64,000 nt of DNA from Methanosarcina barkeri 3 (lineage in GTDB: Archaea; Halobacteriota; Methanosarcinia; Methanosarcinales; Methanosarcinaceae). The translations under genes were made by a program, and so were the position numbers. A model generated the notes under the pieces. It had not been told where the DNA came from. It saw only the letters and a list, made by a program, of their open reading frames with translations, and made no database searches. Of the stretch, positions 1 through 64,000 are shown piece after piece. The number at the start of each line of letters is the position of its first letter. Position 1 is the stretch's first letter. The DNA is taken from NCBI RefSeq assembly GCF_000970305.1, contig NZ_CP009517.1:3658001-3722000 (forward strand), in the 5' to 3' direction.

Positions 1-263
1 TACTTGTAGGATGTGAAATTTCAAAGACTCTTTTTGAAATGCGTTTTCCTGAACTTGAGTATTCCTTTATAAACATCTGTCCTTTCAAGTCCGAAATAGT
101 TGTACCCTCAAAATCCTTTATTACTCGCTGCTGCAGGTCTGAGAATTCAGGGCTTGTAAATATTTCGGGTTTTGATGGAGCTGTAGTCCACTGGGGAGCA
201 TCGGAGTACCAGGTTGCTGAAGCTATCCGAAAACTTGTAAACAGACTGAGAAAGAATGAGTAA
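1..263 (+). CDS. C-terminal part of an unrecognised protein, cut by the window edge
   Basis: An open frame enters the window at base 3 and ends with TGA at 261-263, giving about 86 residues of a C-terminus. The internal ATG at 39 has no Shine-Dalgarno sequence, and coding-like residues run upstream of it, so the gene starts outside the window. Cysteines sit near both ends of the fragment, including a CC pair. The last 30 residues (ending in ...NRLRKNE) look like an amphipathic basic helix. I do not recognise the family and assign no function. Confidence 0.55.
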   Translation, partial: LVGCEISKTLFEMRFPELEYSFINICPFKSEIVVPSKSFITRCCRSENSGLVNISGFDGAVVHWGASEYQVAEAIRKLVNRLRKNE

Positions 264-678
264 TCTTACATTTTTTCTTCAAAAGTCTATTCTGGTATTT
301 TCTATGATTAGTGTTCTATTATATTAAATCAAAACTATCCCTAAATTCAAACTCCCCAGCTAATGCTTTTTTCTGATTATCGGCTTCAATTTCAAGTTCC
401 TTCTTAACTTTTGCTTTTATCTCCCTGTAATGAGCTAAAATACGTTAAACTTGCTTGAATCTCTCCTCCGAGTTTAGTAAACTTGATTATATAATATAAA
501 ACTTTTCTATGAATTAGAAAACTCTATTATCTATGAGAGATATAGTTTTAAAGGATCGACCTGCCAGCGACGCTCACAAATTAAGGGGATTTGAGAGAGA
601 TACCGAAATAAAGTGACTTTAGACAATCGGAAACGGGCAGCAGATTATAAAACAGTATTAAACCTGGGGGGTAATAAT
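264..678. other. Intergenic, no gene seen
   Basis: About 415 A+T-rich bases between two plus-strand genes. No convincing ORF, tRNA or repeat was found. Presumably it holds the promoter of the following membrane protein gene. An open frame can be extended back to a GTG at 613, but it has no SD there and the better start is 679. Confidence 0.5.
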
Positions 679-1080
679 ATGATTTTACTCATAACTGCAT
701 GGATTGTTGGATTTGTTGCTGGAGTTTTCTTGATGAAGTTCTTGTTTGTAACGATTGCAGTAAAGGCTTCACTTGTTTATAACACAATCATCGGGCATAA
801 TATTCATGAGAAGTATCAACAGGTTAACATGATACCTGATTGGGTTAAAACTCTCGCAGACAACAATATATACCAGCGTTACTCGCTTGAACCACTGCGT
901 ATTGTAAAATATCCGGCATTCTACAGAAAAGGATTTAAATTTTTTGAAGAAAGTCAGTATAAATATGCCGTTTTCTATGAAGGCAATGGTAAGTATACCG
1001 CATATAGAAAAGTGAGGGCAGGAATATCGGGAAATAAAACAAAGACAGTGGTTGAAGAAAAGTCTGAAATTAAAGTATGA
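679..1080 (+). CDS. Small membrane-anchored protein of unknown function
   Basis: The start is set at ATG 679 because a G-run (GGGGGG) lies 7 nt upstream; the frame is open back to a GTG at 613, but without an SD. The product is 133 residues. Residues 1-30 form one hydrophobic segment (MILLITAWIVGFVAGVFLMK...), so it is probably anchored by an N-terminal helix with a Tyr- and Lys-rich soluble part behind it. No known domain was recognised. The last 38 bases of coding sequence recur almost exactly about 194 bp downstream (1232-1269), so part of this gene's 3' end was duplicated into the intergenic region. Confidence 0.6.
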   Translation: MILLITAWIVGFVAGVFLMKFLFVTIAVKASLVYNTIIGHNIHEKYQQVNMIPDWVKTLADNNIYQRYSLEPLRIVKYPAFYRKGFKFFEESQYKYAVFYEGNGKYTAYRKVRAGISGNKTKTVVEEKSEIKV

Positions 1081-1159
1081 GCAAAATAAGATGTGGGCAG
1101 TTATTTAACTGAAAAGTGGTTAGAACCGTGCTAATATATATGAGCAAAACTGAAGTATG

Positions 1160-1269
1160 AACAAAGTGAAAGTATCCAACAAAGTGAAAGTGTCCAACAA
1201 CGTAAAAGTGTCCAACAACGTAAAAGTATCTAACAAAGACAGTGGTTGAGGAAAAGTCTGAAATTAAAC
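1160..1269 (+). repeat. Four 18-bp tandem repeats followed by a copy of the upstream gene's 3' end
   Basis: Four imperfect 18-bp units that begin AACAAAGTGAAAGT or AACAACGTAAAAGT run from 1160 to 1231. They lead directly into a 38-bp copy (1232-1269) of the 3' end of the preceding gene (1038-1075), which differs at one base in the part I compared. The repeat unit starts with the same AACAAAG as the duplicated gene end, which suggests the array grew out of that duplication. The rest of 1081-1713 shows no gene. Confidence 0.75.
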
Positions 1270-1713
1270 ATAGTACTTTAATTTAAACACTGTCCGTTTT
1301 AACTGTGTTACATAGACCTTTTGAGTTTATTCTGCCTGGAGTTTGAAGAGCTCTTCTCATCCCTTTCCTTTCAAAAAAGCATTTTTTATCTGTGACCTTT
1401 ACAGAAGACATAGTTTTAAATCTGATTGTAGATTATTGGGTCAACAAATAATAACCATATACATAGACATTTTGAGGACCTCAAGTCTTAAATGTCGACA
1501 TGTATAAAAGCTCTAATGATTCCTAAATCGTATGTTAAAACTCCAATTATCCTAAACCATATACATAAGACTTTAGAAAATTTCGATAAATATCAAAGTT
1601 TAGCGAGTCCTTTACATTTAGTATACAACAATTTATTAAAAAATTGAATTTATTGAAACGCTCTTAATTACCTTGGCAAAATCTGTTTATAAAACGAAAT
1701 TGAGGTTGACCTA

Positions 1714-2274
1714 ATGCCTTTCCTGACTAGCTTTCTTTTAGGGCTCGGGCTTTCAATGGATGCATTTGCAGTTTCCATGTCCAGCAGTACTACGATACGG
1801 CCTTTTCATCTAAAGGATGCGCTGAAACTTGCTTTCTTTTTTGGAGGATTTCAGGCTTTCATGCCTGTGCTTGGCTGGCTTGGAGGGAACGCAGTGAGCA
1901 GCTTTGTATCAAACTATGCTCCCTGGATTGCTTTTGGGCTTCTGGTCTTTATCGGAGGCAAAATGATTTATGAGGCTCTTTACGAAGATCCGAATGCGAA
2001 GGTAAATTCCCTCAATTATTCTACGCTTCTGGTGCTCGCAATTGCTACAAGTATAGATGCCCTTGCTGTGGGAATTAGCTTTGCTTTTCTCAATACTCCC
2101 ATTCTTGAACCTGTGATTATAATAGGCTGTGTGACCTTTTTCATGTCCTTCTGCGGAGCAGTCCTGGGATACAGAATAGGTCATTTTTTTGAGCACGAAG
2201 TCGAGATTATTGGAGGTATTATCCTCATAGGGATTGGTGGAAAAATCCTTGCCGAGCATCTGCTATGGATCTGA
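1714..2274 (+). CDS. mntP: Putative manganese efflux pump MntP
   Basis: The 186-residue product is the usual length for MntP (formerly YebN, DUF204), a six-helix inner-membrane exporter of Mn2+. The family's pseudo-repeat is visible: an S-M-D-A motif with Asp16 in helix 1 and an S-I-D-A motif with Asp115 in the matching helix of the second half. Both aspartates are needed for export in the E. coli protein (known for the family). Hydrophobic helices run throughout. An SD-like GAGGT lies 8 nt before the ATG. I looked upstream for a manganese riboswitch and saw no clear one. The following dehydrogenase gene begins 64 bp after the stop on the same strand, but the two have no obvious functional link. 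Confidence 0.9.
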   Translation: MPFLTSFLLGLGLSMDAFAVSMSSSTTIRPFHLKDALKLAFFFGGFQAFMPVLGWLGGNAVSSFVSNYAPWIAFGLLVFIGGKMIYEALYEDPNAKVNSLNYSTLLVLAIATSIDALAVGISFAFLNTPILEPVIIIGCVTFFMSFCGAVLGYRIGHFFEHEVEIIGGIILIGIGGKILAEHLLWI

Positions 2275-2338
2275 CAGGTTATCAAGATCTCAAAAAGTTA
2301 CGCCAGATTCATATACACAAACTATAGATGCAGTTAAT

Positions 2339-3331
2339 ATGAAATTAGCTGTAATCGAAGGTGATGGGATAGGCAGGGAGGTAATCCCTGTAGCTGTCAA
2401 AGTCCTTGACGCTTTCGGGCTTGAGTTTGAAAAAGTGCCCCTGGAGCTTGGCTACACTCAATGGGAAAGAACAGGGACTGCAATATCAAGTGATGATCTG
2501 GAAATCATAAAAGGATGTGATGCTGTCCTTTTTGGGGCAGTTACCACTGTGCCTGACCCAAACTGCAAAAGTGTGCTCCTAACCATCCGAAAAGAATTGG
2601 ATCTGTATGCTAATGTCAGGCCTGTAAAACCTCTACCCTGCATAATAGGAGTCACCGGGAGAAATGATTTCGATTTTATTATTGTCAGGGAAAATACTGA
2701 AGGGCTGTATTCGGGAATTGAGGAAATAGGGTCAGATATCTCATGGACGAAAAGAGTCGTCACTCGGAGAAGTTCCGAGCGAATTGCAGAATATGCTTGC
2801 AAGCTTGCAAAGAAAAGAAAGAACAAGCTGACCATCGTCCATAAATCCAATGTCCTGAAATCCGATAAGCTTTTTCTCGATGTCTGCAGGCAAACTGCCA
2901 GTGCTAACAACGTGGAATATAAAGATATGCTGGTTGACTCAATGGCTTACAACCTTATGATGCACCCTGAAAGGTATGACATTGTGGTTACAACAAACCT
3001 CTTCGGAGACATTTTGAGCGATATGTGTGCAGCCCTTGTAGGAAGTCTCGGCCTTGTCCCAAGCGCCAATATAGGGGATAAATATGCCTTCTTCGAACCT
3101 GTGCACGGGAGTGCACCCGATATCGCCGGAAAGGGCATTGCAAACCCGCTTGCTGCAATCCTCAGTGTAAAGATGCTCCTGGAATGGATGGGAGAGCCTC
3201 GATCTCAAATTATCGATGAAGCAATAACCCATGTGCTTCAAAAGAAAATTATCACTCCTGACCTGGGAGGAACTGCCAGCACAATGGAAGTCGGAAATGC
3301 GGTTGCGGAATATGTGAGGAAAAATATCTGA
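2339..3331 (+). CDS. 3-isopropylmalate / homoisocitrate dehydrogenase family protein
   Basis: This is an NAD(P)-dependent beta-decarboxylating dehydrogenase of the LeuB/AksF family, 330 residues from ATG 2339. The longer open frame back to 2234 overlaps mntP and lacks family sequence. Visible hallmarks are [10 protein letters not shown] near the N-terminus, RENTEGLY at 117-124, the catalytic Lys in HKSNVLK at 168-174, the metal-site FGDILSD at 222-228, and the NAD-binding [15 protein letters not shown] at 256-270. LeuB acts in leucine synthesis. AksF oxidises homoisocitrate and longer homologues to make the 2-oxosuberate part of coenzyme B in methanogens. The [15 protein letters not shown] stretch recalls AksF, but sequence alone does not let me choose. 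Confidence 0.85.
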
Positions 3332-3340
3332 AAAAGTATA

Positions 3341-3404
3341 GTTCAATCTGGTAATGCAGTTCGACCTGGTAATGCAGTTCAACCTGGTAACGCAGCTCAA
3401 TCGG
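3341..3404 (+). repeat. 18-bp tandem repeat, about 3.5 copies
   Basis: The units GTTCAATCTGGTAATGCA, GTTCGACCTGGTAATGCA and GTTCAACCTGGTAACGCA stand head to tail just after the dehydrogenase stop codon, followed by a partial fourth unit. An 18-bp period also occurs at 1160, but the sequence differs. Confidence 0.8.
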
Positions 3405-3545
3405 GCAGGATGGATCAGCTCCCTGCCAGAGTAGAGTTTTTAATGTTTTAAACCCTTCTCTATAATAAGGCGCAGTTATATTTTTATCAAAAATGACTGC
3501 ACTTAAATTCAGATATATCACTAACGGATGAATGGGGGGTTCATT

Positions 3546-4163
3546 CTGCGTCAATTTTTCGATGTTTCATTGCCTATTACGGAAGAGATGGTTATATATC
3601 CTGGAAAGCCTGGACCTTCTATTAAGAGGTATTCCTCTGTCCCCAGGGATAAGGTAAACGAGTCTATTCTGACTATGGGGAGCCATACAGGTACTCACGT
3701 AGAATCCAGGCTGCATCTTCGGAATGGTAGAGAAAGTGCTGCTGACCTGCCTCTTGATCATTTTTTTGGAAAGTGCAGGGTTTTTGATCTCGCGCTGGTA
3801 GAAAGTGAAATTCACAAGCAAGACCTTGAAGAGTTTGAAATCGGACCTGAAGAAATAGTGCTTCTCAAGACCCGAAATTCAGCTCTTGGGTACGTGAAAT
3901 TCCTTGAGAATTATGTACACCTTAAAATGGACGCAGCTGAATACCTCGTTAATGCCGGAGTTAAAACCCTGGGATTTGATTATCTGAGCATTAAAAAACC
4001 CGAAGGTGACGATGAGGTCCGTGAGCTGCTGATAAATAACACAACTTTGTTCTTAGGACTCAACCTCGCCGGCATTCCTGAAGGAGAATATACATTCATA
4101 GGGCTGCCTCTTCGTATAGACACGGATGGAGCTCCGGCTAGAGTAATACTTGTTAAAGAATAA
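3546..4163 (+). CDS. Cyclase family protein (KynB-like hydrolase) with altered metal motif
   Basis: This belongs to the cyclase/kynurenine formamidase family (PF04199), metal-dependent amidohydrolases. The family signature is H-x-G-T-H-x-D-x-P-x-H. Here it reads HTGTHVESRLH, so the metal-ligand Asp is Glu and the Pro is Arg; all three His remain. The C-terminal family motif D-G-A-P-A-R is present. The window's second cyclase (32753-33538) has the canonical motif. Start: ATG 3528 is open but has no SD and itself contains GGGGGG. That G-run sits 6 nt before an in-frame CTG at 3546, which I prefer, giving 205 residues. The substrate is unknown. Confidence 0.75.
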   Translation: MRQFFDVSLPITEEMVIYPGKPGPSIKRYSSVPRDKVNESILTMGSHTGTHVESRLHLRNGRESAADLPLDHFFGKCRVFDLALVESEIHKQDLEEFEIGPEEIVLLKTRNSALGYVKFLENYVHLKMDAAEYLVNAGVKTLGFDYLSIKKPEGDDEVRELLINNTTLFLGLNLAGIPEGEYTFIGLPLRIDTDGAPARVILVKE

Positions 4164-4624
4164 TACATTTCAAGCAAAAGTAATGTCGAGTCAACAGTCA
4201 AATATTCAACATTCCAAATGATTACAATTGATTTTATATGATATTTTGTGCTTGACTCGATACTAAGAAAGACAGAAAAATATAGTAGATACAGTAAATA
4301 TCAAAAAAATAAAAGGAGCGGCAGGTAGTTTCAAAAACAGTTGTATATTGACTTCAAAATTTGCTCTATGGAATTGGAACATAACTTACAGGTTTAAATG
4401 GAATCGGTTGAAAAGTAAGTTTCTTTCCGCCTTTAATTTTCGTTAGAATTTATCCTGATTTCTGATTTTTTTCTGATTTTTCTTGAAGTTTTTGCATCTC
4501 AGTTTGTCTGTTCTTGAGATTTACTTATCTGATCTGTTCTTGAGATTCACTTCAATTGACTTATTTTGAAACTTACCTCTCAACGTTCCAGTTCTTTAGA
4601 GGTTTTACATCATTTTGATTCGCA

Positions 4625-4688
4625 GTTTTTAATTTGCAGCTCTTTAATTTGCAGCTCTTTAATTTGCAGCTTTTTAATTTACAGCTCA
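4625..4688 (+). repeat. 15-bp tandem repeat, about four copies
   Basis: Units of TTTAATTTGCAGCTC repeat with minor changes. The array lies in a 1.1-kb region without a clear long gene (4164-5306). The open frame that spans the array on the plus strand (4566-4793) is low in complexity, has no SD and is probably not a gene. Confidence 0.75.
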
Positions 4689-4757
4689 TTATGTGAATTG
4701 AGTTGCTTTAGGCTGACAATCAATAAATCCTATCTTATACGTTTGCCACTGAAGCCT

Positions 4758-4871
4758 TTAGTTAAGTACGGGCATTTCCCCAAAGTGTACTGAAAAATTT
4801 ATGTTCCTGTAACTTTCAAACTGCTCATAATACTGAGCACGCTCAATCAATCCTTTGAATATTTCCTCCAT
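4758..4871 (-). CDS. Possible 37-residue small protein or remnant of a larger gene
   Basis: On the minus strand an ATG at 4871 is preceded by a good SD (AGAGGTGA, about 5 nt spacing) and opens a frame of 37 codons. The N-terminal part begins MEEIFKGLIERAQYYEQFES and has the Glu/Lys/Leu balance of a real amphipathic helix. The last 15 residues look less coding-like, and the frame ends where A+T-rich repeat sequence begins. This may be a genuine small protein, or the surviving 5' end of a gene whose remainder was lost. I know of no homologue. Confidence 0.35.
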   Translation of the reverse strand: MEEIFKGLIERAQYYEQFESYRNINFSVHFGEMPVLN

Positions 4872-5306
4872 TTTATTCACCTCTATTCCTAAAAACTACG
4901 TCAGTACTTATTAATCTCAGCCTAGCAGAGTGAAAGTATTTCTTGCAGGACGTCAGGCAAAAAATATCAGGCTCTAAGGCCAGTGAGGCTGAAAACCTTT
5001 CATGATGGCTTTCAAAAAATGAAGAATGCTAATAGGAAAAACGCCAAATAAGAGGTTGGAACAAAATAAATATTAAATGGGAAGCGGGAATGGAATAAAA
5101 GAACCATTTAATACTTTTTTGCAGCAGCTGCAAGATGCTCTCCAGGTTTTTTGTCTCAGTGGTAATTTTTCATATAACCTTTCAGGGAGTAGTAAACCCA
5201 CGAAAGCTCCTGACATTTCAATCAATTACATCTATCGGCAGATCTACTGGAGAGTTCAGGAACTCCACATTTATTTCAACCCATATACTGCAGCTTGTCC
5301 GTGTTC

Positions 5307-5813
5307 TCAGGTCTGCATCCGGAATCTGGTAACTTCTTCCAGGAACTGGTCAATTAACTCGTAGTGACCTCTTTCAAAGCTTGCAAGCATCGTGAAGAAG
5401 TTTTTCAAACTCTCGTCATCAACTCTTTTTGCGACTTCCGAATAGAAATCCTCGCTTTTTCTCTCGTGCCTCAGAGCTGCAACAAGGATGCCCGCGTCTC
5501 CAAGTGTAATTTCTCCACCTTTTGTGCGACCTATATCAAACTCAGGAGTAAAAGACTGGCCACTAGGTACTTCCGCAATGGTTACAGGTAGCTCATTTTT
5601 ATCTCGATATCTTTCAAGGTAGCCAAGATGTTTTACTTCTTCGTTTGCCAGATACTCATAGAGCTCCTTAAACTTCGGCCTGTCCATTACAGCGGCTTTA
5701 CTCAGGTAAAAGTCTCTTGCCTCTATTTCCCTCTCGATCGCCAGAGCAATGGCTTCTTCGATTCCGTTAAGGTTTTTTACTTCATCTACTACACTTTGAT
5801 ATGTACTTGTCAA
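5307..5813 (-). CDS. Rubrerythrin-like ferritin-superfamily diiron protein
   Basis: The 168-residue protein has a four-helix ferritin-like fold with a probable diiron site. Helix 1 contains E28 and E31 in IEREIEARDFY, helix 2 has the E-x-x-H pair E59/H62, helix 3 reads LRHERKSEDFY (115-124), and helix 4 has the second E-x-x-H, E147/H150. There is no C-terminal rubredoxin domain, so electrons must come from a partner. Rubrerythrins reduce peroxide. The gene is last in a minus-strand group after Isf and AfpA, 45 bp from AfpA, which are plausible electron donors. The start is TTG 5813 with SD GGGGG 8 nt upstream. Confidence 0.8.
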   Translation of the reverse strand: MTSTYQSVVDEVKNLNGIEEAIALAIEREIEARDFYLSKAAVMDRPKFKELYEYLANEEVKHLGYLERYRDKNELPVTIAEVPSGQSFTPEFDIGRTKGGEITLGDAGILVAALRHERKSEDFYSEVAKRVDDESLKNFFTMLASFERGHYELIDQFLEEVTRFRMQT

Positions 5814-5858
5814 ACTTTTTGCCCCCTCTTATCTCTTATCTTTTCAGATATCTCCACC

Positions 5859-6494
5859 TTAGAGCTTCCTGATTTCCTCTTTAGTTTTCTTCTTTCGTTC
5901 TTTCACTTTCAGGATTATGTTTTCAGAAGGTCGCTCAAGCCCGAATATGTCATAAATCTCATAAGGACTTTTAAGCACCGTAATATTTTCCATCTGTGCA
6001 AGCTTTTCCGAGTTTTGAACATCAACTTCGCGCATATTAAGTTCAAAGGCTTTACCACTGGGTGCAGAAGTTTTTACACTTCCTCTTTTCTGGTCTACAG
6101 GCAAGATGAAAATGGGTGTTTGCCCTTTTCCAGTCTGAGAAACTGCATTTGTAACAAGTGTATCTGCAATCCCATAAACGATTTTTGCTACGGTATTGGC
6201 AGTCGCCGGGGCTATCAATAAAAAGTCATAGTATCCCATCTGCAACGGACCTGCAATGAAAGGAGAATTAGGGCCTGCATCGACTTTGAAATTCGGGAAA
6301 TCGTTCTGGATTTTGTCCCATAGATGATACCATTTCATAACGGTCTCGCCCTCTTTAGAGAGAAAAACCATTGTCTCAACATTTGTTCGGCTTTTAATGT
6401 CAACCAGAATGCTGTAGGTTTCAATCATCTGGTCTCCCGAACCTGTTATTCCCCATGCTATTCGCTTAATATTCTTATTTAATGATTCTACCAA
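5859..6494 (-). CDS. afpA: Archaeoflavoprotein AfpA (FMN flavoprotein)
   Basis: The 211-residue flavoprotein belongs to the archaeoflavoprotein AfpA family (a branch of PF02441). The Rossmann-like N-terminus GITGSGDQM (about residues 15-23) and the central APATANTVAKIVYGIADTL stretch resemble the FMN-binding core. The A. fulgidus protein is an FMN protein reduced by ferredoxin and encoded beside Isf (known from that family), and the same adjacency occurs here. It lacks the Fe-S cysteines of the related dihydromethanopterin reductase DmrX, so I do not use that name. TTG 6494 is preceded by a strong AGGAGG, about 8 nt away. Confidence 0.82.
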   Translation of the reverse strand: MVESLNKNIKRIAWGITGSGDQMIETYSILVDIKSRTNVETMVFLSKEGETVMKWYHLWDKIQNDFPNFKVDAGPNSPFIAGPLQMGYYDFLLIAPATANTVAKIVYGIADTLVTNAVSQTGKGQTPIFILPVDQKRGSVKTSAPSGKAFELNMREVDVQNSEKLAQMENITVLKSPYEIYDIFGLERPSENIILKVKERKKKTKEEIRKL

Positions 6495-6589
6495 AATAAC
6501 TCCTCCTTAAATAGTTCTGACAAATCATGAAATTATTTCTCTTCCTGATTAACCTGAATCCTGAAAATCCAATTTTCCAGATTTTTATA

Positions 6590-7273
6590 TTATTTACCTT
6601 CTTCTTTTTGCATTTCAGACGGCCGGGACTTGTGTTCCGTTCCTGAAGAAGCATTTTTTACAAGCCGGGTTGTCTGGACAAGTTTTTTTAGGGTTCTTCT
6701 AAGGCTCCTCATGCCTTCGGAATCTTCAGAGACTCCTTCTGCCCCTTTATCCTTTGACCAGAATGTCCCACCCAGGTTAGCTCCAAAAGAGCCTCCCCCC
6801 ACAGGTATCATTTCGTTGATTACATAAAAGTTCAGGATTGTCTGGATTGCGGGTTCCTGTCCACCTACTCTGTCTCCTCCGTCTGCAATACCCATTCCGA
6901 CTTTGTTCAAAAAAACCTTTGGGTTTTTGGCAACTACAGCCCTGCACCTATCCATTATTGTTTTGGTCTGAGCGCTCAATGTTCCCTGATAAACCGGAGT
7001 TCCAATAATCCAGGCATCTGCCCAGATCATTTTGTCATAAAGCTCAGCCGAAATATCATCCTTATGAATACAGCCTTCCTTTGTTCGTATACAGAAGTCG
7101 CAATGAATGCAAAAGTTCAGCTTTTTCCCTTTTGCGGAAAAGTAATCGGTTTCTGCGCCATATTTTCCTTCTGCAATCTTTAGCGCTTCCCGGACTAGAA
7201 AATCGGTTGCCATATTTCTGGGACTTCCAGATATTCCTAATATCCGTATCGTTTTGACTTCGGTTTCTTGCAT
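6590..7273 (-). CDS. Iron-sulfur flavoprotein (Isf)
   Basis: The 227-residue Isf family protein has a flavodoxin-like FMN fold (GISGSPRN at 13-20) with an inserted compact cysteine motif, C55-x2-C58-x2-C61-x6-C68, which binds one [4Fe-4S] cluster. In Methanosarcina thermophila, Isf takes electrons from ferredoxin and reduces O2 and H2O2 (known for the family). It is the first gene of the minus-strand group Isf-AfpA-rubrerythrin. GGAGGGG precedes the ATG closely. The last 35 residues are hydrophilic and poorly structured and probably not essential. Confidence 0.88.
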   Translation of the reverse strand: MQETEVKTIRILGISGSPRNMATDFLVREALKIAEGKYGAETDYFSAKGKKLNFCIHCDFCIRTKEGCIHKDDISAELYDKMIWADAWIIGTPVYQGTLSAQTKTIMDRCRAVVAKNPKVFLNKVGMGIADGGDRVGGQEPAIQTILNFYVINEMIPVGGGSFGANLGGTFWSKDKGAEGVSEDSEGMRSLRRTLKKLVQTTRLVKNASSGTEHKSRPSEMQKEEGK

Positions 7274-7837
7274 GTCCCCTCCGAATTACAAGTAAAATTA
7301 TGTATATAAGCAAATATATCTATATGCTTGTATGTCGTTCGGGCAAATAATTTTATGCCTGAGTAATTTTATGCCTGAATATTCTAACTTTTCCTTTACA
7401 GCTTAGATCTTCTGTAAACACTATCAGATAATGGAATAAGCAAATTATTCCGGCTCCGAGGATTGTATTTTTCCTTTTTCAAGATGAATTATCATACCAA
7501 ATAAGTATAGGTGAAAGTATCTTCACCGAAAAGTTTATCTAGATATTATTGAGAAGTCGGCCTATATAATTCAGAAAACAGATAATAAGATACCTTGAAG
7601 TACTTATTCGGAGACATCTGTACTCAAGAAAATAAAAATGGATATTATGCGGTTTGAAACAAACAGATTACTCCAAACAAGACAGTCAGTTCAAACAAAA
7701 TGAATGATTTCAAACAAAGAAAAGCATTAAAAGAAGTTACTGTTAATCCAGATGTAAAAAAGCCAGATATCTTTGTACAAGGCTATAGAAGTCCAGGAGT
7801 TCACAGGAAAACAGCCAATGTCTAACCGATCTTATGT

Positions 7838-7905
7838 TAATTCTGATTTTACATTAATTCTGATTTTACATTAATTCTGATTTTACATTAATTCTAATCT
7901 CATTG
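7838..7905 (+). repeat. 17-bp tandem repeat, about 3.5 copies
   Basis: Units of TAATTCTGATTTTACAT repeat head to tail. The surrounding 7274-7927 region is A+T rich, includes several dispersed CAAACAA-type words (7660-7720) and shows no gene. The divergent promoter of the Isf operon should lie close to 7280-7330. Confidence 0.7.
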
Positions 7906-7927
7906 TAAGAAAATAAATTGGATTGAA

Positions 7928-7947
7928 TCTCAGTTGATGAACTGAGA
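7928..7947 (-). terminator. Hairpin after the beta-helix protein gene
   Basis: A perfect 8-bp stem, TCTCAGTT / AACTGAGA, with a 4-nt loop begins 22 bp past the minus-strand stop at 7970. It is the only strong hairpin there and probably marks the end of the transcript. Confidence 0.5.
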
Positions 7948-7969
7948 ATTTTCCAATTAAGAAGATATC

Positions 7970-8866
7970 TTATCCACAGTTTTCAATTCTGTTATCGTGG
8001 ATATTTACACCAGTTTCGTTTGTGTTTAAGTGCACTACTGCAGGAGCAGATAAGTCATGGAAATAGTTACCTGAAGCTTCTATGTTTTTAAGAGTTCCCT
8101 GTAATTCCAGGCCTGCGTATCCACCGCCAGATGTAGTACATTCATTGTCTTTCATGACCCCGTCGGTAACGGAATCGAAACGAACGGATGAGTTAGTCCT
8201 GTTAATAAAGGTACAATTCTTAACTGTAATGCCGTTTACGTGATATGCGTATACACCATCGTGTCCGCATTTGTTTACAGTTACGGAATCTATCATTACG
8301 TTGCTTGACTTTGAGATAAGCATGGCATCATTACATCCGTTCTGGAACGTAACATCCTGAATTGTTAATCCGTTACAGTTTACTATAGTCGCCATGTTAT
8401 AACAGGAGGTTCCGAGCCTGACACCGGAATAATAGTCGGACTGGCTACCATCAACAACTATGTTTTTTATTGTAACACTGCTTGCAGAACTGCCTCTAAC
8501 CATAAGCATGGCTTTCTTTTCTGAAATACTGCTTTCACGCCCACCCCAGACTGGTAGTCCTTTGGCAAGCTTAATCGTTGTACCGGAATCTCCTTCAAGA
8601 ACGGTATTGCTGCCTATCCGAAGAGAATCGCTTATATCGTATGTGAACGGGCCTTTAAGGTGGACAGTTGTGCCCGGATTCTGTGCAGCAAATTCAAGAG
8701 CCTGGTTGATCTGGACATCATCGGCTTTTCCATCACAATTGTAGTCTCCACTTCCGTCTCCTGCAACAGTTACTACCTTTGTACTCTGAGCGCCTAACGC
8801 AGCCGGTATAGCTGTTAAAATAAGGCATGCTACCAGGAGTAGGGTTCCTAGTCGTCTTTTTTGCAT
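7970..8866 (-). CDS. Secreted right-handed beta-helix surface protein, possibly truncated
   Basis: The 298-residue protein has a Sec signal peptide (LGTLLLVACLILTAIPAALGA, about 6-26). Next comes a D-x-N-x-D-G-x-A-D-D segment like the start of Methanosarcina disaggregatase and pectate-lyase-type surface proteins, then repeated short strands with N/G turns typical of a parallel beta-helix. It is likely exported to the cell surface or matrix. It ends abruptly at ...RIENCG in the middle of a helical rung. Family members I recall continue with further domains, so this may be a truncated paralogue. SD AGGTGA precedes the ATG. Two identical palindromes lie upstream (8962-8979 and 9074-9091). Confidence 0.75.
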   Translation of the reverse strand: MQKRRLGTLLLVACLILTAIPAALGAQSTKVVTVAGDGSGDYNCDGKADDVQINQALEFAAQNPGTTVHLKGPFTYDISDSLRIGSNTVLEGDSGTTIKLAKGLPVWGGRESSISEKKAMLMVRGSSASSVTIKNIVVDGSQSDYYSGVRLGTSCYNMATIVNCNGLTIQDVTFQNGCNDAMLISKSSNVMIDSVTVNKCGHDGVYAYHVNGITVKNCTFINRTNSSVRFDSVTDGVMKDNECTTSGGGYAGLELQGTLKNIEASGNYFHDLSAPAVVHLNTNETGVNIHDNRIENCG

Positions 8867-8961
8867 CGTATCACCTTTGGGTTGGATCTTTTATAGGGAT
8901 TTAAGTGAAATCAAAAAACATACGGTAAAGTACTTCTTTCCCAAATATTCTCAAAATTCCA

Positions 8962-8979
8962 TATTACGTACTCGTAATA
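8962..8979. promoter_or_regulatory. Palindromic operator candidate, copy 1
   Basis: A perfect inverted repeat, TATTACG-TACT-CGTAATA, lies about 95 bp upstream of the beta-helix gene start. The same half-sites with the same 4-nt spacer recur at 9074-9091. Such symmetry fits a dimeric transcription factor. No matching regulator gene is seen nearby. Confidence 0.6.
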
Positions 8980-9002
8980 CTTACTTTTCCGAACTAATCT
9001 AA

Positions 9003-9044
9003 TCAGGTAGGGATTTTAAATTCCAGAATGGAATTTCCTGATCA
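9003..9044. promoter_or_regulatory. Inverted repeat between the two operator copies
   Basis: AAATTCCA-GAA-TGGAATTT is a perfect 8-bp inverted repeat, flanked further out by TCAGG on the left and CCTGA on the right. It lies between the two TATTACG palindromes. It could be another protein site or a hairpin in a long leader. Confidence 0.4.
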
Positions 9045-9073
9045 GGTCGGCTCTATACGGGTATTCAGATTCT

Positions 9074-9091
9074 TATTACGTCTGCGTAATA
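9074..9091. promoter_or_regulatory. Palindromic operator candidate, copy 2
   Basis: TATTACG-TCTG-CGTAATA has half-sites identical to copy 1, centre to centre 112 bp away. Both copies are followed by related sequence (TTTTCCGAAC... and TTTTTCGAACC...), so a larger segment of the regulatory region was duplicated and only the half-sites stayed unchanged. Confidence 0.6.
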
Positions 9092-9194
9092 TTTTTCGAA
9101 CCTATCCAATTCGGTTCTCTGCGATTTAGTGGGACGGACACGTTGCACACAGAGCATCCACTCTCCAATAACGTATAGGGATTAGTCATTGGAA

Positions 9195-9248
9195 GTGGTC
9201 GGAAACTAGAAGTTTCAACTTCTACAAATTAAAACTGCTACTGACCAC
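9195..9248. promoter_or_regulatory. Nested inverted repeats, function unknown
   Basis: TAGAAGTT-TC-AACTTCTA is a perfect 18-bp palindrome at 9207-9224. It lies inside a wider GTGGTC (9195) ... GACCAC (9243) inverted repeat. It could fold as a cruciform or RNA hairpin. The rest of 9249-10058 is A+T rich and empty apart from the presumed promoter of the next gene. Confidence 0.4.
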
Positions 9249-10058
9249 AGGATAATAGCTCCGGTCAGTACCATCTGTTTATCTAGTACGGCCTTTAGCC
9301 AGATCAACTCTCCTTATTAAAAAGGTTTGATTCATCATTATTGAATTTCTGAGTTGACATCCCTGGTTATGTGATCCTATTATAAAATATTTTTGGTATT
9401 ATATTAAAGAAATTTATATAGTATATAATTATATCAGAAAATTTGAGGTTTTCAAGGAACAGAGAAGAAAATGTTATAAAAGGAACTTAACTAATTGTTA
9501 AAATTAAATAATAAAAATGACATTTGTCTATTTAAAGAAAATTCGGAATAAAGACCGTAATATTAAATAGATTTCGATATTGACTTATTGATTAACTTAG
9601 TTGATATTGACTTAGAGCCTATCAGAGTATTGACTTAATCCATATTGGTTTAGTTGATATCGTTTTATAAATAAATTCATGACCTTATATAGCAGTTTAT
9701 TGCTTTGTTATTATACCTTATAATAAACAACGTATAACAAGTTCAACTTCTTCTCATCTGGCACTATGTAGAAAGGTACGGTTTGGAAAAACACAAGCAT
9801 CTAACCCTCCATTACTAAAACAAAAAAGTAGTAAAACGTAATGAGTACTGATATGAAGGTAAAATTAGAATTCATTCTATTTTTTAGTTATGTTAGATAG
9901 TTCTTTTATTTATATAATAACTAATATTATAAGTTAATAAGTAATTATAAGTTAATGTAGATCAAACTATTAAATATAAATTAAAATCGTACGAATTGTG
10001 CTGTTATAATAAACTCAGAAGAGTTTAGGGCTTTGCTAACGGATACGGTGGGGTAAAA

Positions 10059-10964
10059 ATGAAAAGAAAATTATTCTCGATGACGTTAGTCCTTATATTT
10101 TTGATTCTGATATCTACAGTGACTTCAGCCGAACAATTTACAAAAATAGGTAGTGGATCTGAGCCTGCTATCGATGATGGTAAAGTAACCTGGACAAATA
10201 ACGGTGTTATTCATTTTTATGACCTGACGACCAAAAAAGAAACTGCAGTTAACTCTTCCGCAGCATCTCATCCAGCGATTTCAGGAGACAAGTTAGTTTG
10301 GCTTGACGAGAGCAGTGGAGTCACCAGGCTTACTGTATATGACATCTCAACAACCTCAAAAACTTACATCACACAGGATGTAGACAAAAGCAGCATTCCT
10401 GCTATTTACGGCAGCAGGATAGTATGGAGTGCAAATTCTTATGTTTACATGCATGATATATCCACTTCCACGCAGACTAAAATAGCAGATGGAAATAATC
10501 CTGACATTTATGCTAACATGATCTCGTTTGACTCTTACTCTACCGAGGATACTCCACAAATTTACGTATACGATATTACTACCAAAAAAGTAATAGATGT
10601 CAGCCAGTATGGTGATAATATGTTTTCACATACTTACGGTGACAAAGTGATATGGTCGGATTTCTACAACAGACTGGGAAATATCCGTATGTATGATATT
10701 ACTACCGGACAACAAACAGAAGTTACAACTGGTAATGACAAAACTGGATATGATACTGGTGGTTCAACTGATATGAACGGCAACAAGATTGTGTACCTGA
10801 AGCATAAAAACCTTGCAAATATAGACTCAGGTGATTTATATACATACGATATAGATACCGGAAAGAGTAAACAGTTAACATCTGGCAATACTTCACAAAC
10901 CCCAGCTATATCCGGCAACGTTATAGTGTGGTCTGACTCTGGCAATATCTACATGTTAAAATAA
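10059..10964 (+). CDS. Secreted beta-propeller cell-surface protein
   Basis: The 301-residue protein starts with a signal peptide (lysines at 2 and 4, hydrophobic 6-22, cut near TSA-E). The rest is repeats of about 40-45 residues built around I-x-Y/V-Y-D-I-x-T-x-x-x-x-x-I/V and P-A-I-S-G-x-x-I-V-W-x-D. This is the TolB/WD40-like propeller repeat common in Methanosarcina surface proteins, and about six blades can be counted. No anchor or enzymatic domain is seen. A GGTGGGG stretch serves as SD. The final L-K-stop codons lie inside a TAAAA pentanucleotide tract. Confidence 0.75.
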   Translation: MKRKLFSMTLVLIFLILISTVTSAEQFTKIGSGSEPAIDDGKVTWTNNGVIHFYDLTTKKETAVNSSAASHPAISGDKLVWLDESSGVTRLTVYDISTTSKTYITQDVDKSSIPAIYGSRIVWSANSYVYMHDISTSTQTKIADGNNPDIYANMISFDSYSTEDTPQIYVYDITTKKVIDVSQYGDNMFSHTYGDKVIWSDFYNRLGNIRMYDITTGQQTEVTTGNDKTGYDTGGSTDMNGNKIVYLKHKNLANIDSGDLYTYDIDTGKSKQLTSGNTSQTPAISGNVIVWSDSGNIYMLK

Positions 10965-11026
10965 AATAAAATAAAATAAAATAAAATAAAATAAAATAAA
11001 ATAAAATAAAATAAAATAAAATAAAA
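10957..11026 (+). repeat. Pentanucleotide microsatellite (TAAAA)14
   Basis: Seventy bases of perfect TAAAA repeat begin within the Leu codon two before the stop of the propeller gene. Every frame of the tract meets TAA within a few codons, so slippage could change only a few terminal residues and the spacing to whatever lies downstream. Confidence 0.9.
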
Positions 11027-12883
<1,857 letters not shown>

Positions 12884-12977
12884 TTTTATTACATCTAATA
12901 ATTTTTTGTTTTTTCTTTTGTATTTTTAAAATGTCTTGCCAGTAAGGCAAGCATATCAAGGTGTTGGAGGTAACGAA
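12884..12977 (+). terminator. T-rich mer-fpoF intergenic, possible partial terminator
   Basis: After the mer stop come three T-runs (about 12898-12927), the usual form of archaeal intrinsic termination, with no promoter-like TATA box before fpoF. A leaky terminator here would set mer mRNA above fpoF mRNA in a shared transcript. Confidence 0.4.
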
Positions 12978-14018
12978 TTGCCACCAAAGATTGCAGAAGT
13001 CATTGAACATGACATATGCGCAGCCTGTGGAGCATGCGAAGCCGTATGTCCTATCGGAGCTGTAACTGTAAAGAAGGCGGCAGAAATCCGTGATCCGAAT
13101 GATCTGAGCCTGTATGAAAAAGGAGCTGGGTATCTGGTCTGTGAAGGTTGTTTAACCTGCAGTAGAGTCTGTCCATTAGTAGACGGCTTCGTCGAGAATG
13201 AGCTTGCAAATGTCCGCAAGTTTTTTGCCGCAAGATCCAAGGAAAATGCCGGAAGCCAGGATGGAGGAGTTACCAGTGGTATCCTTAAATCCCTTTTCAA
13301 GCAGGGCAAAATTGACTGCGCAATCGGAATCACTCGAAACGAAAAATGGGAACCAAAAGTAGTTTTATTGACTAATGCTGAAGATGTTGAGAGGACAAGA
13401 GGAACCAAATATACTTCTGACCCGGTTGTTGCAGCTCTCAGGGAAGCCTTTGAAAAATATGATAGAATTGCAGTAGTTGGTGTGCCCTGCCAGGCTCATT
13501 CTGCACGGCTGATCCGGGAAAATATAAGTGAAAAAATCGTGCTTATCATCGGATTACTATGTATGGAAAGTTTCCATCGCGACGTAATGCTTGAGAAAAT
13601 AATCCCTGAGATTATGAAAGTCAAGATAGAAGATGTCAGGAAGATGGAGTTCACTAAAGGCAAATTCTGGGTCTATACCAGTGACGGTGAGGTTCACTCC
13701 GTGCCTATCAAAGACGTAGCTAAATACGCCCGAAATCCCTGCCATCACTGTTGTGACTACACTTCAGTCTTTGCCGATATTTCCGTAGGCTCGGTCGGTG
13801 CTCCGGACGGATGGAACTCAGTCTTTATAAGGACAGAGATCGGAGAGGAGTACTTCGATATGGTCCGCGAAGAAATGGAGATCATGGAAGATCCCAAGCC
13901 TGGCCTTGAGCTTGTAAGAAAGCTTATTGATACGAAGCGCAAAAATAACGCTGAGCATTTCAAAGAAGTATGCAAAGAGTTAAGCTTTGAGACAGGAATC
14001 CGTAGTGAAACTGTCTGA
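12978..14018 (+). CDS. fpoF: F420H2 dehydrogenase subunit FpoF
   Basis: FpoF oxidises F420H2 and passes electrons into the membrane-bound Fpo complex, a proton-pumping relative of complex I. The start is TTG 12978, set by SD GGAGGT 7 nt upstream; the longer frame begins at TTG 12936 with no SD. This gives 346 residues. Two [4Fe-4S] motifs are visible near the N-terminus, CAACGACEAVCP and CEGCLTCSRVCP. The FrhB-type FAD and F420-binding domain follows (GVPCQAH, GLLCMESFH). As usual in Methanosarcina the gene lies next to mer and away from the main fpo operon (recalled from the genus). The protein is cytoplasmic. Confidence 0.93.
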   Translation: MPPKIAEVIEHDICAACGACEAVCPIGAVTVKKAAEIRDPNDLSLYEKGAGYLVCEGCLTCSRVCPLVDGFVENELANVRKFFAARSKENAGSQDGGVTSGILKSLFKQGKIDCAIGITRNEKWEPKVVLLTNAEDVERTRGTKYTSDPVVAALREAFEKYDRIAVVGVPCQAHSARLIRENISEKIVLIIGLLCMESFHRDVMLEKIIPEIMKVKIEDVRKMEFTKGKFWVYTSDGEVHSVPIKDVAKYARNPCHHCCDYTSVFADISVGSVGAPDGWNSVFIRTEIGEEYFDMVREEMEIMEDPKPGLELVRKLIDTKRKNNAEHFKEVCKELSFETGIRSETV

Positions 14019-14069
14019 AACCGGAACGTATTAAGAAAAATAACCAAGATGCGATTGGAGGTATTCGGA

Positions 14070-14591
14070 ATGGTGCGAGCTTTTTATATTGGACGTTTTC
14101 AACCGTATCACTTCGGACACCATGCTATAATTAAGCAGATTGCGGAAGAAGTTGATGAACTGGTTGTAGGCATAGGAAGTGCCCAGAAAAGTCACGAACC
14201 GACTGACCCGTTTACGGCTGGGGAAAGAGTACTGATGGTGTATAATGCACTTGAAAATCTTCCTATCCGACACTATGTTCTCCCCATTGAAGACGTTAGG
14301 TACAACTCCATCTGGGTCCATCACGTCGCATCCCGGACACCGAATTTTGAAGTTGTGTACTCAAATAATCCGCTGGTAATTCAGCTCTTTCGAGAAGCCG
14401 GTTTTTGCGTAAAAGAGTCTCCTCTTTATATTCGGGAAAGATATTCAGGAACGGAGATTAGGAGACGAATGATTGCAGGGGAAAAATGGGAACATCTTGT
14501 TCCGAAGTCAGTCGTTGAAGTGATCAAGGAAATAGATGGAGTAAATCGCCTGAAAAATGTTTCTGCCAGCGATAACAATTCTTCGCTATAA
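14070..14591 (+). CDS. nadM: Nicotinamide-nucleotide adenylyltransferase
   Basis: The enzyme joins NMN and ATP to make NAD+. It is a nucleotidyltransferase of the archaeal NadM type, 173 residues. The N-terminal GRFQPYHFGH holds the H-x-G-H nucleotide-binding site, and the C-terminal SGTEIRRRM corresponds to the I-S-x-T-x-x-R motif. The start is ATG 14070 with SD GGAGGT about 9 nt upstream; the ATG at 14049 lies before that SD and is rejected. It follows fpoF by 51 bp on the same strand and may be co-transcribed. Confidence 0.93.
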   Translation: MVRAFYIGRFQPYHFGHHAIIKQIAEEVDELVVGIGSAQKSHEPTDPFTAGERVLMVYNALENLPIRHYVLPIEDVRYNSIWVHHVASRTPNFEVVYSNNPLVIQLFREAGFCVKESPLYIRERYSGTEIRRRMIAGEKWEHLVPKSVVEVIKEIDGVNRLKNVSASDNNSSL

Positions 14592-14689
14592 GAGTGATTA
14601 CTTTTATGCTAGTTGTATAACTATTTTAAAATATTTTTCACTGAACATAGCTTTTCTTTAATTATTGTTTTTTACATTTAGTGCTTTTT

Positions 14690-14830
14690 GCTCTTATTTT
14701 TCTTTACATTTTATTTTTTACTGTTTTTGCTTATCTTTACGTTTTATTTTTTACTGTTCTTGTTTATTTTTGCGTTTTATTTTTTACTGTTCTTGTTTAT
14801 TTTTGCGTTTTATTTTTTACTGTTCTTATT
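14690..14830 (+). repeat. 33-bp T-rich tandem repeat, about four copies
   Basis: Units around ACTGTTCTTGTTTATTTTTG repeat with a 33-bp period. All three plus-strand frames are open here only because the repeat is free of stop codons; the encoded Phe/Leu/Tyr strings are not a real protein. The many T-runs would end transcripts coming from nadM. Confidence 0.75.
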
Positions 14831-15373
14831 TTTCTTTCTCTTATTCCAGCCTTTATTATATTTTCCTCTGTTTTTTATAATTTCTTTTACCATTTAGTTT
14901 GTTTTTAATTTTCTAAAAATGAGACCTGAATCTAAGTATAAGATGTTCTTGAAATTTTTAGATCTATCTCCGAGTGAGACTAGTTTTGAGTTTTTTAATT
15001 ATCTACAAATGGTGTTTTACTCTTGTTATGTAGGGCACAACAGTTTAATATTTTTTAAAGAAGTGGACGCGATTAACTATAATAGATATCTCTAAGAGAA
15101 AATTTCTTATAAAAGAAAGTACTATTTTCATGTGTGAACTCTTAAAACTTTTTCATACAGGTGAGAGACATTTTCTATGTGTTTTTGTTATACTGTGTTT
15201 CAACTTTTAACCTTCAAATAACGTCTCAGGTTAATTGCTGCAACCGATATAACTAATGAACACGTTAGAAAAAACCTGTGTTTTCGAAGAAGTTAGAGTA
15301 CATAAAAACACCAATAGTGTGTTTAAACTTACACTGTTTGGTGAGAAATAACGTAGAAAATTCACTCAATCAT

Positions 15374-15430
15374 ATGAAAATATATCTCCTGATAAATCGG
15401 GGGGTTTAATCCAGAAGAGTATATTTTCAT
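15374..15430 (+). promoter_or_regulatory. Long hairpin upstream of the cysteine-rich protein gene
   Basis: A perfect 11-bp inverted repeat, ATGAAAATATA (15374-15384) and TATATTTTCAT (15420-15430), encloses a loop with a GGGGGG run. It ends 77 bp before the ATG of the cysteine-rich protein, so it may be a leader structure or a binding site. The rest of 14831-15373 shows no gene. Confidence 0.45.
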
Positions 15431-15507
15431 TGCCAGTGAAAATCGGATTTAAAAACCAATAATTTTTAAAATTTTTGTGATTGAGTGTATACTATGGAGG
15501 ATATAAA

Positions 15508-15885
15508 ATGCAAAGAACGTTATTCAAGACAGTATGTATTTTCACATTAGTTTTCTTTGTCCTGTCAATGACAGGAGCAGCCGCATGCAGTACATCGTGC
15601 AACAAATGCAAAACCGATGCAAGAAACGATACATTTAATTGTAAATGTAAATCTTGTTGCTATAACGTGCTAAGTAATGACAAAGGATGCAACCTTAAAG
15701 TTACATCTACAGGATGTTTTACTACAAAACTGGGCGGCAAGGTCTGTATGCAGAGTAACGGTAAATTCTGCTACACAAAGCCAGCAAGTTGCAAAAAATC
15801 TTGCACTGACAGTTTTAAATACTGTATAAAAGGTAAGGATGGAAAAACCGATTGCGCAACTGTTACGATTGCAGTCAAATGCTAA
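15508..15885 (+). CDS. Secreted cysteine-rich protein
   Basis: ATG 15508 is chosen for its GGAGG SD 7 nt upstream. The 125-residue product has a Sec signal peptide (QRTLFK then hydrophobic TVCIFTLVFFVLSMTGAAA). The mature part of about 100 residues carries 16 cysteines, an even number, with C-x-x-C, C-x-C and CC patterns, and is rich in Lys, Thr and Asn. Eight disulfides, or metal or cluster binding outside the cell, are both possible. I know of no family. The gene stands alone, with a hairpin upstream and a double hairpin downstream, so it is probably monocistronic. Confidence 0.7.
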   Translation: MQRTLFKTVCIFTLVFFVLSMTGAAACSTSCNKCKTDARNDTFNCKCKSCCYNVLSNDKGCNLKVTSTGCFTTKLGGKVCMQSNGKFCYTKPASCKKSCTDSFKYCIKGKDGKTDCATVTIAVKC

Positions 15886-15934
15886 AAATGTCCCTCGGAC
15901 TTTTGTCCTGTTGTTGTAACTGAGCAATTTAAGG

Positions 15935-16000
15935 GAAAAGGAAGTTTTAATCTTCCGGGGATATATTCCCCATATCCCTTACCAATTTCCTTCTCTTTTT
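15935..16000 (+). terminator. Double hairpin and T-run after the cysteine-rich gene
   Basis: GGAAG-TTTTAAT-CTTCC is followed at once by GGGGA-TATAT-TCCCC and then a pyrimidine/T-rich stretch. This is a good terminator for the cysteine-rich gene. The adenylate kinase gene converges on it from the other strand. Confidence 0.5.
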
Positions 16001-16029
16001 AATTCAGAAAGAATTGAGTTCAAGAACAA

Positions 16030-16578
16030 TTAAGGAACAAGATCAATCCAATCAATTGATCCGGGTCTATATTCTGACAATTCTTCTTCACTGCCACTTA
16101 AAATACAATCTATTATTTTTTCTATATGCTGTCCTGTCTCTTCAATGTTTTTCCCTGTCGTATTTATCTCAAAAACTTTCTTACACCATTCAAAGGCTTC
16201 AATAAGGATCACATCAAGAGCTTCAGCCTCAACATTTTCTCTTATTTTCTCTTCCGAATAGCCACGTGCTTCCAGCCTTATTTTCAATTCGGGAGGGTAC
16301 AGCCTGAGTACGATCACGATATCCGTGATATAATGGGCAAGGTGACTCTCAAGAATTATTACATCATTTCCTCTTCCACCAGTAATCTCTTCAAGATACT
16401 GACTGACAAGTTCCATATCCGCAATAACCGCATCCCTTTCCTCATCAATCTCGGTGTAGAGATGCTCTTCTTTGATCACTTCATTAAGGTGGATTACTTT
16501 CCAGTGCCTTTTACTCTCAAGAAACTTACTTACTGAGGTTTTTCCAGTCCCCGGTGTACCTGTGAGTCCTATTAACAT
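16030..16578 (-). CDS. Fap7/AK6-type adenylate kinase
   Basis: The 182-residue P-loop kinase has a Walker A at GTPGTGKTS (7-15) and a short NMP-binding region, the AK6/Fap7 pattern rather than bacterial Adk. In eukaryotes and archaea this family has adenylate kinase and ATPase activity and helps mature the small ribosomal subunit (18S/16S 3' end) with uS11 (known for the family). No clear SD lies before the ATG, so the transcript may be leaderless. The gene is convergent with the cysteine-rich protein gene. Confidence 0.85.
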   Translation of the reverse strand: MLIGLTGTPGTGKTSVSKFLESKRHWKVIHLNEVIKEEHLYTEIDEERDAVIADMELVSQYLEEITGGRGNDVIILESHLAHYITDIVIVLRLYPPELKIRLEARGYSEEKIRENVEAEALDVILIEAFEWCKKVFEINTTGKNIEETGQHIEKIIDCILSGSEEELSEYRPGSIDWIDLVP

Positions 16579-16675
16579 GGAAAAAAGAATGGATTTATAT
16601 CAATTATACTTAATGCAACCCTAAAAGTTATTCGGAAAAGTATTTTTTCACATAACACATAAGTCTAAGTTTTCA

Positions 16676-16746
16676 CGATGTGATACCTTTTGATGTGACA
16701 CCTGTTGATATGATACATTTTGATGTGACACCTTTTGATGTGACGG
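16676..16746 (+). repeat. 15- to 17-bp tandem repeat
   Basis: About five diverged copies of TTTTGATGTGACACC stand head to tail between the adenylate kinase and cytochrome b5-like genes. Confidence 0.7.
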
Positions 16747-16818
16747 TTTTATACATTTCAGGCAAACAACTCAATGACATATTTCCAATCCAGATATATT
16801 TATCCAGTCCAAACCGTT

Positions 16819-17049
16819 TTATTCTTTCAAAATCCCGATAACAGGAAAATCCTTAAATATTTCAGGCCCATGAGGTGCTTCGTCCATTTCTTCGGTAAGG
16901 TCCTTTCCTGCATCATGCAGTCCCTGGTGGATACCATCCTCCCATAAGTAACTGTCTGATACATCATAGACCTGGCCCTGATAGGCAACGTATATCTTAC
17001 CATTTTTACCGTTATACTCTGCGAGTTCTTCAAGTGTGTATTCTTTCAT
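16819..17049 (-). CDS. Cytochrome b5-like heme/steroid-binding domain protein
   Basis: The 76-residue single-domain protein starts MKEYTLEELAEYNGKNGK and continues with the family's V-A-x-x-G-x-V-Y-D-V-S strand. It matches the short prokaryotic cytochrome b5-like domain (PF00173). Histidines in IHQGLHDAG and APHGPEIF sit where heme-proximal loops would be, but the classical HPGG motif is absent, so heme binding is uncertain. ATG 17049 is chosen for the GGAG sequence upstream; the longer frame from 17115 would overlap the next gene by 4 bp. It is the last gene after the YyaL homologue. Confidence 0.75.
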   Translation of the reverse strand: MKEYTLEELAEYNGKNGKIYVAYQGQVYDVSDSYLWEDGIHQGLHDAGKDLTEEMDEAPHGPEIFKDFPVIGILKE

Positions 17050-17111
17050 TTTCCATTTCTCCACTTTAAATTTATAGCTCATTTGACTAAAGTCTTCAGT
17101 TTTAATTATAA

Positions 17112-19205
17112 TCATATATTTAACAGTCTTAACATCTCATTGACCTCAGTAGTAGGAAGCTGACATTGATAGTTCTGGCAAACGTACGCAGTAGCTTTTC
17201 CCTCGATAGGAACCTGTTCTTTCGTATACTTTGCCAGCTTTGCAATTTCAGGGTCCTTTCCTTCAGGTCTGAAAATCAGCACTTTATTAGGAATGAAATA
17301 AGTCCAGAGTTCATCAAGCATGTGTCCAGTGTCCGGAGACTCGTGTTTTCCGGAAATTACCACTTGATAAGCCGGACCCAGGCCAAAGTCAAGCGCTGAC
17401 AAAAACTGCGTATACCCCGAGGGCATTTTTCTGACGAGTTTTGAAAAAGCGCGTTCCAACCCTTGAGCCCTATCTTCCAGTTCCGAATCTGCAGTAATTC
17501 TGGAAAGTCTAAGAAGATTCAGCATCTCAATAGAATTTCCTGAGGGTATGGCTGCGTCCGCAAACTCTTTTTTCCTGAAAATAAGTGATTCACTGTCATC
17601 AGCAGTAAAAAAGAAACCCCCCTGAACGGGGTCCCAGAAGTGCTCGAGAAATTCTCTATTGAGACAAAGAGCTGCTTTAAGATATTTCAGTTTAAATCCA
17701 GCCTCGTAAAGCTCGATAAGTCCATGGATCAGGAATGCGTAGTCGTCGGCATTTCCGGAGATGCCGGATTTACCGTCTCGATATCGGTGAAGCAGTCGTC
17801 TATCGGGACTGTAGAGTCTCCGGAGGATTAAATCGGCGGCTTTTTCGGCAGCTTTCAGATATTTCTCCTCACCAAAGGTCTGGAAACCTCTTGCAAAAGC
17901 TGCAATCATAAGTCCGTTCCAATCAGTTAGAATCTTGTCGTCCTTTTCAGGTCTTTTACGTTTGTTCCGAGCTGATAGGAGTTTTTCTTTAGCTATTTTT
18001 ATCCGACTCTCGACTTCGTCAACAGGAATATTCATTTCAGCAGCTAAGGTTTCAAGAGAACGAGACATATAAAAAATGTTAGTACCGATTTTTTTACCTC
18101 TTATTTCTTCTTCAAAGTTACCTCCTTCACTGAAATTAAATACTTTTGTTATCAGTTCGGACTCTTCAGGACTAAGAATCCTTTGGACTTCTTCTAAAGT
18201 CCATAGATAGTATTTTCCTTCCTCTCCTTCAACATCAGCATCTTCCCCACAATAAAATCCACCTTCTTGAGATGTCAGGTCTCTTAACACATAGTCAAGA
18301 ATTCCCTCTGCTGCTTCTTTATACAGTCTCTTGCCGGTAACTTGGTAAATTTCTGTATATGCAGTTGCAGTAAGAGCCTGATCATATAACATCTTTTCAA
18401 AATGGGGAACAATCCACATATTATCTGTTGAGTAACGGTGAAAACCCGAACCAAGGTGGTCGTAAATTCCTCCCCGGTACATATTTTCCAGAGAATACTC
18501 AACCATATGAAGAGCTTCAGGGTTTCCACTGCGCCTCCAATAGCGAAGTAAAAAGAAAGTTTTATGTGGAGTTGGAAATTTGGGAGCTCTTTCGAAACCT
18601 CCGTATTCATTATCAAAAGATATCAGTAGTTCTTCATAAGCCTCCTGCAATATTGATTCCCCTATACTCTCTCCTGCTGACTCTGAGATCATATTCTGTA
18701 TAGTAGACGTGATTTTTTCAGCCGACTCAAGGACTTCTCCATGCTGCCTGTCCCAGATTTCCTCTATTCTGGGTACGAGTTCGAGCATCCCTGTCTGGCT
18801 AAAACGGGAATTTTTGGGGATATAGGTTCCTGCAAAAAATGGCTTCCTATTTGGGGTCATAATAATATTAAGAGGCCAGCCGCCTCTTCCAAGAATAACC
18901 TGGCAGACCGTCATGTAAACATTGTCAATATCAGGTCTTTCTTCCCGGTCTACTTTTATGCAAACAAAAGCCCTGTTCATGAGTCTTGCTACCTCTTCAT
19001 CCTCAAAAGACTCATGTGCCATTACGTGACACCAGTGGCAGGTGGAATATCCAATTGACAGAAAAATAGGTTTGTTTTCTTTTTTGGCTTTCTCAAAAGC
19101 TTCTTCTCCCCATGGGTACCAGTCCACAGGATTATACGCATGCTGGAGGAGATACGGACTCTTTTCATTTATCAGGCGGTTAGGTTTTTTATAATTTTCT
19201 CCCAG
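17112..19205 (-). CDS. YyaL/Spata20-type thioredoxin-domain protein (DUF255)
   Basis: An N-terminal thioredoxin-like domain carries C-H-W-C in [11 protein letters not shown], followed by a six-hairpin glycosidase-like alpha/alpha toroid. This is the YyaL/SSP411 family, whose function is unknown. ORF tools stop at GTG 19127, but in-frame residues upstream ([19 protein letters not shown]) are the conserved start of this family, so the gene is longer. No ATG, GTG or TTG exists in the extension. A GGAGGG SD sits 6 nt before an in-frame CTG at 19205, giving 697 residues. The preceding small gene ends 19 bp upstream, so the two are probably co-transcribed. Confidence 0.85.
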
Positions 19206-19224
19206 TAAAATCCCTCCAGCCTCT

Positions 19225-19500
19225 TCAAATTTTTATTTCTTGCCAGGCAAACATTCTGCTTTTAAGGACTTTGGTTATTCCTATTTCTTTCCTTAGGGTC
19301 CTGACAGCTATTTCTGCCTGCACACCCAAAAGAGATGAAATCGCAGTTTCCATGTCTCTGATGATCTTAGTTTCCGGTAATTTTAACAAGTACAAAGGAT
19401 GGCCTTGCCCCAAATTTACACATCTGGTATGTCCCGATTTCCAGACTCTCTGAAAATAAGTCTTATAGGATTGCAGATTTAACTCGCTAGTAATATCCAT
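19225..19500 (-). CDS. Hypothetical protein, 91 residues
   Basis: ATG 19500 has SD GGGGAG 5 nt upstream, which argues for a real gene. The composition is soluble and basic, with a conserved-looking centre ([20 protein letters not shown]) and a helical C-terminal half. I do not recognise a family. It stands 19 bp before the CTG start of the YyaL homologue and probably shares its transcript. The 378 bp upstream (19501-19878) hold no other gene. Confidence 0.55.
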
Positions 19501-19878
19501 TCTAACTCCCCTAATCTAAACACCGATCTCCATAGATTTTGTTCTAAATGAATGACCAACTCTGGAGTGGATTTAATTTATCCCCAAAATGATATCTTTT
19601 AAGCTCTCGCTAAGCTTTTAAATAAAAAATTAAGTACAGCAAATTTCCCCACTTTAGATATTCATCTCCTGAATATCAATATATCGGTATTCTGAGAGAT
19701 TATTTTTATATATAAACAGGTAAGAAAGGCTGTTTTAGAAGTAGTATTGGCAGGAAAATTCTGAAACGTGGATATTCGTTTCATTTTAGGTTCCCGCATT
19801 TTAGTTTAGAAAAAGTTATTTAAACGACGAAGCACTATTTCGGGTCATTTTCCATACATCTACAATTTGCTAAGTATT

Positions 19879-20835
19879 TCAGGAGACTCCTTGCTTTTTA
19901 ATTGATTGAAGCTGTCCGAGATCTTCACCTTTTTCTTCACGAGCTCCTACTTCCAGGAAATTTACAACTTTTAAGACTCTATATGATTGCTCCTGCTTTT
20001 TTTCGGCATCTCTGGCTTGATATACCCTGATTGAGCGAAGAAGATCGATTTTTCGGAATTCTGGCCAGAAAGGAGCACAGAAGTAAGCTGCACATTCACT
20101 TCCGTTAGCCTGCCAGGAAAGGAAATTTGAAATCCTTTCATCTCCACCGGTGCGTATGACAAGATCCACATTTGGAACAGAGACCCCTGGGGCAGGATAA
20201 AGATGTTTTGAAATGAGACTCTCATCCACTTCCCCAATAGAGAGTTTCCCGCTGGAAATACAGCCTGCAATATCGCGGACGGCCTGAATAATATCCTGCC
20301 TGCCTCCATAGGCAATGGCAACATTCAGATAAAACTTTCCATAATTTTCCGTAGCTTTCTCTATTTTTTCAATTGACTCATTAAGAAAAGAAGGTAATTT
20401 TGACCTATCTCCTATAACACGAACCTGTGTCTCTTTTTCATATGTCCTTGAATCAGAGTAAAGTTTCAGGAATTTTTCGTTAATGAGGTTGAAGATACCG
20501 TCGACTTCCTCTTCAGAGCGCCGAAAATTTTCCGTAGAAAAAGCATAGAGAGTAAGCTGCTTTACCCCGATCTCATAACACCACTCAATTACCTTTTCTA
20601 TAACTTCTCCCCCCATTGCATGCCCGAAACTTCGATCTTTTCCCAGCTGCCCCGCATACCTGCGGTTCCCATCCATAATAACAGCTATGTGATGCGGAAT
20701 TTCTGAATTTAAAATCTTTATCTGGAGTCTTCTCTCATACTCGTGATAAAATATACTAAATATACGGTTTTTCAAAAAACGGAGTCCTGCTCGAAAGATT
20801 CCCATGCTCTTAGGCAAAATACTTAATTTTTTAAT
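19879..20835 (-). CDS. uppS: Cis-prenyltransferase (undecaprenyl diphosphate synthase family)
   Basis: The enzyme condenses isopentenyl diphosphates onto an allylic primer to make a long cis-polyprenyl diphosphate; in archaea its product feeds dolichyl-type glycan carriers. Signatures are [13 protein letters not shown] (catalytic Asp and Arg), [11 protein letters not shown], the VIGDRSKLP region, [11 protein letters not shown] and [16 protein letters not shown]. An N-terminal extension of about 50 residues precedes the core. Start: TTG 20889 and ATG 20805 lack SDs. AGGAGG sits 7 nt before an in-frame ATT at 20835, so I place the start there, giving 318 residues. The C-terminal 20 residues are variable. 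Confidence 0.88.
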
Positions 20836-21696
20836 GAATTTTCCTCCTGAAGATATCCAGATGTAAGAAATGTCCGCGTAAGTTTTCAATAGAGCTTAAT
20901 ATCTCTGTTGTCCAGGATATTAATATCTCTTCTGCTTAAAAATCCTATCTGTCGAGTCTATCTAGAAAATGTTTTACCCTCAAATTAATAAAAACCTCAA
21001 AACTATTTTCGGGATCAGAAAATCGAGATCTGATGCTCAGAGAAATAATTTTGAATTTTGGGATTAATTCAACGATTAATTCTGAAAAAACAAGTATGTC
21101 CATCTTATTTAAGGAAAATGTAGAGAAAGGCTTATGCATATGTTTTTAACTAGTAAGAGCATTCCGAATATAACAATTAATATAATAAACAACAAAATAT
21201 ATTCAACTCATATAAAAAAGATATGAGTAAAGAATGGGTAAAAACTCGAATGAAAAAGTACCACAGTATCAATAATATATACAACAATTATTAAAAAACT
21301 GAAAACTTGCGTCTCCATATTTCATATTTTAAAGCGTCTTTATATCTCATATCTTAAATGGCCGATCTAAATTGCGATCATAAAAATACTCCTGATGATT
21401 ATATATGATGATAATTATAGGATGATTATTATATCAAGAATAAAACTGAGTTTTGGGAGTAGTTATTAGACCGAGACTCTATCAGAAATAAAAACTGTAT
21501 GCGCTATATCTCGCTTATCGAGCTAAATTTTGGAAATATTTAGCTCTCCAATGTTCCCAGTTTTTACTTGAAGTAAATCAGGGTACCTCGAAGCAAGATT
21601 CAAAGTCTTTAATCACTCCGCTCTCTTCGCTGCTTTAGCAGAATCAATAAGCAACTTCAAGATTTTTACCCAAAAACAGATAGCAAGAAGAGTGGC
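20836..21696. other. A+T-rich intergenic region
   Basis: About 860 bp with no convincing gene. A minus-strand ORF at 20945-21139 has neither an SD nor a family. Near 21375-21430 short GATGATTAT words repeat irregularly. The promoter of the prenyltransferase gene should lie here. Confidence 0.45.
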
Positions 21697-21999
21697 TCAG
21701 TAGTTTTCAAGCACAGAGCCAACAATGTTTTTATAACTTTCTTTCAGGGAATAGACGTTGTGATCTCCAGTAACATTTATGCTCAGAATTCCAAGCCTTG
21801 TGTTCATAAGCCCGACCATAGCCGACACTCCCCGGTAGCTTACCTCAAAATTTCCTTTATCCAGGTAATCGTAAACTTCACCGGTGGTGAACTTGTCTCC
21901 GGTCAGGAAGAGATTGAGCACAACCTTGCGTATCCCGTTTTCATCCCTGCCGAGATACTTAATCAATCTCGCTCTTACCCTTTCTTCCGCAGTTTGCAG
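21697..21999 (-). CDS. DUF2551 family protein
   Basis: This small, probably winged-helix protein comes from a family restricted to methanogens (DUF2551). The core GIRKVVLNLFLTGDKFTTGEVYDYL, then the SYRGVSAMVGLMNTRLGILS segment, is clear. The TTG at 21966 leaves out in-frame residues ERVRARLIKYL, which look like part of the family. A GAGGTG SD lies 7 nt before an in-frame CTG at 21999, giving about 100 residues. The alternative GTG inside that SD is in another frame and soon stops. The role is unknown, perhaps DNA binding. Confidence 0.7.
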   Translation of the reverse strand: MQTAEERVRARLIKYLGRDENGIRKVVLNLFLTGDKFTTGEVYDYLDKGNFEVSYRGVSAMVGLMNTRLGILSINVTGDHNVYSLKESYKNIVGSVLENY

Positions 22000-22529
22000 T
22001 TTCGGACACCTCAGTTAATGATTGAATTATGTTGCTTTAGCATTATATTGCTCACTATTCTTTTAGTTATAAAAAGTATGCGACCTCTGAGTAGAGGCGC
22101 TAAGAAACGAATACCCTATATCCTTATCGTTTATATATTTTAGGATTGCTTTTTTTAATTATTAATATAAGTTATAAATTTAATACCAACGCATAAGTTT
22201 CAGCATACTGTCAATGGCGATAAATGATCCACGTTATTCATAAGTTAAAGTCCTCTGATCTCAGTGCTTAAGGAAATTTGAGAGTTATAAAATATGTTAA
22301 AGAAGTAGAAGTAGTATATATGAAACTTAGCTATAAAGAGTTAAACAACAAGGATACATCGCATAGGAAGTAGAAACACTACAGCTGAGTCAGATATCTG
22401 CAATTTTTGAGATTATTACCGTAAAAGCTCAGGCAAGGCAGGAATTTTTCTTGATCCGGCTTTCATACCCTTGCTCAGCAAATTTCCAATAATAAAAAGC
22501 ATGGAATATACTAAACATAAAATACGTAA
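22000..22529. other. Intergenic region between divergent genes
   Basis: About 530 bp between the divergently transcribed DUF2551 and phosphopantetheinyl transferase genes. No ORF or repeat stands out. Confidence 0.4.
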
Positions 22530-23225
22530 GTGGACTGCATGTGCAATGAGTACTTAAAATTGCCTTTTCCCATTTCTCTTGAATATGTACCTTACCTGTG
22601 GCAACAGAGCGATATTCTTATTTTTCTTGTTGACCTGGATAACTATGACACGTTTAGTACAAGTTACCTCAGCAAGATAGAATTAAAATATCTTGAGAGG
22701 TTACAGACAAGTTACTTTAAGAAAAGATATATTGTCTCCAGAACGGTTTTAAAACACATAATATGCAAGATTGCTAATGAGCAATCAGCCTCTGAAATAT
22801 TCACATACAAAAACGAATTTGGGAAAGTCTGCGTCCTTAATCACAATGAACTACGCATTTGTATATCGTATACCGAAAGCCTTGCAGTCCTTGCAATCTC
22901 AAAGGTTGACGTTGGTATTGATATTGAACTTGCTAGAAAACTAGCTCTTAAAAGTACTTTTAAAAACTTCCATAAAGAAACTTCACTTGTGGATGAAACT
23001 GCAGGTGAAACCGATCTTTTAAAAATATGGACTTTAAAAGAATCTTATTCCAAGTTTTCAAATAAAAAGATGCATCTTGTTTTTAATAAGGAACTGGATC
23101 TCAATAGCGTTAACTATTCAACTTACATTTTGGACAACAAATACTTAATCTCTATCGTTACTTCTCAGAGATCATACGTCACCATTATAAATCGTCTTCA
23201 AAAAATCGAATGTAATTGGGATTGA
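22530..23225 (+). CDS. 4'-phosphopantetheinyl transferase (Sfp type)
   Basis: The enzyme transfers phosphopantetheine from CoA to a serine of a carrier protein. The 231-residue size fits the Sfp class. The two signatures are present: DVGIDIE, whose acidic residues bind Mg2+, and IWTLKESYSKFSNKKM (the W-T-x-K-E-A-x-x-K motif, here with Ser for Ala). Such enzymes are uncommon in archaea. An acyl carrier protein gene follows 335 bp downstream on the same strand and is the obvious substrate. Starts at GTG 22530 or ATG 22539 both lack SDs, so the N-terminus is uncertain. Confidence 0.82.
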   Translation: MDCMCNEYLKLPFPISLEYVPYLWQQSDILIFLVDLDNYDTFSTSYLSKIELKYLERLQTSYFKKRYIVSRTVLKHIICKIANEQSASEIFTYKNEFGKVCVLNHNELRICISYTESLAVLAISKVDVGIDIELARKLALKSTFKNFHKETSLVDETAGETDLLKIWTLKESYSKFSNKKMHLVFNKELDLNSVNYSTYILDNKYLISIVTSQRSYVTIINRLQKIECNWD

Positions 23226-23446
23226 AGATTTTTCGATGAAATCTGAAGTTTAAAGTTATGCATCTATTTCTGTTTTATTCAGGCTGATTCGTACACGTAT
23301 GAATCCCCGATTGTGGGATGACACACTGAATATATATTTTAATAGGTTAAAGAAATTAGGCCATATAATACATTAGAATACATGCGATCGATTTTCACTC
23401 ATATTTCGTCTTAAATAGGGCTTTGTCAGCCAATAAGTGGCTCAAA

Positions 23447-23472
23447 TTATTTATATAGTTGGATTACGTAAT
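23447..23472 (+). promoter_or_regulatory. Candidate promoter with palindrome for the carrier-protein operon
   Basis: A TATA box (ATTATTTATATAG, about 23447-23458) is followed 4 bp later by the perfect palindrome ATTACGTAAT (23463-23472), just ahead of the expected start site near 23480. A repressor at this spot would block archaeal polymerase. The leader to the carrier-protein ATG would be about 80 nt. The half-site ATTACG is the same as in the spaced palindromes at 8962 and 9074. Confidence 0.5.
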
Positions 23473-23560
23473 TATCACTGAGGACTCACGTCATTATGAG
23501 CAGAAATGCATTATTTATGATTATTGGTCCACTGAACGAAAACTTTGGGGGTAATAATAG

Positions 23561-23806
23561 ATGGAACAAATAAAGAATGATATAGTAGATTATTTAAAAG
23601 CTAATTCTTTCATGGACAATGGTAGTAGTTTGAAGGATAACGATTCTCTCACTCAAAATGGCATTATAGATTCCATTGGACTACTTGAACTTATGGACTA
23701 TATCTGTGAGAAATATTCTATAGAGATTCCTGAAGATATGCTGACACCGGAAAATTTTGATTCGTTACAGGGAATTACTAATATGATAACAAAACTGGCG
23801 AAGTGA
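23561..23806 (+). CDS. Acyl/peptidyl carrier protein
   Basis: The 81-residue acidic helical protein fits the PP-binding fold. The attachment motif is I-D-S-I-G-L-L-E-L with Ser38 as the probable phosphopantetheine site. Length, charge and the helix II sequence resemble DltC and stand-alone NRPS-type carriers. SD GGGGGT lies 8 nt before the ATG. The ligase gene starts 6 bp after its stop. Free-standing carrier proteins are rare in archaea, which lack a standard fatty acid synthase (general knowledge), so this points to a dedicated pathway, probably acquired by transfer. Confidence 0.88.
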   Translation: MEQIKNDIVDYLKANSFMDNGSSLKDNDSLTQNGIIDSIGLLELMDYICEKYSIEIPEDMLTPENFDSLQGITNMITKLAK

Positions 23807-23812
23807 AAAGAT

Positions 23813-25291
23813 ATGCGAATTGATGCGTATATCACTGAGTACGCCAGAAAAACTCCTCAAAACATTGCCCTGGAAGAGGGTAAAAACTCAGTTTCCTATA
23901 GCTGCCTTGACAATGATATAAATACTATTGTTTTAACATTAGATGATTTCAAACACTGCAGGTTTGCAATACTGGCAGAATCAGGCATGCTATATGTGAA
24001 AGTTCTCATGGCAGTGTATCGATCTAAAAATATTGCAGTCCCTCTACCAATAGAATTTCCTAAATTCAGTCTTGAAAAAATCCTTTATACTGGTCATATC
24101 AACAATATCATCACAACCGATACACAGTACTCAAGGTTTGGAGAGGACTTTTTTGAGCGTTTTGGAACTGTGATAATTATTTCCGGTAATAATTCCGGAG
24201 AATTTTTGCGCAAGAAGATTGAAACAGAAACGAATAATCCGGAATTACGGCTAGTTCTTTACACCTCAGGTACGACAGGCACCCCAAAAGGAGTTATGTT
24301 AAGTGACAAAAATCTGGTAGCAAATGCAGAGTCAATAATAAAGGTGCTTGGGATAAGTTCCAGAGACAAAGGGGCACTGGTAATATCCCCGCATCATGCT
24401 TTTGGGAACTCCATAATTAACTCCCATCTAATGGCTGGTAGCTCGGTCAGAATTGGAAATATGAATTTTATAGATTCGGTTTTCAACCTTATAGGGTCAG
24501 ATGTGTCCATATTCTATGGAGTGCCCAGCACCTACCGTATACTCCTTCGGTATATGGAGAGGTTTAGAAAGGACTTTTCAAATGTAAGAACGGCTGCATC
24601 GGCAGGTGGGGGGATGGATCGGTCTATTGTAAAAGAGATGAGGGAGTTAGCTCCCGATATAGAGATTCTTCCTATGTACGGGCAGACTGAAGCTACGGCA
24701 AGGCTTGCCTACTTGCCAGCAGAAGATGTGGACGGGTTTGTTGACACTATAGGAAAAGCAATTCCAGGGGTTATACTGGATGTCTTTGATTCTGAGTACA
24801 GGCCAGTAAAGCCTGGCATCACGGGCGAACTGGTTGCTACAGGAGACAATATTATGCTGGGATATCTGGACGATGAAATCGCCACGGAAAAGAGAATTAT
24901 AAATGGGTGGTTGCATACCGGCGATCTCGCACAGAAATTGCCCAATGGATATATCAGACTGCTAGGACGCAAGGATGATCTTATAAAAATCGGTGATCAT
25001 CGCGTTAACCCAAGAGAAATTGAGAGAAACATAGAGGAAAACAATGAAGTATCAAGGGTTTTTGTCGTACCTGTGCACCATGAACTTATGGGAACTGCAA
25101 TTAGCCTCATGGTCATACCTGCGGAAGGGACAGAAATTGAAAAGTTGTTTACATTCTGCCGAAAAAGCCTGCCAGGTTACCTGTGTCCAAGAGAAATACT
25201 ATTCATTGATCACCTTCCCTTGAGTGAAAACGGGAAAATATCCAATAGATCCATTATAGAGGAATACAAGCATGTCAAAGCTAGTATGTAA
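23813..25291 (+). CDS. AMP-dependent acyl/aminoacyl ligase (adenylation enzyme)
   Basis: This ANL-superfamily enzyme (492 residues) activates a carboxylic or amino acid as its adenylate and loads it on a thiol. Core motifs are YTSGTTGTPKG (150-160, ATP phosphate loop), YGQTEATARLAY, GWLHTGDL (365-372), RKDDLIKIGDHRVNP and the catalytic lysine of NGK (Lys475). It lacks a fused carrier domain and therefore probably loads the carrier encoded 6 bp upstream. Substrate residues cannot be read reliably by eye. Its 3' end overlaps the next gene by 20 bp, which suggests translational coupling. Confidence 0.88.
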   Translation: MRIDAYITEYARKTPQNIALEEGKNSVSYSCLDNDINTIVLTLDDFKHCRFAILAESGMLYVKVLMAVYRSKNIAVPLPIEFPKFSLEKILYTGHINNIITTDTQYSRFGEDFFERFGTVIIISGNNSGEFLRKKIETETNNPELRLVLYTSGTTGTPKGVMLSDKNLVANAESIIKVLGISSRDKGALVISPHHAFGNSIINSHLMAGSSVRIGNMNFIDSVFNLIGSDVSIFYGVPSTYRILLRYMERFRKDFSNVRTAASAGGGMDRSIVKEMRELAPDIEILPMYGQTEATARLAYLPAEDVDGFVDTIGKAIPGVILDVFDSEYRPVKPGITGELVATGDNIMLGYLDDEIATEKRIINGWLHTGDLAQKLPNGYIRLLGRKDDLIKIGDHRVNPREIERNIEENNEVSRVFVVPVHHELMGTAISLMVIPAEGTEIEKLFTFCRKSLPGYLCPREILFIDHLPLSENGKISNRSIIEEYKHVKASM

Positions 25292-26309
25292 AAAGTGTGT
25301 TCTGGATTCCGAGATTCCAGGTATACAAATTAATGGGGACACTGGCCTCTGTCACTTCTGTGAAACATTTACTCCCCTTAGTTCACAGGAAAAAAAGAAT
25401 TATCTGGCCAGAATTGAAGAACTTTTTGAACAGCACGGAGGAAAAGGTAACTACGATGTAATTTATGCACTTTCCGGTGGGAAAGATTCATCGTACACAC
25501 TCTACAAACTCAAAAAAGACTATCCTTTCCTCAGGATACTTGCTGTACAGTTCGATAACGGGTTTACTTCCGAAAACGCAATAATGAACGCAAAAAAAAT
25601 ATGCAAGACCACAGGATGCGATTATTTCCAGTTGACAATGGAAAAGGAAATCTTGTATGATACATTTCGAAAAGCTGCAGAGTCTTATGATGCGTTTCCG
25701 AAATTCGCTAAATATCGAGCCAGTGACATATGCAACGTTTGCATCACTATCATTAAACAGAAGTTAATAGAGCAGGCAATACTTCAAAAAGCGCCTTTCG
25801 TAATATTTGCCTTTACATCTGGACAGTCTCCTAATCCAATAATCAACTTATCAGTTAATTTTATTCAGTGGTCCAGAGACTTATTTGAGAAACAACTTCG
25901 GAAAATAGGCGTAGAGGACAAGGACGAAATCTTTCTCCTAAAAAAAGAGGTTCTTGATAACGTAGGTGAAAATGTTCCGAGTATACTGCACCCTCTATGT
26001 CTCTGGGATTACAACGAAGATAAAGTACTTGAGACCCTGCTTGAAATCGGGTGGGAACTTCCGGGAATCAATGACAGCAATTCAACCAACTGTACATTGA
26101 ACTCTTTTGCCTGTTACAACCATCTGGAGAAGTACGGGTTTCATCCATATGCCTTTGACGTAGCAGGGCTTGTCCGAAGCGGTGAAATGTCAAGAGAAGA
26201 GGGACTTGAAAAAATTAATCAAAAACTGTCACAGCCATTGATAGAAGAGGCTGCAAGAAAGCTTAATTTGAAAGTAAAGAGCTCACAAAAAATAATCGTT
26301 AAATTTTGA
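25272..26309 (+). CDS. PP-loop ATP pyrophosphatase, WbpG/PseA-like amidotransferase family
   Basis: The 345-residue protein begins with a zinc-ribbon-like segment (C6-x2-C9 ... C27-x2-C30, with G-x-C-x-x-C) and then the PP-loop SGGKDSS at 68-74. This is the layout of N-acetyl sugar amidotransferases (WbpG/PseA/LegG), which adenylate a carbonyl and replace it with ammonia. A further C-N-V-C pair lies in the middle. Those enzymes normally work with HisH/HisF-like partners that supply ammonia, and none is encoded here. The next gene is a second ATP-using amide-forming enzyme, so the pair may act on the carrier-bound acyl group or on its acceptor. The substrate is unknown. Confidence 0.78.
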   Translation: MSKLVCKKCVLDSEIPGIQINGDTGLCHFCETFTPLSSQEKKNYLARIEELFEQHGGKGNYDVIYALSGGKDSSYTLYKLKKDYPFLRILAVQFDNGFTSENAIMNAKKICKTTGCDYFQLTMEKEILYDTFRKAAESYDAFPKFAKYRASDICNVCITIIKQKLIEQAILQKAPFVIFAFTSGQSPNPIINLSVNFIQWSRDLFEKQLRKIGVEDKDEIFLLKKEVLDNVGENVPSILHPLCLWDYNEDKVLETLLEIGWELPGINDSNSTNCTLNSFACYNHLEKYGFHPYAFDVAGLVRSGEMSREEGLEKINQKLSQPLIEEAARKLNLKVKSSQKIIVKF

Positions 26310-26339
26310 TTCTTAGATAAAGAGCTTAACCATATTAGG

Positions 26340-26490
26340 TAATCAAATCAATTAAATTAAACAGTTTAACTTGAACAGTCTACTCAAACAGTCTAACTTA
26401 AAACAGTTTAATTTAAAACAGTTTAATTCGAACAATCTAACTTAAACAGACTAACTTAAACAGTCTAACTTGAACAGTCTAATTCTAAAG
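26340..26490 (+). repeat. 15- to 17-bp tandem repeats (AACAGTCTAACTTA type)
   Basis: Eight or nine diverged units of roughly AACAGTYTAAYTTRA fill most of the gap before the NAD-synthetase-like gene. The array lies inside the presumed operon and could act as a spacer in the mRNA. Confidence 0.7.
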
Positions 26491-26515
26491 ATCTAATTAT
26501 TTGAGGGGTAATATT

Positions 26516-27508
26516 ATGCAGATCACAGAAGAAATGAGCATGAATATAACAGAAGAACTCAATGGAAACATTGAAAATATAGCTTTAAAACTGAGGGGTT
26601 TTATTAGAGATCAGGTAACGAGTTTTAAGAAAAAGGGAATAGTTATAGGAGTCTCGGGAGGCATTGACTCAGCTGTAGCACTTACACTATGTGTACAGGA
26701 ACTGGGAAAAGAAAACGTGTATGGACTTCTCCTTCCTGAAGAGGAATCCGCCCCTTCCAGCAAGACCCTGGGAGCAGAGATCTGTGAAAGCCTTGGAGTG
26801 TCGTATGAAGAAGTGCCCATCTCCCCTATTCTAAGATCGCTTAATATCTATGATAAGAAAGAACAAATTATAAAAAGAGTCTGTCCTGAATATGATATCA
26901 GAATACATAAAACTTCGTTAGTCCTACCTGATTTTCTTAACACGGGATCGCTAAATGTCCCCTATATCCGCTTAGTAAAAAGTAATGAAACTGTTGGGAA
27001 GTACAGGCTAAAAGCTACTGATTATCTTGAATTAATAGGTTTGCAGGGCGTCAAACAGAGATCTAGAATGCTCGTTCAATATATGTATGCTGAAACGTTG
27101 AATTACGCAGTTTGCGGTACGACCAACAAGACCGAAGTAGTTCTTGGTCAGTTTGTGAAATATGGGGACGGGGGTGTAGATCTTGAACCTCTGGCAGACT
27201 GTTATAAGACCCAGGTTTATGCTCTGGGGAAATATCTGGATATCAATAAAGAAATTATGAAACGTCCTCCAAGTGCTGATACCTGGAGCCATTACACAAC
27301 TGATGAGGAATTCTACTGGCGCATGCCGATTCAGATCATGGATCAGATGCTGTATGCCCAGGAACATCAGTTGCCTCTGCAAGTAATTGAAAAGAGCACC
27401 GGACTGTCCAGAGAGACAATCGAAAAAGCCCAGAAACATATCAGTAGAATAAGAAATAATACAGAATATATACGAGCCGCGCCGCCTGTTTGTTATATCA
27501 ACAGGTAA
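26516..27508 (+). CDS. NAD+ synthetase-like ATP pyrophosphatase (no glutaminase domain)
   Basis: This N-type ATP pyrophosphatase has VSGGIDSA (PP-loop, residues 46-53 from ATG 26516). The C-terminal NadE features [47 protein letters not shown]-like and RPPSAD are present. NadE amidates deamido-NAD with ammonia. This copy is long for an ammonia-dependent NadE (330 residues): it has an insertion of about 60 residues (roughly 105-165, ending near YLELIGLQG) where NadE is compact. Together with its place beside carrier-protein genes, this suggests a specialised amide-forming ligase rather than housekeeping NadE. ATG 26516 follows GAGGGGT. Confidence 0.8.
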   Translation: [330 protein letters not shown]

Positions 27509-27551
27509 AAACTGTGAAAAATGCCTGTAAACAACATTAAAAAGTGTGAAT

Positions 27552-28685
27552 ATGAATACCAGGGTCTCAGTTGTTGAATGCCAGGACTATTCGAGTGCTA
27601 AAGAATCGGTAAAAGAAGCGCTAAACCTGATAGGCGGGCTTGAGAAAATTATAGTTCCTGGCAGCCGCGTGCTTCTCAAACCCAATGTGCTTTCTATTCG
27701 ACCTCCAGAGGATGCCGTTACCACCCATCCGGCGATAGTATCCGCTATGTGCGAACTTGTCTCGGAAGCAGGAGGCATTCCAGTTATAGGAGACGGGTCC
27801 GGTATTGTGAAACCCGGATCTACTACGACTTCGCAGGCGCTTAAAGTGTCTGGTATTGAAGATGTTGCTTTCGGTCATGGGGTTGAGCTGATCAATTTTG
27901 AGACGTCAGGTTTTATTGAAATTGATGTTCCTAATGCAAGTCAGTTTTCTCATCTGTACATCTCAAAAGCTGTACTTGAGGCAGATGTAGTAATCTCTCT
28001 TCCAAAACTCAAGACCCATGAACTCACACTATATACAGGGGCAGTTAAAAATTTCTTCGGCGCCGTACCTCAGAAAACTAGAAAACAAGCTCATTTCCTG
28101 GAAGACCGCCGCCGTTTTGGAGAAGCAATTGTTGACATATATTCTGTTGTCAAGCCTCAGCTTGCAGTCATGGATGGAGTGGTTGGAATGGAAGGAAATG
28201 GTCCGTCCAATGGCACACCTATCTTTGCAGGCGTGATTATGGCAAGTTATGACTGTGTATCCCTGGATATTGTAGCCTCTGAGCTTATAGGAGTCGATCC
28301 TTTAAAGGTTCCTACAAATATAGCTGCAATCAAAAGAGGTTTCGGAACCGAGCATCCTGAGATTGTTGGGATACCGCTGGAAAAAGCAAAGGTCAGGTTC
28401 AAAAGCCCTGAAGGTGGAATTACGGCTTATATACCAGCTTTCCTTATGAGAATCCTTAGAAAACAATTAGCTGTAAGGCCTATTATTAACACTTCAAAAT
28501 GCGAACTTTGTAGAGCCTGTGTTTCGAACTGTTCAGCGCATGCCATTGAGAAAATAGACAGTGTACTCAAAATTAACGAAGAAAAATGCATTCATTGTTA
28601 TTGCTGCCGTGAACTTTGCCCTAATGATGCGGTAGAGATAAAAAAATCATTGCTTATGAAGTTTGTAACCAGAAGTAAAAGTTAA
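27552..28685 (+). CDS. DUF362 protein fused to a 2[4Fe-4S] ferredoxin domain
   Basis: Residues 1 to about 300 form a DUF362 domain (RVLLKPNVLS, TTHPAIVSAM, VISLPKLKTHELTLYTGAVKN-like, GAVPQKTRKQAH). The C-terminus is a bacterial-type ferredoxin with C-x2-C-x2-C-x3-C (CELCRACVSNC) and a second set (CIHCYCCRELCP). DUF362-ferredoxins are thought to act in redox steps, but the reaction is unknown. It follows the NadE-like gene by 43 bp and is probably in the same transcript. Start codons GTG 27546 and ATG 27552 both lack a clear SD; I use the ATG, giving 377 residues. Confidence 0.8.
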   Translation: MNTRVSVVECQDYSSAKESVKEALNLIGGLEKIIVPGSRVLLKPNVLSIRPPEDAVTTHPAIVSAMCELVSEAGGIPVIGDGSGIVKPGSTTTSQALKVSGIEDVAFGHGVELINFETSGFIEIDVPNASQFSHLYISKAVLEADVVISLPKLKTHELTLYTGAVKNFFGAVPQKTRKQAHFLEDRRRFGEAIVDIYSVVKPQLAVMDGVVGMEGNGPSNGTPIFAGVIMASYDCVSLDIVASELIGVDPLKVPTNIAAIKRGFGTEHPEIVGIPLEKAKVRFKSPEGGITAYIPAFLMRILRKQLAVRPIINTSKCELCRACVSNCSAHAIEKIDSVLKINEEKCIHCYCCRELCPNDAVEIKKSLLMKFVTRSKS

Positions 28686-28744
28686 CAGGAGAGTTATAGT
28701 TAGCATAAGAGTAGCCTGAGATAGCCTGAGAGTATGTATAACTA

Positions 28745-28844
28745 AGCATGATAGACAGTGTACTCACTAAGCATGATAGACAGTGTACTCACTAAGCATG
28801 ATAGATAGTGTACTCACTAAGCATGATTGACAGTGTCGGCAGAT
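28745..28844 (+). repeat. 25-bp tandem repeat, four copies
   Basis: Four units of AGCATGATAGACAGTGTACT followed by CACTA run head to tail. The last two units have one or two changes. A second looser repeat (AAAATAATTTGACAGAAA type) fills 28938-29020 before the acyltransferase gene. No gene lies in 28686-29039. Confidence 0.85.
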
Positions 28845-29039
28845 TATTAATGCCAAAATTAATTAGGCGTAAATAAGTAATTTATTTATCTATCAAAATG
28901 CCAACGAAAGAGCGTAAAAAAGTTAATAGAGATGGATTATAAAATAATTTGACAGAAATAACTTGACAGAAAAGTCATATAAAATAATTTGATAGAGAAA
29001 TTGCATAAAATAATTAGATAGGAAATGGGGGGTATTAGC

Positions 29040-29573
29040 GTGACTACTGTAGTGTCTAATAGAGATAAAGTAGCCTTTGGAGAAATCGCAGATCATTACC
29101 ACAGTAATAAACTCCTGTTTGGTATAAAATATTTTAAAAATTGGATTCTGGAACAGCTTGCCTCATTCATTCCCGTTCCTTCCTGGAGGGCAAAACTGCA
29201 CAGGATGAGGGGTGTAAATCTTGGGCATAATGTATATGTCGGCTATAATGTGGTTTTTGATCGGATCCATCCCGAATTAATTACGGTAGGAGATTACTCT
29301 GAAATCGGGGACCGATGCATATTATCTGCTCATACGAGAGGGAGTTTGACTACAAGACAGGCATATCCGAGAACTATGGCTCCCATAAAAATCGGACGTG
29401 GAGTTTGTGTAAACCCTGGATGTATAATCACTCAGGGCGTAGAAATAGGGGATAACTCAATAATAGGTATCGGATCCGTAGTTAGCCGCGATATCTCTTC
29501 AAATAGTCTTGCTCTGGGCTATCCGGCAAGAGTTGTTAAAAAACTTGAAGGTGTAGGTGAACTTAAAACTTGA
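29040..29573 (+). CDS. Left-handed beta-helix acyltransferase (maltose O-acetyltransferase/WbbJ type)
   Basis: Hexapeptide repeats ([LIV]-G-x4) form a left-handed beta-helix: VNLGHNVYVGYNVVF, ITVGDYSEIGDRCIL, IKIGRGVCVNPGCII, VEIGDNSIIGIGSVV, then the family end GYPARVVKKL. Such enzymes move acyl groups from CoA or carrier proteins to sugars or amines. The start is GTG 29040 because GGGGGGT is 5-6 nt upstream; ATG 29025 includes that SD and is rejected. This gives 177 residues. It is the last gene of the carrier-protein cluster and the best candidate for handing the loaded acyl group to a final acceptor. Confidence 0.82.
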   Translation: MTTVVSNRDKVAFGEIADHYHSNKLLFGIKYFKNWILEQLASFIPVPSWRAKLHRMRGVNLGHNVYVGYNVVFDRIHPELITVGDYSEIGDRCILSAHTRGSLTTRQAYPRTMAPIKIGRGVCVNPGCIITQGVEIGDNSIIGIGSVVSRDISSNSLALGYPARVVKKLEGVGELKT

Positions 29574-30552
29574 TTTTAATACTTTGATCGTGCACTATTA
29601 GCTAGTTGATGTTATTTCCAAATGTTTTTAGTGGCGTATCATATTTGCAATTAGTAAGGTTAATAGCATGCTTGATGCACGAAACATAGGGCATTTCTAG
29701 CACTGGAAAATTAATCATGAAAATATCAACCTCATAATAGTGGACGATCGAATAGTGCTGAGTAACCAAAAGTTTGATTTCGAATTTACGAAACTCTCGA
29801 CATACTATCTTATCCATAGATTACATGCTTATTCTAATTTTTTACAACGGAACTATAATTCTAAATTTAAGCAGTATTATGTTTGAACCAACATAACAAA
29901 ATAATTTATCAATAGAGCATTACACCCTGTTTTTCTTAATTAAATAAGATAAAGTTTCTTTCCAGTTGTATCAAAGATTGGAAATACCTCAGCTGGAGGC
30001 ATGAGAGAATCTTAGCGCAAATTGAACAAAATAAAGACTATAAGACACTGTCAAAAAAGGATATTTTACAGGCTGATATTAAAATATTCAGTAATTTGGT
30101 TAACTATAGGATTTTGAGACATAAGCTTTGTATCAGCCTGCAAAACGAAATTGATTGAAAAGTTAAAAAAGATTTCGATTTTTTACCAAAACTCTGTTGA
30201 AGCCTGAAGGTTGTGTTGCAAAAAGTTTCTTCTCACAATTTGAGGTTAAAACTGATATTTTTGTATTCATAACCTCATCTGCAATCACTTTTAGCAGAAT
30301 AGTTTATGCTTGTGGATTGAGGTAAAAAAATAGGTGATTACGTTGATAAAGAATAAAATGCCGTCCAGTGTTATCTGGTTGATATTACCATGATTAATAT
30401 TCAGCAGGATAAATGCTTGCTTTTTTGTTCAAGTAACGAAAGTCAGCTCAAGTTGCGCTAAAGCTCGGAACAAAAAACATGGAAACCACTTTACGATCAT
30501 TTGAGAATAATATCAACCGGATAACAGAGGACAACCAGCACTTTCAACTATT
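29574..30552. other. Intergenic region without a clear gene
   Basis: Almost 1 kb of A+T-rich sequence. A 71-codon minus-strand ORF (29602-29817) has no SD or known family; its residues look fairly natural, so it could be a decayed gene. No terminal inverted repeats or transposase motifs were seen. Confidence 0.4.
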
Positions 30553-31137
30553 TTATTTTTCGGTTTTGTAGTTTAGCTCAAAACCGTACTTACTCAGGGC
30601 AAAGAGTGCTATCATTATTATGGAACAAATGAAAAAGACCGATACAAAAGATGCAATCACGTAATCAAAAACTCCGGTTTCCCGAAAACCTATGTCCATC
30701 ATTGAAAATAGACTAATCTTCTCCTTGTATAACGGATAAAGGTACTCGCAGCCGCCTTCACTTATGTCATCGAGCAACAGGTGAGATGCAAATGCAGCCT
30801 CTGCAAGAAGTCCGAGATACACTGCCCTGTCAGACTTCCTGTATTTAATATATCCTGCAACAACACCGAACAGGACTGCTAAAAGACTGAATAAAAGTGA
30901 ATGTGTAGGAATCGGGCCGATCCAGCAATGTTCCATAGTACCGTTTACTAGCAAACTATGAATGACCATAATATCCGGAAATAAGGCACAGATACTGCCT
31001 ACAGACATAAGGAACAGTAAATTCGTTGAACCCTTGAGAGAGAGTTCCCCTCGAAAAAACGATCTGATAGCAGCAAAGACTGCTACTGCACTTATACAGA
31101 ATACAAAGAATAACACATGTACAATCGGGTAAGGCAT
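30553..31137 (-). CDS. YdjM-like membrane-bound metal-dependent hydrolase
   Basis: The 194-residue protein has four to five membrane helices. The polar signature of the YdjM/DUF457 family (PF04307) is present: FPDIM near residue 54, THSLLF near 80 and ASHLLLDDISEGG near 115-127. These His and Asp residues form the presumed metal site, close to a membrane face. The family is annotated as membrane-bound hydrolases from homology, and the substrate is unknown. The gene stands alone. Confidence 0.75.
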   Translation of the reverse strand: MPYPIVHVLFFVFCISAVAVFAAIRSFFRGELSLKGSTNLLFLMSVGSICALFPDIMVIHSLLVNGTMEHCWIGPIPTHSLLFSLLAVLFGVVAGYIKYRKSDRAVYLGLLAEAAFASHLLLDDISEGGCEYLYPLYKEKISLFSMMDIGFRETGVFDYVIASFVSVFFICSIIMIALFALSKYGFELNYKTEK

Positions 31138-31353
31138 AAGAAAACACTTAAGAGTTCTAAAGGTAACAGTTTTTGGATTTAGATAGAGTTGGCGCCCAAC
31201 ATATTTAAAATTTTTTAAATTGGTTTTTAAAGTAAGTACATTGAAAGTACTTCTTTTTAAAAGAGATTTTTGCAGGAGTTAGTTAACCTTAAAGACGCCT
31301 CATAAATCCAGGAAAGAACTCTTCCTTGCTAGCTTACTTACTCGGGAAGTACC

Positions 31354-32415
31354 TTAAAGAGGAATTAGCTCGACGAGCATTCCGTCTTCAAACGGATATC
31401 TTTCAATAATAGTAAGCCTTGATCCTGAGGGTTCCAGTTCTTCTTTAATGCTTTCTTTTAATTCTTCAAGTACCCACCAGGCAATCTCGATTTTTCCATT
31501 TTTTATTTCAAATAGTTCGGATGGAATTTCCAGATTTTGCAAAGTTTTTTCTGCAAGCTCCTGGTCTCCTCCTTCAATTACCCCATACACCAGAGTGCCG
31601 TCGTCGGTGATTTCGTCGAACTCTCTTGCAGTGTTCTTTGCAATCCTCTGAAATCTTTTGCGGAGCTGAACTGCATCTTTATAAACTGAAGAACAAAAAT
31701 GGGCCTTTTTACACTTCGTAAGAGCAGTCCTGGCAAATTTACAGGACCCTGCAGCCGCACTGGACGTGTCGGATTCGAGACAAAAACCATTCTTCAAGAG
31801 AGCTTCCGAGTTATTGTCCGAAAATTCGAGTTCATTCAAGTTAAGGAAAACTCCAGTTTCTTCTGCAAAAGCTGCAACCTTCTCCGCCCCTTCAAGAGCA
31901 GGAATTTCGATTCCGGCTTCGATTCCGAGTTCCTTTGCATTTTGCAGAGCATCTGCGTATTGACTGTTCTTAAGGTCATTCCAGTATTCCTGCGGAGGAT
32001 GGAAACGGATTTCATCAAGGCCTGCATCTGCAAGCTTTTCAAGGATCTGCCTTCCAGGAGCCAGGGAAGTATAGAGATGGATGTGATGTCTTTTTCCGAA
32101 AGAAGTCTTGAGCATTCGGATATAATACAGGACTCTTTCAAGCTTTAGTAAGGGCTCTCCACCTGTTATTCCTGTCCCAAGAGCATTCATAAGCTCGGCT
32201 TCTTTCAGTAAATCCTCATCGCTGTTTACAGGTCTTTCATTCGCAAAAACAAGGTCTTTTCCTCGCCTTTCGTCAGAAAGAGGGCAGTAAAAGCAGCTTC
32301 TGGTGCAAAGGCCTGTTACGAAAAGAACCATTTTGGCACCCTTCTGGCAGAGTCTACACCCTTCTGAGAGATAACTGTAAAAAGAACCGGTTTCATCTTC
32401 AGTGAACTTTTCCAT
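31354..32415 (-). CDS. Radical SAM protein
   Basis: ATG 32415 gives 353 residues. The open frame extends further upstream but there overlaps the divergent ferredoxin gene and is not coding-like. The cluster motif is C37-x3-C41-x2-C44 in GLCTRSCFYCP, preceded by an extra C20-x2-C23 pair. The G-G-E-P SAM motif appears in GITGGEPLL. Cysteines later in the protein (CKFARTALTKCKKAHFC) could hold a second cluster or zinc. It resembles archaeal radical SAM proteins annotated with pyruvate-formate-lyase-activating similarity; the substrate is unknown. The ferredoxin encoded divergently (32549) could be its electron source. Confidence 0.82.
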   Translation of the reverse strand: MEKFTEDETGSFYSYLSEGCRLCQKGAKMVLFVTGLCTRSCFYCPLSDERRGKDLVFANERPVNSDEDLLKEAELMNALGTGITGGEPLLKLERVLYYIRMLKTSFGKRHHIHLYTSLAPGRQILEKLADAGLDEIRFHPPQEYWNDLKNSQYADALQNAKELGIEAGIEIPALEGAEKVAAFAEETGVFLNLNELEFSDNNSEALLKNGFCLESDTSSAAAGSCKFARTALTKCKKAHFCSSVYKDAVQLRKRFQRIAKNTAREFDEITDDGTLVYGVIEGGDQELAEKTLQNLEIPSELFEIKNGKIEIAWWVLEELKESIKEELEPSGSRLTIIERYPFEDGMLVELIPL

Positions 32416-32548
32416 ACCTGAACCTGCATATTCTTTTTTTATATATAAGGCTTGTTTTTGACTCCAGATTGAAAGTATGGAGACGCCTTTATAAAGAAGG
32501 GGCTTTTCTCGGAAACTGATATAACCATGAGGTGCTAAAGGTTCACTG

Positions 32549-32734
32549 ATGTCAGAACAAAATGGATACGTCGTGGTTTTCGGCTGCAAAAGATGCGGAA
32601 AATGCAAAGATGTCTGTCCTGTGGGTGCAATATATGAGGAAAATGAGCTTGCGAAAATAGACCCCAAGAAATGCACCCTTTGTATGAAATGCATAGATGA
32701 GTGCACGAACAGATCCATTATCTATATGGAATAA
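32549..32734 (+). CDS. 2[4Fe-4S] ferredoxin
   Basis: The 61-residue ferredoxin has two cluster motifs, C-x2-C-x2-C-x3-C-P in [12 protein letters not shown] and C-x2-C-x2-C-x3-C in [11 protein letters not shown]. It is a soluble low-potential electron carrier. The gene is divergent from the radical SAM gene and followed 18 bp later by a cyclase family gene on the same strand. Confidence 0.9.
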
Positions 32735-32752
32735 GACGTTAAAGATGTTAAC

Positions 32753-33538
32753 ATGGGAAAAACTCCGATTGACGTGAAAGGAATTTCCACTCAAATGGAA
32801 GAATTTCAGGCTGAAATAGAGAAACTCACAGCACATGGAAAAATAATAGATATTACCGTCCCGATTTCCCCTTTTACACGGACTTTTCCCGGAGACCCGA
32901 TACCTGTAATTGAGAAGGTCTGTACTCTTGAAGAAGAAGGCTATGCAGTATCAAAATTGAGTCTTGGAAGCCATACAGGCACACATGTTGATGCTCCTTC
33001 TCATATCCTGAAAAATGGCCTGACTATTGACAAACTGGAACTAAAAAAACTCATGGGTCCGGCCCTTATTCTCGACTTTTCATCACTGTCAGGTGAACTG
33101 ACTGCTGGCATTCTTGAAAAGGAATTTCAGAACATGGGAGCTCCTGAAAATATACAGGTCCTCCTTCTGAAAACGGAAGCCTTTTCTCGGAAACAAGGAA
33201 ATAAAGGTAAACTTAGTAAACAAGACATAGAGTCAGATCCTCAAAGTATGGAACTAGGGAAGGAAGAATCTGGCTCTGCGTACCTTGGCGAAAGCGGAGC
33301 AGCCTGGATTGTTGAAAAAGGCTTCAAGACGATAGGAATTGACAATTTTTCGGTGGACAATTTTTATTCCGAAACTCTACCTGCTCACTACATCCTTCTT
33401 TCAGGTAATGTGAACATAGTAGAATGTCTTGAACTCAGCTCCGTACGAGCAGGAACTTACTTCTTCCTCTGCTTTCCCCTCAAAATTGAAGATTGTGACG
33501 GCGCACCTGCAAGAGCGTTATTGATATCTTATTCTTGA
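32753..33538 (+). CDS. Cyclase family protein (KynB-like), canonical metal motif
   Basis: This metal-dependent hydrolase of the cyclase/formamidase family (PF04199) has 261 residues. It has the full signature HTGTHVDAPSH and the C-terminal D-G-A-P-A-R. An N-terminal extension of about 28 residues precedes the core (IIDITVPISPFTRTFPGDP). Compared with its paralogue at 3546-4163, it carries an insertion of about 30 residues around KQGNKGKLSKQD. It follows the ferredoxin gene by 18 bp. The substrate is unknown. Confidence 0.85.
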   Translation: MGKTPIDVKGISTQMEEFQAEIEKLTAHGKIIDITVPISPFTRTFPGDPIPVIEKVCTLEEEGYAVSKLSLGSHTGTHVDAPSHILKNGLTIDKLELKKLMGPALILDFSSLSGELTAGILEKEFQNMGAPENIQVLLLKTEAFSRKQGNKGKLSKQDIESDPQSMELGKEESGSAYLGESGAAWIVEKGFKTIGIDNFSVDNFYSETLPAHYILLSGNVNIVECLELSSVRAGTYFFLCFPLKIEDCDGAPARALLISYS

Positions 33539-33543
33539 TTATC

Positions 33544-33730
33544 ACTTTTGAGTTTCCATTTTGAATTTCACTTTTGAGTTTCCATTTTGAATTTCACTTT
33601 TGAATTTCCATTTTGAATTTCACTTTTGAGTTTCCATTTTGAATTTCACTTTTGAGTTTCCATTTTGAGTTTCTATTTTGAGTTTCTATTTTGAGTTTCT
33701 ATTTTGAGTTTCTATTTTGAGTTTCACTTT
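33544..33730 (+). repeat. 13-bp tandem repeat (TTTTGAGTTTCCA / TTTTGAATTTCAC)
   Basis: About 14 head-to-tail units alternate between two near-identical 13-mers, giving a 26-bp super-period in the first half and a uniform TTTTGAGTTTCTA in the second. The array continues in decayed form to about 33850. Confidence 0.85.
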
Positions 33731-33880
33731 CGAAATATTAAGTTTGAATCTCATATTTAAGTTTCCATTTTAAGTTTCCCTTTTGAATTTTCACAATTTA
33801 AACTATTACTTTTGGTTCTGATTTTGGATCATCATTTTTGATTTTTCATTTCTTTTTGTTTTTGAACTACATATCATCCT

Positions 33881-34480
33881 TCAAAAATGGGACATAGTGT
33901 ACCTTATCCCGTTCTGCATGACCAGCTCGAAGAGGAATTCTCCAGAAACCGGATACTCAATTACAACTCCTGTCTTTTCAGGAGATAAAGGTGTCAGGAT
34001 GTTTTCCCGGCTCTCCCAGGGCACCCACACTCCTTTAGAATTTTGCTCGCCTTTTATAAAGTGTATCGGCTTTCCTGCAAGAAATAATCTTTTTTTGACT
34101 CCGTTTTTATACTGGTAGATAATAGTGTTATTTTCAAGAACCCATTCCGAATCGTAAAGCTGTCCATTACATTCGGGATCAGGGTCCATTCCGAAGCTAA
34201 TATACCTGACTGAAGAAGGAAAGGAGAATTTGAGGGTACACATTGTCCCTTCAGGACTATGACTCTCAGCAGAATCTCGGGCATACCCTTCCTGAATTGA
34301 ACGTATCGACAGAGAAGCAGCCTCAACCTGGGACTTAATCTGCGCCTCTTCCAGGACAGGACTTGCGTTATGCCAGGCCTGAAATGCTATAATTAGCACT
34401 GCCGCAAGCAGACTTAAGTACACAACTAATTTGAGAGGGATAGTATCTGCAGCAGTAGTATCGGAAGCAAGATTTCTCAT
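33881..34480 (-). CDS. Membrane-anchored protein of unknown function, pilin-like layout
   Basis: The 199-residue protein has a short polar N-terminus (MRNLASDTTAADTIP), one hydrophobic helix (about 18-36), a helical stretch, then a beta-rich extracellular-looking domain. This is the layout of archaeal type IV pilin-like proteins, but I see no clear peptidase III cleavage site. It may face the outside of the cell. The gene is convergent with the 33.5-kb repeat array and stands alone. Confidence 0.55.
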   Translation of the reverse strand: MRNLASDTTAADTIPLKLVVYLSLLAAVLIIAFQAWHNASPVLEEAQIKSQVEAASLSIRSIQEGYARDSAESHSPEGTMCTLKFSFPSSVRYISFGMDPDPECNGQLYDSEWVLENNTIIYQYKNGVKKRLFLAGKPIHFIKGEQNSKGVWVPWESRENILTPLSPEKTGVVIEYPVSGEFLFELVMQNGIRYTMSHF

Positions 34481-34749
34481 ATAAGAATTAACACGCCATA
34501 CATATTAAAAAATTTTACTTAACGTTTAATAGATAATCTCTGATTAATAGATTATGTGTGAATAACGACAAATTTCATCAACATACAGTCTTTGATTAAC
34601 AGATAACTTTGAGAATAACAAAGTAAAAAGGAAAACTTGAAGGATAAAGAACAATTAAAACATAAAAAATAAAGAAGAAAAGAATAAATTATCAGAAGAT
34701 AAAACTACATCATATCAAAAGATAATGAAAAATACAAGGAGGGTTTGGG

Positions 34750-35196
34750 ATAGAAGAAGAACATAACGAAAATGTGCTCTACGTACCTTTTTCGGAAGAA
34801 CAACTTGCCGAAATAAAGAAATATGCGAGCATGAGTGGTATGGAAGTTGAAGAATTTATAAAGAGCGTTTGCCTGGCTCACTGCCTCCAGCAAATGGAAT
34901 GTCTTTATGGGGAAAAGTCAGATGTACCTGAGGCTGTAGGAAGCACTGCAAAACCAGAAAGTGGAGTAGAAGTAGTAAGGAAAATTGAATTTAAAGGCCA
35001 AAAAACAGGTACTACTTCAAAAGATCTACTTAATGGGCCACTCGTCCTGGATCAGCAGTGTATTATGGATTTATTTGCAATCAAAAGAGAATTCGGTAAT
35101 CTTTCGAATAATGAGATTATTACTATCGCCCTGAAACTGGGTTTGAACCAGCTAGGTATAGCTCTTGGGCTGCTTAAAAATAAACTGAAAGAATGA
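34750..35196 (+). CDS. Hypothetical protein, 148 residues
   Basis: This soluble two-part protein has an N-terminal helical segment that recalls ribbon-helix-helix-like or CopG-like folds (LYVPFSEEQLAEIKKYASMSGMEV-type). A linker follows, then a C-terminal helical domain (NNEIITIALKLGLNQLGIALGLL). The GTG at 34774 lacks a good SD. AAGGAGGG sits 6 nt before an in-frame ATA at 34750, which I take as the more likely start. I do not recognise a family; a DNA-binding role is conceivable. Confidence 0.55.
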   Translation: MEEEHNENVLYVPFSEEQLAEIKKYASMSGMEVEEFIKSVCLAHCLQQMECLYGEKSDVPEAVGSTAKPESGVEVVRKIEFKGQKTGTTSKDLLNGPLVLDQQCIMDLFAIKREFGNLSNNEIITIALKLGLNQLGIALGLLKNKLKE

Positions 35197-35282
35197 GGAA
35201 ACGCAGGAAAAAAGGAAGGATAGATATAGAAATCCTTTTAAGGTAGCTTTTTTGCAGTTGCATTTTATTAATTCTTATTACC

Positions 35283-35391
35283 AAACCTTGCTGTCCTTCC
35301 TTATCGTCAAATCTTGCTGTCCTTCCTTATCGTCAAATCTTGCTATCCTTCCTTATCGTCAAATCTTGCTGTCCTTCCTTATCGTCAAATC
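35283..35391 (+). repeat. 26-bp tandem repeat, four copies
   Basis: Units of CTGTCCTTCCTTATCGTCAA plus ATCTTG repeat almost perfectly and end at the stop codon of rdgB on the minus strand. Confidence 0.85.
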
Positions 35392-35967
35392 TTAATGTCC
35401 TTGGTCAGGATTTTCAAGTTTACCTTTATACCATTCTAAGAAGCTGTCAATGGCCCTGCGGCGATGAGAAACCTTATTTTTCTCGGCGTCTCCGAGTTCT
35501 CCGAAGGTCTCACCCTGGTACTCGAAAATAGGGTCATACCCAAAGCCGCCTGTACCTCTTTCCTCATATGCGACTTTTCCTTCAACTATACCTGGGAAAA
35601 CCAGAGGCTCTTTTCCGGGCTCGCAGTATCCGATAACGGTCTTGAAATACGCGGTCCTGTCGGTTTCCCCTTCCATGAGCTTAAGTACTTTCGGATTTCC
35701 GAGTCTGTCCTCTATGAAACGAGAGTACGGACCTGGAAAGCCATTTAGGGCTTTTATGAAAATTCCGGAATCGTCTACCATTACAGGCATGTTCAGTCTG
35801 TTTGCAACGTGTTGCGCCCCATAGGCTGCAATTGGCTCAAGGTCGTCCTCCTGAAGTTCTGGATAGCCGTTTTTGTCCTGAATTACTTCAATTCCAAAAG
35901 TCTTGAGGATGTCCCTTACCTCGGCAAATTTGCCTTTATTTCCCGTAACAAAAACAATTTTATGCAT
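35392..35967 (-). CDS. rdgB: XTP/dITP diphosphatase (RdgB/HAM1)
   Basis: The enzyme hydrolyses non-canonical purine triphosphates (dITP, XTP), keeping them out of nucleic acids. The 191-residue length is typical. Motifs are FVTGNKGKFAEV (6-17), VDDSGIFIKALNGFPGPYS and GGFGYDPIF. The start codon overlaps the end of the Kae1-Bud32 gene by 8 bp, a pairing conserved in many archaea. Confidence 0.93.
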   Translation of the reverse strand: MHKIVFVTGNKGKFAEVRDILKTFGIEVIQDKNGYPELQEDDLEPIAAYGAQHVANRLNMPVMVDDSGIFIKALNGFPGPYSRFIEDRLGNPKVLKLMEGETDRTAYFKTVIGYCEPGKEPLVFPGIVEGKVAYEERGTGGFGYDPIFEYQGETFGELGDAEKNKVSHRRRAIDSFLEWYKGKLENPDQGH

Positions 35968-37597
35968 AACGAGCCCTCTTTTTTATCTCTTCAACACGCT
36001 TGAGTACTTCCTCTGAATCCACAAAAGTTCTCTGGTATCCTTTTTTGAAAGCTTCGATTAGAGCCTCATAGTTGCGGTGGGTACTCTCAAAAGTCTGGAA
36101 AAGTACATGGACATCTACCCCTCTGGACTCAAGTCCGTTGTCGAAATATGCAAGCCCGAAATCAATGAGATAAAGCCTTTCACCTGCAAGCAGGAGGTTT
36201 GAGGTAGTAAGGTCTCCATGTATTATACCCGCACTGTGGAGTTTTCCTATAAGTTCTCCCACTTTTTCGGAAAGCTCTGGAGTTACCAGGTACTTTATTG
36301 GAACGCCATCAATATACTGCATCTTGAGCTTGAAATCTTCCACATCATAGATAATAGGCGTAGAGACTCCACTGCGTCGGGCTTCAGACATCAAGCGGGC
36401 TTCTGTACGGTTTCTTTCTGTCCTGATCCTTTCATCAATCTCCTTATGTCTGTAAGCCTTCGGGACTCTTTCCTTAATAAGCACTTCCTTTCCTTCAGGT
36501 CCTTCTTCAAGGTAAACGACAGCTTCGGCCCCGTTATCCAGTGTTTCCCCAAGCTTGAGAGAAGTGCCAGGAGAGATTTCAGGAATTTTTTTCGTTTCTT
36601 CTTCCCGGATCCATGTCACTTTCACATCATCTGTCCTGTAACTTGGGTTTACACGAGAATCTTCAAGGGAAAGTGTGTTTCCGGATTTATACATCAGAAG
36701 CCCTGTATATGCAATCATTGTCCCGTTATCTCCCATGAAGCGTTTTTCGGGCACATAGAACTTCGCACCTCTGGCTTCACACATATCGTTTAACATTTCT
36801 CGGAGCCTTGTGTTTGCCCCAACTCCTCCTGCCAGCAGGACTTCTTTTTTTCCGGTGTGAGCAAGGGCTCGTTCTGCAACCTCAACAACCATTGCAAAAG
36901 CTGTTTCCTGGTAAGAAAAGCAGACATCCTCAAGAGGAGCTTTTTTCAAAGCTTCGCTAGCTGCTGTGGAAAGCCCGGAAAAGGAAAGATCCATGCCTTT
37001 TACCACATAAGGGAGATGGATATATTTCTTTGCATCCTTTGCGTATGCCTCGATCTTTGGCCCTCCCGGATGCGGCAGGTTAGCCCCTCGTGCAAATTTA
37101 TCAAGGGCATTTCCTAGCCCTATATCCAGGGTTTCCCCAAAAACTCTATACTGTCCTCCCATATAGGAAATAACCTGAGAATTGGCCCCACTTACGTAAA
37201 GAACGACAGGATCCGTTGCAGGTGTTCTCCAGATTCCAATTTCTATGTGAGCGATACAGTGGTTGACCCCTATAAGAGGGACGCCAAGAGATATTGAAAG
37301 CATTCTGGCTGCTGTTGCAACCGTCCTCAGGCACGGTCCAAGTCCAGGCCCCTGAGAGAAAGCTATTCCATCAATCTCAGAAGGCTCGACTCCCTTTTCT
37401 TTTGCCTCTGCAAAGAGTCTCTTTATAACGCTAGCTGCGTACTTTGCATGGTGCTGGGCTGCTTCCCTGGGATGAATTCCTCCGGCGATGGGTTTGTATG
37501 TCTCTGTGACCTCGGCAATAATCTCTGTCTCGGTCACGATTGCGGCACTAAGGTTCCAGGCAGTGCCCTCGATTCCAAGGATGAACGTGTTTTTCAA
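35960..37597 (-). CDS. Bifunctional Kae1-Bud32: tRNA t6A threonylcarbamoyltransferase / kinase
   Basis: The N-terminal about 325 residues are Kae1/TsaD (GIEGTAWNLSAAIV, the metal-binding H-A-K-Y-A and H-C-I-A-H-I-E motifs). This subunit adds threonylcarbamoyl to A37 of ANN-reading tRNAs. A linker leads to Bud32, a small RIO-like kinase/ATPase (about 335-545; HGDLTTSNLLL and YLIDFGLAYF). Both belong to the KEOPS complex. The fusion in one 545-residue chain is known in several euryarchaea. The transcript continues into rdgB. Confidence 0.95.
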   Translation of the reverse strand: MKNTFILGIEGTAWNLSAAIVTETEIIAEVTETYKPIAGGIHPREAAQHHAKYAASVIKRLFAEAKEKGVEPSEIDGIAFSQGPGLGPCLRTVATAARMLSISLGVPLIGVNHCIAHIEIGIWRTPATDPVVLYVSGANSQVISYMGGQYRVFGETLDIGLGNALDKFARGANLPHPGGPKIEAYAKDAKKYIHLPYVVKGMDLSFSGLSTAASEALKKAPLEDVCFSYQETAFAMVVEVAERALAHTGKKEVLLAGGVGANTRLREMLNDMCEARGAKFYVPEKRFMGDNGTMIAYTGLLMYKSGNTLSLEDSRVNPSYRTDDVKVTWIREEETKKIPEISPGTSLKLGETLDNGAEAVVYLEEGPEGKEVLIKERVPKAYRHKEIDERIRTERNRTEARLMSEARRSGVSTPIIYDVEDFKLKMQYIDGVPIKYLVTPELSEKVGELIGKLHSAGIIHGDLTTSNLLLAGERLYLIDFGLAYFDNGLESRGVDVHVLFQTFESTHRNYEALIEAFKKGYQRTFVDSEEVLKRVEEIKKRARYA

Positions 37598-37716
37598 GGC
37601 TTACAGTCTCCTTCCAGTCCTTTTTGCTGTCACTGCCTTCGATAATACAGGAGAGAACTTATATACGTTTGCTTTTTCTGGACATTAAACGGATTTTTCA
37701 AGTTTTTTCCAGGACT

Positions 37717-40700
37717 TTAAAAATTTTCGAGCTTTCGCACACTTTCTTCCATAGGTTCGGGAAAGAACAGGCTTCTTTCAAGCTTTTCACCAAACTCCTC
37801 AAGTATGGATGCAGGAATATCGAAATCAGGGTATGGAGGAGTAAGAGGTTCAAGCTCTTCTTTGTTCGGTTTGCCTTGCCTTAAACCGGGCAAAAGCAGG
37901 ATGAAAACTAAAAACAGAATAAAGACTATGTACTCTCTGCCGTAAATAGGCCATGAAATGCGCCCTGTGGAAGAAAAAAGGTAATTTATATAGAATGCGG
38001 GCCAGGAAATAATTGGAATGGACAGCGCTGCCGGATTGGACAGCAGAAGACTGAATATAAAAAGGAAAATTAACCCGAAACTAAGTTTTTTAAGCAGGCG
38101 ATTCGTCCTTGAATCAAGCCACCATTCCCACCAGGTAGGGTTCAGAGGACCTGTACGAAGATTTTTCAGTAGCAAGGCTGCAGGCTTTTTAACCTCGGTT
38201 GGGGGATCCATTCTCAGGCATTCATCCAGCCTATCGGCGGCTTTTCGGAAGTAGTGCGCCCGACAGTAAAAAAGCCCCAGAAGATAAAGGGCATAAGTTT
38301 TCAATTCATGATCTTCGGACCTTTGCCGAATAGCTGCTTTTTCAAGTTTTCCTGCAGCTGCAAGAAGCATAGACCTGAAGCGTGCACTGTTTTCCTCAAA
38401 AGAGGCTTCTGCATACATATACCTTGCGTACGCATCCCAAAGCAACAGTCTTAGATCTTCCGTATCCAGGGCAAGAGATCGCCTGAAAGACTCAAGAGCT
38501 TCCTCACAGGCCTGTTCCTCAAGTTCTACCCGACCTTTCAGGTTTCTTGAGAATGCATTTTCAGGGGATTCTGCAATCGAAGACTCGAGTTCTTTTAATG
38601 CGCCCCTGCTGTTTCCGAGCCTGAAGTAAAGTTCTGCAAGCCCGTTTCTTGCATGAGAGTTTTTTGGGTTTATATCAATTGCTCTTCTGTATGCCTTGAG
38701 TGCTCTTTCGAAATTTTCCAGCTTAAAATAGGCAAAGCCCAGCAGGCACGAAGGTAAATCCGAGTTAGTCTCGTTAGCTGGCAGTTCCTCAAGGATTGGA
38801 ATGGCTTTCTCAAACTCTTGCAGCCTTATAAGTGCAAAAGCTTTCATGACTGAAGCCTGTGTATTTTTAGGGTTGAAGGCAAGAATGCTATCAAACGCTC
38901 TCAGAGCTTTTTCCCACTCTCCACAATGCGCAAAAACCAGGCCATTTCCGGAACATGGAATATTCTCAGCTTTGGAAAGTTTCCTTACGTTTTCAAAAGC
39001 TTTTAAAGCATCCTGATACCTTCCAAGAGTATCCAGAGCAAGTCCTTTAGCATTCCAAAGAATTTCCAGCCTGAAATCCTGTTCATCAGGGTTTAAAATC
39101 CCAGATTCTTTGCGCTCCTCATTTTTTGTGTATTTCTCTGTTCCGGCGGCTACATAAAGAGCCTTTTCTGCATCCTCAAGCGTTGCCAGGGCTTCTTCAT
39201 ATTTTTTCAGGCAAAGAAGAGTAACTCCCTTGCAAATTCCGGGAAATGAATTTTCAGATTCTTTTTTCGTAGCATTGTCAAAGGCTTTAAGAGCTTCGCT
39301 ATACTCTCCCAACCCGGCAAAAGCAAAACCCCGGTACTTCCAGCTCTCATCCCCAATTTCTCCCTCAGGAAGCCCTCCGGACAATTCGAGATATTTTTTT
39401 AAAGCTGTCTGGAGCTGACTTTCATGGACTTCATCAAAGTTTTTATTTTGATGTTTGAGTTGGGAGAGAGTTGCACCCCTGTTATATCGTGCAGGGAGAC
39501 TTGCATAGTTAAGTTCGAGAAGGGTCTCATAGACCTCAAGAGCTTCACCGTATCTTCCAAGCTTATAGAGGGCGTTTCCCTTTCCGTTCCAAGCAAAAAG
39601 GCTTTCAGGACCAAGTCTGATAGCCTTTTCAAAGTTCTCAAGAGCTCTTGGATAATCCCCAAGCGTATAATATACCCCTCCAAGGCCGCTCAAAACACCG
39701 CAATTTTCAGTTCCCGAGGAGAGAGCTTTTTCATAAGCCTGTAAAGCTTCATGAGGCTTCCGCATAGCTAGAAAGCAGTTGCCTGTTCCTCTCCATCCCT
39801 CTGGACTTAAAGGCTCAATCTCAAGAACTTTTCTGAAAGTGTTAAGAGATTCCTGGTATCTTCCAAGTACCAGTAAGGCTTTTCCTTTGCCGACATTTGC
39901 TTCTATAAGAGAGTTATCCAGCTCAAGAGCATTTTCAAAAACATCAAGAGCCTCCGGGGACCTGCCAAGCTGTCCAAGAAGCTTCCCCTTTTCTAGCCTG
40001 TTTTTTGCATTTCCCGGCTCAAGAATCAGGCTTTTTTCAAAAGCTGATAGAGCTTCCTCTTTTCTTCCCATGCCTTCGAGAATTCTTCCCTGAGTTTCCC
40101 AGGTCGCGGCAGACGAAGGTTCGAGTTCCAGAGCCCTTTCACAGGTTCTTAAAGCTTCTCTCCTTCTGCCCAGAGCAAGATATGCTTTTGCCTCGCCTTC
40201 CCATGCTCCTGAATGCGAAGGTTCCAGTTTCAGGGTTTTTCCATAAGCCTCTAATGCTTCTTCATTTCTTCCAAGCATGGATAAGGTTATTCCTCTATAG
40301 TACCAAACTTTCAGGTTTTCGGGATTTAACTCAGCGGCTCTGGTAAAAGCCTGAAGTGCCTCTTCATCTCTTGAGAGTTGTTTTAAAGCAAGTCCGCTGT
40401 AGTACAGAGCACCGATATGCTTTTCATCTCTCCCAAGTACACCGCTAAAAGCCTCAAGAGCTTGATCTGGCATGTTAAGGTACCCTAAGGTAAGTCCTTT
40501 GAGATATCTGGCAGTAATATTGTCAGGGTCATAATCAAGTGCCTTTCCAAAAGCCTGAAGAGCTTCTTCCGGCCGGTCCAGGTAACGAAGTATATTTCCC
40601 CTGTATTGCCACGCAACGCTATCCTCAGGACTAACCTCAAGTACGGCATCAAAAGCCTCAAGCGCCTTCTCAAAATTTTTCTCTGCACCGATCTGGTTTT

Positions 40701-40758
40701 TCAAGTTCAAAAGAGCAAGAGCTTTACTGTACCAGGCTCTGGCATAAAGAGAATTCAT
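37717..40758 (-). CDS. Large TPR-repeat protein with C-terminal membrane helices
   Basis: The 1013-residue protein has more than 20 tetratricopeptide repeats (34-residue units with W-Y-x-x-G/A ... L-G-x-x-x-E-A-L-x-A-F-E-x-A-L-x-L-x-P) over about residues 1-860. Two hydrophobic regions follow (about 900-940 and 955-975) and then a short charged tail. It is probably a membrane-tethered scaffold for protein interactions, and no catalytic domain is seen. It lies between Kae1-Bud32 and the rps27ae operon, genes that are often adjacent in other euryarchaea, so it looks inserted. Recent repeat duplication is likely from the near-identical units. Confidence 0.85.
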   Translation of the reverse strand: MNSLYARAWYSKALALLNLKNQIGAEKNFEKALEAFDAVLEVSPEDSVAWQYRGNILRYLDRPEEALQAFGKALDYDPDNITARYLKGLTLGYLNMPDQALEAFSGVLGRDEKHIGALYYSGLALKQLSRDEEALQAFTRAAELNPENLKVWYYRGITLSMLGRNEEALEAYGKTLKLEPSHSGAWEGEAKAYLALGRRREALRTCERALELEPSSAATWETQGRILEGMGRKEEALSAFEKSLILEPGNAKNRLEKGKLLGQLGRSPEALDVFENALELDNSLIEANVGKGKALLVLGRYQESLNTFRKVLEIEPLSPEGWRGTGNCFLAMRKPHEALQAYEKALSSGTENCGVLSGLGGVYYTLGDYPRALENFEKAIRLGPESLFAWNGKGNALYKLGRYGEALEVYETLLELNYASLPARYNRGATLSQLKHQNKNFDEVHESQLQTALKKYLELSGGLPEGEIGDESWKYRGFAFAGLGEYSEALKAFDNATKKESENSFPGICKGVTLLCLKKYEEALATLEDAEKALYVAAGTEKYTKNEERKESGILNPDEQDFRLEILWNAKGLALDTLGRYQDALKAFENVRKLSKAENIPCSGNGLVFAHCGEWEKALRAFDSILAFNPKNTQASVMKAFALIRLQEFEKAIPILEELPANETNSDLPSCLLGFAYFKLENFERALKAYRRAIDINPKNSHARNGLAELYFRLGNSRGALKELESSIAESPENAFSRNLKGRVELEEQACEEALESFRRSLALDTEDLRLLLWDAYARYMYAEASFEENSARFRSMLLAAAGKLEKAAIRQRSEDHELKTYALYLLGLFYCRAHYFRKAADRLDECLRMDPPTEVKKPAALLLKNLRTGPLNPTWWEWWLDSRTNRLLKKLSFGLIFLFIFSLLLSNPAALSIPIISWPAFYINYLFSSTGRISWPIYGREYIVFILFLVFILLLPGLRQGKPNKEELEPLTPPYPDFDIPASILEEFGEKLERSLFFPEPMEESVRKLENF

Positions 40759-40928
40759 AAGCCCTCGGAATCTTTGGGTAAAATTTAGTTAATAAAGTTC
40801 ATTCAGTTGTATACGATACCTATAATAAATACGTATATAAGAGAATTATTATAAATATGGGCGCAGAAAATAGTTACTGATTTAATTTTCAGCAGTTTGT
40901 CAGTTTATTTAAATTCAAGCCTGGATAG

Positions 40929-41290
40929 TCCTCCAGAGACGGAACTCGAAAAGTGAAACTTCTTTGTTCATAAATTAATCCGCTTGAGCGAGCGAAGTGA
41001 GCGAAACGGAACCGTCCTTCCGAGATGGGACTCGGAAAGTGAAACTTATCTGTTCATAAATTAATCCGCTTGAGCGAACAAAGTGAGCGAAACGGAACCG
41101 TCCTTCCGAGACGGGACTCGGAAAGTGAAACCGAACCGTCCTTCCGAGATGGGACTCGGAAAGTGAAACCGAACCGTCCTTCCGAGACGGGACTCGGAAA
41201 GTGAAACCGAACCGTCCTCCCGAGACGGGACTCGGGTGACGGGACTCGGGTGACGGGACTCGGGTGACGGAACTCGGAAAGTGAAATGAA
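40929..41290 (-). repeat. Hierarchical repeat array with TTCCGAG...CTCGGAA hairpins
   Basis: Two 86-bp units (40929-41014 and 41015-41100) are followed by three 38-bp units (41101-41214) and then about 3.5 copies of a 14-bp unit ACGGGACTCGGGTG. Nearly every unit carries the same inverted repeat CCGAG-N6-CTCGG. It is more G+C rich than the other arrays in the window. It lies between the end of the ribosomal/transcription operon and the TPR gene on the same strand. Confidence 0.85.
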
Positions 41291-41317
41291 CCGCAGGTAA
41301 CCCTGCGATTCGGGTTA
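41290..41317 (-). terminator. Hairpin after rps27ae
   Basis: AACC...GGTT brackets a CGCAGG / CCTGCG stem just downstream of the rps27ae stop, with six T on the transcribed strand before the hairpin. It is a plausible end for the aif2g-rps27ae operon. Confidence 0.4.
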
Positions 41318-41345
41318 AAAAAGAGTCAATCAATCTTGAAGTGTA

Positions 41346-41495
41346 TTACTTCTTAAATTCGGTATAGCCGCACTTCCCGCAGGCAAGGCGGTTCTTGTGA
41401 TCGGCGAGGAATGTACCTGGTCCGCATCTGGGACAGAACTGTTTGATTCTGGTTACGGAGTCACCCTGGACTTTGTAGTAATCTTTTACTGCCAT
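41346..41495 (-). CDS. rps27ae: Ribosomal protein S27Ae
   Basis: This 49-residue protein is too short for default ORF calling. It reads [14 protein letters not shown]... with a zinc ribbon C-P-R-C (21-24) and C-G-K-C (39-42), and ends GYTEFKK. It is the archaeal S27Ae, a small-subunit protein. It follows rps24e by 15 bp, the usual archaeal gene order. Confidence 0.93.
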
Positions 41496-41510
41496 GTATA
41501 TGCACCTCGC

Positions 41511-41816
41511 TTAAGCCTCTTCGCCTTCAGTTTCCGTTCCCGGGATAGCGTTTCTCTTCATAACGTATTCCAGTTCTACTTCCTTCATACGGTCTGCATT
41601 TTCATAGAGTTTGGCATAGCCCTTGCCTTCCTGCAGTCCGTATTCGGTTTTGATTCTCTGGACTACAAGCAGCTCAAGAGGAGCATTCAGCATTGCAGCG
41701 AGCTTATTCCTTACATCGTTTCTGGAAGGAGTCGAACCTTCATATTTCACAATGAAATCCAGTTCCCTTCGGTTTAAAAGTGCATTATTCTTGTCTTTAA
41801 GAATTCTTATGTCCAT
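41511..41816 (-). CDS. rps24e: Ribosomal protein S24e
   Basis: The 101-residue small-subunit protein starts [21 protein letters not shown] and contains the family's [20 protein letters not shown] segment. Its start overlaps the end of the DUF359 gene by 20 bp, so translation is probably coupled. It has an acidic C-terminal tail. Confidence 0.95.
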
Positions 41817-42384
41817 CTAAAATTCTCCGTAGCTTATCCAATTCGTAATTCTGATTTTTGCTGATGAGTTTCTCAAAGAGAGTTCTTATCTCCCCTTTTT
41901 TCTCCTCAGTGACCTTCACAAAGACAACACCCTCATCGGGCTGTCCGTACAGGACCACAGAGTCAAGAGGGGCCAGAAGAATTACAGGAAGGGTTGCCAG
42001 ATCCTCTTCTCCCCTTACAAAGATTCTGAGAGGCTTTTCGGAAGCAAACGCTTCACACAGGGTTTTAATCAACTCATCGGTAATAATTCCTGCAGGGTTG
42101 TCCACAGACACTTCGCTGTAAACTTTGTCCATGTTCCGGGCTGAGACATCACTGGAAACCGGCTTTCTTTTGGTACGGTTGTCCACAATACAAATATCCG
42201 GAATAATCCCGACTTCAAGCAGGTGGAAGGTAGTAACATCCCCTACGGATATAAGTTTTGTGGGACTTCCAAGCTCTCCTGCAAACTTCTCTATAGTATC
42301 CCTGCCTTTGCCCCTGTAAAGCGTACCCAGTGGTTTCTTCATAAGTGGACGAAGTTCTCTCGGAAGCTCAATATGAACACTCAA
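41797..42384 (-). CDS. GTP-dependent dephospho-CoA kinase (DUF359)
   Basis: The 195-residue protein belongs to PF04019. A Thermococcus member was shown to phosphorylate dephospho-CoA with GTP, the last step of archaeal CoA synthesis (known for the family). Visible blocks are [54 protein letters not shown] and [12 protein letters not shown]. It is nearly contiguous with spt4 (1 bp gap) and overlaps rps24e, a conserved operon position. Confidence 0.9.
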
Positions 42385-42385
42385 A

Positions 42386-42571
42386 TCAGCGCACCTTCAA
42401 AGCAAATTTATCCGGAATGTCAACCCCAAGTTTTTTTGCTATTTCTGAGCGTTCGGCATCCAGGATAATTACAAGCCCACTCCATTCCTCTGCAAGGTCC
42501 GAAATCCCGCAGATCGGGCAATTTTGTCCTTCCAGAACCCTCATGCAGTGTCGACACACTTTTTCTACCAT
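42386..42571 (-). CDS. spt4: Transcription elongation factor Spt4
   Basis: The 61-residue protein has a zinc ribbon C7-x2-C10 ... C18-x2-C21 followed by a small NGN-binding face. This is Spt4 (formerly RpoE''), the partner of Spt5 in RNA polymerase processivity. It lies directly after rpo7. Confidence 0.93.
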   Translation of the reverse strand: MVEKVCRHCMRVLEGQNCPICGISDLAEEWSGLVIILDAERSEIAKKLGVDIPDKFALKVR

Positions 42572-42588
42572 ACAAATCCTCTTCCTTT

Positions 42589-43173
42589 TCAGGCAACTTC
42601 TTCAGGAACTGCTTCATGCGACTGCTTCTTTTTACGGGCTTCTTCAAGCCACTGTAGCTTTCCAAGAGCAGTCTGGCGCATTGTAAGGCCTATTTTACTT
42701 TCTTTAGGTTCTCTTTCGTTGATACTTACAGCGACAACCCTGGCTCTTACATGGTCACCTTCAGCAATGGATTTGCCTCCGTTCTTTGTCACAAGCCTTG
42801 CGTTCTTGGCATCATATGAAATAAAATCGTCCGTAATCTGGCTGACGTGAAGCAAGCCGTCCATTGGTCCCATCCCTACAAAAACTCCGAAACCAACAGT
42901 TTCAACAACTTCACCTTCAATAATCTCCTGGAGCTCAGGCACGAACATTATTGCTTCGAACGTAACGTCATAATATACTGCCCCGTCTCCTACAAGGATA
43001 TGCCCTTCCCCTATCTCGATTATCTTGCAAATCGCAACGAGGGAACCAAGTTTTTTGTCAACCTGCCCCTCGAGTTTTTCTCTTAACGCGTTTTTAACAG
43101 TTTGCATCACCTCTTCCCCTAAAAGAGTAGGAGGGATACGGACCGTATCAACGAGCTTCATCATCTTATACAT
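42589..43173 (-). CDS. rpo7: RNA polymerase subunit Rpo7 (RpoE')
   Basis: The N-terminal RNP-like tip domain starts MYKMMKLVDTVRIPP. It is followed by an S1 domain (EGEVVETVGFGVFVGMGPMDGLLHVSQI). Rpo7 forms the polymerase stalk with Rpo4 and binds emerging RNA. The product is 194 residues, with a slightly long acidic/basic C-terminal tail. The start may be at either of the first two in-frame ATGs. Confidence 0.95.
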   Translation of the reverse strand: MYKMMKLVDTVRIPPTLLGEEVMQTVKNALREKLEGQVDKKLGSLVAICKIIEIGEGHILVGDGAVYYDVTFEAIMFVPELQEIIEGEVVETVGFGVFVGMGPMDGLLHVSQITDDFISYDAKNARLVTKNGGKSIAEGDHVRARVVAVSINEREPKESKIGLTMRQTALGKLQWLEEARKKKQSHEAVPEEVA

Positions 43174-43232
43174 CTGCTAATCACCCGTAAAAACAATAAT
43201 TAATTTAATATTGCCTGGTAAAGTAATAAAGT

Positions 43233-43601
43233 TCAGACAAAGTCCAGTTTGTTTTTCTGGCGCAGGGATATGGTCTGGATTCCTTCTTCGGCGAGCCTAC
43301 GCTTCAATCCTATATCGTTTGTCAGGACAGCTGCTCCCATTTCCTTTGCAAGCCTGAGAATTACATCATCCGCAGGGCCTGTAGCAGGAGTTATATGCTC
43401 GCACCTGTCCATCATGGACCTGGCAACCTTTGCAGCTGTTCTGTCCGAACCTCTTTCCCGCTTTATGAGTTTTTCTATCTCAAATACTACAGCCTCAGGC
43501 ACAAAAAATTCGTCAAATCCCAGCCTTTTCAGTTCTTCGAAGATATCAACTCCGAACTGGACCGGGATCATGAACCCATTAGTATCAATTATAACTTTCA
43601 A
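43233..43601 (-). CDS. PIN-domain protein, Fcf1/UPF0129-like
   Basis: The 122-residue PIN domain has the acidic ribonuclease site residues D6 ([11 protein letters not shown]), E41/E44 (VFEIEKLI), D79 (GPADDVIL) and D96 ([11 protein letters not shown]). The family is similar to eukaryotic Fcf1/Utp24. Its fixed position after aif2g in archaea suggests rRNA processing rather than a toxin. No antitoxin gene is adjacent. It overlaps aif2g by 4 bp. Confidence 0.85.
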
Positions 43602-44824
43602 CTCTTAATTACCCCTACTCCAATAAGCCGCCAGCGAGAATCAATTCTTCTGCTAATAGCAACCATTGACCCTATGGCTGCGCTAATCGGACGTTTAAGA
43701 GCCACCTGCGCTTCATTTTTCCTGGCACTTGTAACCACTCCAACTGTGGTAGCAGTTCCTATGTTGAGCATAAGGGGTTCACTGGTCTTGATTTCGTTGA
43801 TTTTTTCTTCCCTTGTAACTCCCACTACCCTCTCGAGCAGGTGTAGTTCCATGACGAATTGATGTCTTGTCTCAGGAAGGGTCCCAGGTACGCCTGCAAT
43901 CTGTCCTGTTAAAGAGTCACCTTTTGTCAGGGTAGGGTCAAGATAAGTTCCTACAGCAAGAAGGCCTCCGGGTGTTGCTTCTTCTACCTTTGCCGTACCT
44001 GCAAAGATAGAAGAAATCGTTGTCAAAATCGGAACCCATCTTGTAACGCCTTCGGTTGTAACCTTAATTCCTGGCCTTATTTCCAGCTCGTCTCCGGGAT
44101 GAAGGACTCCTTCGGTCAGAGTTCCTCCGATAACTCCTCCACGCATTTCATCAATTGAAGCCCCTGGCTTGTTAATATCAAAAGAACGGGCAATCAACAT
44201 GCTGGCAGGTTTGTCCACTTTATGGACAGGAGTAGGAATCACGGTTTCCAGGGCATCGATAAGGATATCGATGTTAATATTCTGCTGAGCTGAGATCGGG
44301 ATAATAGGGGCATTTTCTGCAACCGTACCTTTCACAAATTCCTTTATCTGGTGATAATTTTCAATAAGGCGCTCTTTGGATACAAGGTCAATCTTATTTT
44401 GTACTATCACGATGTTTTTAATCCCTATAATATCCAGGGCCATAAGGTGTTCTTTTGTCTGAGGCTGCGGGCAGTCTTCATTTGCGGCAATTACAAGCAC
44501 TGCTCCGTCCATAATTGCAGCACCCGAAAGCATAGTCGCCATGAGAGTTTCGTGTCCGGGAGCATCTACAAAGGATACAATCCTGTGTTCTTCTGTCTTC
44601 TCTCCGCAATTGGGGCATGTCTTTTCTACAGTATAACATTGAGGGGAAGGGCATTTGGGGCACTTCATGAATGGGGAGTCTGCATACCCCAATCTGATAG
44701 AAATCCCTCTTTTTACTTCTTCACTATGCGTATCTGTCCACACACCTGATAAAGCTCTAACAAGTGTGGTTTTTCCATGGTCGACATGGCCTACCATGCC
44801 GATATTAACACAAGGCTGACTCAA
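43598..44824 (-). CDS. Translation initiation factor aIF2 subunit gamma
   Basis: The 408-residue GTPase forms the core of the heterotrimer that brings initiator Met-tRNA to the ribosome. It has the P-loop GHVDHGKT (12-19), a zinc-ribbon insert with C55/C58 and C70/C73, D-A-P-G-H at 87-91 and N-K-I-D. Two beta-barrel domains follow. It is the first gene of the operon aif2g-PIN-rpo7-spt4-DUF359-rps24e-rps27ae. Confidence 0.97.
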
Positions 44825-45034
44825 GTTGTAATTTCCTCCAGTAAAGTAAAGTGATCCGATATAAGGCAGGTCTATTATTCTAAACCTGAACCATAAAATT
44901 TTGAATCATTTTTCCAGTAAGTCCGAAGATTTCAACCTTTAACTTATCTGGTTTGTAATTTGAAGTATAATTATGGACTAAAGTGGGATTTATGGAAAGG
45001 AAATATTCTCTCCCAGTCCTTAGTCTTAATTAGC

Positions 45035-45066
45035 ATGAAAATGCTGCCGTCAGCATGCATTTTCAT
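45035..45066. promoter_or_regulatory. Two overlapping, mutually exclusive hairpins
   Basis: ATGAAAATGC and GCATTTTCAT form a perfect 10-bp outer stem. Inside it, ATGCTG-CCGT-CAGCAT forms a competing 6-bp stem that shares four bases with each outer arm. The structure lies in the 421-bp gap between purP and aif2g (both minus), about 180 bp after the purP stop and 210 bp before aif2g. It could terminate purP or control the translation operon. Confidence 0.5.
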
Positions 45067-45245
45067 ATAGTTGTGCATGTTACTCAAGGAATATCATGTT
45101 TGTTTTCTGAATTGGGAATTCAGGTAAATTCTATAAACTATATTTTCTTATCGCGGTTTAAGGCTTGCAGATTCAGGCGATGTTTTTAAAGTTTACGGTA
45201 TCCTGCATAGTTAATATCTACTAATGCCGGAAAGCCTTAATAAAT

Positions 45246-46409
45246 TTATGTGACGATAGCGTCAAGCTTCTCCAGTTCAAGGGCACGCCTGATCTCAAAG
45301 GCTAGCCTTCTTCCAGTACTCATCGGTCTTCTCCAGAGCGAGTTACCGTAAGAATGACCTACTGACATATGCACATTGGTCCCACCGCCTACTCTTGGGG
45401 CCACATCATAAATATAGAAGTTAAGATCCTTATCAACGCAGGTCTGCAGGCAGAAAGGCCCTATAATTCCAGGAGAATAATATTCCTGTGTAGCTTTTAC
45501 ATATTGTTCTCCCATTTGAAACACTTTCTCAAGAAGAGACTCGCGCAGGGTTGCGGAGTTATGACCGCAGACAGTATATTCTGGAGTTAACTGACTTTCA
45601 GCCAGGGCCATTTGCTGAGGGGCAGGAAGCCTTACATGCCCATCAAGGCTGGTCTCAAAGCGCCAGTCAATTCCAAGAAGTTCCAGCTTGCTCATTTTCG
45701 GTTCGATTGGGGAATAAAACATATCAAGATTGAACACAGGACCTATAATATAGCGCTCTATCCTTGCATTCTCAAGGGCATCATGTGTGATAACTCCCTG
45801 CTTAATTAGAGCTTCGGACTTCTCCGTATATTCTCTGTAACTTGAAGCGGTAAAAAATCCCCGTTCGAGTTTTTTTACTGCATGTGGGAGCTTTACCATT
45901 ACAAGCTCATTTATGTCTTTTGGAGATTCTATTTTTTCCGGAAAAGGAAGTCCTGCTTTTTCCAGAATCCAGTAATAACTCTGCTGCTCACTGCGTTCTT
46001 CACTCCGTAGAAGGTTCCTGCTTCCTACAAGAGGTACTCTGAAGTTTTCTTCGATTTCATCTATACTGCAGTAGGAAGTAAAGGACCGATTAGGAACGAA
46101 AAGCACATTTTCATCAACCAGTTTTTTCTGGTTCTCAGGCAGAAGAATTTCGTTATACTTTTTGAAAACAACTGCCTCGTCAACAATCCCTCTATTTACT
46201 TTTCCAGAAGGGTCTCTCTGAGCCCTGAAGTATTCGCTATATGTTTTTTCCCTGCCAGCCTGGCAGACAGCAAGAGTCCTGAATTCCTCTTCAACTGCCC
46301 CGTCACATATGTCAAGTCCTGAGTGAGAGCCTATAGTTCCGACTTTTATCTTATCAGCGTGGGTATAGTAGCCTTCAACGATTTCTTTAATTTCGTTCCT
46401 GTCAATCAT
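45246..46409 (-). CDS. purP: FAICAR synthetase PurP (ATP-grasp, purine biosynthesis)
   Basis: PurP makes FAICAR from AICAR, ATP and formate in archaea that lack the folate-dependent PurH step. The ATG at 46409 has SD AAGGAA; the ATG at 46442 has none. This gives 387 residues. The family features GTIGSHSGLDICDGA, the central PLVGSRNLLRSEER, and the C-terminal PGIIGPFCLQTC, YDVAPRVGGGTNVHMSVGHSYGN are clear. Several PurP paralogues exist in methanogens with uncertain activity, but this one keeps the main blocks. Confidence 0.88.
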   Translation of the reverse strand: MIDRNEIKEIVEGYYTHADKIKVGTIGSHSGLDICDGAVEEEFRTLAVCQAGREKTYSEYFRAQRDPSGKVNRGIVDEAVVFKKYNEILLPENQKKLVDENVLFVPNRSFTSYCSIDEIEENFRVPLVGSRNLLRSEERSEQQSYYWILEKAGLPFPEKIESPKDINELVMVKLPHAVKKLERGFFTASSYREYTEKSEALIKQGVITHDALENARIERYIIGPVFNLDMFYSPIEPKMSKLELLGIDWRFETSLDGHVRLPAPQQMALAESQLTPEYTVCGHNSATLRESLLEKVFQMGEQYVKATQEYYSPGIIGPFCLQTCVDKDLNFYIYDVAPRVGGGTNVHMSVGHSYGNSLWRRPMSTGRRLAFEIRRALELEKLDAIVT

Positions 46410-46659
46410 ATTTGATGTTCCTTGGCTTTGGAAATAATTCATTTCGATGAATAATGGTAAGATATAACCTTAATAGGTATGATATTCAAACCTGCTACTC
46501 GACTGGGATTTCTCGAAATGCAGGTCTCACGACTATTTGCCAGATATTATGAAGTAAAAATCCTGAGAAGTTTTCCCCATTAACGGCTTTACCTATTAAA
46601 CCCCTTTCTAATATAAGTAACCATTTATATAATGAAAGAAAACAAGAAAACTCTAAAGC

Positions 46660-46830
46660 CAGAAAAACTTAAGCCAGAACAGATATCTAAAACTTTCCTG
46701 TTGATTTCCGGATTATGAGTTTCCTCTATTTTTGACACTTTTCCGTAGATTTCCGAATTCCGAATTTCCATAGTTTTTGACATTTTCCCGTTAATTTCCG
46801 AGTCCTGAATTTCCATAGTTTTTGACACAT
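46660..46830 (-). repeat. Tandem repeat of about 45 bp, roughly three degenerate copies
   Basis: Copies containing TTTTTGACA...TTTCCG.AGAATTTCCGA-like words repeat from about 46725 to 46830. A minus-strand ORF across the array encodes repeated SKTMEI.NSEI.GKV units. It has no SD and lies downstream of the SpoIIM-like gene; I regard it as non-coding repeat rather than a gene. Confidence 0.6.
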
Positions 46831-46832
46831 TA

Positions 46833-47573
46833 TTAAACCGAACCAAGGATGATAGGCGTAATAAAAGTTTCAATTATGGCTGCAACCAGAAGAAGAGGCA
46901 AAATCCAGTAGAAATAAAACATTAGTCCTTCTTTAAATTCTCTTTTGATATGAGTAGGTCTTCCTATAAGGGCAGAAAATACCTGGTATCCTAGCCGAAG
47001 CCCTATGCCTGCAGCAAGGAAAACCATAGGTAGTTCCAGTATCCCATGAGGAAGAAGGCCAAACAAAATAAAGAGCAGTCCTCTTTCCTGAGCTACAAGA
47101 TAAACGATGACTCCCACAACATATCCATTAAAGGCGACAAAAAGTATGGGAAGAATTCCCAGAGCCAGCCCGAGTACCAAAAAAAGCAGGCTTAAAAAGG
47201 CATTATTAAGAAAAATTGTGAGCATTATAAAAAGAGGGTTCATTGTCATAATAGATGCAAAACGGGAGCTAAAACTTTCTCTGAGAGTCTCAGCCATAGA
47301 AGGGAAACTTGCAGCTGAATTATAGCCAATAAATAAAAATACAAAAAATATAAAGGCCATAAGAAGTGCATAAGGCCAGATAAATTGCAGATATCCTGTA
47401 AACCCTTTTTTAGGGTTTATTCTGTTACCGTGCCAGTTTTCTGCCGCGCTGCTTGCGGGAAAAGAATCTTTCCCCTCTGTGAGGTATTCCCTATTTTTCA
47501 TCTCTCCTTCAGGAGTTCCTGAAGTCTGTACTCCAGTTTTTATATCCTCTGAATTATAATCATCTCTTTCCAT
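46833..47573 (-). CDS. SpoIIM-like (DUF95) membrane protein
   Basis: A polar N-terminus of about 55 residues is followed by five membrane helices of the stage II sporulation protein M-like family (PF01944). The polar GILPHGILELP-type motif (FGLLPHGILELPMVFLAAG) and the conserved ...FNGYVVG... loop are typical. In archaea and non-sporulating bacteria the role is unknown, with suggested links to membrane organisation. The ATG at 47573 is used; one 12 bp further upstream is also possible. The neighbouring DUF63 gene is also a membrane protein. Confidence 0.8.
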   Translation of the reverse strand: MERDDYNSEDIKTGVQTSGTPEGEMKNREYLTEGKDSFPASSAAENWHGNRINPKKGFTGYLQFIWPYALLMAFIFFVFLFIGYNSAASFPSMAETLRESFSSRFASIMTMNPLFIMLTIFLNNAFLSLLFLVLGLALGILPILFVAFNGYVVGVIVYLVAQERGLLFILFGLLPHGILELPMVFLAAGIGLRLGYQVFSALIGRPTHIKREFKEGLMFYFYWILPLLLVAAIIETFITPIILGSV

Positions 47574-47653
47574 ACCTATCCCCACCGTAAATATTCTCAG
47601 TTTGCTAAACTCTGACTTAAATGAATATAATGCCTTTCAAATGTCTTTTTATC

Positions 47654-48523
47654 TCAGATTCCCAGCATCATCCGAATTGTGTTCCGGGTTGCAGGAGAAA
47701 GCCCAAGGATCAAAATGACCATTTTTATTAGTACTTTCAAGTTCAAGGAACGCTCGTCGTCTTCAAACTGGGTGTCAAGTACGTAAAGAACCCCTATGAA
47801 GATAATAAGCTTTAATGGATACATAACCAATGCGGTGCCAGTCAAGTTAATGAGATAGGTGGGCACTACATGCTTTTCAAAGTATCCAAGATGATCTACT
47901 CCTATGTACGTTGAAGAAGCATCCATCAAGTGAGCCATCAGGATAGAAAGATTCAGGGGATTGGTGAATATAGAGGACTTGAAGTGGCGAGCAATCAGAT
48001 AAAAGATAAAGGTTATACCTGTTCCTGCCACAATTACGAATACGGGAACGTAAGGGTATACTATACTATTGAAATGCAAGAGGACAGCTAGATTTATGAA
48101 AAACCATACGAGTCCAAAACCTGCAAAGGTAAGATGAAAATCCTTTACAAGCCCTGCTTTCTGCATCCGGATTGAAATCCATAGACAAACCACGGTTATT
48201 GCGAAAACCAGGAAGTAAATATTGGGAGTTATGAGAAGATAACTGAACGGCGGGTGGAAGATATCTGCAGGAGAATCTTCAATTACACGCAGGGAAGACC
48301 CTGCAAGTACAAAAGGCAGGACAGACGCAATAAATCGAGGAGTTATTTTTACCTCAAGCTTTTCGAGCAGCCTGAAAACCCCAAATATACAAATACCCAG
48401 TATTATTGCCCAGGTAATGGTGTTTACCGGGTTATACCCTTCATCACCTCTTATAGGGTCAAGATAATAGGTATTAATAAACTGTGAGACATTATCTATT
48501 GAAAAACTCATCTTATCACTCAT
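47654..48523 (-). CDS. DUF63 family membrane protein
   Basis: The 289-residue protein has seven or eight membrane helices. It matches archaeal DUF63 (PF01889), with YYLDPI near the N-terminus, the SSLRVIEDS segment and the MDASSTYIGVD loop. The function is unknown. It is preceded by 800 bp without a gene. Confidence 0.8.
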   Translation of the reverse strand: MSDKMSFSIDNVSQFINTYYLDPIRGDEGYNPVNTITWAIILGICIFGVFRLLEKLEVKITPRFIASVLPFVLAGSSLRVIEDSPADIFHPPFSYLLITPNIYFLVFAITVVCLWISIRMQKAGLVKDFHLTFAGFGLVWFFINLAVLLHFNSIVYPYVPVFVIVAGTGITFIFYLIARHFKSSIFTNPLNLSILMAHLMDASSTYIGVDHLGYFEKHVVPTYLINLTGTALVMYPLKLIIFIGVLYVLDTQFEDDERSLNLKVLIKMVILILGLSPATRNTIRMMLGI

Positions 48524-49322
48524 TCAAAATGGCAATATCCTAATACAACCAATACTTACAATGTATATGCCTAACTTACTTCCATAATCAAGAGGGTAGT
48601 ATTCTTCCCAGTGCGCGATGTTCGTTCTAATATAAGATATTTCTTCTGGAGAGTCCTACCCAATAAGCGTTAGCAATATTATATAAGCTTTAATGTATTA
48701 CTATATTTTTATAATTATTTAGGGTATCCTGGTAGTGTAATTATTATACGTAACACATACGGAAACAATAGATAATTTATAATTATGTAAACATAGATAT
48801 TATTCTAACATAAACATGGAAATAGTCATAAGTAAGTTCTGAGTAAAGAATTATTAATTATGAGTTTTGAGTTTAAAGAATTATGAATTATGACTTTTAA
48901 GATATCAGAACTCAAATATACTTGAAATAAGGTTTAAAATATAGAAAGCAATTTAAATGGAATATTAAGATCTAGAATCGATTTAAATAAGGTATTAAGC
49001 CCAAGAGCGATTAAGAGTATGTATTTAAGTTTTAGGAATAATTTGAATGGAATTTAAAGTGTGAAAAGTACTTTAAATTAGGTATCAGGCCTTATAAATA
49101 CTTGAAACGATAGAATAGACTTGAAGACTTTCTAAAATATTAATAAGACATCTTATTTGAGACTTATTCCGGACCAGAACTATAAAGAACTAAGTTAATG
49201 AGCTAACATATTGAATGTGCCTGATATGCCGCAGTCTGCTTATCCAAATTTATGAATTCGTACGTATATTCGGGTTTATAGAGCCAATTTACAATCTATT
49301 GTAATCGAATACTGATGCAGGT
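48524..49322. other. A+T-rich region upstream of egsA and DUF63 genes
   Basis: About 800 bp between divergent genes. Loosely repeated words such as GAATTATGAATTATG and TTTAAATGGAATATTAAG occur from about 48840 to 49130, without a strict period. No ORF of note is present. Confidence 0.4.
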
Positions 49323-50393
49323 ATGAAATTGACCATTAACAAAAACAGCGCAAAATGGATGCAGCTTCCAAGAGATGTGCTTGTCGGGCACGGCGTGCTT
49401 GAGGAAATCGGAGATGTCTGCAGGGACCTGAAAATGAAAGGAAATGCGCTGATCGTAACCGGAAGTACTACAAAGAATATTGCAGGCAAGAGGGTTAGTA
49501 ATCTCCTTGAAAGTGCAGGCTGTAGTGCGGAGACGGTTCTGACGTGCAAAGCTACTACGGAAGATGTCGAAAAGGTTGTGGAAAATGCCCTTGAAGTAAA
49601 GGCTAATTTTCTCCTTGGGGTTGGAAGCGGCAGGTCTATTGACCTTGCAAAACTTGCTTCGACCCGACTTGAACTTCCTTTCATTAGCGTGCCGACTGCG
49701 GCTTCCCATGATGGCATTGCATCTTCCCGTGCTTCAATTGTAGATAATGGGAGAAGTACGTCTGCAGAGGCTCAGGCCCCCATTGCCGTTATTGCAGACA
49801 CGGAGATTATTTCAGCAGCCCCCTTCCGATTTCTTGCGGCTGGCTGTGGAGACATAATTTCCAATTATACGGCAGTACTGGACTGGGAACTTGCAGGCAG
49901 ACTCAGAAATGAATATTTCGGAGCATATGCTGCGGCTCTTTCCCGTATGGCTGCCAGGGTTATTATAGAATGTGCAGATTCGATTAAGCCTGAGCACGAA
50001 ACCTCGGCAAGGCTTGTGGTAAAGGCTCTTGTATCGAACGGGGTCGCGATGAGTATCGCAGGCTCTTCCAGACCCGCATCAGGCTCGGAACATATGTTTA
50101 GCCATGCCCTTGATAAGATAGCTCCAAAACCAGCGCTCCATGGAGAACAATGTGGAGTAGGGACGATTATGATGATGTACCTCCATGGTGGAAACTGGCA
50201 GGAAATCAGAGAAGCCTTAAAAAAGATAGGAGCGCCTGTAAATGCCGAAGAACTGGGTATAGAAGATAAGTATATAATTGAAGCCCTGTTACATGCACAC
50301 AGTATTCGCCCGGAACGTTATACAATTCTCGGCAGCGGCCTTAACCCTTCCGCAGCTGAGAAAGTTGCAAGAATCACAAAGGTCATAAATTGA
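49323..50393 (+). CDS. egsA: sn-glycerol-1-phosphate dehydrogenase
   Basis: The enzyme reduces dihydroxyacetone phosphate to G1P, the stereospecific backbone of archaeal lipids. The 356-residue protein has the [13 protein letters not shown] nucleotide loop and the zinc ligands in [29 protein letters not shown] and the C-terminal [12 protein letters not shown]. These match the EgsA/AraM family. The gene is an orphan here, facing a long A+T-rich upstream region. Confidence 0.95.
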
Positions 50394-50554
50394 AAAGTTA
50401 TTCTTGTTCGGGCTAGAGACAAAAAATGAATGCCTCCTAAAGATACCAGAATTTAAGGCAGAACTCAGTCCAGGAACCTAATATTCTATGTCGGCTAAAA
50501 AGGACCTGGTTAATCTGGAGTCACTTAATTTACACCCAGGCAATCATTTAATTT

Positions 50555-50760
50555 CGAGATAATCAACTTCGAGCAGATAATCAACTTCGAGCAGATAATC
50601 AACTTCGAGCAGATAATCAACTTCGAGCAGATAATCAACTTTGAGCAGATAATCATTTAATTTCCAGTAAAGTAATCACTTAACTTCCAATAAAGTAATC
50701 ATAATTTCCAATAAAGTAATCATAATTTCCAATAAAGTAATCACAATTTCCAATTAAAGA
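50555..50760 (+). repeat. Two adjacent tandem arrays (18 bp, then about 21 bp)
   Basis: Five units of AATCAACTTCGAGCAGAT are followed by four units of about TAAAGTAATCATAATTTCCAA. Both fill the gap before the UPF0179 gene; the rest of 50394-50868 is empty. Confidence 0.85.
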
Positions 50761-50868
50761 ATTATCTCAAATCAAACCCGACATTGAATTTTAAATTATC
50801 TTGGAATAAGCCAGATGAACCTGAGAAACAGGACACCGGCCCAAAAACAATTAAAAGGAAGAGTTATT

Positions 50869-51318
50869 ATGACAGAAAGCGATACCAAGATTACACTTAT
50901 CGGATCACGGCTTGCAAGGGAAGGACTGGAATTCATATTTAAAGGTGAGATGCCTGAATGCAAGAAATGCCGGCTGAAAAACACATGCCTTAACCTTGAA
51001 CCCGGACGCAGGTATAGAGTTGAGAAAATAAAGAGTAAAGACGTACATGAATGTTTCCTGCATGATAGCGGCGTGCTTGCCGTAGATGTGAGCAAGGCCC
51101 CTATCCTGACTACGCTAGAGTCAAGAAAAGCAGTTGATGGGGCAAGAATCATGTATGAACCTCCAAAGTGCGGCAAGAGGGGATGTGAGATTTATGAGAC
51201 CTGCCACCCTGAGGGGCTCTCAAAAGGCGATAAATGCAAAATTGTAGAGGTTCTCGAAAACCTTGATTCCAGGTGCGAAGCCAATTATTCCCTGAAAAAG
51301 GTGAAATTATCCTGGTGA
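50869..51318 (+). CDS. UPF0179 family protein
   Basis: The 149-residue archaeal protein of unknown function belongs to PF03684. Eight or more cysteines occur in C-x-x-C-style groups (ECKKCRLKNTC; CGKRGCEIYETC; DKCK; SRCE), which suggests an Fe-S cluster or zinc. The start is ATG 50869, preceded by SD AGGAAG; the frame upstream has none. The DUF2150 gene follows 74 bp later. Confidence 0.85.
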   Translation: MTESDTKITLIGSRLAREGLEFIFKGEMPECKKCRLKNTCLNLEPGRRYRVEKIKSKDVHECFLHDSGVLAVDVSKAPILTTLESRKAVDGARIMYEPPKCGKRGCEIYETCHPEGLSKGDKCKIVEVLENLDSRCEANYSLKKVKLSW

Positions 51319-51392
51319 ACGTAAACAAACACATTTTAGTAATAGTAAGATTGATTATCAATAAATAAAAAAGGTAAGAAGCGGTGTTATAA

Positions 51393-52028
51393 GTGCCTGA
51401 ACAAGAAATGAACCAGGTCCCCCCCTATGAATTTTATACCCAAAAGCGCTGGGAAAACTGGCTCGGACGGGCAAGAGAGAGCGGTTTCCAGATAAAGGAG
51501 TCGGAAGAAGAAGCTGGAAAGGAAAGTGCCATATTCGTGAATATGGTTGATGACGTGATTCTGGCCTGCCTGAAAGTGGTTGCACGCTTTGATAAGGATA
51601 TGCTCTCCAGAGAAAAAGCTCTGGAGATCCTGGCTGAGATCCGGGACATTGTACTTTCCGAGGTCGAACCAATTTCTGAGGATATCAACCTTATGATCGA
51701 CTCTGTCCAGACATCTCTTATGGGAGCTCTTATCGCCTTCGAGTGTTATGTTATGGGCGACTATGACGAAGGAGCCGATATTGCAGAGCTTGTAAAATCA
51801 GCCATTGAGGCAGAATCCTCAGACAACCTTGAGTTTGCTCTTGACTATACTGCACAATGCGGTGCTCTCATACTGAAAGGAAAAAGCCTGCCTGAAGAGG
51901 TTATGGCCGATCTTCCCTACGGTATTGTTGCAGAATGGCTTGATGGAATAGACTCCATCTCAGCTGCAATGGTGGGAAGTGATAGCTACAAGGAGTTTGA
52001 TGAAGAAGATGAAGAGGATGTAGTCTAA
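51393..52028 (+). CDS. DUF2150 family protein
   Basis: The 211-residue acidic, largely helical protein comes from a family seen in Methanosarcinales and haloarchaea (DUF2150). The VNMVDDVILACLKVVARFD region is typical. Its C-terminus ends in a strongly acidic tail (DEEDEEDVV). It starts at GTG 51393. The function is unknown; it may pair with the UPF0179 gene in one transcript. Confidence 0.78.
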   Translation: MPEQEMNQVPPYEFYTQKRWENWLGRARESGFQIKESEEEAGKESAIFVNMVDDVILACLKVVARFDKDMLSREKALEILAEIRDIVLSEVEPISEDINLMIDSVQTSLMGALIAFECYVMGDYDEGADIAELVKSAIEAESSDNLEFALDYTAQCGALILKGKSLPEEVMADLPYGIVAEWLDGIDSISAAMVGSDSYKEFDEEDEEDVV

Positions 52029-52094
52029 ACTGTCCTACAAACAAAGGATTCCGTTTCCAATTTCAGGAACTCGGAATTCCTTTGGAAATTTATG

Positions 52095-52211
52095 AGAAGT
52101 AAACCTTGAAGTAAGAATTACATTTGAAGTAAAAGAAGTAAACCTTGAAGTAAGAATTACATTTGAAGTAAAAGAAGTAAACCTTGAAGTAAGAATTACA
52201 TTTGAAGTAAA
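52095..52211 (+). repeat. 39-bp tandem repeat, three exact copies
   Basis: Three successive units beginning AGAAGTAAACCTTGAAGTAA are identical or nearly so, and each contains an internal TGAAGTAA sub-repeat. They lie between convergent genes. The rest of 52029-52361 is A+T rich. Confidence 0.9.
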
Positions 52212-52361
52212 AGAAGTAAATATTGGAGTAAATAAACCTAAAATACTAAATACTCCAACAAAACCAAACAGTAACTCAAAAACAACTAAAAAGTAAAATG
52301 TTAATGAAAGTATGGTTAAGAAATTAAAATAAAGAATAGTTCTGTCTCGAATTTCTGAGTT

Positions 52362-53549
52362 TTAACTGACATTTCCTACCATAAAGTCATGTTTTTCGAC
52401 TGTTTTTTTGTATACTTCGAGTGTTTTTTCAGCGATGGTTTTCCAGTTATACCTTTTTTTAAGAAGATCGTAACCTTTCTCTCCCATTCGGTTGCGGCCA
52501 AGCCCTTCAAGGACGTAATTAAGGCCCCAGGCAATAGAAGAAGGTTCTTTATGAGCAACAACACCTGTCCTGAAATTTTCTACGAGGGCAACTGCATCGC
52601 TTGCAACTACAGGTTTTCTTGCGTCCCAGGCTTCAAGCACTACAATTCCAAAGGGTTCATTTCGACTGGGCACGCAAACAAGGTCGCAGGCATTGAACCA
52701 GTCTATTACAGTATTATCCGGAGCGTACCCAAGGAAATTGCAGGAATTTCCAATGCCAAGCCTATGAGCCTGATTTTCACAATGAGATCGCATTTCTCCT
52801 TCGCCTATAAGCACAAACTGGGCATCCCTTTTCTTCAGGACTTTGGCAGCAGCTTCCACCAGCAGGTCAGGTCCTTTCTGATATGACATCCTTCCCGTGA
52901 AAAGCACCACTGGTAGACATGGATGAATGCCATAATGCCTTTTCACATCTCCAGGGTCGATTTTCCTTTTGATTTTCCCCACGGTTATGCCGTTAGGAAC
53001 TTCCCATAGCTTGTAATCGGGAATTTTATAGATATACTTGACTTCTTCCTTCAGTACAGTCGAGGTTATTATAACCTCCGAAGATTCATAGCCTCCGAGC
53101 CACTCCCTATGTGAGATTTCCTTTGCCTCCCACCAGTCTCCATGACGATTTCCATTACGCCCCCATTCCGTACTGTGGAAGGTCAGCACAAAAGGTAGTC
53201 TAAACTGGGCCTTTATCCTGCAAAGCACATTTACTGGATGCCAGTCATGACCGTGTAAAATATCAAATTCTCCTGCACTTTCTCTCACCTCGAGGAACCG
53301 GCAGTACATACCATCACACATACGGTTCATCTGCTCTACGATTCCTCCGCTTTGATCACAGGCAATTTTGTGGTAATAAACCCCATTTATTACCTCATCT
53401 TTGTTTTCATCGTCTCGTGTAAATAGATGAACCTCATGCCCCTCTGCCGCAAGAGCATCAGAGAGTTCGGATACATGGGGTGAAATCCCTCCTACACGTA
53501 TTGAATACAAACTTTCCCAAGTAAACATTCCTATTCTAATCTTTTTCAT
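52362..53549 (-). CDS. Glycosyltransferase family 4 protein
   Basis: The 395-residue GT-B enzyme has an N-terminal domain with R-V-G-G-I-S-P-H-V-S-E-L (donor loop) and HGHDWHPV. The C-terminal nucleotide-sugar domain has FTGRMSYQKGPDLLVEA and the E-x7-E motif in NEPFGIVVLEAWDARKPVVAS. It resembles archaeal GT4 glycogen-synthase-like enzymes. Two further sugar genes follow on the same strand at 54167 and 55284, and together they suggest polysaccharide synthesis. Confidence 0.88.
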   Translation of the reverse strand: MKKIRIGMFTWESLYSIRVGGISPHVSELSDALAAEGHEVHLFTRDDENKDEVINGVYYHKIACDQSGGIVEQMNRMCDGMYCRFLEVRESAGEFDILHGHDWHPVNVLCRIKAQFRLPFVLTFHSTEWGRNGNRHGDWWEAKEISHREWLGGYESSEVIITSTVLKEEVKYIYKIPDYKLWEVPNGITVGKIKRKIDPGDVKRHYGIHPCLPVVLFTGRMSYQKGPDLLVEAAAKVLKKRDAQFVLIGEGEMRSHCENQAHRLGIGNSCNFLGYAPDNTVIDWFNACDLVCVPSRNEPFGIVVLEAWDARKPVVASDAVALVENFRTGVVAHKEPSSIAWGLNYVLEGLGRNRMGEKGYDLLKKRYNWKTIAEKTLEVYKKTVEKHDFMVGNVS

Positions 53550-53801
53550 AAGCTCACTTATCCCTTTTTATTAAAATGGGAGTTAAGGAGTAAAGAAGAA
53601 CGCAGGCTCCCCCTTGCCTATTTAATAACTACACTTTTATTTGCTGAGTTAAGTTATACTGTTGATTTATCATGTTAATAGTACGCATTAATAATATGTA
53701 TTATTAATATGTACTATTAATATATATTATCGTTTTATAATAATCAGTTAGTCTTTTAGAAAATTAATTGAATTAGTCCTTTTTACTAAAATATATTATT
53801 C

Positions 53802-53901
53802 AGCTATGTTATTCAGTTATGTTATTCAGTTATGTTATTCAGTTATGTTATTCAGCTATGTTATTCAGCTATGTTATTCAGTTATGTTATTCAGTTATGC
53901 T
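53802..53901 (+). repeat. 13-bp tandem repeat (TTATTCAGTTATG), seven to eight copies
   Basis: Units differ only by C or T at one position. Located in the 617-bp gap (53550-54166) upstream of the GT4 gene, which shows no other feature. Confidence 0.9.
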
Positions 53902-54166
53902 TATCTCAACTTTATTGAGTCCAGCTCGTCATAGTTTATCTATAATTCTATACCCCTAAGCCTTCAACTGATAGTATAAAACAAAAGGAGTATTACTTTA
54001 AGTACGTAACATGAAAACAATTTTGCGTTAGAATCTGGTTTTTTATACTTTACTAACTTTATTCCTTTTTAATGGTAGATAAACATATCTGTAAATTTTT
54101 GCAGTAACATTGACTAGGAATTAAAATAGTTCTTCGACTTCTCTTTTTCAGTTTGTTTTACAAGCT

Positions 54167-55171
54167 TCATTCTCCATGTATAAGGTCTTCCCTCAAATAA
54201 GAGGCTGCCCTTTCCGGAGAAACCGTATTGATATAACTTCCTGTATTGAGTTCAAAACCCGCATTAATAGAGATCCTGGGGAGCAAACGAAGGTTCAGGT
54301 GATATTCAGGAGATTCGGAAAGCTGGTAAAACATATAATTAAAGGGTGGGTTTCCGAGAACTCGTCCATAACTTTTGAGAATGGCTTTCAAGATATCCCC
54401 CAGAGCAAAAAGAAGTTTGTCACTGCAATCGCCAAGAAAGCTGACATGCTTTCTAGGTAGGAGCCACACTTCAAAAGGCCCGGTTGAATAATAAGGAGTA
54501 AAGGCTATCCATTCGCTGTTCTTAGATATTAAACGAGGAGACGCTTCTTCCAGGTCAAATATGGTACAGTAAGGGCATTCTTCTATTTTCCTGATGGCCT
54601 TCAATTCCCTTTCTAGAGGAGGAGGACAAAACGGCAAGGCGAGAAGTTGACTGTGAAGGTGGTTAATTGAAGCCCCTGCTTTTTTCCCGGAATTTTTAAA
54701 CAGGGAAATGTAGCGTATATTTTCACGGGTCGCATAACTGCATGTGCGGTCTCTATAGACCTGCATGAGTGCTGAAATTTCAGAATTGGAAAAGTCCTCA
54801 AGCCTTCTCCCATGCAAAGGCGACTCTACGATAACTTCGTGAAATCCATACCCTGGTTCAGCCTGCAGCCCGTTTTCTTTCTGCTCTTGGGACCCGAGCA
54901 CAGGTGAAAGGGCAGGATAAAGATTGGGAAAACAGCGGAAATCCCAGTTGCGTACCCTTTTTTCAGGGGTATCTGAGTAGGTTTTCCCGTTTTTATAGAC
55001 AGCAGTAGCAAGAGGAGTATTTTCCTCGGCTCCTCCGCAAAAAAGGCAATTATGAGAGTCGTTTTTCCCACGATCATCAGCCGCAACTGCGAAATCCGAA
55101 GGCCTTTCAGCTCTTTCTTCAGCAATTATACAGTACTCGGAAAGAAAGTAATGCTTTCTGATTTCTGACAT
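54167..55171 (-). CDS. Galactose-1-phosphate uridylyltransferase-like protein
   Basis: The 334-residue HIT-superfamily nucleotidyltransferase has zinc ligands C42/C45 (NCLFCGG) and C199/C202 (ECPYC). The active site is H171-x-H173-x-Q175 (HLHSQ); typical GalT has H-P-H-x-Q, so Pro is Leu here. It moves UMP or another NMP between hexose phosphates. Lying between GT4 and glycogen synthase genes, it probably supplies the sugar nucleotide; which sugar and nucleotide are used cannot be read from the sequence. Confidence 0.85.
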   Translation of the reverse strand: MSEIRKHYFLSEYCIIAEERAERPSDFAVAADDRGKNDSHNCLFCGGAEENTPLATAVYKNGKTYSDTPEKRVRNWDFRCFPNLYPALSPVLGSQEQKENGLQAEPGYGFHEVIVESPLHGRRLEDFSNSEISALMQVYRDRTCSYATRENIRYISLFKNSGKKAGASINHLHSQLLALPFCPPPLERELKAIRKIEECPYCTIFDLEEASPRLISKNSEWIAFTPYYSTGPFEVWLLPRKHVSFLGDCSDKLLFALGDILKAILKSYGRVLGNPPFNYMFYQLSESPEYHLNLRLLPRISINAGFELNTGSYINTVSPERAASYLREDLIHGE

Positions 55172-55283
55172 TTCAGAAAAACCTCATTATATTTCTTTTC
55201 GCTTTTTCCGGACATTTTAATTTCTTTTGATATTTTAACATCTTTTGATATTTTAACATCTTTTGATGTTTTAACTTCTTTTA

Positions 55284-57092
55284 TCATCTGTCAGTCGAAT
55301 TTTCCTGTTTACAAAACCGAGCTCCGCTTATCAGTTCGTAATATTGTTCGGTAGGAGCTTTCCAATCCATATCTTTTGCAAGGAGGAAGGCTTCCCTGCA
55401 GAGGAGTTTATACTTTACCCTATCTTCTATGAAATTCCGTGTAAAATAACTGACTGCCAGGGCGTAGTCAAGAACTGTTTCGTAGTAAGAGAGGTCGATA
55501 TTGTCTACTACTATTACTCCTCCAAGAGCTTCTTTAAGGGATTCAATTGTCTTTATGGCGTCACTGAAGCCGCATACCCGGCTGACCACACTTGGGGTTC
55601 CTTCTTTTCCGGCTTCAAGTCCTGTGAGCAGGAAGGGGTCATAACGAGAGGGAAAAATTCCTGCACAGCAGCCTGCCATAAATTCCCCAACTTCCATCCC
55701 CAACCCTCCGTCCGAGCTTGAAAGAATCTGTGGATATAAAAGTGCTGCAACAGAACGTTTTCCGCGTACCATTTTTGGAAAATCAAGCCCTCTTTCCTCA
55801 ATCATCTGCTGGATTCTCAGTTCATTTCCTACAAGCACTTCTTTTGGCAGGTTAACAGGAAATCCTGATGGAAGGTTTGTTTTTGGTCCTTCCGCTGTAA
55901 TAAGGAAACAGATTACTCTGATTTCCTCCTGCATATGCCCTTCGAGAATGTTGTTTTTTATTATGTGCTCAAGCGCAACAAGGGAATCGAGAAGATCCGG
56001 ATATCCTTTATTTTCCACCTCCAGGCGAGATATTGTGAAAATCGGAATTATCTTTTCGGGTTCTATTCTTTCCCCTCCGTGGTACTTATACAGGTTTTCG
56101 GAAAGAAATTTTCTTATTCGTTCAAGGGAGCTTTCTTTAAGGTCCCAGTTTATTTTATCGGATTCTATGGCTATTCCGTTTCGGATTACAATCCCGTTAA
56201 TCCCGTAAAAGAGCCTGGCTTCCTGTCGGGTAGATTCTCCTACTGAGGTAATCGTATCTGCGTATGAAGCCAGAGCTTCAAGAGCAGCCAGGTTTTCAGG
56301 CACGCCTGGAGGCCATGTACTATCATTATTTCTTCTTTTCCGGATAGCGTCGTATCCTGCAGTTCTTCCAGGCAGAGTTGCATGCAGGGTTGCGACAGTA
56401 TTTACCGGAATTCCAAGTTTCTTAAGCCTGGATGGAGCATAAAACACTCCAAATTCATGACAGTGCAAAGAGACGCCTGGACAGGGAATAAAATCCTGAG
56501 TTGAAGTTAGGTCGGATGTTCTAAAATTTTCCGAGTCTGAGCTTATAAGGAGCCGAACAAGTTCGGAAACTGCATAGGAGAGGCAGAGATAATGGGTATA
56601 TTCAGGCCCATTTGGCATATTTTCATATCTCAGGGAATCAAGCCCAAAGTGTTCATATGCTTCAGCTTTGACCCTGCTCTCAAGGTTCATCTCCTTTCCC
56701 TGATACATGGAAAGTATTTTTCCAAAATCAGAGGTTTGAAACTGCAAATAACCTATTTTCGTGCTCCCTACAGACTTGCTTCCTGTAAAAACTTTGATAC
56801 CTGAGTTTTCAAAGGATTCAAGGGTTTTTCGAAGTTCTTTACCAGGATTAAGGGGTTTAAATTCCCCCATATCCGTAATTCGGTTTAGTCCCCTATTCCA
56901 ATCTGCGCCCCTGTGAGCATAATAAGGACCTGCAACGAGTATCTCTTTATCTTCTTTTGTATCCAATTGCCCCGAACCAAATAGAGCAGCTAGAGTTTGT
57001 GCTTCTTCATGAATAACATTCCAAATTCCACCCATTTTATTTGATTTAGGGCCTGCTTCCTCTCCGGCAATTATGACAAAATGTTTTACCAA
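55284..57092 (-). CDS. Glycogen synthase, GT3 type
   Basis: The 602-residue GT-B enzyme is closer to eukaryotic-type glycogen synthase (GT3) than to bacterial GlgA. It has KMGGIWNVIHEEA at the start (compare K-V-G-G-I-Y-T-V-I-S-T-K-A), HCHEFG, TLHATLPGRTAGYD, and near the C-terminus EFMAGCCAGIFPSRYDPFLLTGLEAGKEG-type sequence with the catalytic Glu region. It makes alpha-1,4-glucan from UDP- or ADP-glucose. It is first of three minus-strand sugar genes. Confidence 0.85.
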   Translation of the reverse strand: MVKHFVIIAGEEAGPKSNKMGGIWNVIHEEAQTLAALFGSGQLDTKEDKEILVAGPYYAHRGADWNRGLNRITDMGEFKPLNPGKELRKTLESFENSGIKVFTGSKSVGSTKIGYLQFQTSDFGKILSMYQGKEMNLESRVKAEAYEHFGLDSLRYENMPNGPEYTHYLCLSYAVSELVRLLISSDSENFRTSDLTSTQDFIPCPGVSLHCHEFGVFYAPSRLKKLGIPVNTVATLHATLPGRTAGYDAIRKRRNNDSTWPPGVPENLAALEALASYADTITSVGESTRQEARLFYGINGIVIRNGIAIESDKINWDLKESSLERIRKFLSENLYKYHGGERIEPEKIIPIFTISRLEVENKGYPDLLDSLVALEHIIKNNILEGHMQEEIRVICFLITAEGPKTNLPSGFPVNLPKEVLVGNELRIQQMIEERGLDFPKMVRGKRSVAALLYPQILSSSDGGLGMEVGEFMAGCCAGIFPSRYDPFLLTGLEAGKEGTPSVVSRVCGFSDAIKTIESLKEALGGVIVVDNIDLSYYETVLDYALAVSYFTRNFIEDRVKYKLLCREAFLLAKDMDWKAPTEQYYELISGARFCKQENSTDR

Positions 57093-57187
57093 TTATAATC
57101 CCCCAGAGCCTTTCCCCACGCAGTTGTAATTTACGTTTAAATTCACGTATGAGTATTAAAGTGTATCAATCGGAAAATAAAACTGTA

Positions 57188-57320
57188 AGGATGTAAGATA
57201 GATAAAAGATAGATAAAAGATAGATAAAAGATAGATAAAAGATAGATAAAAGATAGATAAAAGATAGATAAAAGATAGATAAAAGATAGATAAAAGATAG
57301 ATAAAAGATAGATAAAAGAA
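57188..57320 (-). repeat. 11-bp tandem repeat (GATAGATAAAA), about 12 copies
   Basis: An almost perfect array, purine rich on the plus strand. The open frame on the minus strand (repeated FYLSFIYLLSI) is an artefact of the repeat. A second loose repeat, TTGATAAG, follows at 57480-57560. Confidence 0.95.
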
Positions 57321-57611
57321 AGATTGAAGTTAACTGCAATCTGTTGGAATAACTGAAGATAGATAGAGATTAAAGAGAAAAAGAAAAACATAGAAACCAC
57401 GGATATGATGGGGACACTGATAAAAAGAAGAACTCAGTATCAGTGTATTCTGTATCAGTGTGTCCTGACACTACACAGGATTGTTGATAAGTCTGAACTG
57501 TTGATAAGCTTATAATGATAATAAGCTTAAATTGTTGATAAGTTTAAACCGTTGATAAGCTTGTGTTATTTTCGTTTTGTCAGCTTTTTTGTTTTATCCC
57601 GTGACTGTTCC

Positions 57612-58439
57612 TCAGATCAGGGCCTGGTAGTAACCGTTTTTCTTCACGACTTCAATAGGGAGGGAAAACAGTTCCGAGAGGTTTGCGTCGGTCAGGATTT
57701 CCTGCTTTTTTCCGTCCATGAAGATTTTTCCGTTTCTTATAAGGATCACACGGTTAATTTCGGGAATGATATCTTCAAGGGTGTGAGTAACGAGAATGAT
57801 ACTCTTTCCTGAGCCGGCAATTTTCCGAACAATTTCGCGGAAGCTGTGAAGGGCTTTAAGGTCAAGGCTGTTTGCAGGCTCATCTAAAATAAGAGCCTCG
57901 GGGTCATGTACAAGAGCTCTACCTATAAGTACCCTCCTGGCTTCTCCGGAAGAAAGTTCGGATATCAGCCTGTCTGTAAGGTGGGAGATCTCAAGAAATT
58001 CAAGCACTTCTCTCGCTCTGGTTTCCATTTCAGGGGTAACTTTATGGTTATAGTAAATTCCTATGCTGCTGAAAAAACCTGAAAGTACGACATCCAGCAC
58101 ACTAACCTGACGGTAGTAGGTCTGCTGAAGGTCACCTGAGACTATCCCGAGCAATTTCCTGAGCTCAAAGACATTCCAGGTCCCTTTTCCCATGATATTC
58201 ATAACAAGTCCATCCACTGCTGCAATGGGGTGATACTCTTTTGTAAATGTCTTGATTAAGGAAGATTTCCCAGAACCGTTAGGCCCGATAATTGCAACAT
58301 GTTCTCCCTGCCCAATTGACAGGGACACCGAGTCAAGGATCTTTCTACCGCCCCGGACAACGGTTACGTTTTTCAGTTCCAGCAAGGAAGGAGAATCAGT
58401 CTTCCCTGGAAAATCCATGTTTTGAGTCATTTTTACCAT
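57612..58439 (-). CDS. Stand-alone ABC transporter ATP-binding protein
   Basis: The 275-residue ABC ATPase has Walker A GPNGSGKSS (52-60), signature LSSGE (162-166; the usual LSGGQ has Gly at the third position), Walker B LILDEP (183-188), and the H-loop in VTHTLEDI. No membrane or substrate-binding gene is adjacent, so it works either with distant partners or as a non-transport ABC protein. The closest resemblance is to YlmA/molybdate-type ATPases; I leave the substrate open. Confidence 0.85.
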   Translation of the reverse strand: MVKMTQNMDFPGKTDSPSLLELKNVTVVRGGRKILDSVSLSIGQGEHVAIIGPNGSGKSSLIKTFTKEYHPIAAVDGLVMNIMGKGTWNVFELRKLLGIVSGDLQQTYYRQVSVLDVVLSGFFSSIGIYYNHKVTPEMETRAREVLEFLEISHLTDRLISELSSGEARRVLIGRALVHDPEALILDEPANSLDLKALHSFREIVRKIAGSGKSIILVTHTLEDIIPEINRVILIRNGKIFMDGKKQEILTDANLSELFSLPIEVVKKNGYYQALI

Positions 58440-58464
58440 CTATCTGAAAATTTGGATAAAATTT

Positions 58465-58600
58465 GGTGAATACTATGAATATGAGTAATGTGAATAAGAA
58501 TAATGCGAATATGAATGCTGTGAATATGAATAATACGAATACGAATACTTTGAATATGAATATTGTAAATAAGATTACTTTGAATACGAAAGTAGAGAAT
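58465..58600 (+). repeat. Hexamer-based repeat (GAATAT / GAATAC)
   Basis: About 20 imperfect copies of GAATAY separated by GTGAATA-like words lie directly upstream of the ABC ATPase start. The rest of 58601-58937 is A+T rich with no gene. Confidence 0.75.
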
Positions 58601-58937
58601 TAAAACTTCACTCAATTTTTTTAGAGCAGACTAATATATACTTTGTGATATAATTGTTTACAGTTTACAATCTACATTTTCAAAATATAATAGCAGGAAA
58701 TAATAAACTTGAATAATTTATGATATAACCATCCAATCACTGTAGCAAGTTCTCTGACATACTTAGGTCCATTTAATGTGTTTTCGTGCCCTGAATTGTC
58801 TAAAGATTCTTAGCAGGAATTTTCTAAAAATTATTAATCTCTATTTTAGGTTCTTGTCTTTGTTTCTTACGTGTATATAATCTTATAATATAGTTTTGCC
58901 TCTACCGAAAAACTTGGGAGTTCGGGAGGGTTCTTTG

Positions 58938-59294
58938 TTGGAAGTCTGCAATTCTCGGGGTTCATTCAGTTCTTACCTCTACGAAATACGTTTCATCATT
59001 CTTTTCTATGTAATCGGAGATTGGGTCTCTACTGTTTGTGCCTTACCTCAGGGTATGGAGTACAATCCGATTCCTGCAATGATTCTAGAAAATTACGGTA
59101 TATATTACCTTTTACTCGTAAAAATAGGTTTTATTTTCCTACTTTTTTATGCAGCCCCTTTAATAAAAGCATCAGGGAAAAAATGGGCTTTCATGAAACA
59201 TACAATAGAATCCGTTGGAGTCTTTGTAACCGCAAATAATCTTATGGTCGTCTATTATGGGAATAGCCTTATACAGGCCCTAGGGATTGTCTGA
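58938..59294 (+). CDS. DUF5658-like small membrane protein
   Basis: The start is TTG 58938, set by GGGAGGG 7 nt upstream; the longer frame has no SD. The 118-residue product has three hydrophobic segments. The first contains FYVIGDWVSTVCALPQGMEYNP, whose D-W-x-S-T and E-x-N-P residues match the small DUF5658 membrane domain. The other helices are at about 50-75 and 90-112. The function is unknown. Confidence 0.65.
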   Translation: MEVCNSRGSFSSYLYEIRFIILFYVIGDWVSTVCALPQGMEYNPIPAMILENYGIYYLLLVKIGFIFLLFYAAPLIKASGKKWAFMKHTIESVGVFVTANNLMVVYYGNSLIQALGIV

Positions 59295-59324
59295 TTCAAT
59301 CAGGCCTGTGCAGCCTGCCTGTTT

Positions 59325-59440
59325 CAGTTCCTTATCTGTTTTTTTGTTTCTTATCTGTTTTTTTGTTTCTTATCTGTTTTTTTGTTTCTTATCTATTTTT
59401 TGATTCTTATCTGTTTTTTCAGTCTTTTATATGCTTTTTC
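59325..59440 (+). repeat. 19-bp T-rich tandem repeat (TTATCTGTTTTTTTGTTTC)
   Basis: About five copies, the last ones degenerate, follow the DUF5658-like gene. The T-runs may also serve as its terminator. Confidence 0.8.
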
Positions 59441-59607
59441 TGCCCCTTATGTGCTTTTTAAGCTTTTTATCTGTTTTTTCAGGCCCTCATTGTAGGTTTA
59501 GAGGCTAACTGAGTTTTAATTTTATATTATTCCGAACTATTTGCTTTTTCCGGGCAACCTTCCAGAAACATCCGATTTATTTTATTTCAGGCTGCGTTAT
59601 TTATCCA

Positions 59608-60162
59608 TTACCTGGTTTTTGCGTAAAGAAAGCAGTCATAATAATCTTCCCCTATGCGATGAACTTTATTCATTACGCCTTCTTTTTTATACCCGCATTT
59701 CTGGGCTACACGCTCACTTGCAAGGTTCCGGGTATCCATAAGGATGACAATTCTCTGTAAATCCAGTTGTTCAAACCCTATTTTTTCAAGCTGTCTTACA
59801 GCCTCGGTTGCAATCCCCATTCCCTGATAATCCCTGTCAATGAAATACCCGATTTCTCCTATCCAGGGCCTATGCTGGTCGATCTTTATTCCGCAGGCCC
59901 CTACAAGTCTTCCGTAATAGAGAATGGAAAAGTTGTACTCAAAATTAGCCTTCCTTTTAGTTTCATTTAGCCCCAGAAAATATCTTTCTTCGTCAAGCGT
60001 TTTTATAGGAAACTCAATGAACTCGAGATTTGTATGCGTAATTATGTCAAAAAAGCATTTGGCATCAAAGAGTTCCTGAGGGCGAATTTTTACTCTGGGC
60101 ATAAATAGAAATTGAACTTCCCTATGAAAAATGTTTTCAGGCTCTGTTTTATTTATTTCCAC
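59608..60162 (-). CDS. GNAT acetyltransferase, RimJ/RimL type
   Basis: The 184-residue acetyltransferase (PF13302 type) has IGYFIDRDYQGMGIATEAV, where R-D-Y-Q-G-M-G-I-A is the acetyl-CoA pyrophosphate loop. ILMDTRNLASERVAQKCGYKKEG is the typical closing strand and helix. It N-acetylates proteins or small molecules; the target is unknown. The GTG start has no SD, and an ATG 20 codons later is possible. Confidence 0.85.
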   Translation of the reverse strand: MEINKTEPENIFHREVQFLFMPRVKIRPQELFDAKCFFDIITHTNLEFIEFPIKTLDEERYFLGLNETKRKANFEYNFSILYYGRLVGACGIKIDQHRPWIGEIGYFIDRDYQGMGIATEAVRQLEKIGFEQLDLQRIVILMDTRNLASERVAQKCGYKKEGVMNKVHRIGEDYYDCFLYAKTR

Positions 60163-60204
60163 TTTTAATTATTAGGGGAATTTTAAAAGTAAAAACGTAG
60201 TGGA

Positions 60205-60495
60205 ATATGAGTTAATATGGATTAATATGGATTAATGTGAGTTAACACGAATTAGTATGAATCAGTATGAATCAGTATGAATCAGTATGAATCAGTATGA
60301 ATTGGTATGAATTGGTATGAACTTGTATGAATCTGGATGAATCTGGATGAATCTGGATGAATCAGTATGAATCTGGATGAATTAGCATGAATTAGCATGA
60401 ATCAGTATGAATCTGGATGAATCTGGATGAATCTGGATGAATCTGGATGAATTAGCATGAATTAGCATGAATTAGCATGAATCAGTATGAATATA
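60205..60495 (+). repeat. 10-bp tandem repeat (TGAATCAGTA / TGAATCTGGA), about 28 copies
   Basis: The array mixes three related decamers, TGAATCAGTA, TGAATCTGGA and TGAATTAGCA, in blocks. The block order suggests repeated local duplication. It sits between divergent genes (GNAT and AlkD-like). Confidence 0.92.
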
Positions 60496-60548
60496 ATGCA
60501 AATATATATAAATAAGATATAAATACGCCTCCTATTAAATAGACAACT

Positions 60549-61271
60549 GTGGAACCCAATATTATATCCAGAATTAGAGAAGAGTTAGCCCTTAACGCAG
60601 ATGAGAAAACAAAAAACAGTTCGTCTCGGTTTTTTAAAGAAGAAGTCTACTGCTACGGAGTAAAGACTGCAATTGTGGGGAAAATTGCAAAAAATTATTT
60701 TAATGAAATGAAGTCCGAAGGCAAAAAAGAAATCTTTGACCTTTGCGAGGAACTCTTTAGGTCCGATTATTGCGAGGAAGCCTTTATTGCAGCCGATTGG
60801 GCCTACATGGTCAGAAATGATTACTCTGAGGATGATTTCTTTACCTTTGAACGCTGGGTTGAAAATTACGTTAACAACTGGGCGAAATGTGACAGCCTAT
60901 GCAACCATGCAGTAGGCTCTTTTATAGAGAAATTTCCGACACATGTGGAAAAACTCAAGCTCTGGGCCCTGTCGGACAACATGTGGCTAAGGCGAGCGGC
61001 TGCAGTAACCCTGGTCCTGCCTGCCAGAAAAGGGAATTTCCTTAAAGATGTTTTTGAAATTTCTGATATTCTGCTCAAGGATAAAGAAGACCTGGTCCAG
61101 AAAGGCTACGGCTGGATGCTCAAAGAAGCCAGTAAACCACACATGCAGGAAGTCTTCGAATACGTGATGAATAATAAAAAAGAGATGCCCAGAACCGCAC
61201 TCAGATACGCAATTGAGAAAATGCCACCGGATTTGAAAGCCAGAGCTATGGAAAAAGACTGGAAAAAATAA
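60549..61271 (+). CDS. AlkD-like DNA alkylation repair protein
   Basis: The 240-residue all-helical HEAT-repeat-like protein belongs to PF08713. Members excise N3/N7-alkylated purines. Diagnostic stretches are EEVYCYGVKTAIVGKIAK at the N-terminus (compare the Y-Y-G-V/I-R-x-P-x-L-R type start), W-A-x-C-D-x-x-x-x-x-x-V-G region (WAKCDSLCNHAVG), WLRRAAAVTLV and KGYGWMLKEAS. The start is GTG 60549 without a strong SD. Confidence 0.85.
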   Translation: MEPNIISRIREELALNADEKTKNSSSRFFKEEVYCYGVKTAIVGKIAKNYFNEMKSEGKKEIFDLCEELFRSDYCEEAFIAADWAYMVRNDYSEDDFFTFERWVENYVNNWAKCDSLCNHAVGSFIEKFPTHVEKLKLWALSDNMWLRRAAAVTLVLPARKGNFLKDVFEISDILLKDKEDLVQKGYGWMLKEASKPHMQEVFEYVMNNKKEMPRTALRYAIEKMPPDLKARAMEKDWKK

Positions 61272-61294
61272 AGTTAGATGTAACAACTATTAGA

Positions 61295-61460
61295 GATTAT
61301 AGACGAAAAGTTAGAAGTTAAAGACGAAAAATTAGAGATTGTAGATGAAATTAGAGATTGTAGATGAATTAGAGATTGTAGATGAAATTGCAGGCTGTAA
61401 ATGAAAAATACAGATTGCAGATGAAAGTTATAGATTTTAGACTAAAATTAGACCATAGAC
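61295..61460 (+). repeat. 18-bp imperfect repeat (GATTGTAGATGAAATTAGA)
   Basis: Six to seven diverged units follow the AlkD-like gene. The remaining 61461-61834 holds no gene. Confidence 0.75.
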
Positions 61461-61834
61461 GGAGAATTAGAGGTAAAAGGGAGTAAGGAGCCTTTCAGAC
61501 ACAATACCCCCATATTGCATCTTTGTCCCTTACTCCCCTAGTGTTCCCCTCTCGTTCCTGTATCTTTGCCTGCAACTTAATTCTGCAGGAGCTCATTCAC
61601 ACAATTTTGGTCTACGTTACAGTTAAAAGGATCTCTTCACAAGTATTTTGTTCTATTTACCCAGCTATGTTACGAATGTAACACTTCGAGAAATTTTAAT
61701 AATAACGTTTTTCCCATCTTGATTTTCTAAAAATTTTGTTAATTATGTAAGTTTTTTTGTTGATTTGGATTTCATTTTTTGAGAAAAAATGTGAACAATT
61801 AAGAGAGAAATAAGATAACAGGCTGCTGAAAGTT

Positions 61835-62107
61835 TTATCTGGCCAAAAAAGGTATTTGCTGATTGATCTGACCAAGACGATTTTTACACCTGGTTTTTAA
61901 AATCAAATCGATGCTATTCTTCCCGCGTCCGTTATAGTGTATCCATTTTCTCCATCGGCTATATCCCATTGATTTGAGTTCCCGAAGGTGGTTGTAAGTC
62001 ATTCCTTTAGAAATTCCGGCAGTCGCCGCAATTTTGGGAACCGAAGAAACTCCTTTCTGGATCTCTTCAAGTATCAGTTTCTTGTTTTCTAGTGCGTCGA
62101 TTTTCAA
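61835..62107 (-). CDS. Small winged-helix/HTH protein
   Basis: The 90-residue ORF has an N-terminal helix-turn-helix: KKLILEEIQKGVSSVPKIAATAGISKGMTYNHL, whose second and third helices read like a MarR/ArsR-type recognition unit. The last 40 residues are basic and less ordered. The TTG start has no SD. It may be a regulator or a truncated one; the adjacency to the cas genes could be by chance. Confidence 0.5.
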   Translation of the reverse strand: MKIDALENKKLILEEIQKGVSSVPKIAATAGISKGMTYNHLRELKSMGYSRWRKWIHYNGRGKNSIDLILKTRCKNRLGQINQQIPFLAR

Positions 62108-62440
62108 ATAAATACATAACGAGAAAATAATTACAGCTTATGAAGCAAATATTATTTTAAAGTCATATGGAGTTCTATAACACGCAAAATGGAGCAAATC
62201 GCAAAGTGATTCGATCTGAGTATTACAATCATAGAAAACATGGAACGCACAGAAAAACCACGTTATTGCTACTTATTATTCTATGTCTTCCGTGCTTTCC
62301 GTAGTTTTCAAAAAGTTCATTTCTAACATACTTTGGAATCAATGAACTGTAAACATGAGTACGTGATATACGACAATTTATTGACATGATATAGTTTGAC
62401 AAATAAACCTATGAATATAAATAGATTGGATAATTATAAC

Positions 62441-62552
62441 AGAGTAAACTCAGATCCATTATAATAAGGGTTGAAATATGTAAGAAATATGTGTAGTGAG
62501 CACCATCCATACATTAATGCTCAAAATCCATTAAAACAAGGATAGTTTTTTC
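62441..62552. CRISPR. Remnant of a two-repeat CRISPR (degenerate repeats 72 bp apart)
   Basis: Repeat-like element 1 (about 62452-62477) reads AGATCCATTATAATAAGG and then GTTGAAAT. Element 2 (about 62524-62545) reads AAATCCATTAAAACAAGG and then ATAG. They are aligned exactly 72 bp apart, the length of one repeat plus one spacer in a type I-B array. Both resemble the ATCCATTAAAACAAGGATTGAAAC ending I recall for Methanosarcina type I-B repeats. The 46 bp between them would be the spacer plus the repeat's 5' part. They are too diverged to be active. Confidence 0.5.
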
Positions 62553-62627
62553 ATACGATATTTAAACAATATTTATTAGTGTACACAAATAAATGCATAT
62601 CTTAATTAATATATTTCTTTGGATAGG

Positions 62628-62640
62628 TATTTATATAAGC
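62628..62640 (+). promoter_or_regulatory. Probable promoter of the cas8b locus
   Basis: A TATA box (TATTTATATAAG) in an A+T-rich context lies about 35 bp before the first copy of the duplicated cas8b leader. It could drive both the remnant and the intact cas8b. Confidence 0.45.
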
Positions 62641-62674
62641 GTTTCTAATTTAATTTTGCATGATTGTCTTTTGT

Positions 62675-63038
62675 TTAATGTAGGAAATATGTGTAATAGA
62701 AGGTGAATTATATAATAAAAGACCCTTTATCATTCATAGTTGAAAATCTTGCAAATAATGAGAATCATAAAAATATATTCCGTTTCAAGGTAACGTCTAT
62801 CAAAGAAAATCTTGAATTAGAGGAGACTGAACATCAAGAATATTTAAAGGATAGAATCGTAATGTCTCTTTATAAGAGAAGATTATCTAATTATCAAGAT
62901 ATTACCCCAAAGATGAAAGTTACAGAAATAAAAAAAACTGTAACATTTATAGATTTAGTTGTAAATAGACAAATATATATCTTCCTTAACACTCTTTTTT
63001 ATATAGTTATTTACATGGTTATTCACTATTTAATGTAA
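62675..63038 (+). pseudogene. Decayed tandem copy of the 5' end of cas8b
   Basis: The leader (62675-62702) matches the leader of the intact gene (63031-63065). Where cas8b has ATG, this copy has ATA, so the start is lost. It also lacks about 18 codons of the N-terminus. From there, residues DPLSFIVENLANNENHKN... align with DFVSILVENPASNETYKH... through ITPKMKVTEIKKT / ITPTARVTEIKKT. The frame then leaves homology and ends in a hydrophobic tail. A GTG at 62703 lies in the former SD and gives a 111-residue ORF, probably not translated usefully. Confidence 0.75.
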
Positions 63039-63065
63039 AAAGTATGTGCAAATGATGTGAATAAT

Positions 63066-64000
63066 ATGATCGAAGCGATGAAAGAAATTGGTGAGTATGC
63101 GCTCGAAAAAGAAAACAAGGATTTAAATGATTTTGTATCAATTTTAGTTGAAAACCCAGCAAGCAATGAGACGTATAAGCATGTGCTCTGTATTAAGATA
63201 ACTTATAGTGATGGAAATTTTGAGTTTAAAGAAATCGAGCATCAGGAGTACTCAAAAGAAAAAATTGTAAAATACCTATATAAGAGAGGGTCCTCTAATG
63301 GCCCAGACATTACTCCTACTGCGCGAGTCACAGAAATCAAAAAAACATTCTCTAACAAGATTATAAGCTGGTTCTCAAAGCCTTTGAAAGAAGCAAAGCC
63401 TATATTAGACAGTGAAGAAGTCCAATTTTTAGAGCTTCTTGGAGATTGTATAAAGAAGAATGAAAAGAAAATACTCTTAGAGCTTGAACCTAAAATTAAT
63501 TCCATCGATGCAAAGGAAAATTCAATATTAACCTTAATTCTGGAAGAAAATGACTTCATTAGATATGTAGGAGATTTTGAAGCATTTCGTAAAATCCTTA
63601 AAAACAATGGGGCTTCTAAGTTTTACAGTAAATATAGTATTATTTCTAAAGCCGATGATAAACTATGTTCTGTTTGCAAAACACATAAAGAGGTTTATGG
63701 TTTTGTTACGCCTTATGAATTCTATACCGTAGATAAAAGAGGATTTGTTAGTGGAGGATTTGACCAAAGCAAGGCATGGAAAAATAATCCCGTTTGTCTT
63801 GAATGTGCCTTGAAAATTACAGCGGGAAAAGAATATATCGAAAAGTATATGTCTTTTGGTTTTTATGGATTCAATTTCCTCCTTATTCCTAAGCTGCTTA
63901 ATAATAGTACTAGCGAGAACCTTTTTGATATTTTTGAGAAATTCAATGAGAAAAAATTTGCATTTAATAAAGAATATAAAAATTTCTTACAGGATAATGA
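63066..64000 (+). CDS. cas8b: Type I-B CRISPR protein Cas8b/Csh1 (partial, runs off the window)
   Basis: At least 311 residues from ATG 63066 are open to the window end. The N-terminus MIEAMKEIGEYALEKE is typical of the Csh1/TM1802 large subunits. The zinc-binding pairs C-x2-C (CSVCKTH) and C-x2-C (CLECALK), the intervening VYGFVTPYEFYTVDKRGF, and the KNNPVCLECA and YGFNFLLIPKLL stretches match the family. Cas8b recognises the PAM and holds the Cascade complex together. Further genes (cas7, cas5, cas3, cas4, cas1, cas2) would be expected beyond 64000. A diverged SD (GATGTGA) precedes the start. Confidence 0.85.
   Translation, partial: MIEAMKEIGEYALEKENKDLNDFVSILVENPASNETYKHVLCIKITYSDGNFEFKEIEHQEYSKEKIVKYLYKRGSSNGPDITPTARVTEIKKTFSNKIISWFSKPLKEAKPILDSEEVQFLELLGDCIKKNEKKILLELEPKINSIDAKENSILTLILEENDFIRYVGDFEAFRKILKNNGASKFYSKYSIISKADDKLCSVCKTHKEVYGFVTPYEFYTVDKRGFVSGGFDQSKAWKNNPVCLECALKITAGKEYIEKYMSFGFYGFNFLLIPKLLNNSTSENLFDIFEKFNEKKFAFNKEYKNFLQDN

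Follow-up and report, generated by a model that had tools for sequence, protein, structure and literature searches.

A cysteine-loaded Big_9-type Ig protein of Methanosarcina, a candidate disulfide-stiffened surface protein flanked by conserved candidate RNA elements

FrhA and MpAFP are adhesins, and their split Ig-like domains are the solved structures nearest to the protein described here. Among archaea, an exported Ig domain named VARTIG has been reported from Thermococcales (PMC8416519, excerpt) and a Cys-rich extracellular protein, Mvol_1221, from Methanococcus voltae (PMC9431491, excerpt). For Methanosarcina itself, the excerpted text of PMC12369344 gives Rnf as a marker of Type II, states that Type I species form methanochondroitin aggregates, and describes the Type I electron conduit as unknown. 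In the window, by which we mean the whole 64,000-nt stretch of Methanosarcina barkeri 3 DNA that was analysed, lies the gene of a small exported Ig-like protein rich in cysteine. The explanation that we prefer, with a rough probability of 0.5, is a Cys-loaded secreted Big_9 Ig protein that is stiffened by disulfides, forms part of a cross-linked surface or matrix mainly in Rnf-lacking Methanosarcina, and is flanked by RNA elements. The gene and the parts of its product are as follows.

15508 to 15885, + strand: gene of the secreted Cys-rich Ig-like protein (Cys-Ig gene), 125 aa, from the sequence, paralogues and orthologues
15496 to 15500, + strand: ribosome-binding site GGAGG, from the sequence, conserved in the leader alignment
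15508 to 15585, + strand: signal peptide, about residues 1-26, from the sequence, near-identical across the family
15610 to 15882, + strand: Big_9 Ig-like core, residues 35-125, with 13 cysteines, from Pfam, AlphaFold, PDB matches and the core Cys count

The reading frame runs from the ATG at 15508 to a stop codon at 15883-15885. Its N-terminus, MQRTLFKTVCIFTLVFFVLSMTGAAA, is of the Sec type by eye in the window protein and its relatives, with a basic start, a hydrophobic core and MTGAAA. The mature part (residues 27-125, 99 aa) contains 16 Cys and the signal peptide one more, which bears out the sequence-only reading of a clear signal peptide followed by 16 cysteines in about 100 residues. 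The predicted export of the Cys-Ig protein is thus well supported. A lipoprotein was considered and rejected, as the Cys beside the cleavage site varies (e.g. L009, L003) and a lipobox is absent by eye. L005, L007, L008, L020 and L021, like the weak profile matches, are small exported proteins with a family-like signal peptide and unrelated mature parts, which carry Trp/Lys-rich repeats in L020 and L021 and Gly/Asp/Trp-rich repeats in L007. Between the NMNAT-like gene and the Cys-Ig gene, at 14692-14837 of the window, there is also a T-rich tandem array with a period of 33 and 4.4 copies.

The gene had been taken for an orphan of no recognisable family. Paralogues, orthologues and a Pfam domain were all found, and the mature part is a Big_9 or cadherin-like Ig domain according to both Pfam and the structure matches. 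Big_9 (PF17963) covers residues 53-121 with 25.8 bits against a cut-off of 23.6. The four family genes that the genome carries all exceed the cut-off, as do six of six relatives that were run (L031, L004, L034, L018, L014 and L002); beyond these four, Big_9 matches in the genome are confined to two open frames, one of 1016 and one of 669 codons. Relatives with few core Cys are plain Big_9 domains; L034, whose core is free of Cys, scores 54.4 bits. The AlphaFold model, made with 26 relatives, is a confident Ig-like sandwich with block means of 90-96 from residue 41 onward. In VIA-align its nearest solved structure is the FrhA split Ig-like domain (Z 12.8, rmsd 1.7, 90 residues), followed by that of MpAFP (Z 11.4-11.8), and the next rows have Z 8.5 or below. 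Foldseek and the sequence profile concur with these two matches, and the viral structure library gave distant Ig-like matches only. The predicted Ig-like fold is therefore well supported, and the protein is, by model and profile, a stand-alone, Cys-enriched Ig domain of the adhesin type. A fold shared with adhesins does not by itself show function. No cofactor motif was matched by the Cys-Ig protein.

Could the gene be a fragment of a larger surface protein, as the sequence-only reading had allowed? The domain type does repeat in large adhesins. The gene is nevertheless complete, conserved and under dN/dS of the purifying kind, so this candidate was rejected. It stands alone in all relatives seen except L031, a family member of 286 aa (L031 1501-2361) with an extra C-terminal part. 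This part showed no Pfam or PDB sequence match; by eye it has a Cys-His-Asp pattern suspected to resemble transglutaminases.

The family is confined to the genus as far as it was traced. The home genome (4.56 Mb, one contig) carries four family genes with 100, 87, 77 and 67% identity to the query. With the protein query, matches at E 0.001 or better came from 14 of the order's 149 genomes, every one of them in the same genus, and none of 129 other genomes of the order contained the family; the weak matches in G104 and G132 cover the signal-peptide end only. A profile matched 24 of the 30 genus genomes at E 0.001 or better, 18 of these at 1e-30 or better. The weaker profile matches are mostly signal peptides of other small exported proteins, and the family is present in 18 of the 30 Methanosarcina genomes. 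Among 392 genomes of the phylum, profile matches outside the genus sit in ORFs of 811-3237 aa. A collection of named genomes gave 32 loci, 25 of them from Methanosarcina (L069 among these covers residues 1-30 only); the remaining seven are weak matches to large bacterial Big_9 proteins, the best by E-value with 33% identity over residues 33-125. The protein alignment (A1) used 26 of 27 extracted members, leaving out the fusion L031. The family is found in 17 of 22 Rnf-lacking genomes, whereas only one of eight Rnf-bearing genomes has it (Fisher p 0.0025, a value that ignores kinship and includes some incomplete genomes). The lone Rnf-bearing carrier, G130, has a protein with two core Cys, and several of the five Rnf-lacking genomes without the family are incomplete. 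A literature search over titles and abstract openings, with subscription papers mostly outside its scope, gave none that describes the Cys-Ig family or its leader.

The position of the gene is conserved. Apart from G144, all 17 genomes that have both leader and family gene place it with an NMNAT-like gene on one side and a convergent AAA gene on the other (loci L117-L130, L132, L133 and L139); at locus L064 of G144 (Ant1) the right side alone is visible. The conserved neighbourhood comprises NMNAT, AAA, cytochrome b5-like and DUF255 genes. In 12 pairs of close homologues dN/dS was 0.05-0.49, which indicates purifying selection among such pairs. M. spelaei has the same locus, where the neighbouring proteins share 90-99% identity with their counterparts in the window but the Cys protein only 65%; alleles of G136 and G121 are closer to this Cys protein, at 90-93% identity. 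One allele exchange, judging from these identities, is visible there. The same observation could speak for a variable surface protein that recognises a partner, phage or kin, with alleles swapped between loci and strains, and both the several dispersed paralogues per genome and the adhesin-associated domain type would suit such a role. We consider it quite unlikely, however, given the purifying selection in close pairs, a single clear exchange and the absence of a variable downstream module.

Then, what could so many cysteines do in an Ig domain? Across 40 relatives the number of core Cys is graded from 0 to 15. The five strongest Cys co-occurrences in 40 distinct proteins are 95-125, 70-80, 45-99, 51-88 and 106-116, and no residue is shared between them. 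By the strand limits of the AlphaFold model, used in place of coordinates, 70 lies opposite 80 and 106 opposite 116 across predicted hairpins; 45-99 and 51-88 were drawn from co-occurrence only. On a tree built from Cys-free columns, 70-80, 95-125 and 106-116 have two co-changes each, neither 45-99 nor 51-88 is in the list of 22 co-change pairs, and other column pairs (c185-c245, 34-c182) reach three. Because few co-changes are left once the tree is taken into account, and unrelated column pairs have just as many, we term the five pairs candidate disulfides. Outside the core, at least two Cys are present in all 40 proteins, those with Cys-free cores included, and the Cys total is odd in 17 of 40; intermolecular joints at the ends are favoured for these two reasons. 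The home genome encodes exported thioredoxin-fold proteins by eye (L174-L179), some of them lipoprotein-like and two fused to PKD or beta-helix parts, so that extracellular thiol chemistry is possible; VKOR is absent from this genome. The earlier suggestion of a disulfide-rich extracellular factor is strengthened by the signal peptide, by co-occurring Cys pairs that fit the predicted strands and by these thioredoxin-fold proteins.

We propose the following mechanism. A Big_9-type Ig domain of Methanosarcina would have had its strands and ends loaded with Cys. The protein would be exported through its signal peptide and then oxidised by a partner, most core Cys forming cross-strand disulfides to give a small rigid Ig module. 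Spare Cys of the flexible N- and C-terminal ends may link the molecules to one another or to other surface proteins. This would make it a cross-linked protein of the cell surface or extracellular matrix, chiefly in Type I, aggregate-forming, Rnf-lacking Methanosarcina, with an inferred role in cross-linking or adhesion.

The thiols, mainly those of the ends, might instead bind Fe, Zn, Cu or iron sulfide, or serve extracellular electron uptake, in a metal-binding or redox-active surface protein. Clusters resembling CxxC at the ends, with up to nine Cys in the C-terminal tail of L058, would suit metal binding as well; the Cys outside the core and the 17 odd totals are compatible with it too, and the family occurs mainly in Rnf-lacking genomes, whose electron conduit is given as unidentified in the excerpt of PMC12369344. 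The core Cys, on the other hand, co-occur as pairs on facing strands, which suits disulfides better, and known cofactor motifs are unmatched. We regard this alternative, which takes up the metal binding proposed from the sequence, as unlikely. A secreted toxin-like peptide or bacteriocin, also proposed then, would be small, secreted and Cys-rich as this protein is. That proposal found no support and is highly improbable, since the fold is Ig-like and of the adhesin type, the conserved neighbourhood holds no immunity-like or export partner, and there are several copies per genome.

15355 to 15507, + strand: conserved 5' leader, about 145 nt from P1 to the start codon, from covariance model R1
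15363 to 15372, + strand: 5' arm of P1 (CACTCAATCA), 98% of cells paired in 20 sequences
15478 to 15487, + strand: 3' arm of P1 (TGATTGAGTG), 8 nt before the ribosome-binding site, from the same alignment
15374 to 15431, + strand: P2, the hairpin already noticed in the sequence, with an 11-bp stem 15374-15384 / 15421-15431, exact in the window

The perfect 11-bp stem is as first described, ATGAAAATATA at 15374-15384 pairing with TATATTTTCAT at 15421-15431, 76 nt ahead of the ATG. A larger fold surrounds it, closed by the 10-bp P1, with -37.5 kcal/mol and z -2.75, and none of 200 shuffles was as good. RNAalifold proposed P1 unaided and did not choose P2, which has 92.4% of cells paired over 20 sequences. 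In P1 one pair is doubly changed in two sequences and five pairs vary on a single side; the helix is kept paired through C-G to U-A and G-U changes. The covariation score of P1, P2 and P3 together was reached by one of 500 shuffles, their doubly changed pairs by 22 and their further pair types by 217. The aligned loci show, by eye, TATA-like boxes ahead of P1, which makes transcription of P1 probable. The leader alignment (A2) and R1 were made from 20 sequences, which R1 recovers by construction; L019 (interrupted by tandem repeats), L062 (diverged in its 3' half) and loci duplicating ones in use were omitted. Two near relatives have leaders 98.6% and 96.6% identical to this one, a higher identity than in the adjacent AAA coding region; against M. 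spelaei the values are 96.6% for the leader, 92.2% for the AAA coding region and 73.7% for the mature part.

R1 gave 30 matches in 23 of the 30 genus genomes and no match in 81 genomes from the rest of the family Methanosarcinaceae; in the window, 15355-15507 is the sole site with a convincing score. Seventeen matches are at the syntenic Cys-Ig gene. G144 has four rows, counting both halves of an interrupted leader, before three tandem family genes, and further leaders before the fusion L031, a beta-helix protein and a PKD protein, one each. The leader precedes an exported thioredoxin in G151, a 37-residue ORF with the family's signal peptide in G152, and beta-helix proteins in G104 (two), G155 and G073. 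The leader-bearing proteins of G073, G144 and G151 were run through Pfam, and those of G104 and G155 were judged by likeness; the unrelated exported proteins are L134 (G151), L140 and L142 (G144), and L135, L137 and L138 (G104, G155 and G073). In G104, G155, G073 and G144:C60 the start codon is farther downstream, seemingly with its own ribosome-binding site, so the leader there cannot act exactly as in the window. In L019 (about 1310-1480, G144:C47) the leader is broken by tandem units of about 25 nt (AATTTAATATTCAGTATCTTTGGAA). The dispersed paralogues have another conserved 5' region (AAGTATGTTTATATG...TTTCGATT), in some twice, upstream of L002-L004, L012, L022-L027, L033, L045, L048, L053, L055, L056 and L060; it has no consistent fold and looks like a promoter plus start region.

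15926 to 15996, + strand: 3' three-way-junction element, from covariance model R2

Behind the gene a three-way junction is predicted at about 15930-15982 (z -2.61, two of 200 shuffles as good). R2 gave 37 matches, spread over 18 of the 30 genus genomes. Each of the 37 comes after a family gene and shares its strand; none followed any other gene in these 30 genomes, and 81 genomes from the rest of the family Methanosarcinaceae had no match. In this counting the two G150:C146 matches stand for a single gene, and G144:C8, a weak and broken match, is taken as a family gene. The element accompanies 37 of 40 family genes, the three without it being in G144. The alignment (A4) holds 17 copies, which R2 again recovers by construction. 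The element has kept its likeness in paralogues with 50-70% protein identity, and common descent could have carried it along. Its covariation is weak, 139 of 500 shuffles being as good, and too weak to prove the fold. The double hairpin terminator first reported here is thus predicted to be a three-way junction, with no hairpin-plus-T match on the + strand. Both hits of a hairpin-plus-T scan of 15200-16100 fall on the - strand, one of them inside the 3' element, and the + strand gave none. A T-rich stretch of the + strand at 15987-16001 lies 3' of the junction, and archaeal terminators are not known to need a hairpin. In Rfam, the same interval had no match at the gathering score for leader or 3' element and five sub-threshold matches only.

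The leader and the 3' element probably set the translation or stability of the mRNA. Alternatively, the leader may act as DNA, being an operator or a promoter region, and the 3' element may be a mere terminator carried by duplication. A DNA-binding protein could recognise the inverted repeat made by the arms of P1, duplication hands flanks to paralogues, and the covariation is modest in the leader (22/500) and weak in the 3' element (139/500). This has to be set against a P1 that is probably transcribed and kept paired through base changes, and against a 3' element that has no hairpin-plus-T on the + strand and stands behind no other gene. We find this non-regulatory reading possible and on the whole doubtful. 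A bolder version of the regulatory reading, which we offer as speculative and rather improbable, is an undescribed pair of cis-RNAs in which a leader of exported proteins and a 3' element reserved for Cys-Ig genes would tie a surface signal to the synthesis of an oxidised coat protein.

If true, Cys-Ig, thioredoxin, beta-helix and PKD genes would have a leader RNA in common, with a long-range helix just before the ribosome-binding site, and leader and 3' element would be candidates for new archaeal cis-regulatory RNAs. The Cys-Ig protein provides a definite candidate component of the Type I Methanosarcina surface or matrix. Its graded core, from 0 to 15 Cys in strict anaerobes, offers a natural series for the uptake of disulfides by a fold.

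How does the protein compare with known systems? Like Mvol_1221, as presented in the excerpt of PMC9431491, it would be a Cys-rich protein outside a methanogen cell, but the genus is another one and the likeness is by description, not by sequence. With VARTIG, as far as the excerpt of PMC8416519 describes it, it shares an archaeal exported Ig domain, conserved Cys and signs of allele exchange; VARTIG, however, is a large protein of several Ig domains with variable downstream genes, whereas the Cys-Ig protein is small and single-domain, lies at a conserved locus without such genes and is under purifying selection in close pairs. The RTX adhesins FrhA (9y9w, 9ybq) and MpAFP (5k8g, 6x5w) provide the nearest folds (Z 11.4-12.8, 26-28% identity), whereas the Cys-Ig protein has no inserted peptide-binding domain, RTX or anchor region and is free-standing and Cys-rich; with an ORF of 125 aa and one domain, it is not a large multi-domain adhesin. 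With Big_9 proteins it has in common the profile match, the Ig-like sandwich, the NVLxND motif and the DSFxYxxxxxDGxTDxATVxI end of the large members. Whereas these are built of repeats over hundreds to thousands of residues, the Methanosarcina protein is one lone domain, with 13 Cys in its core and more at its ends.
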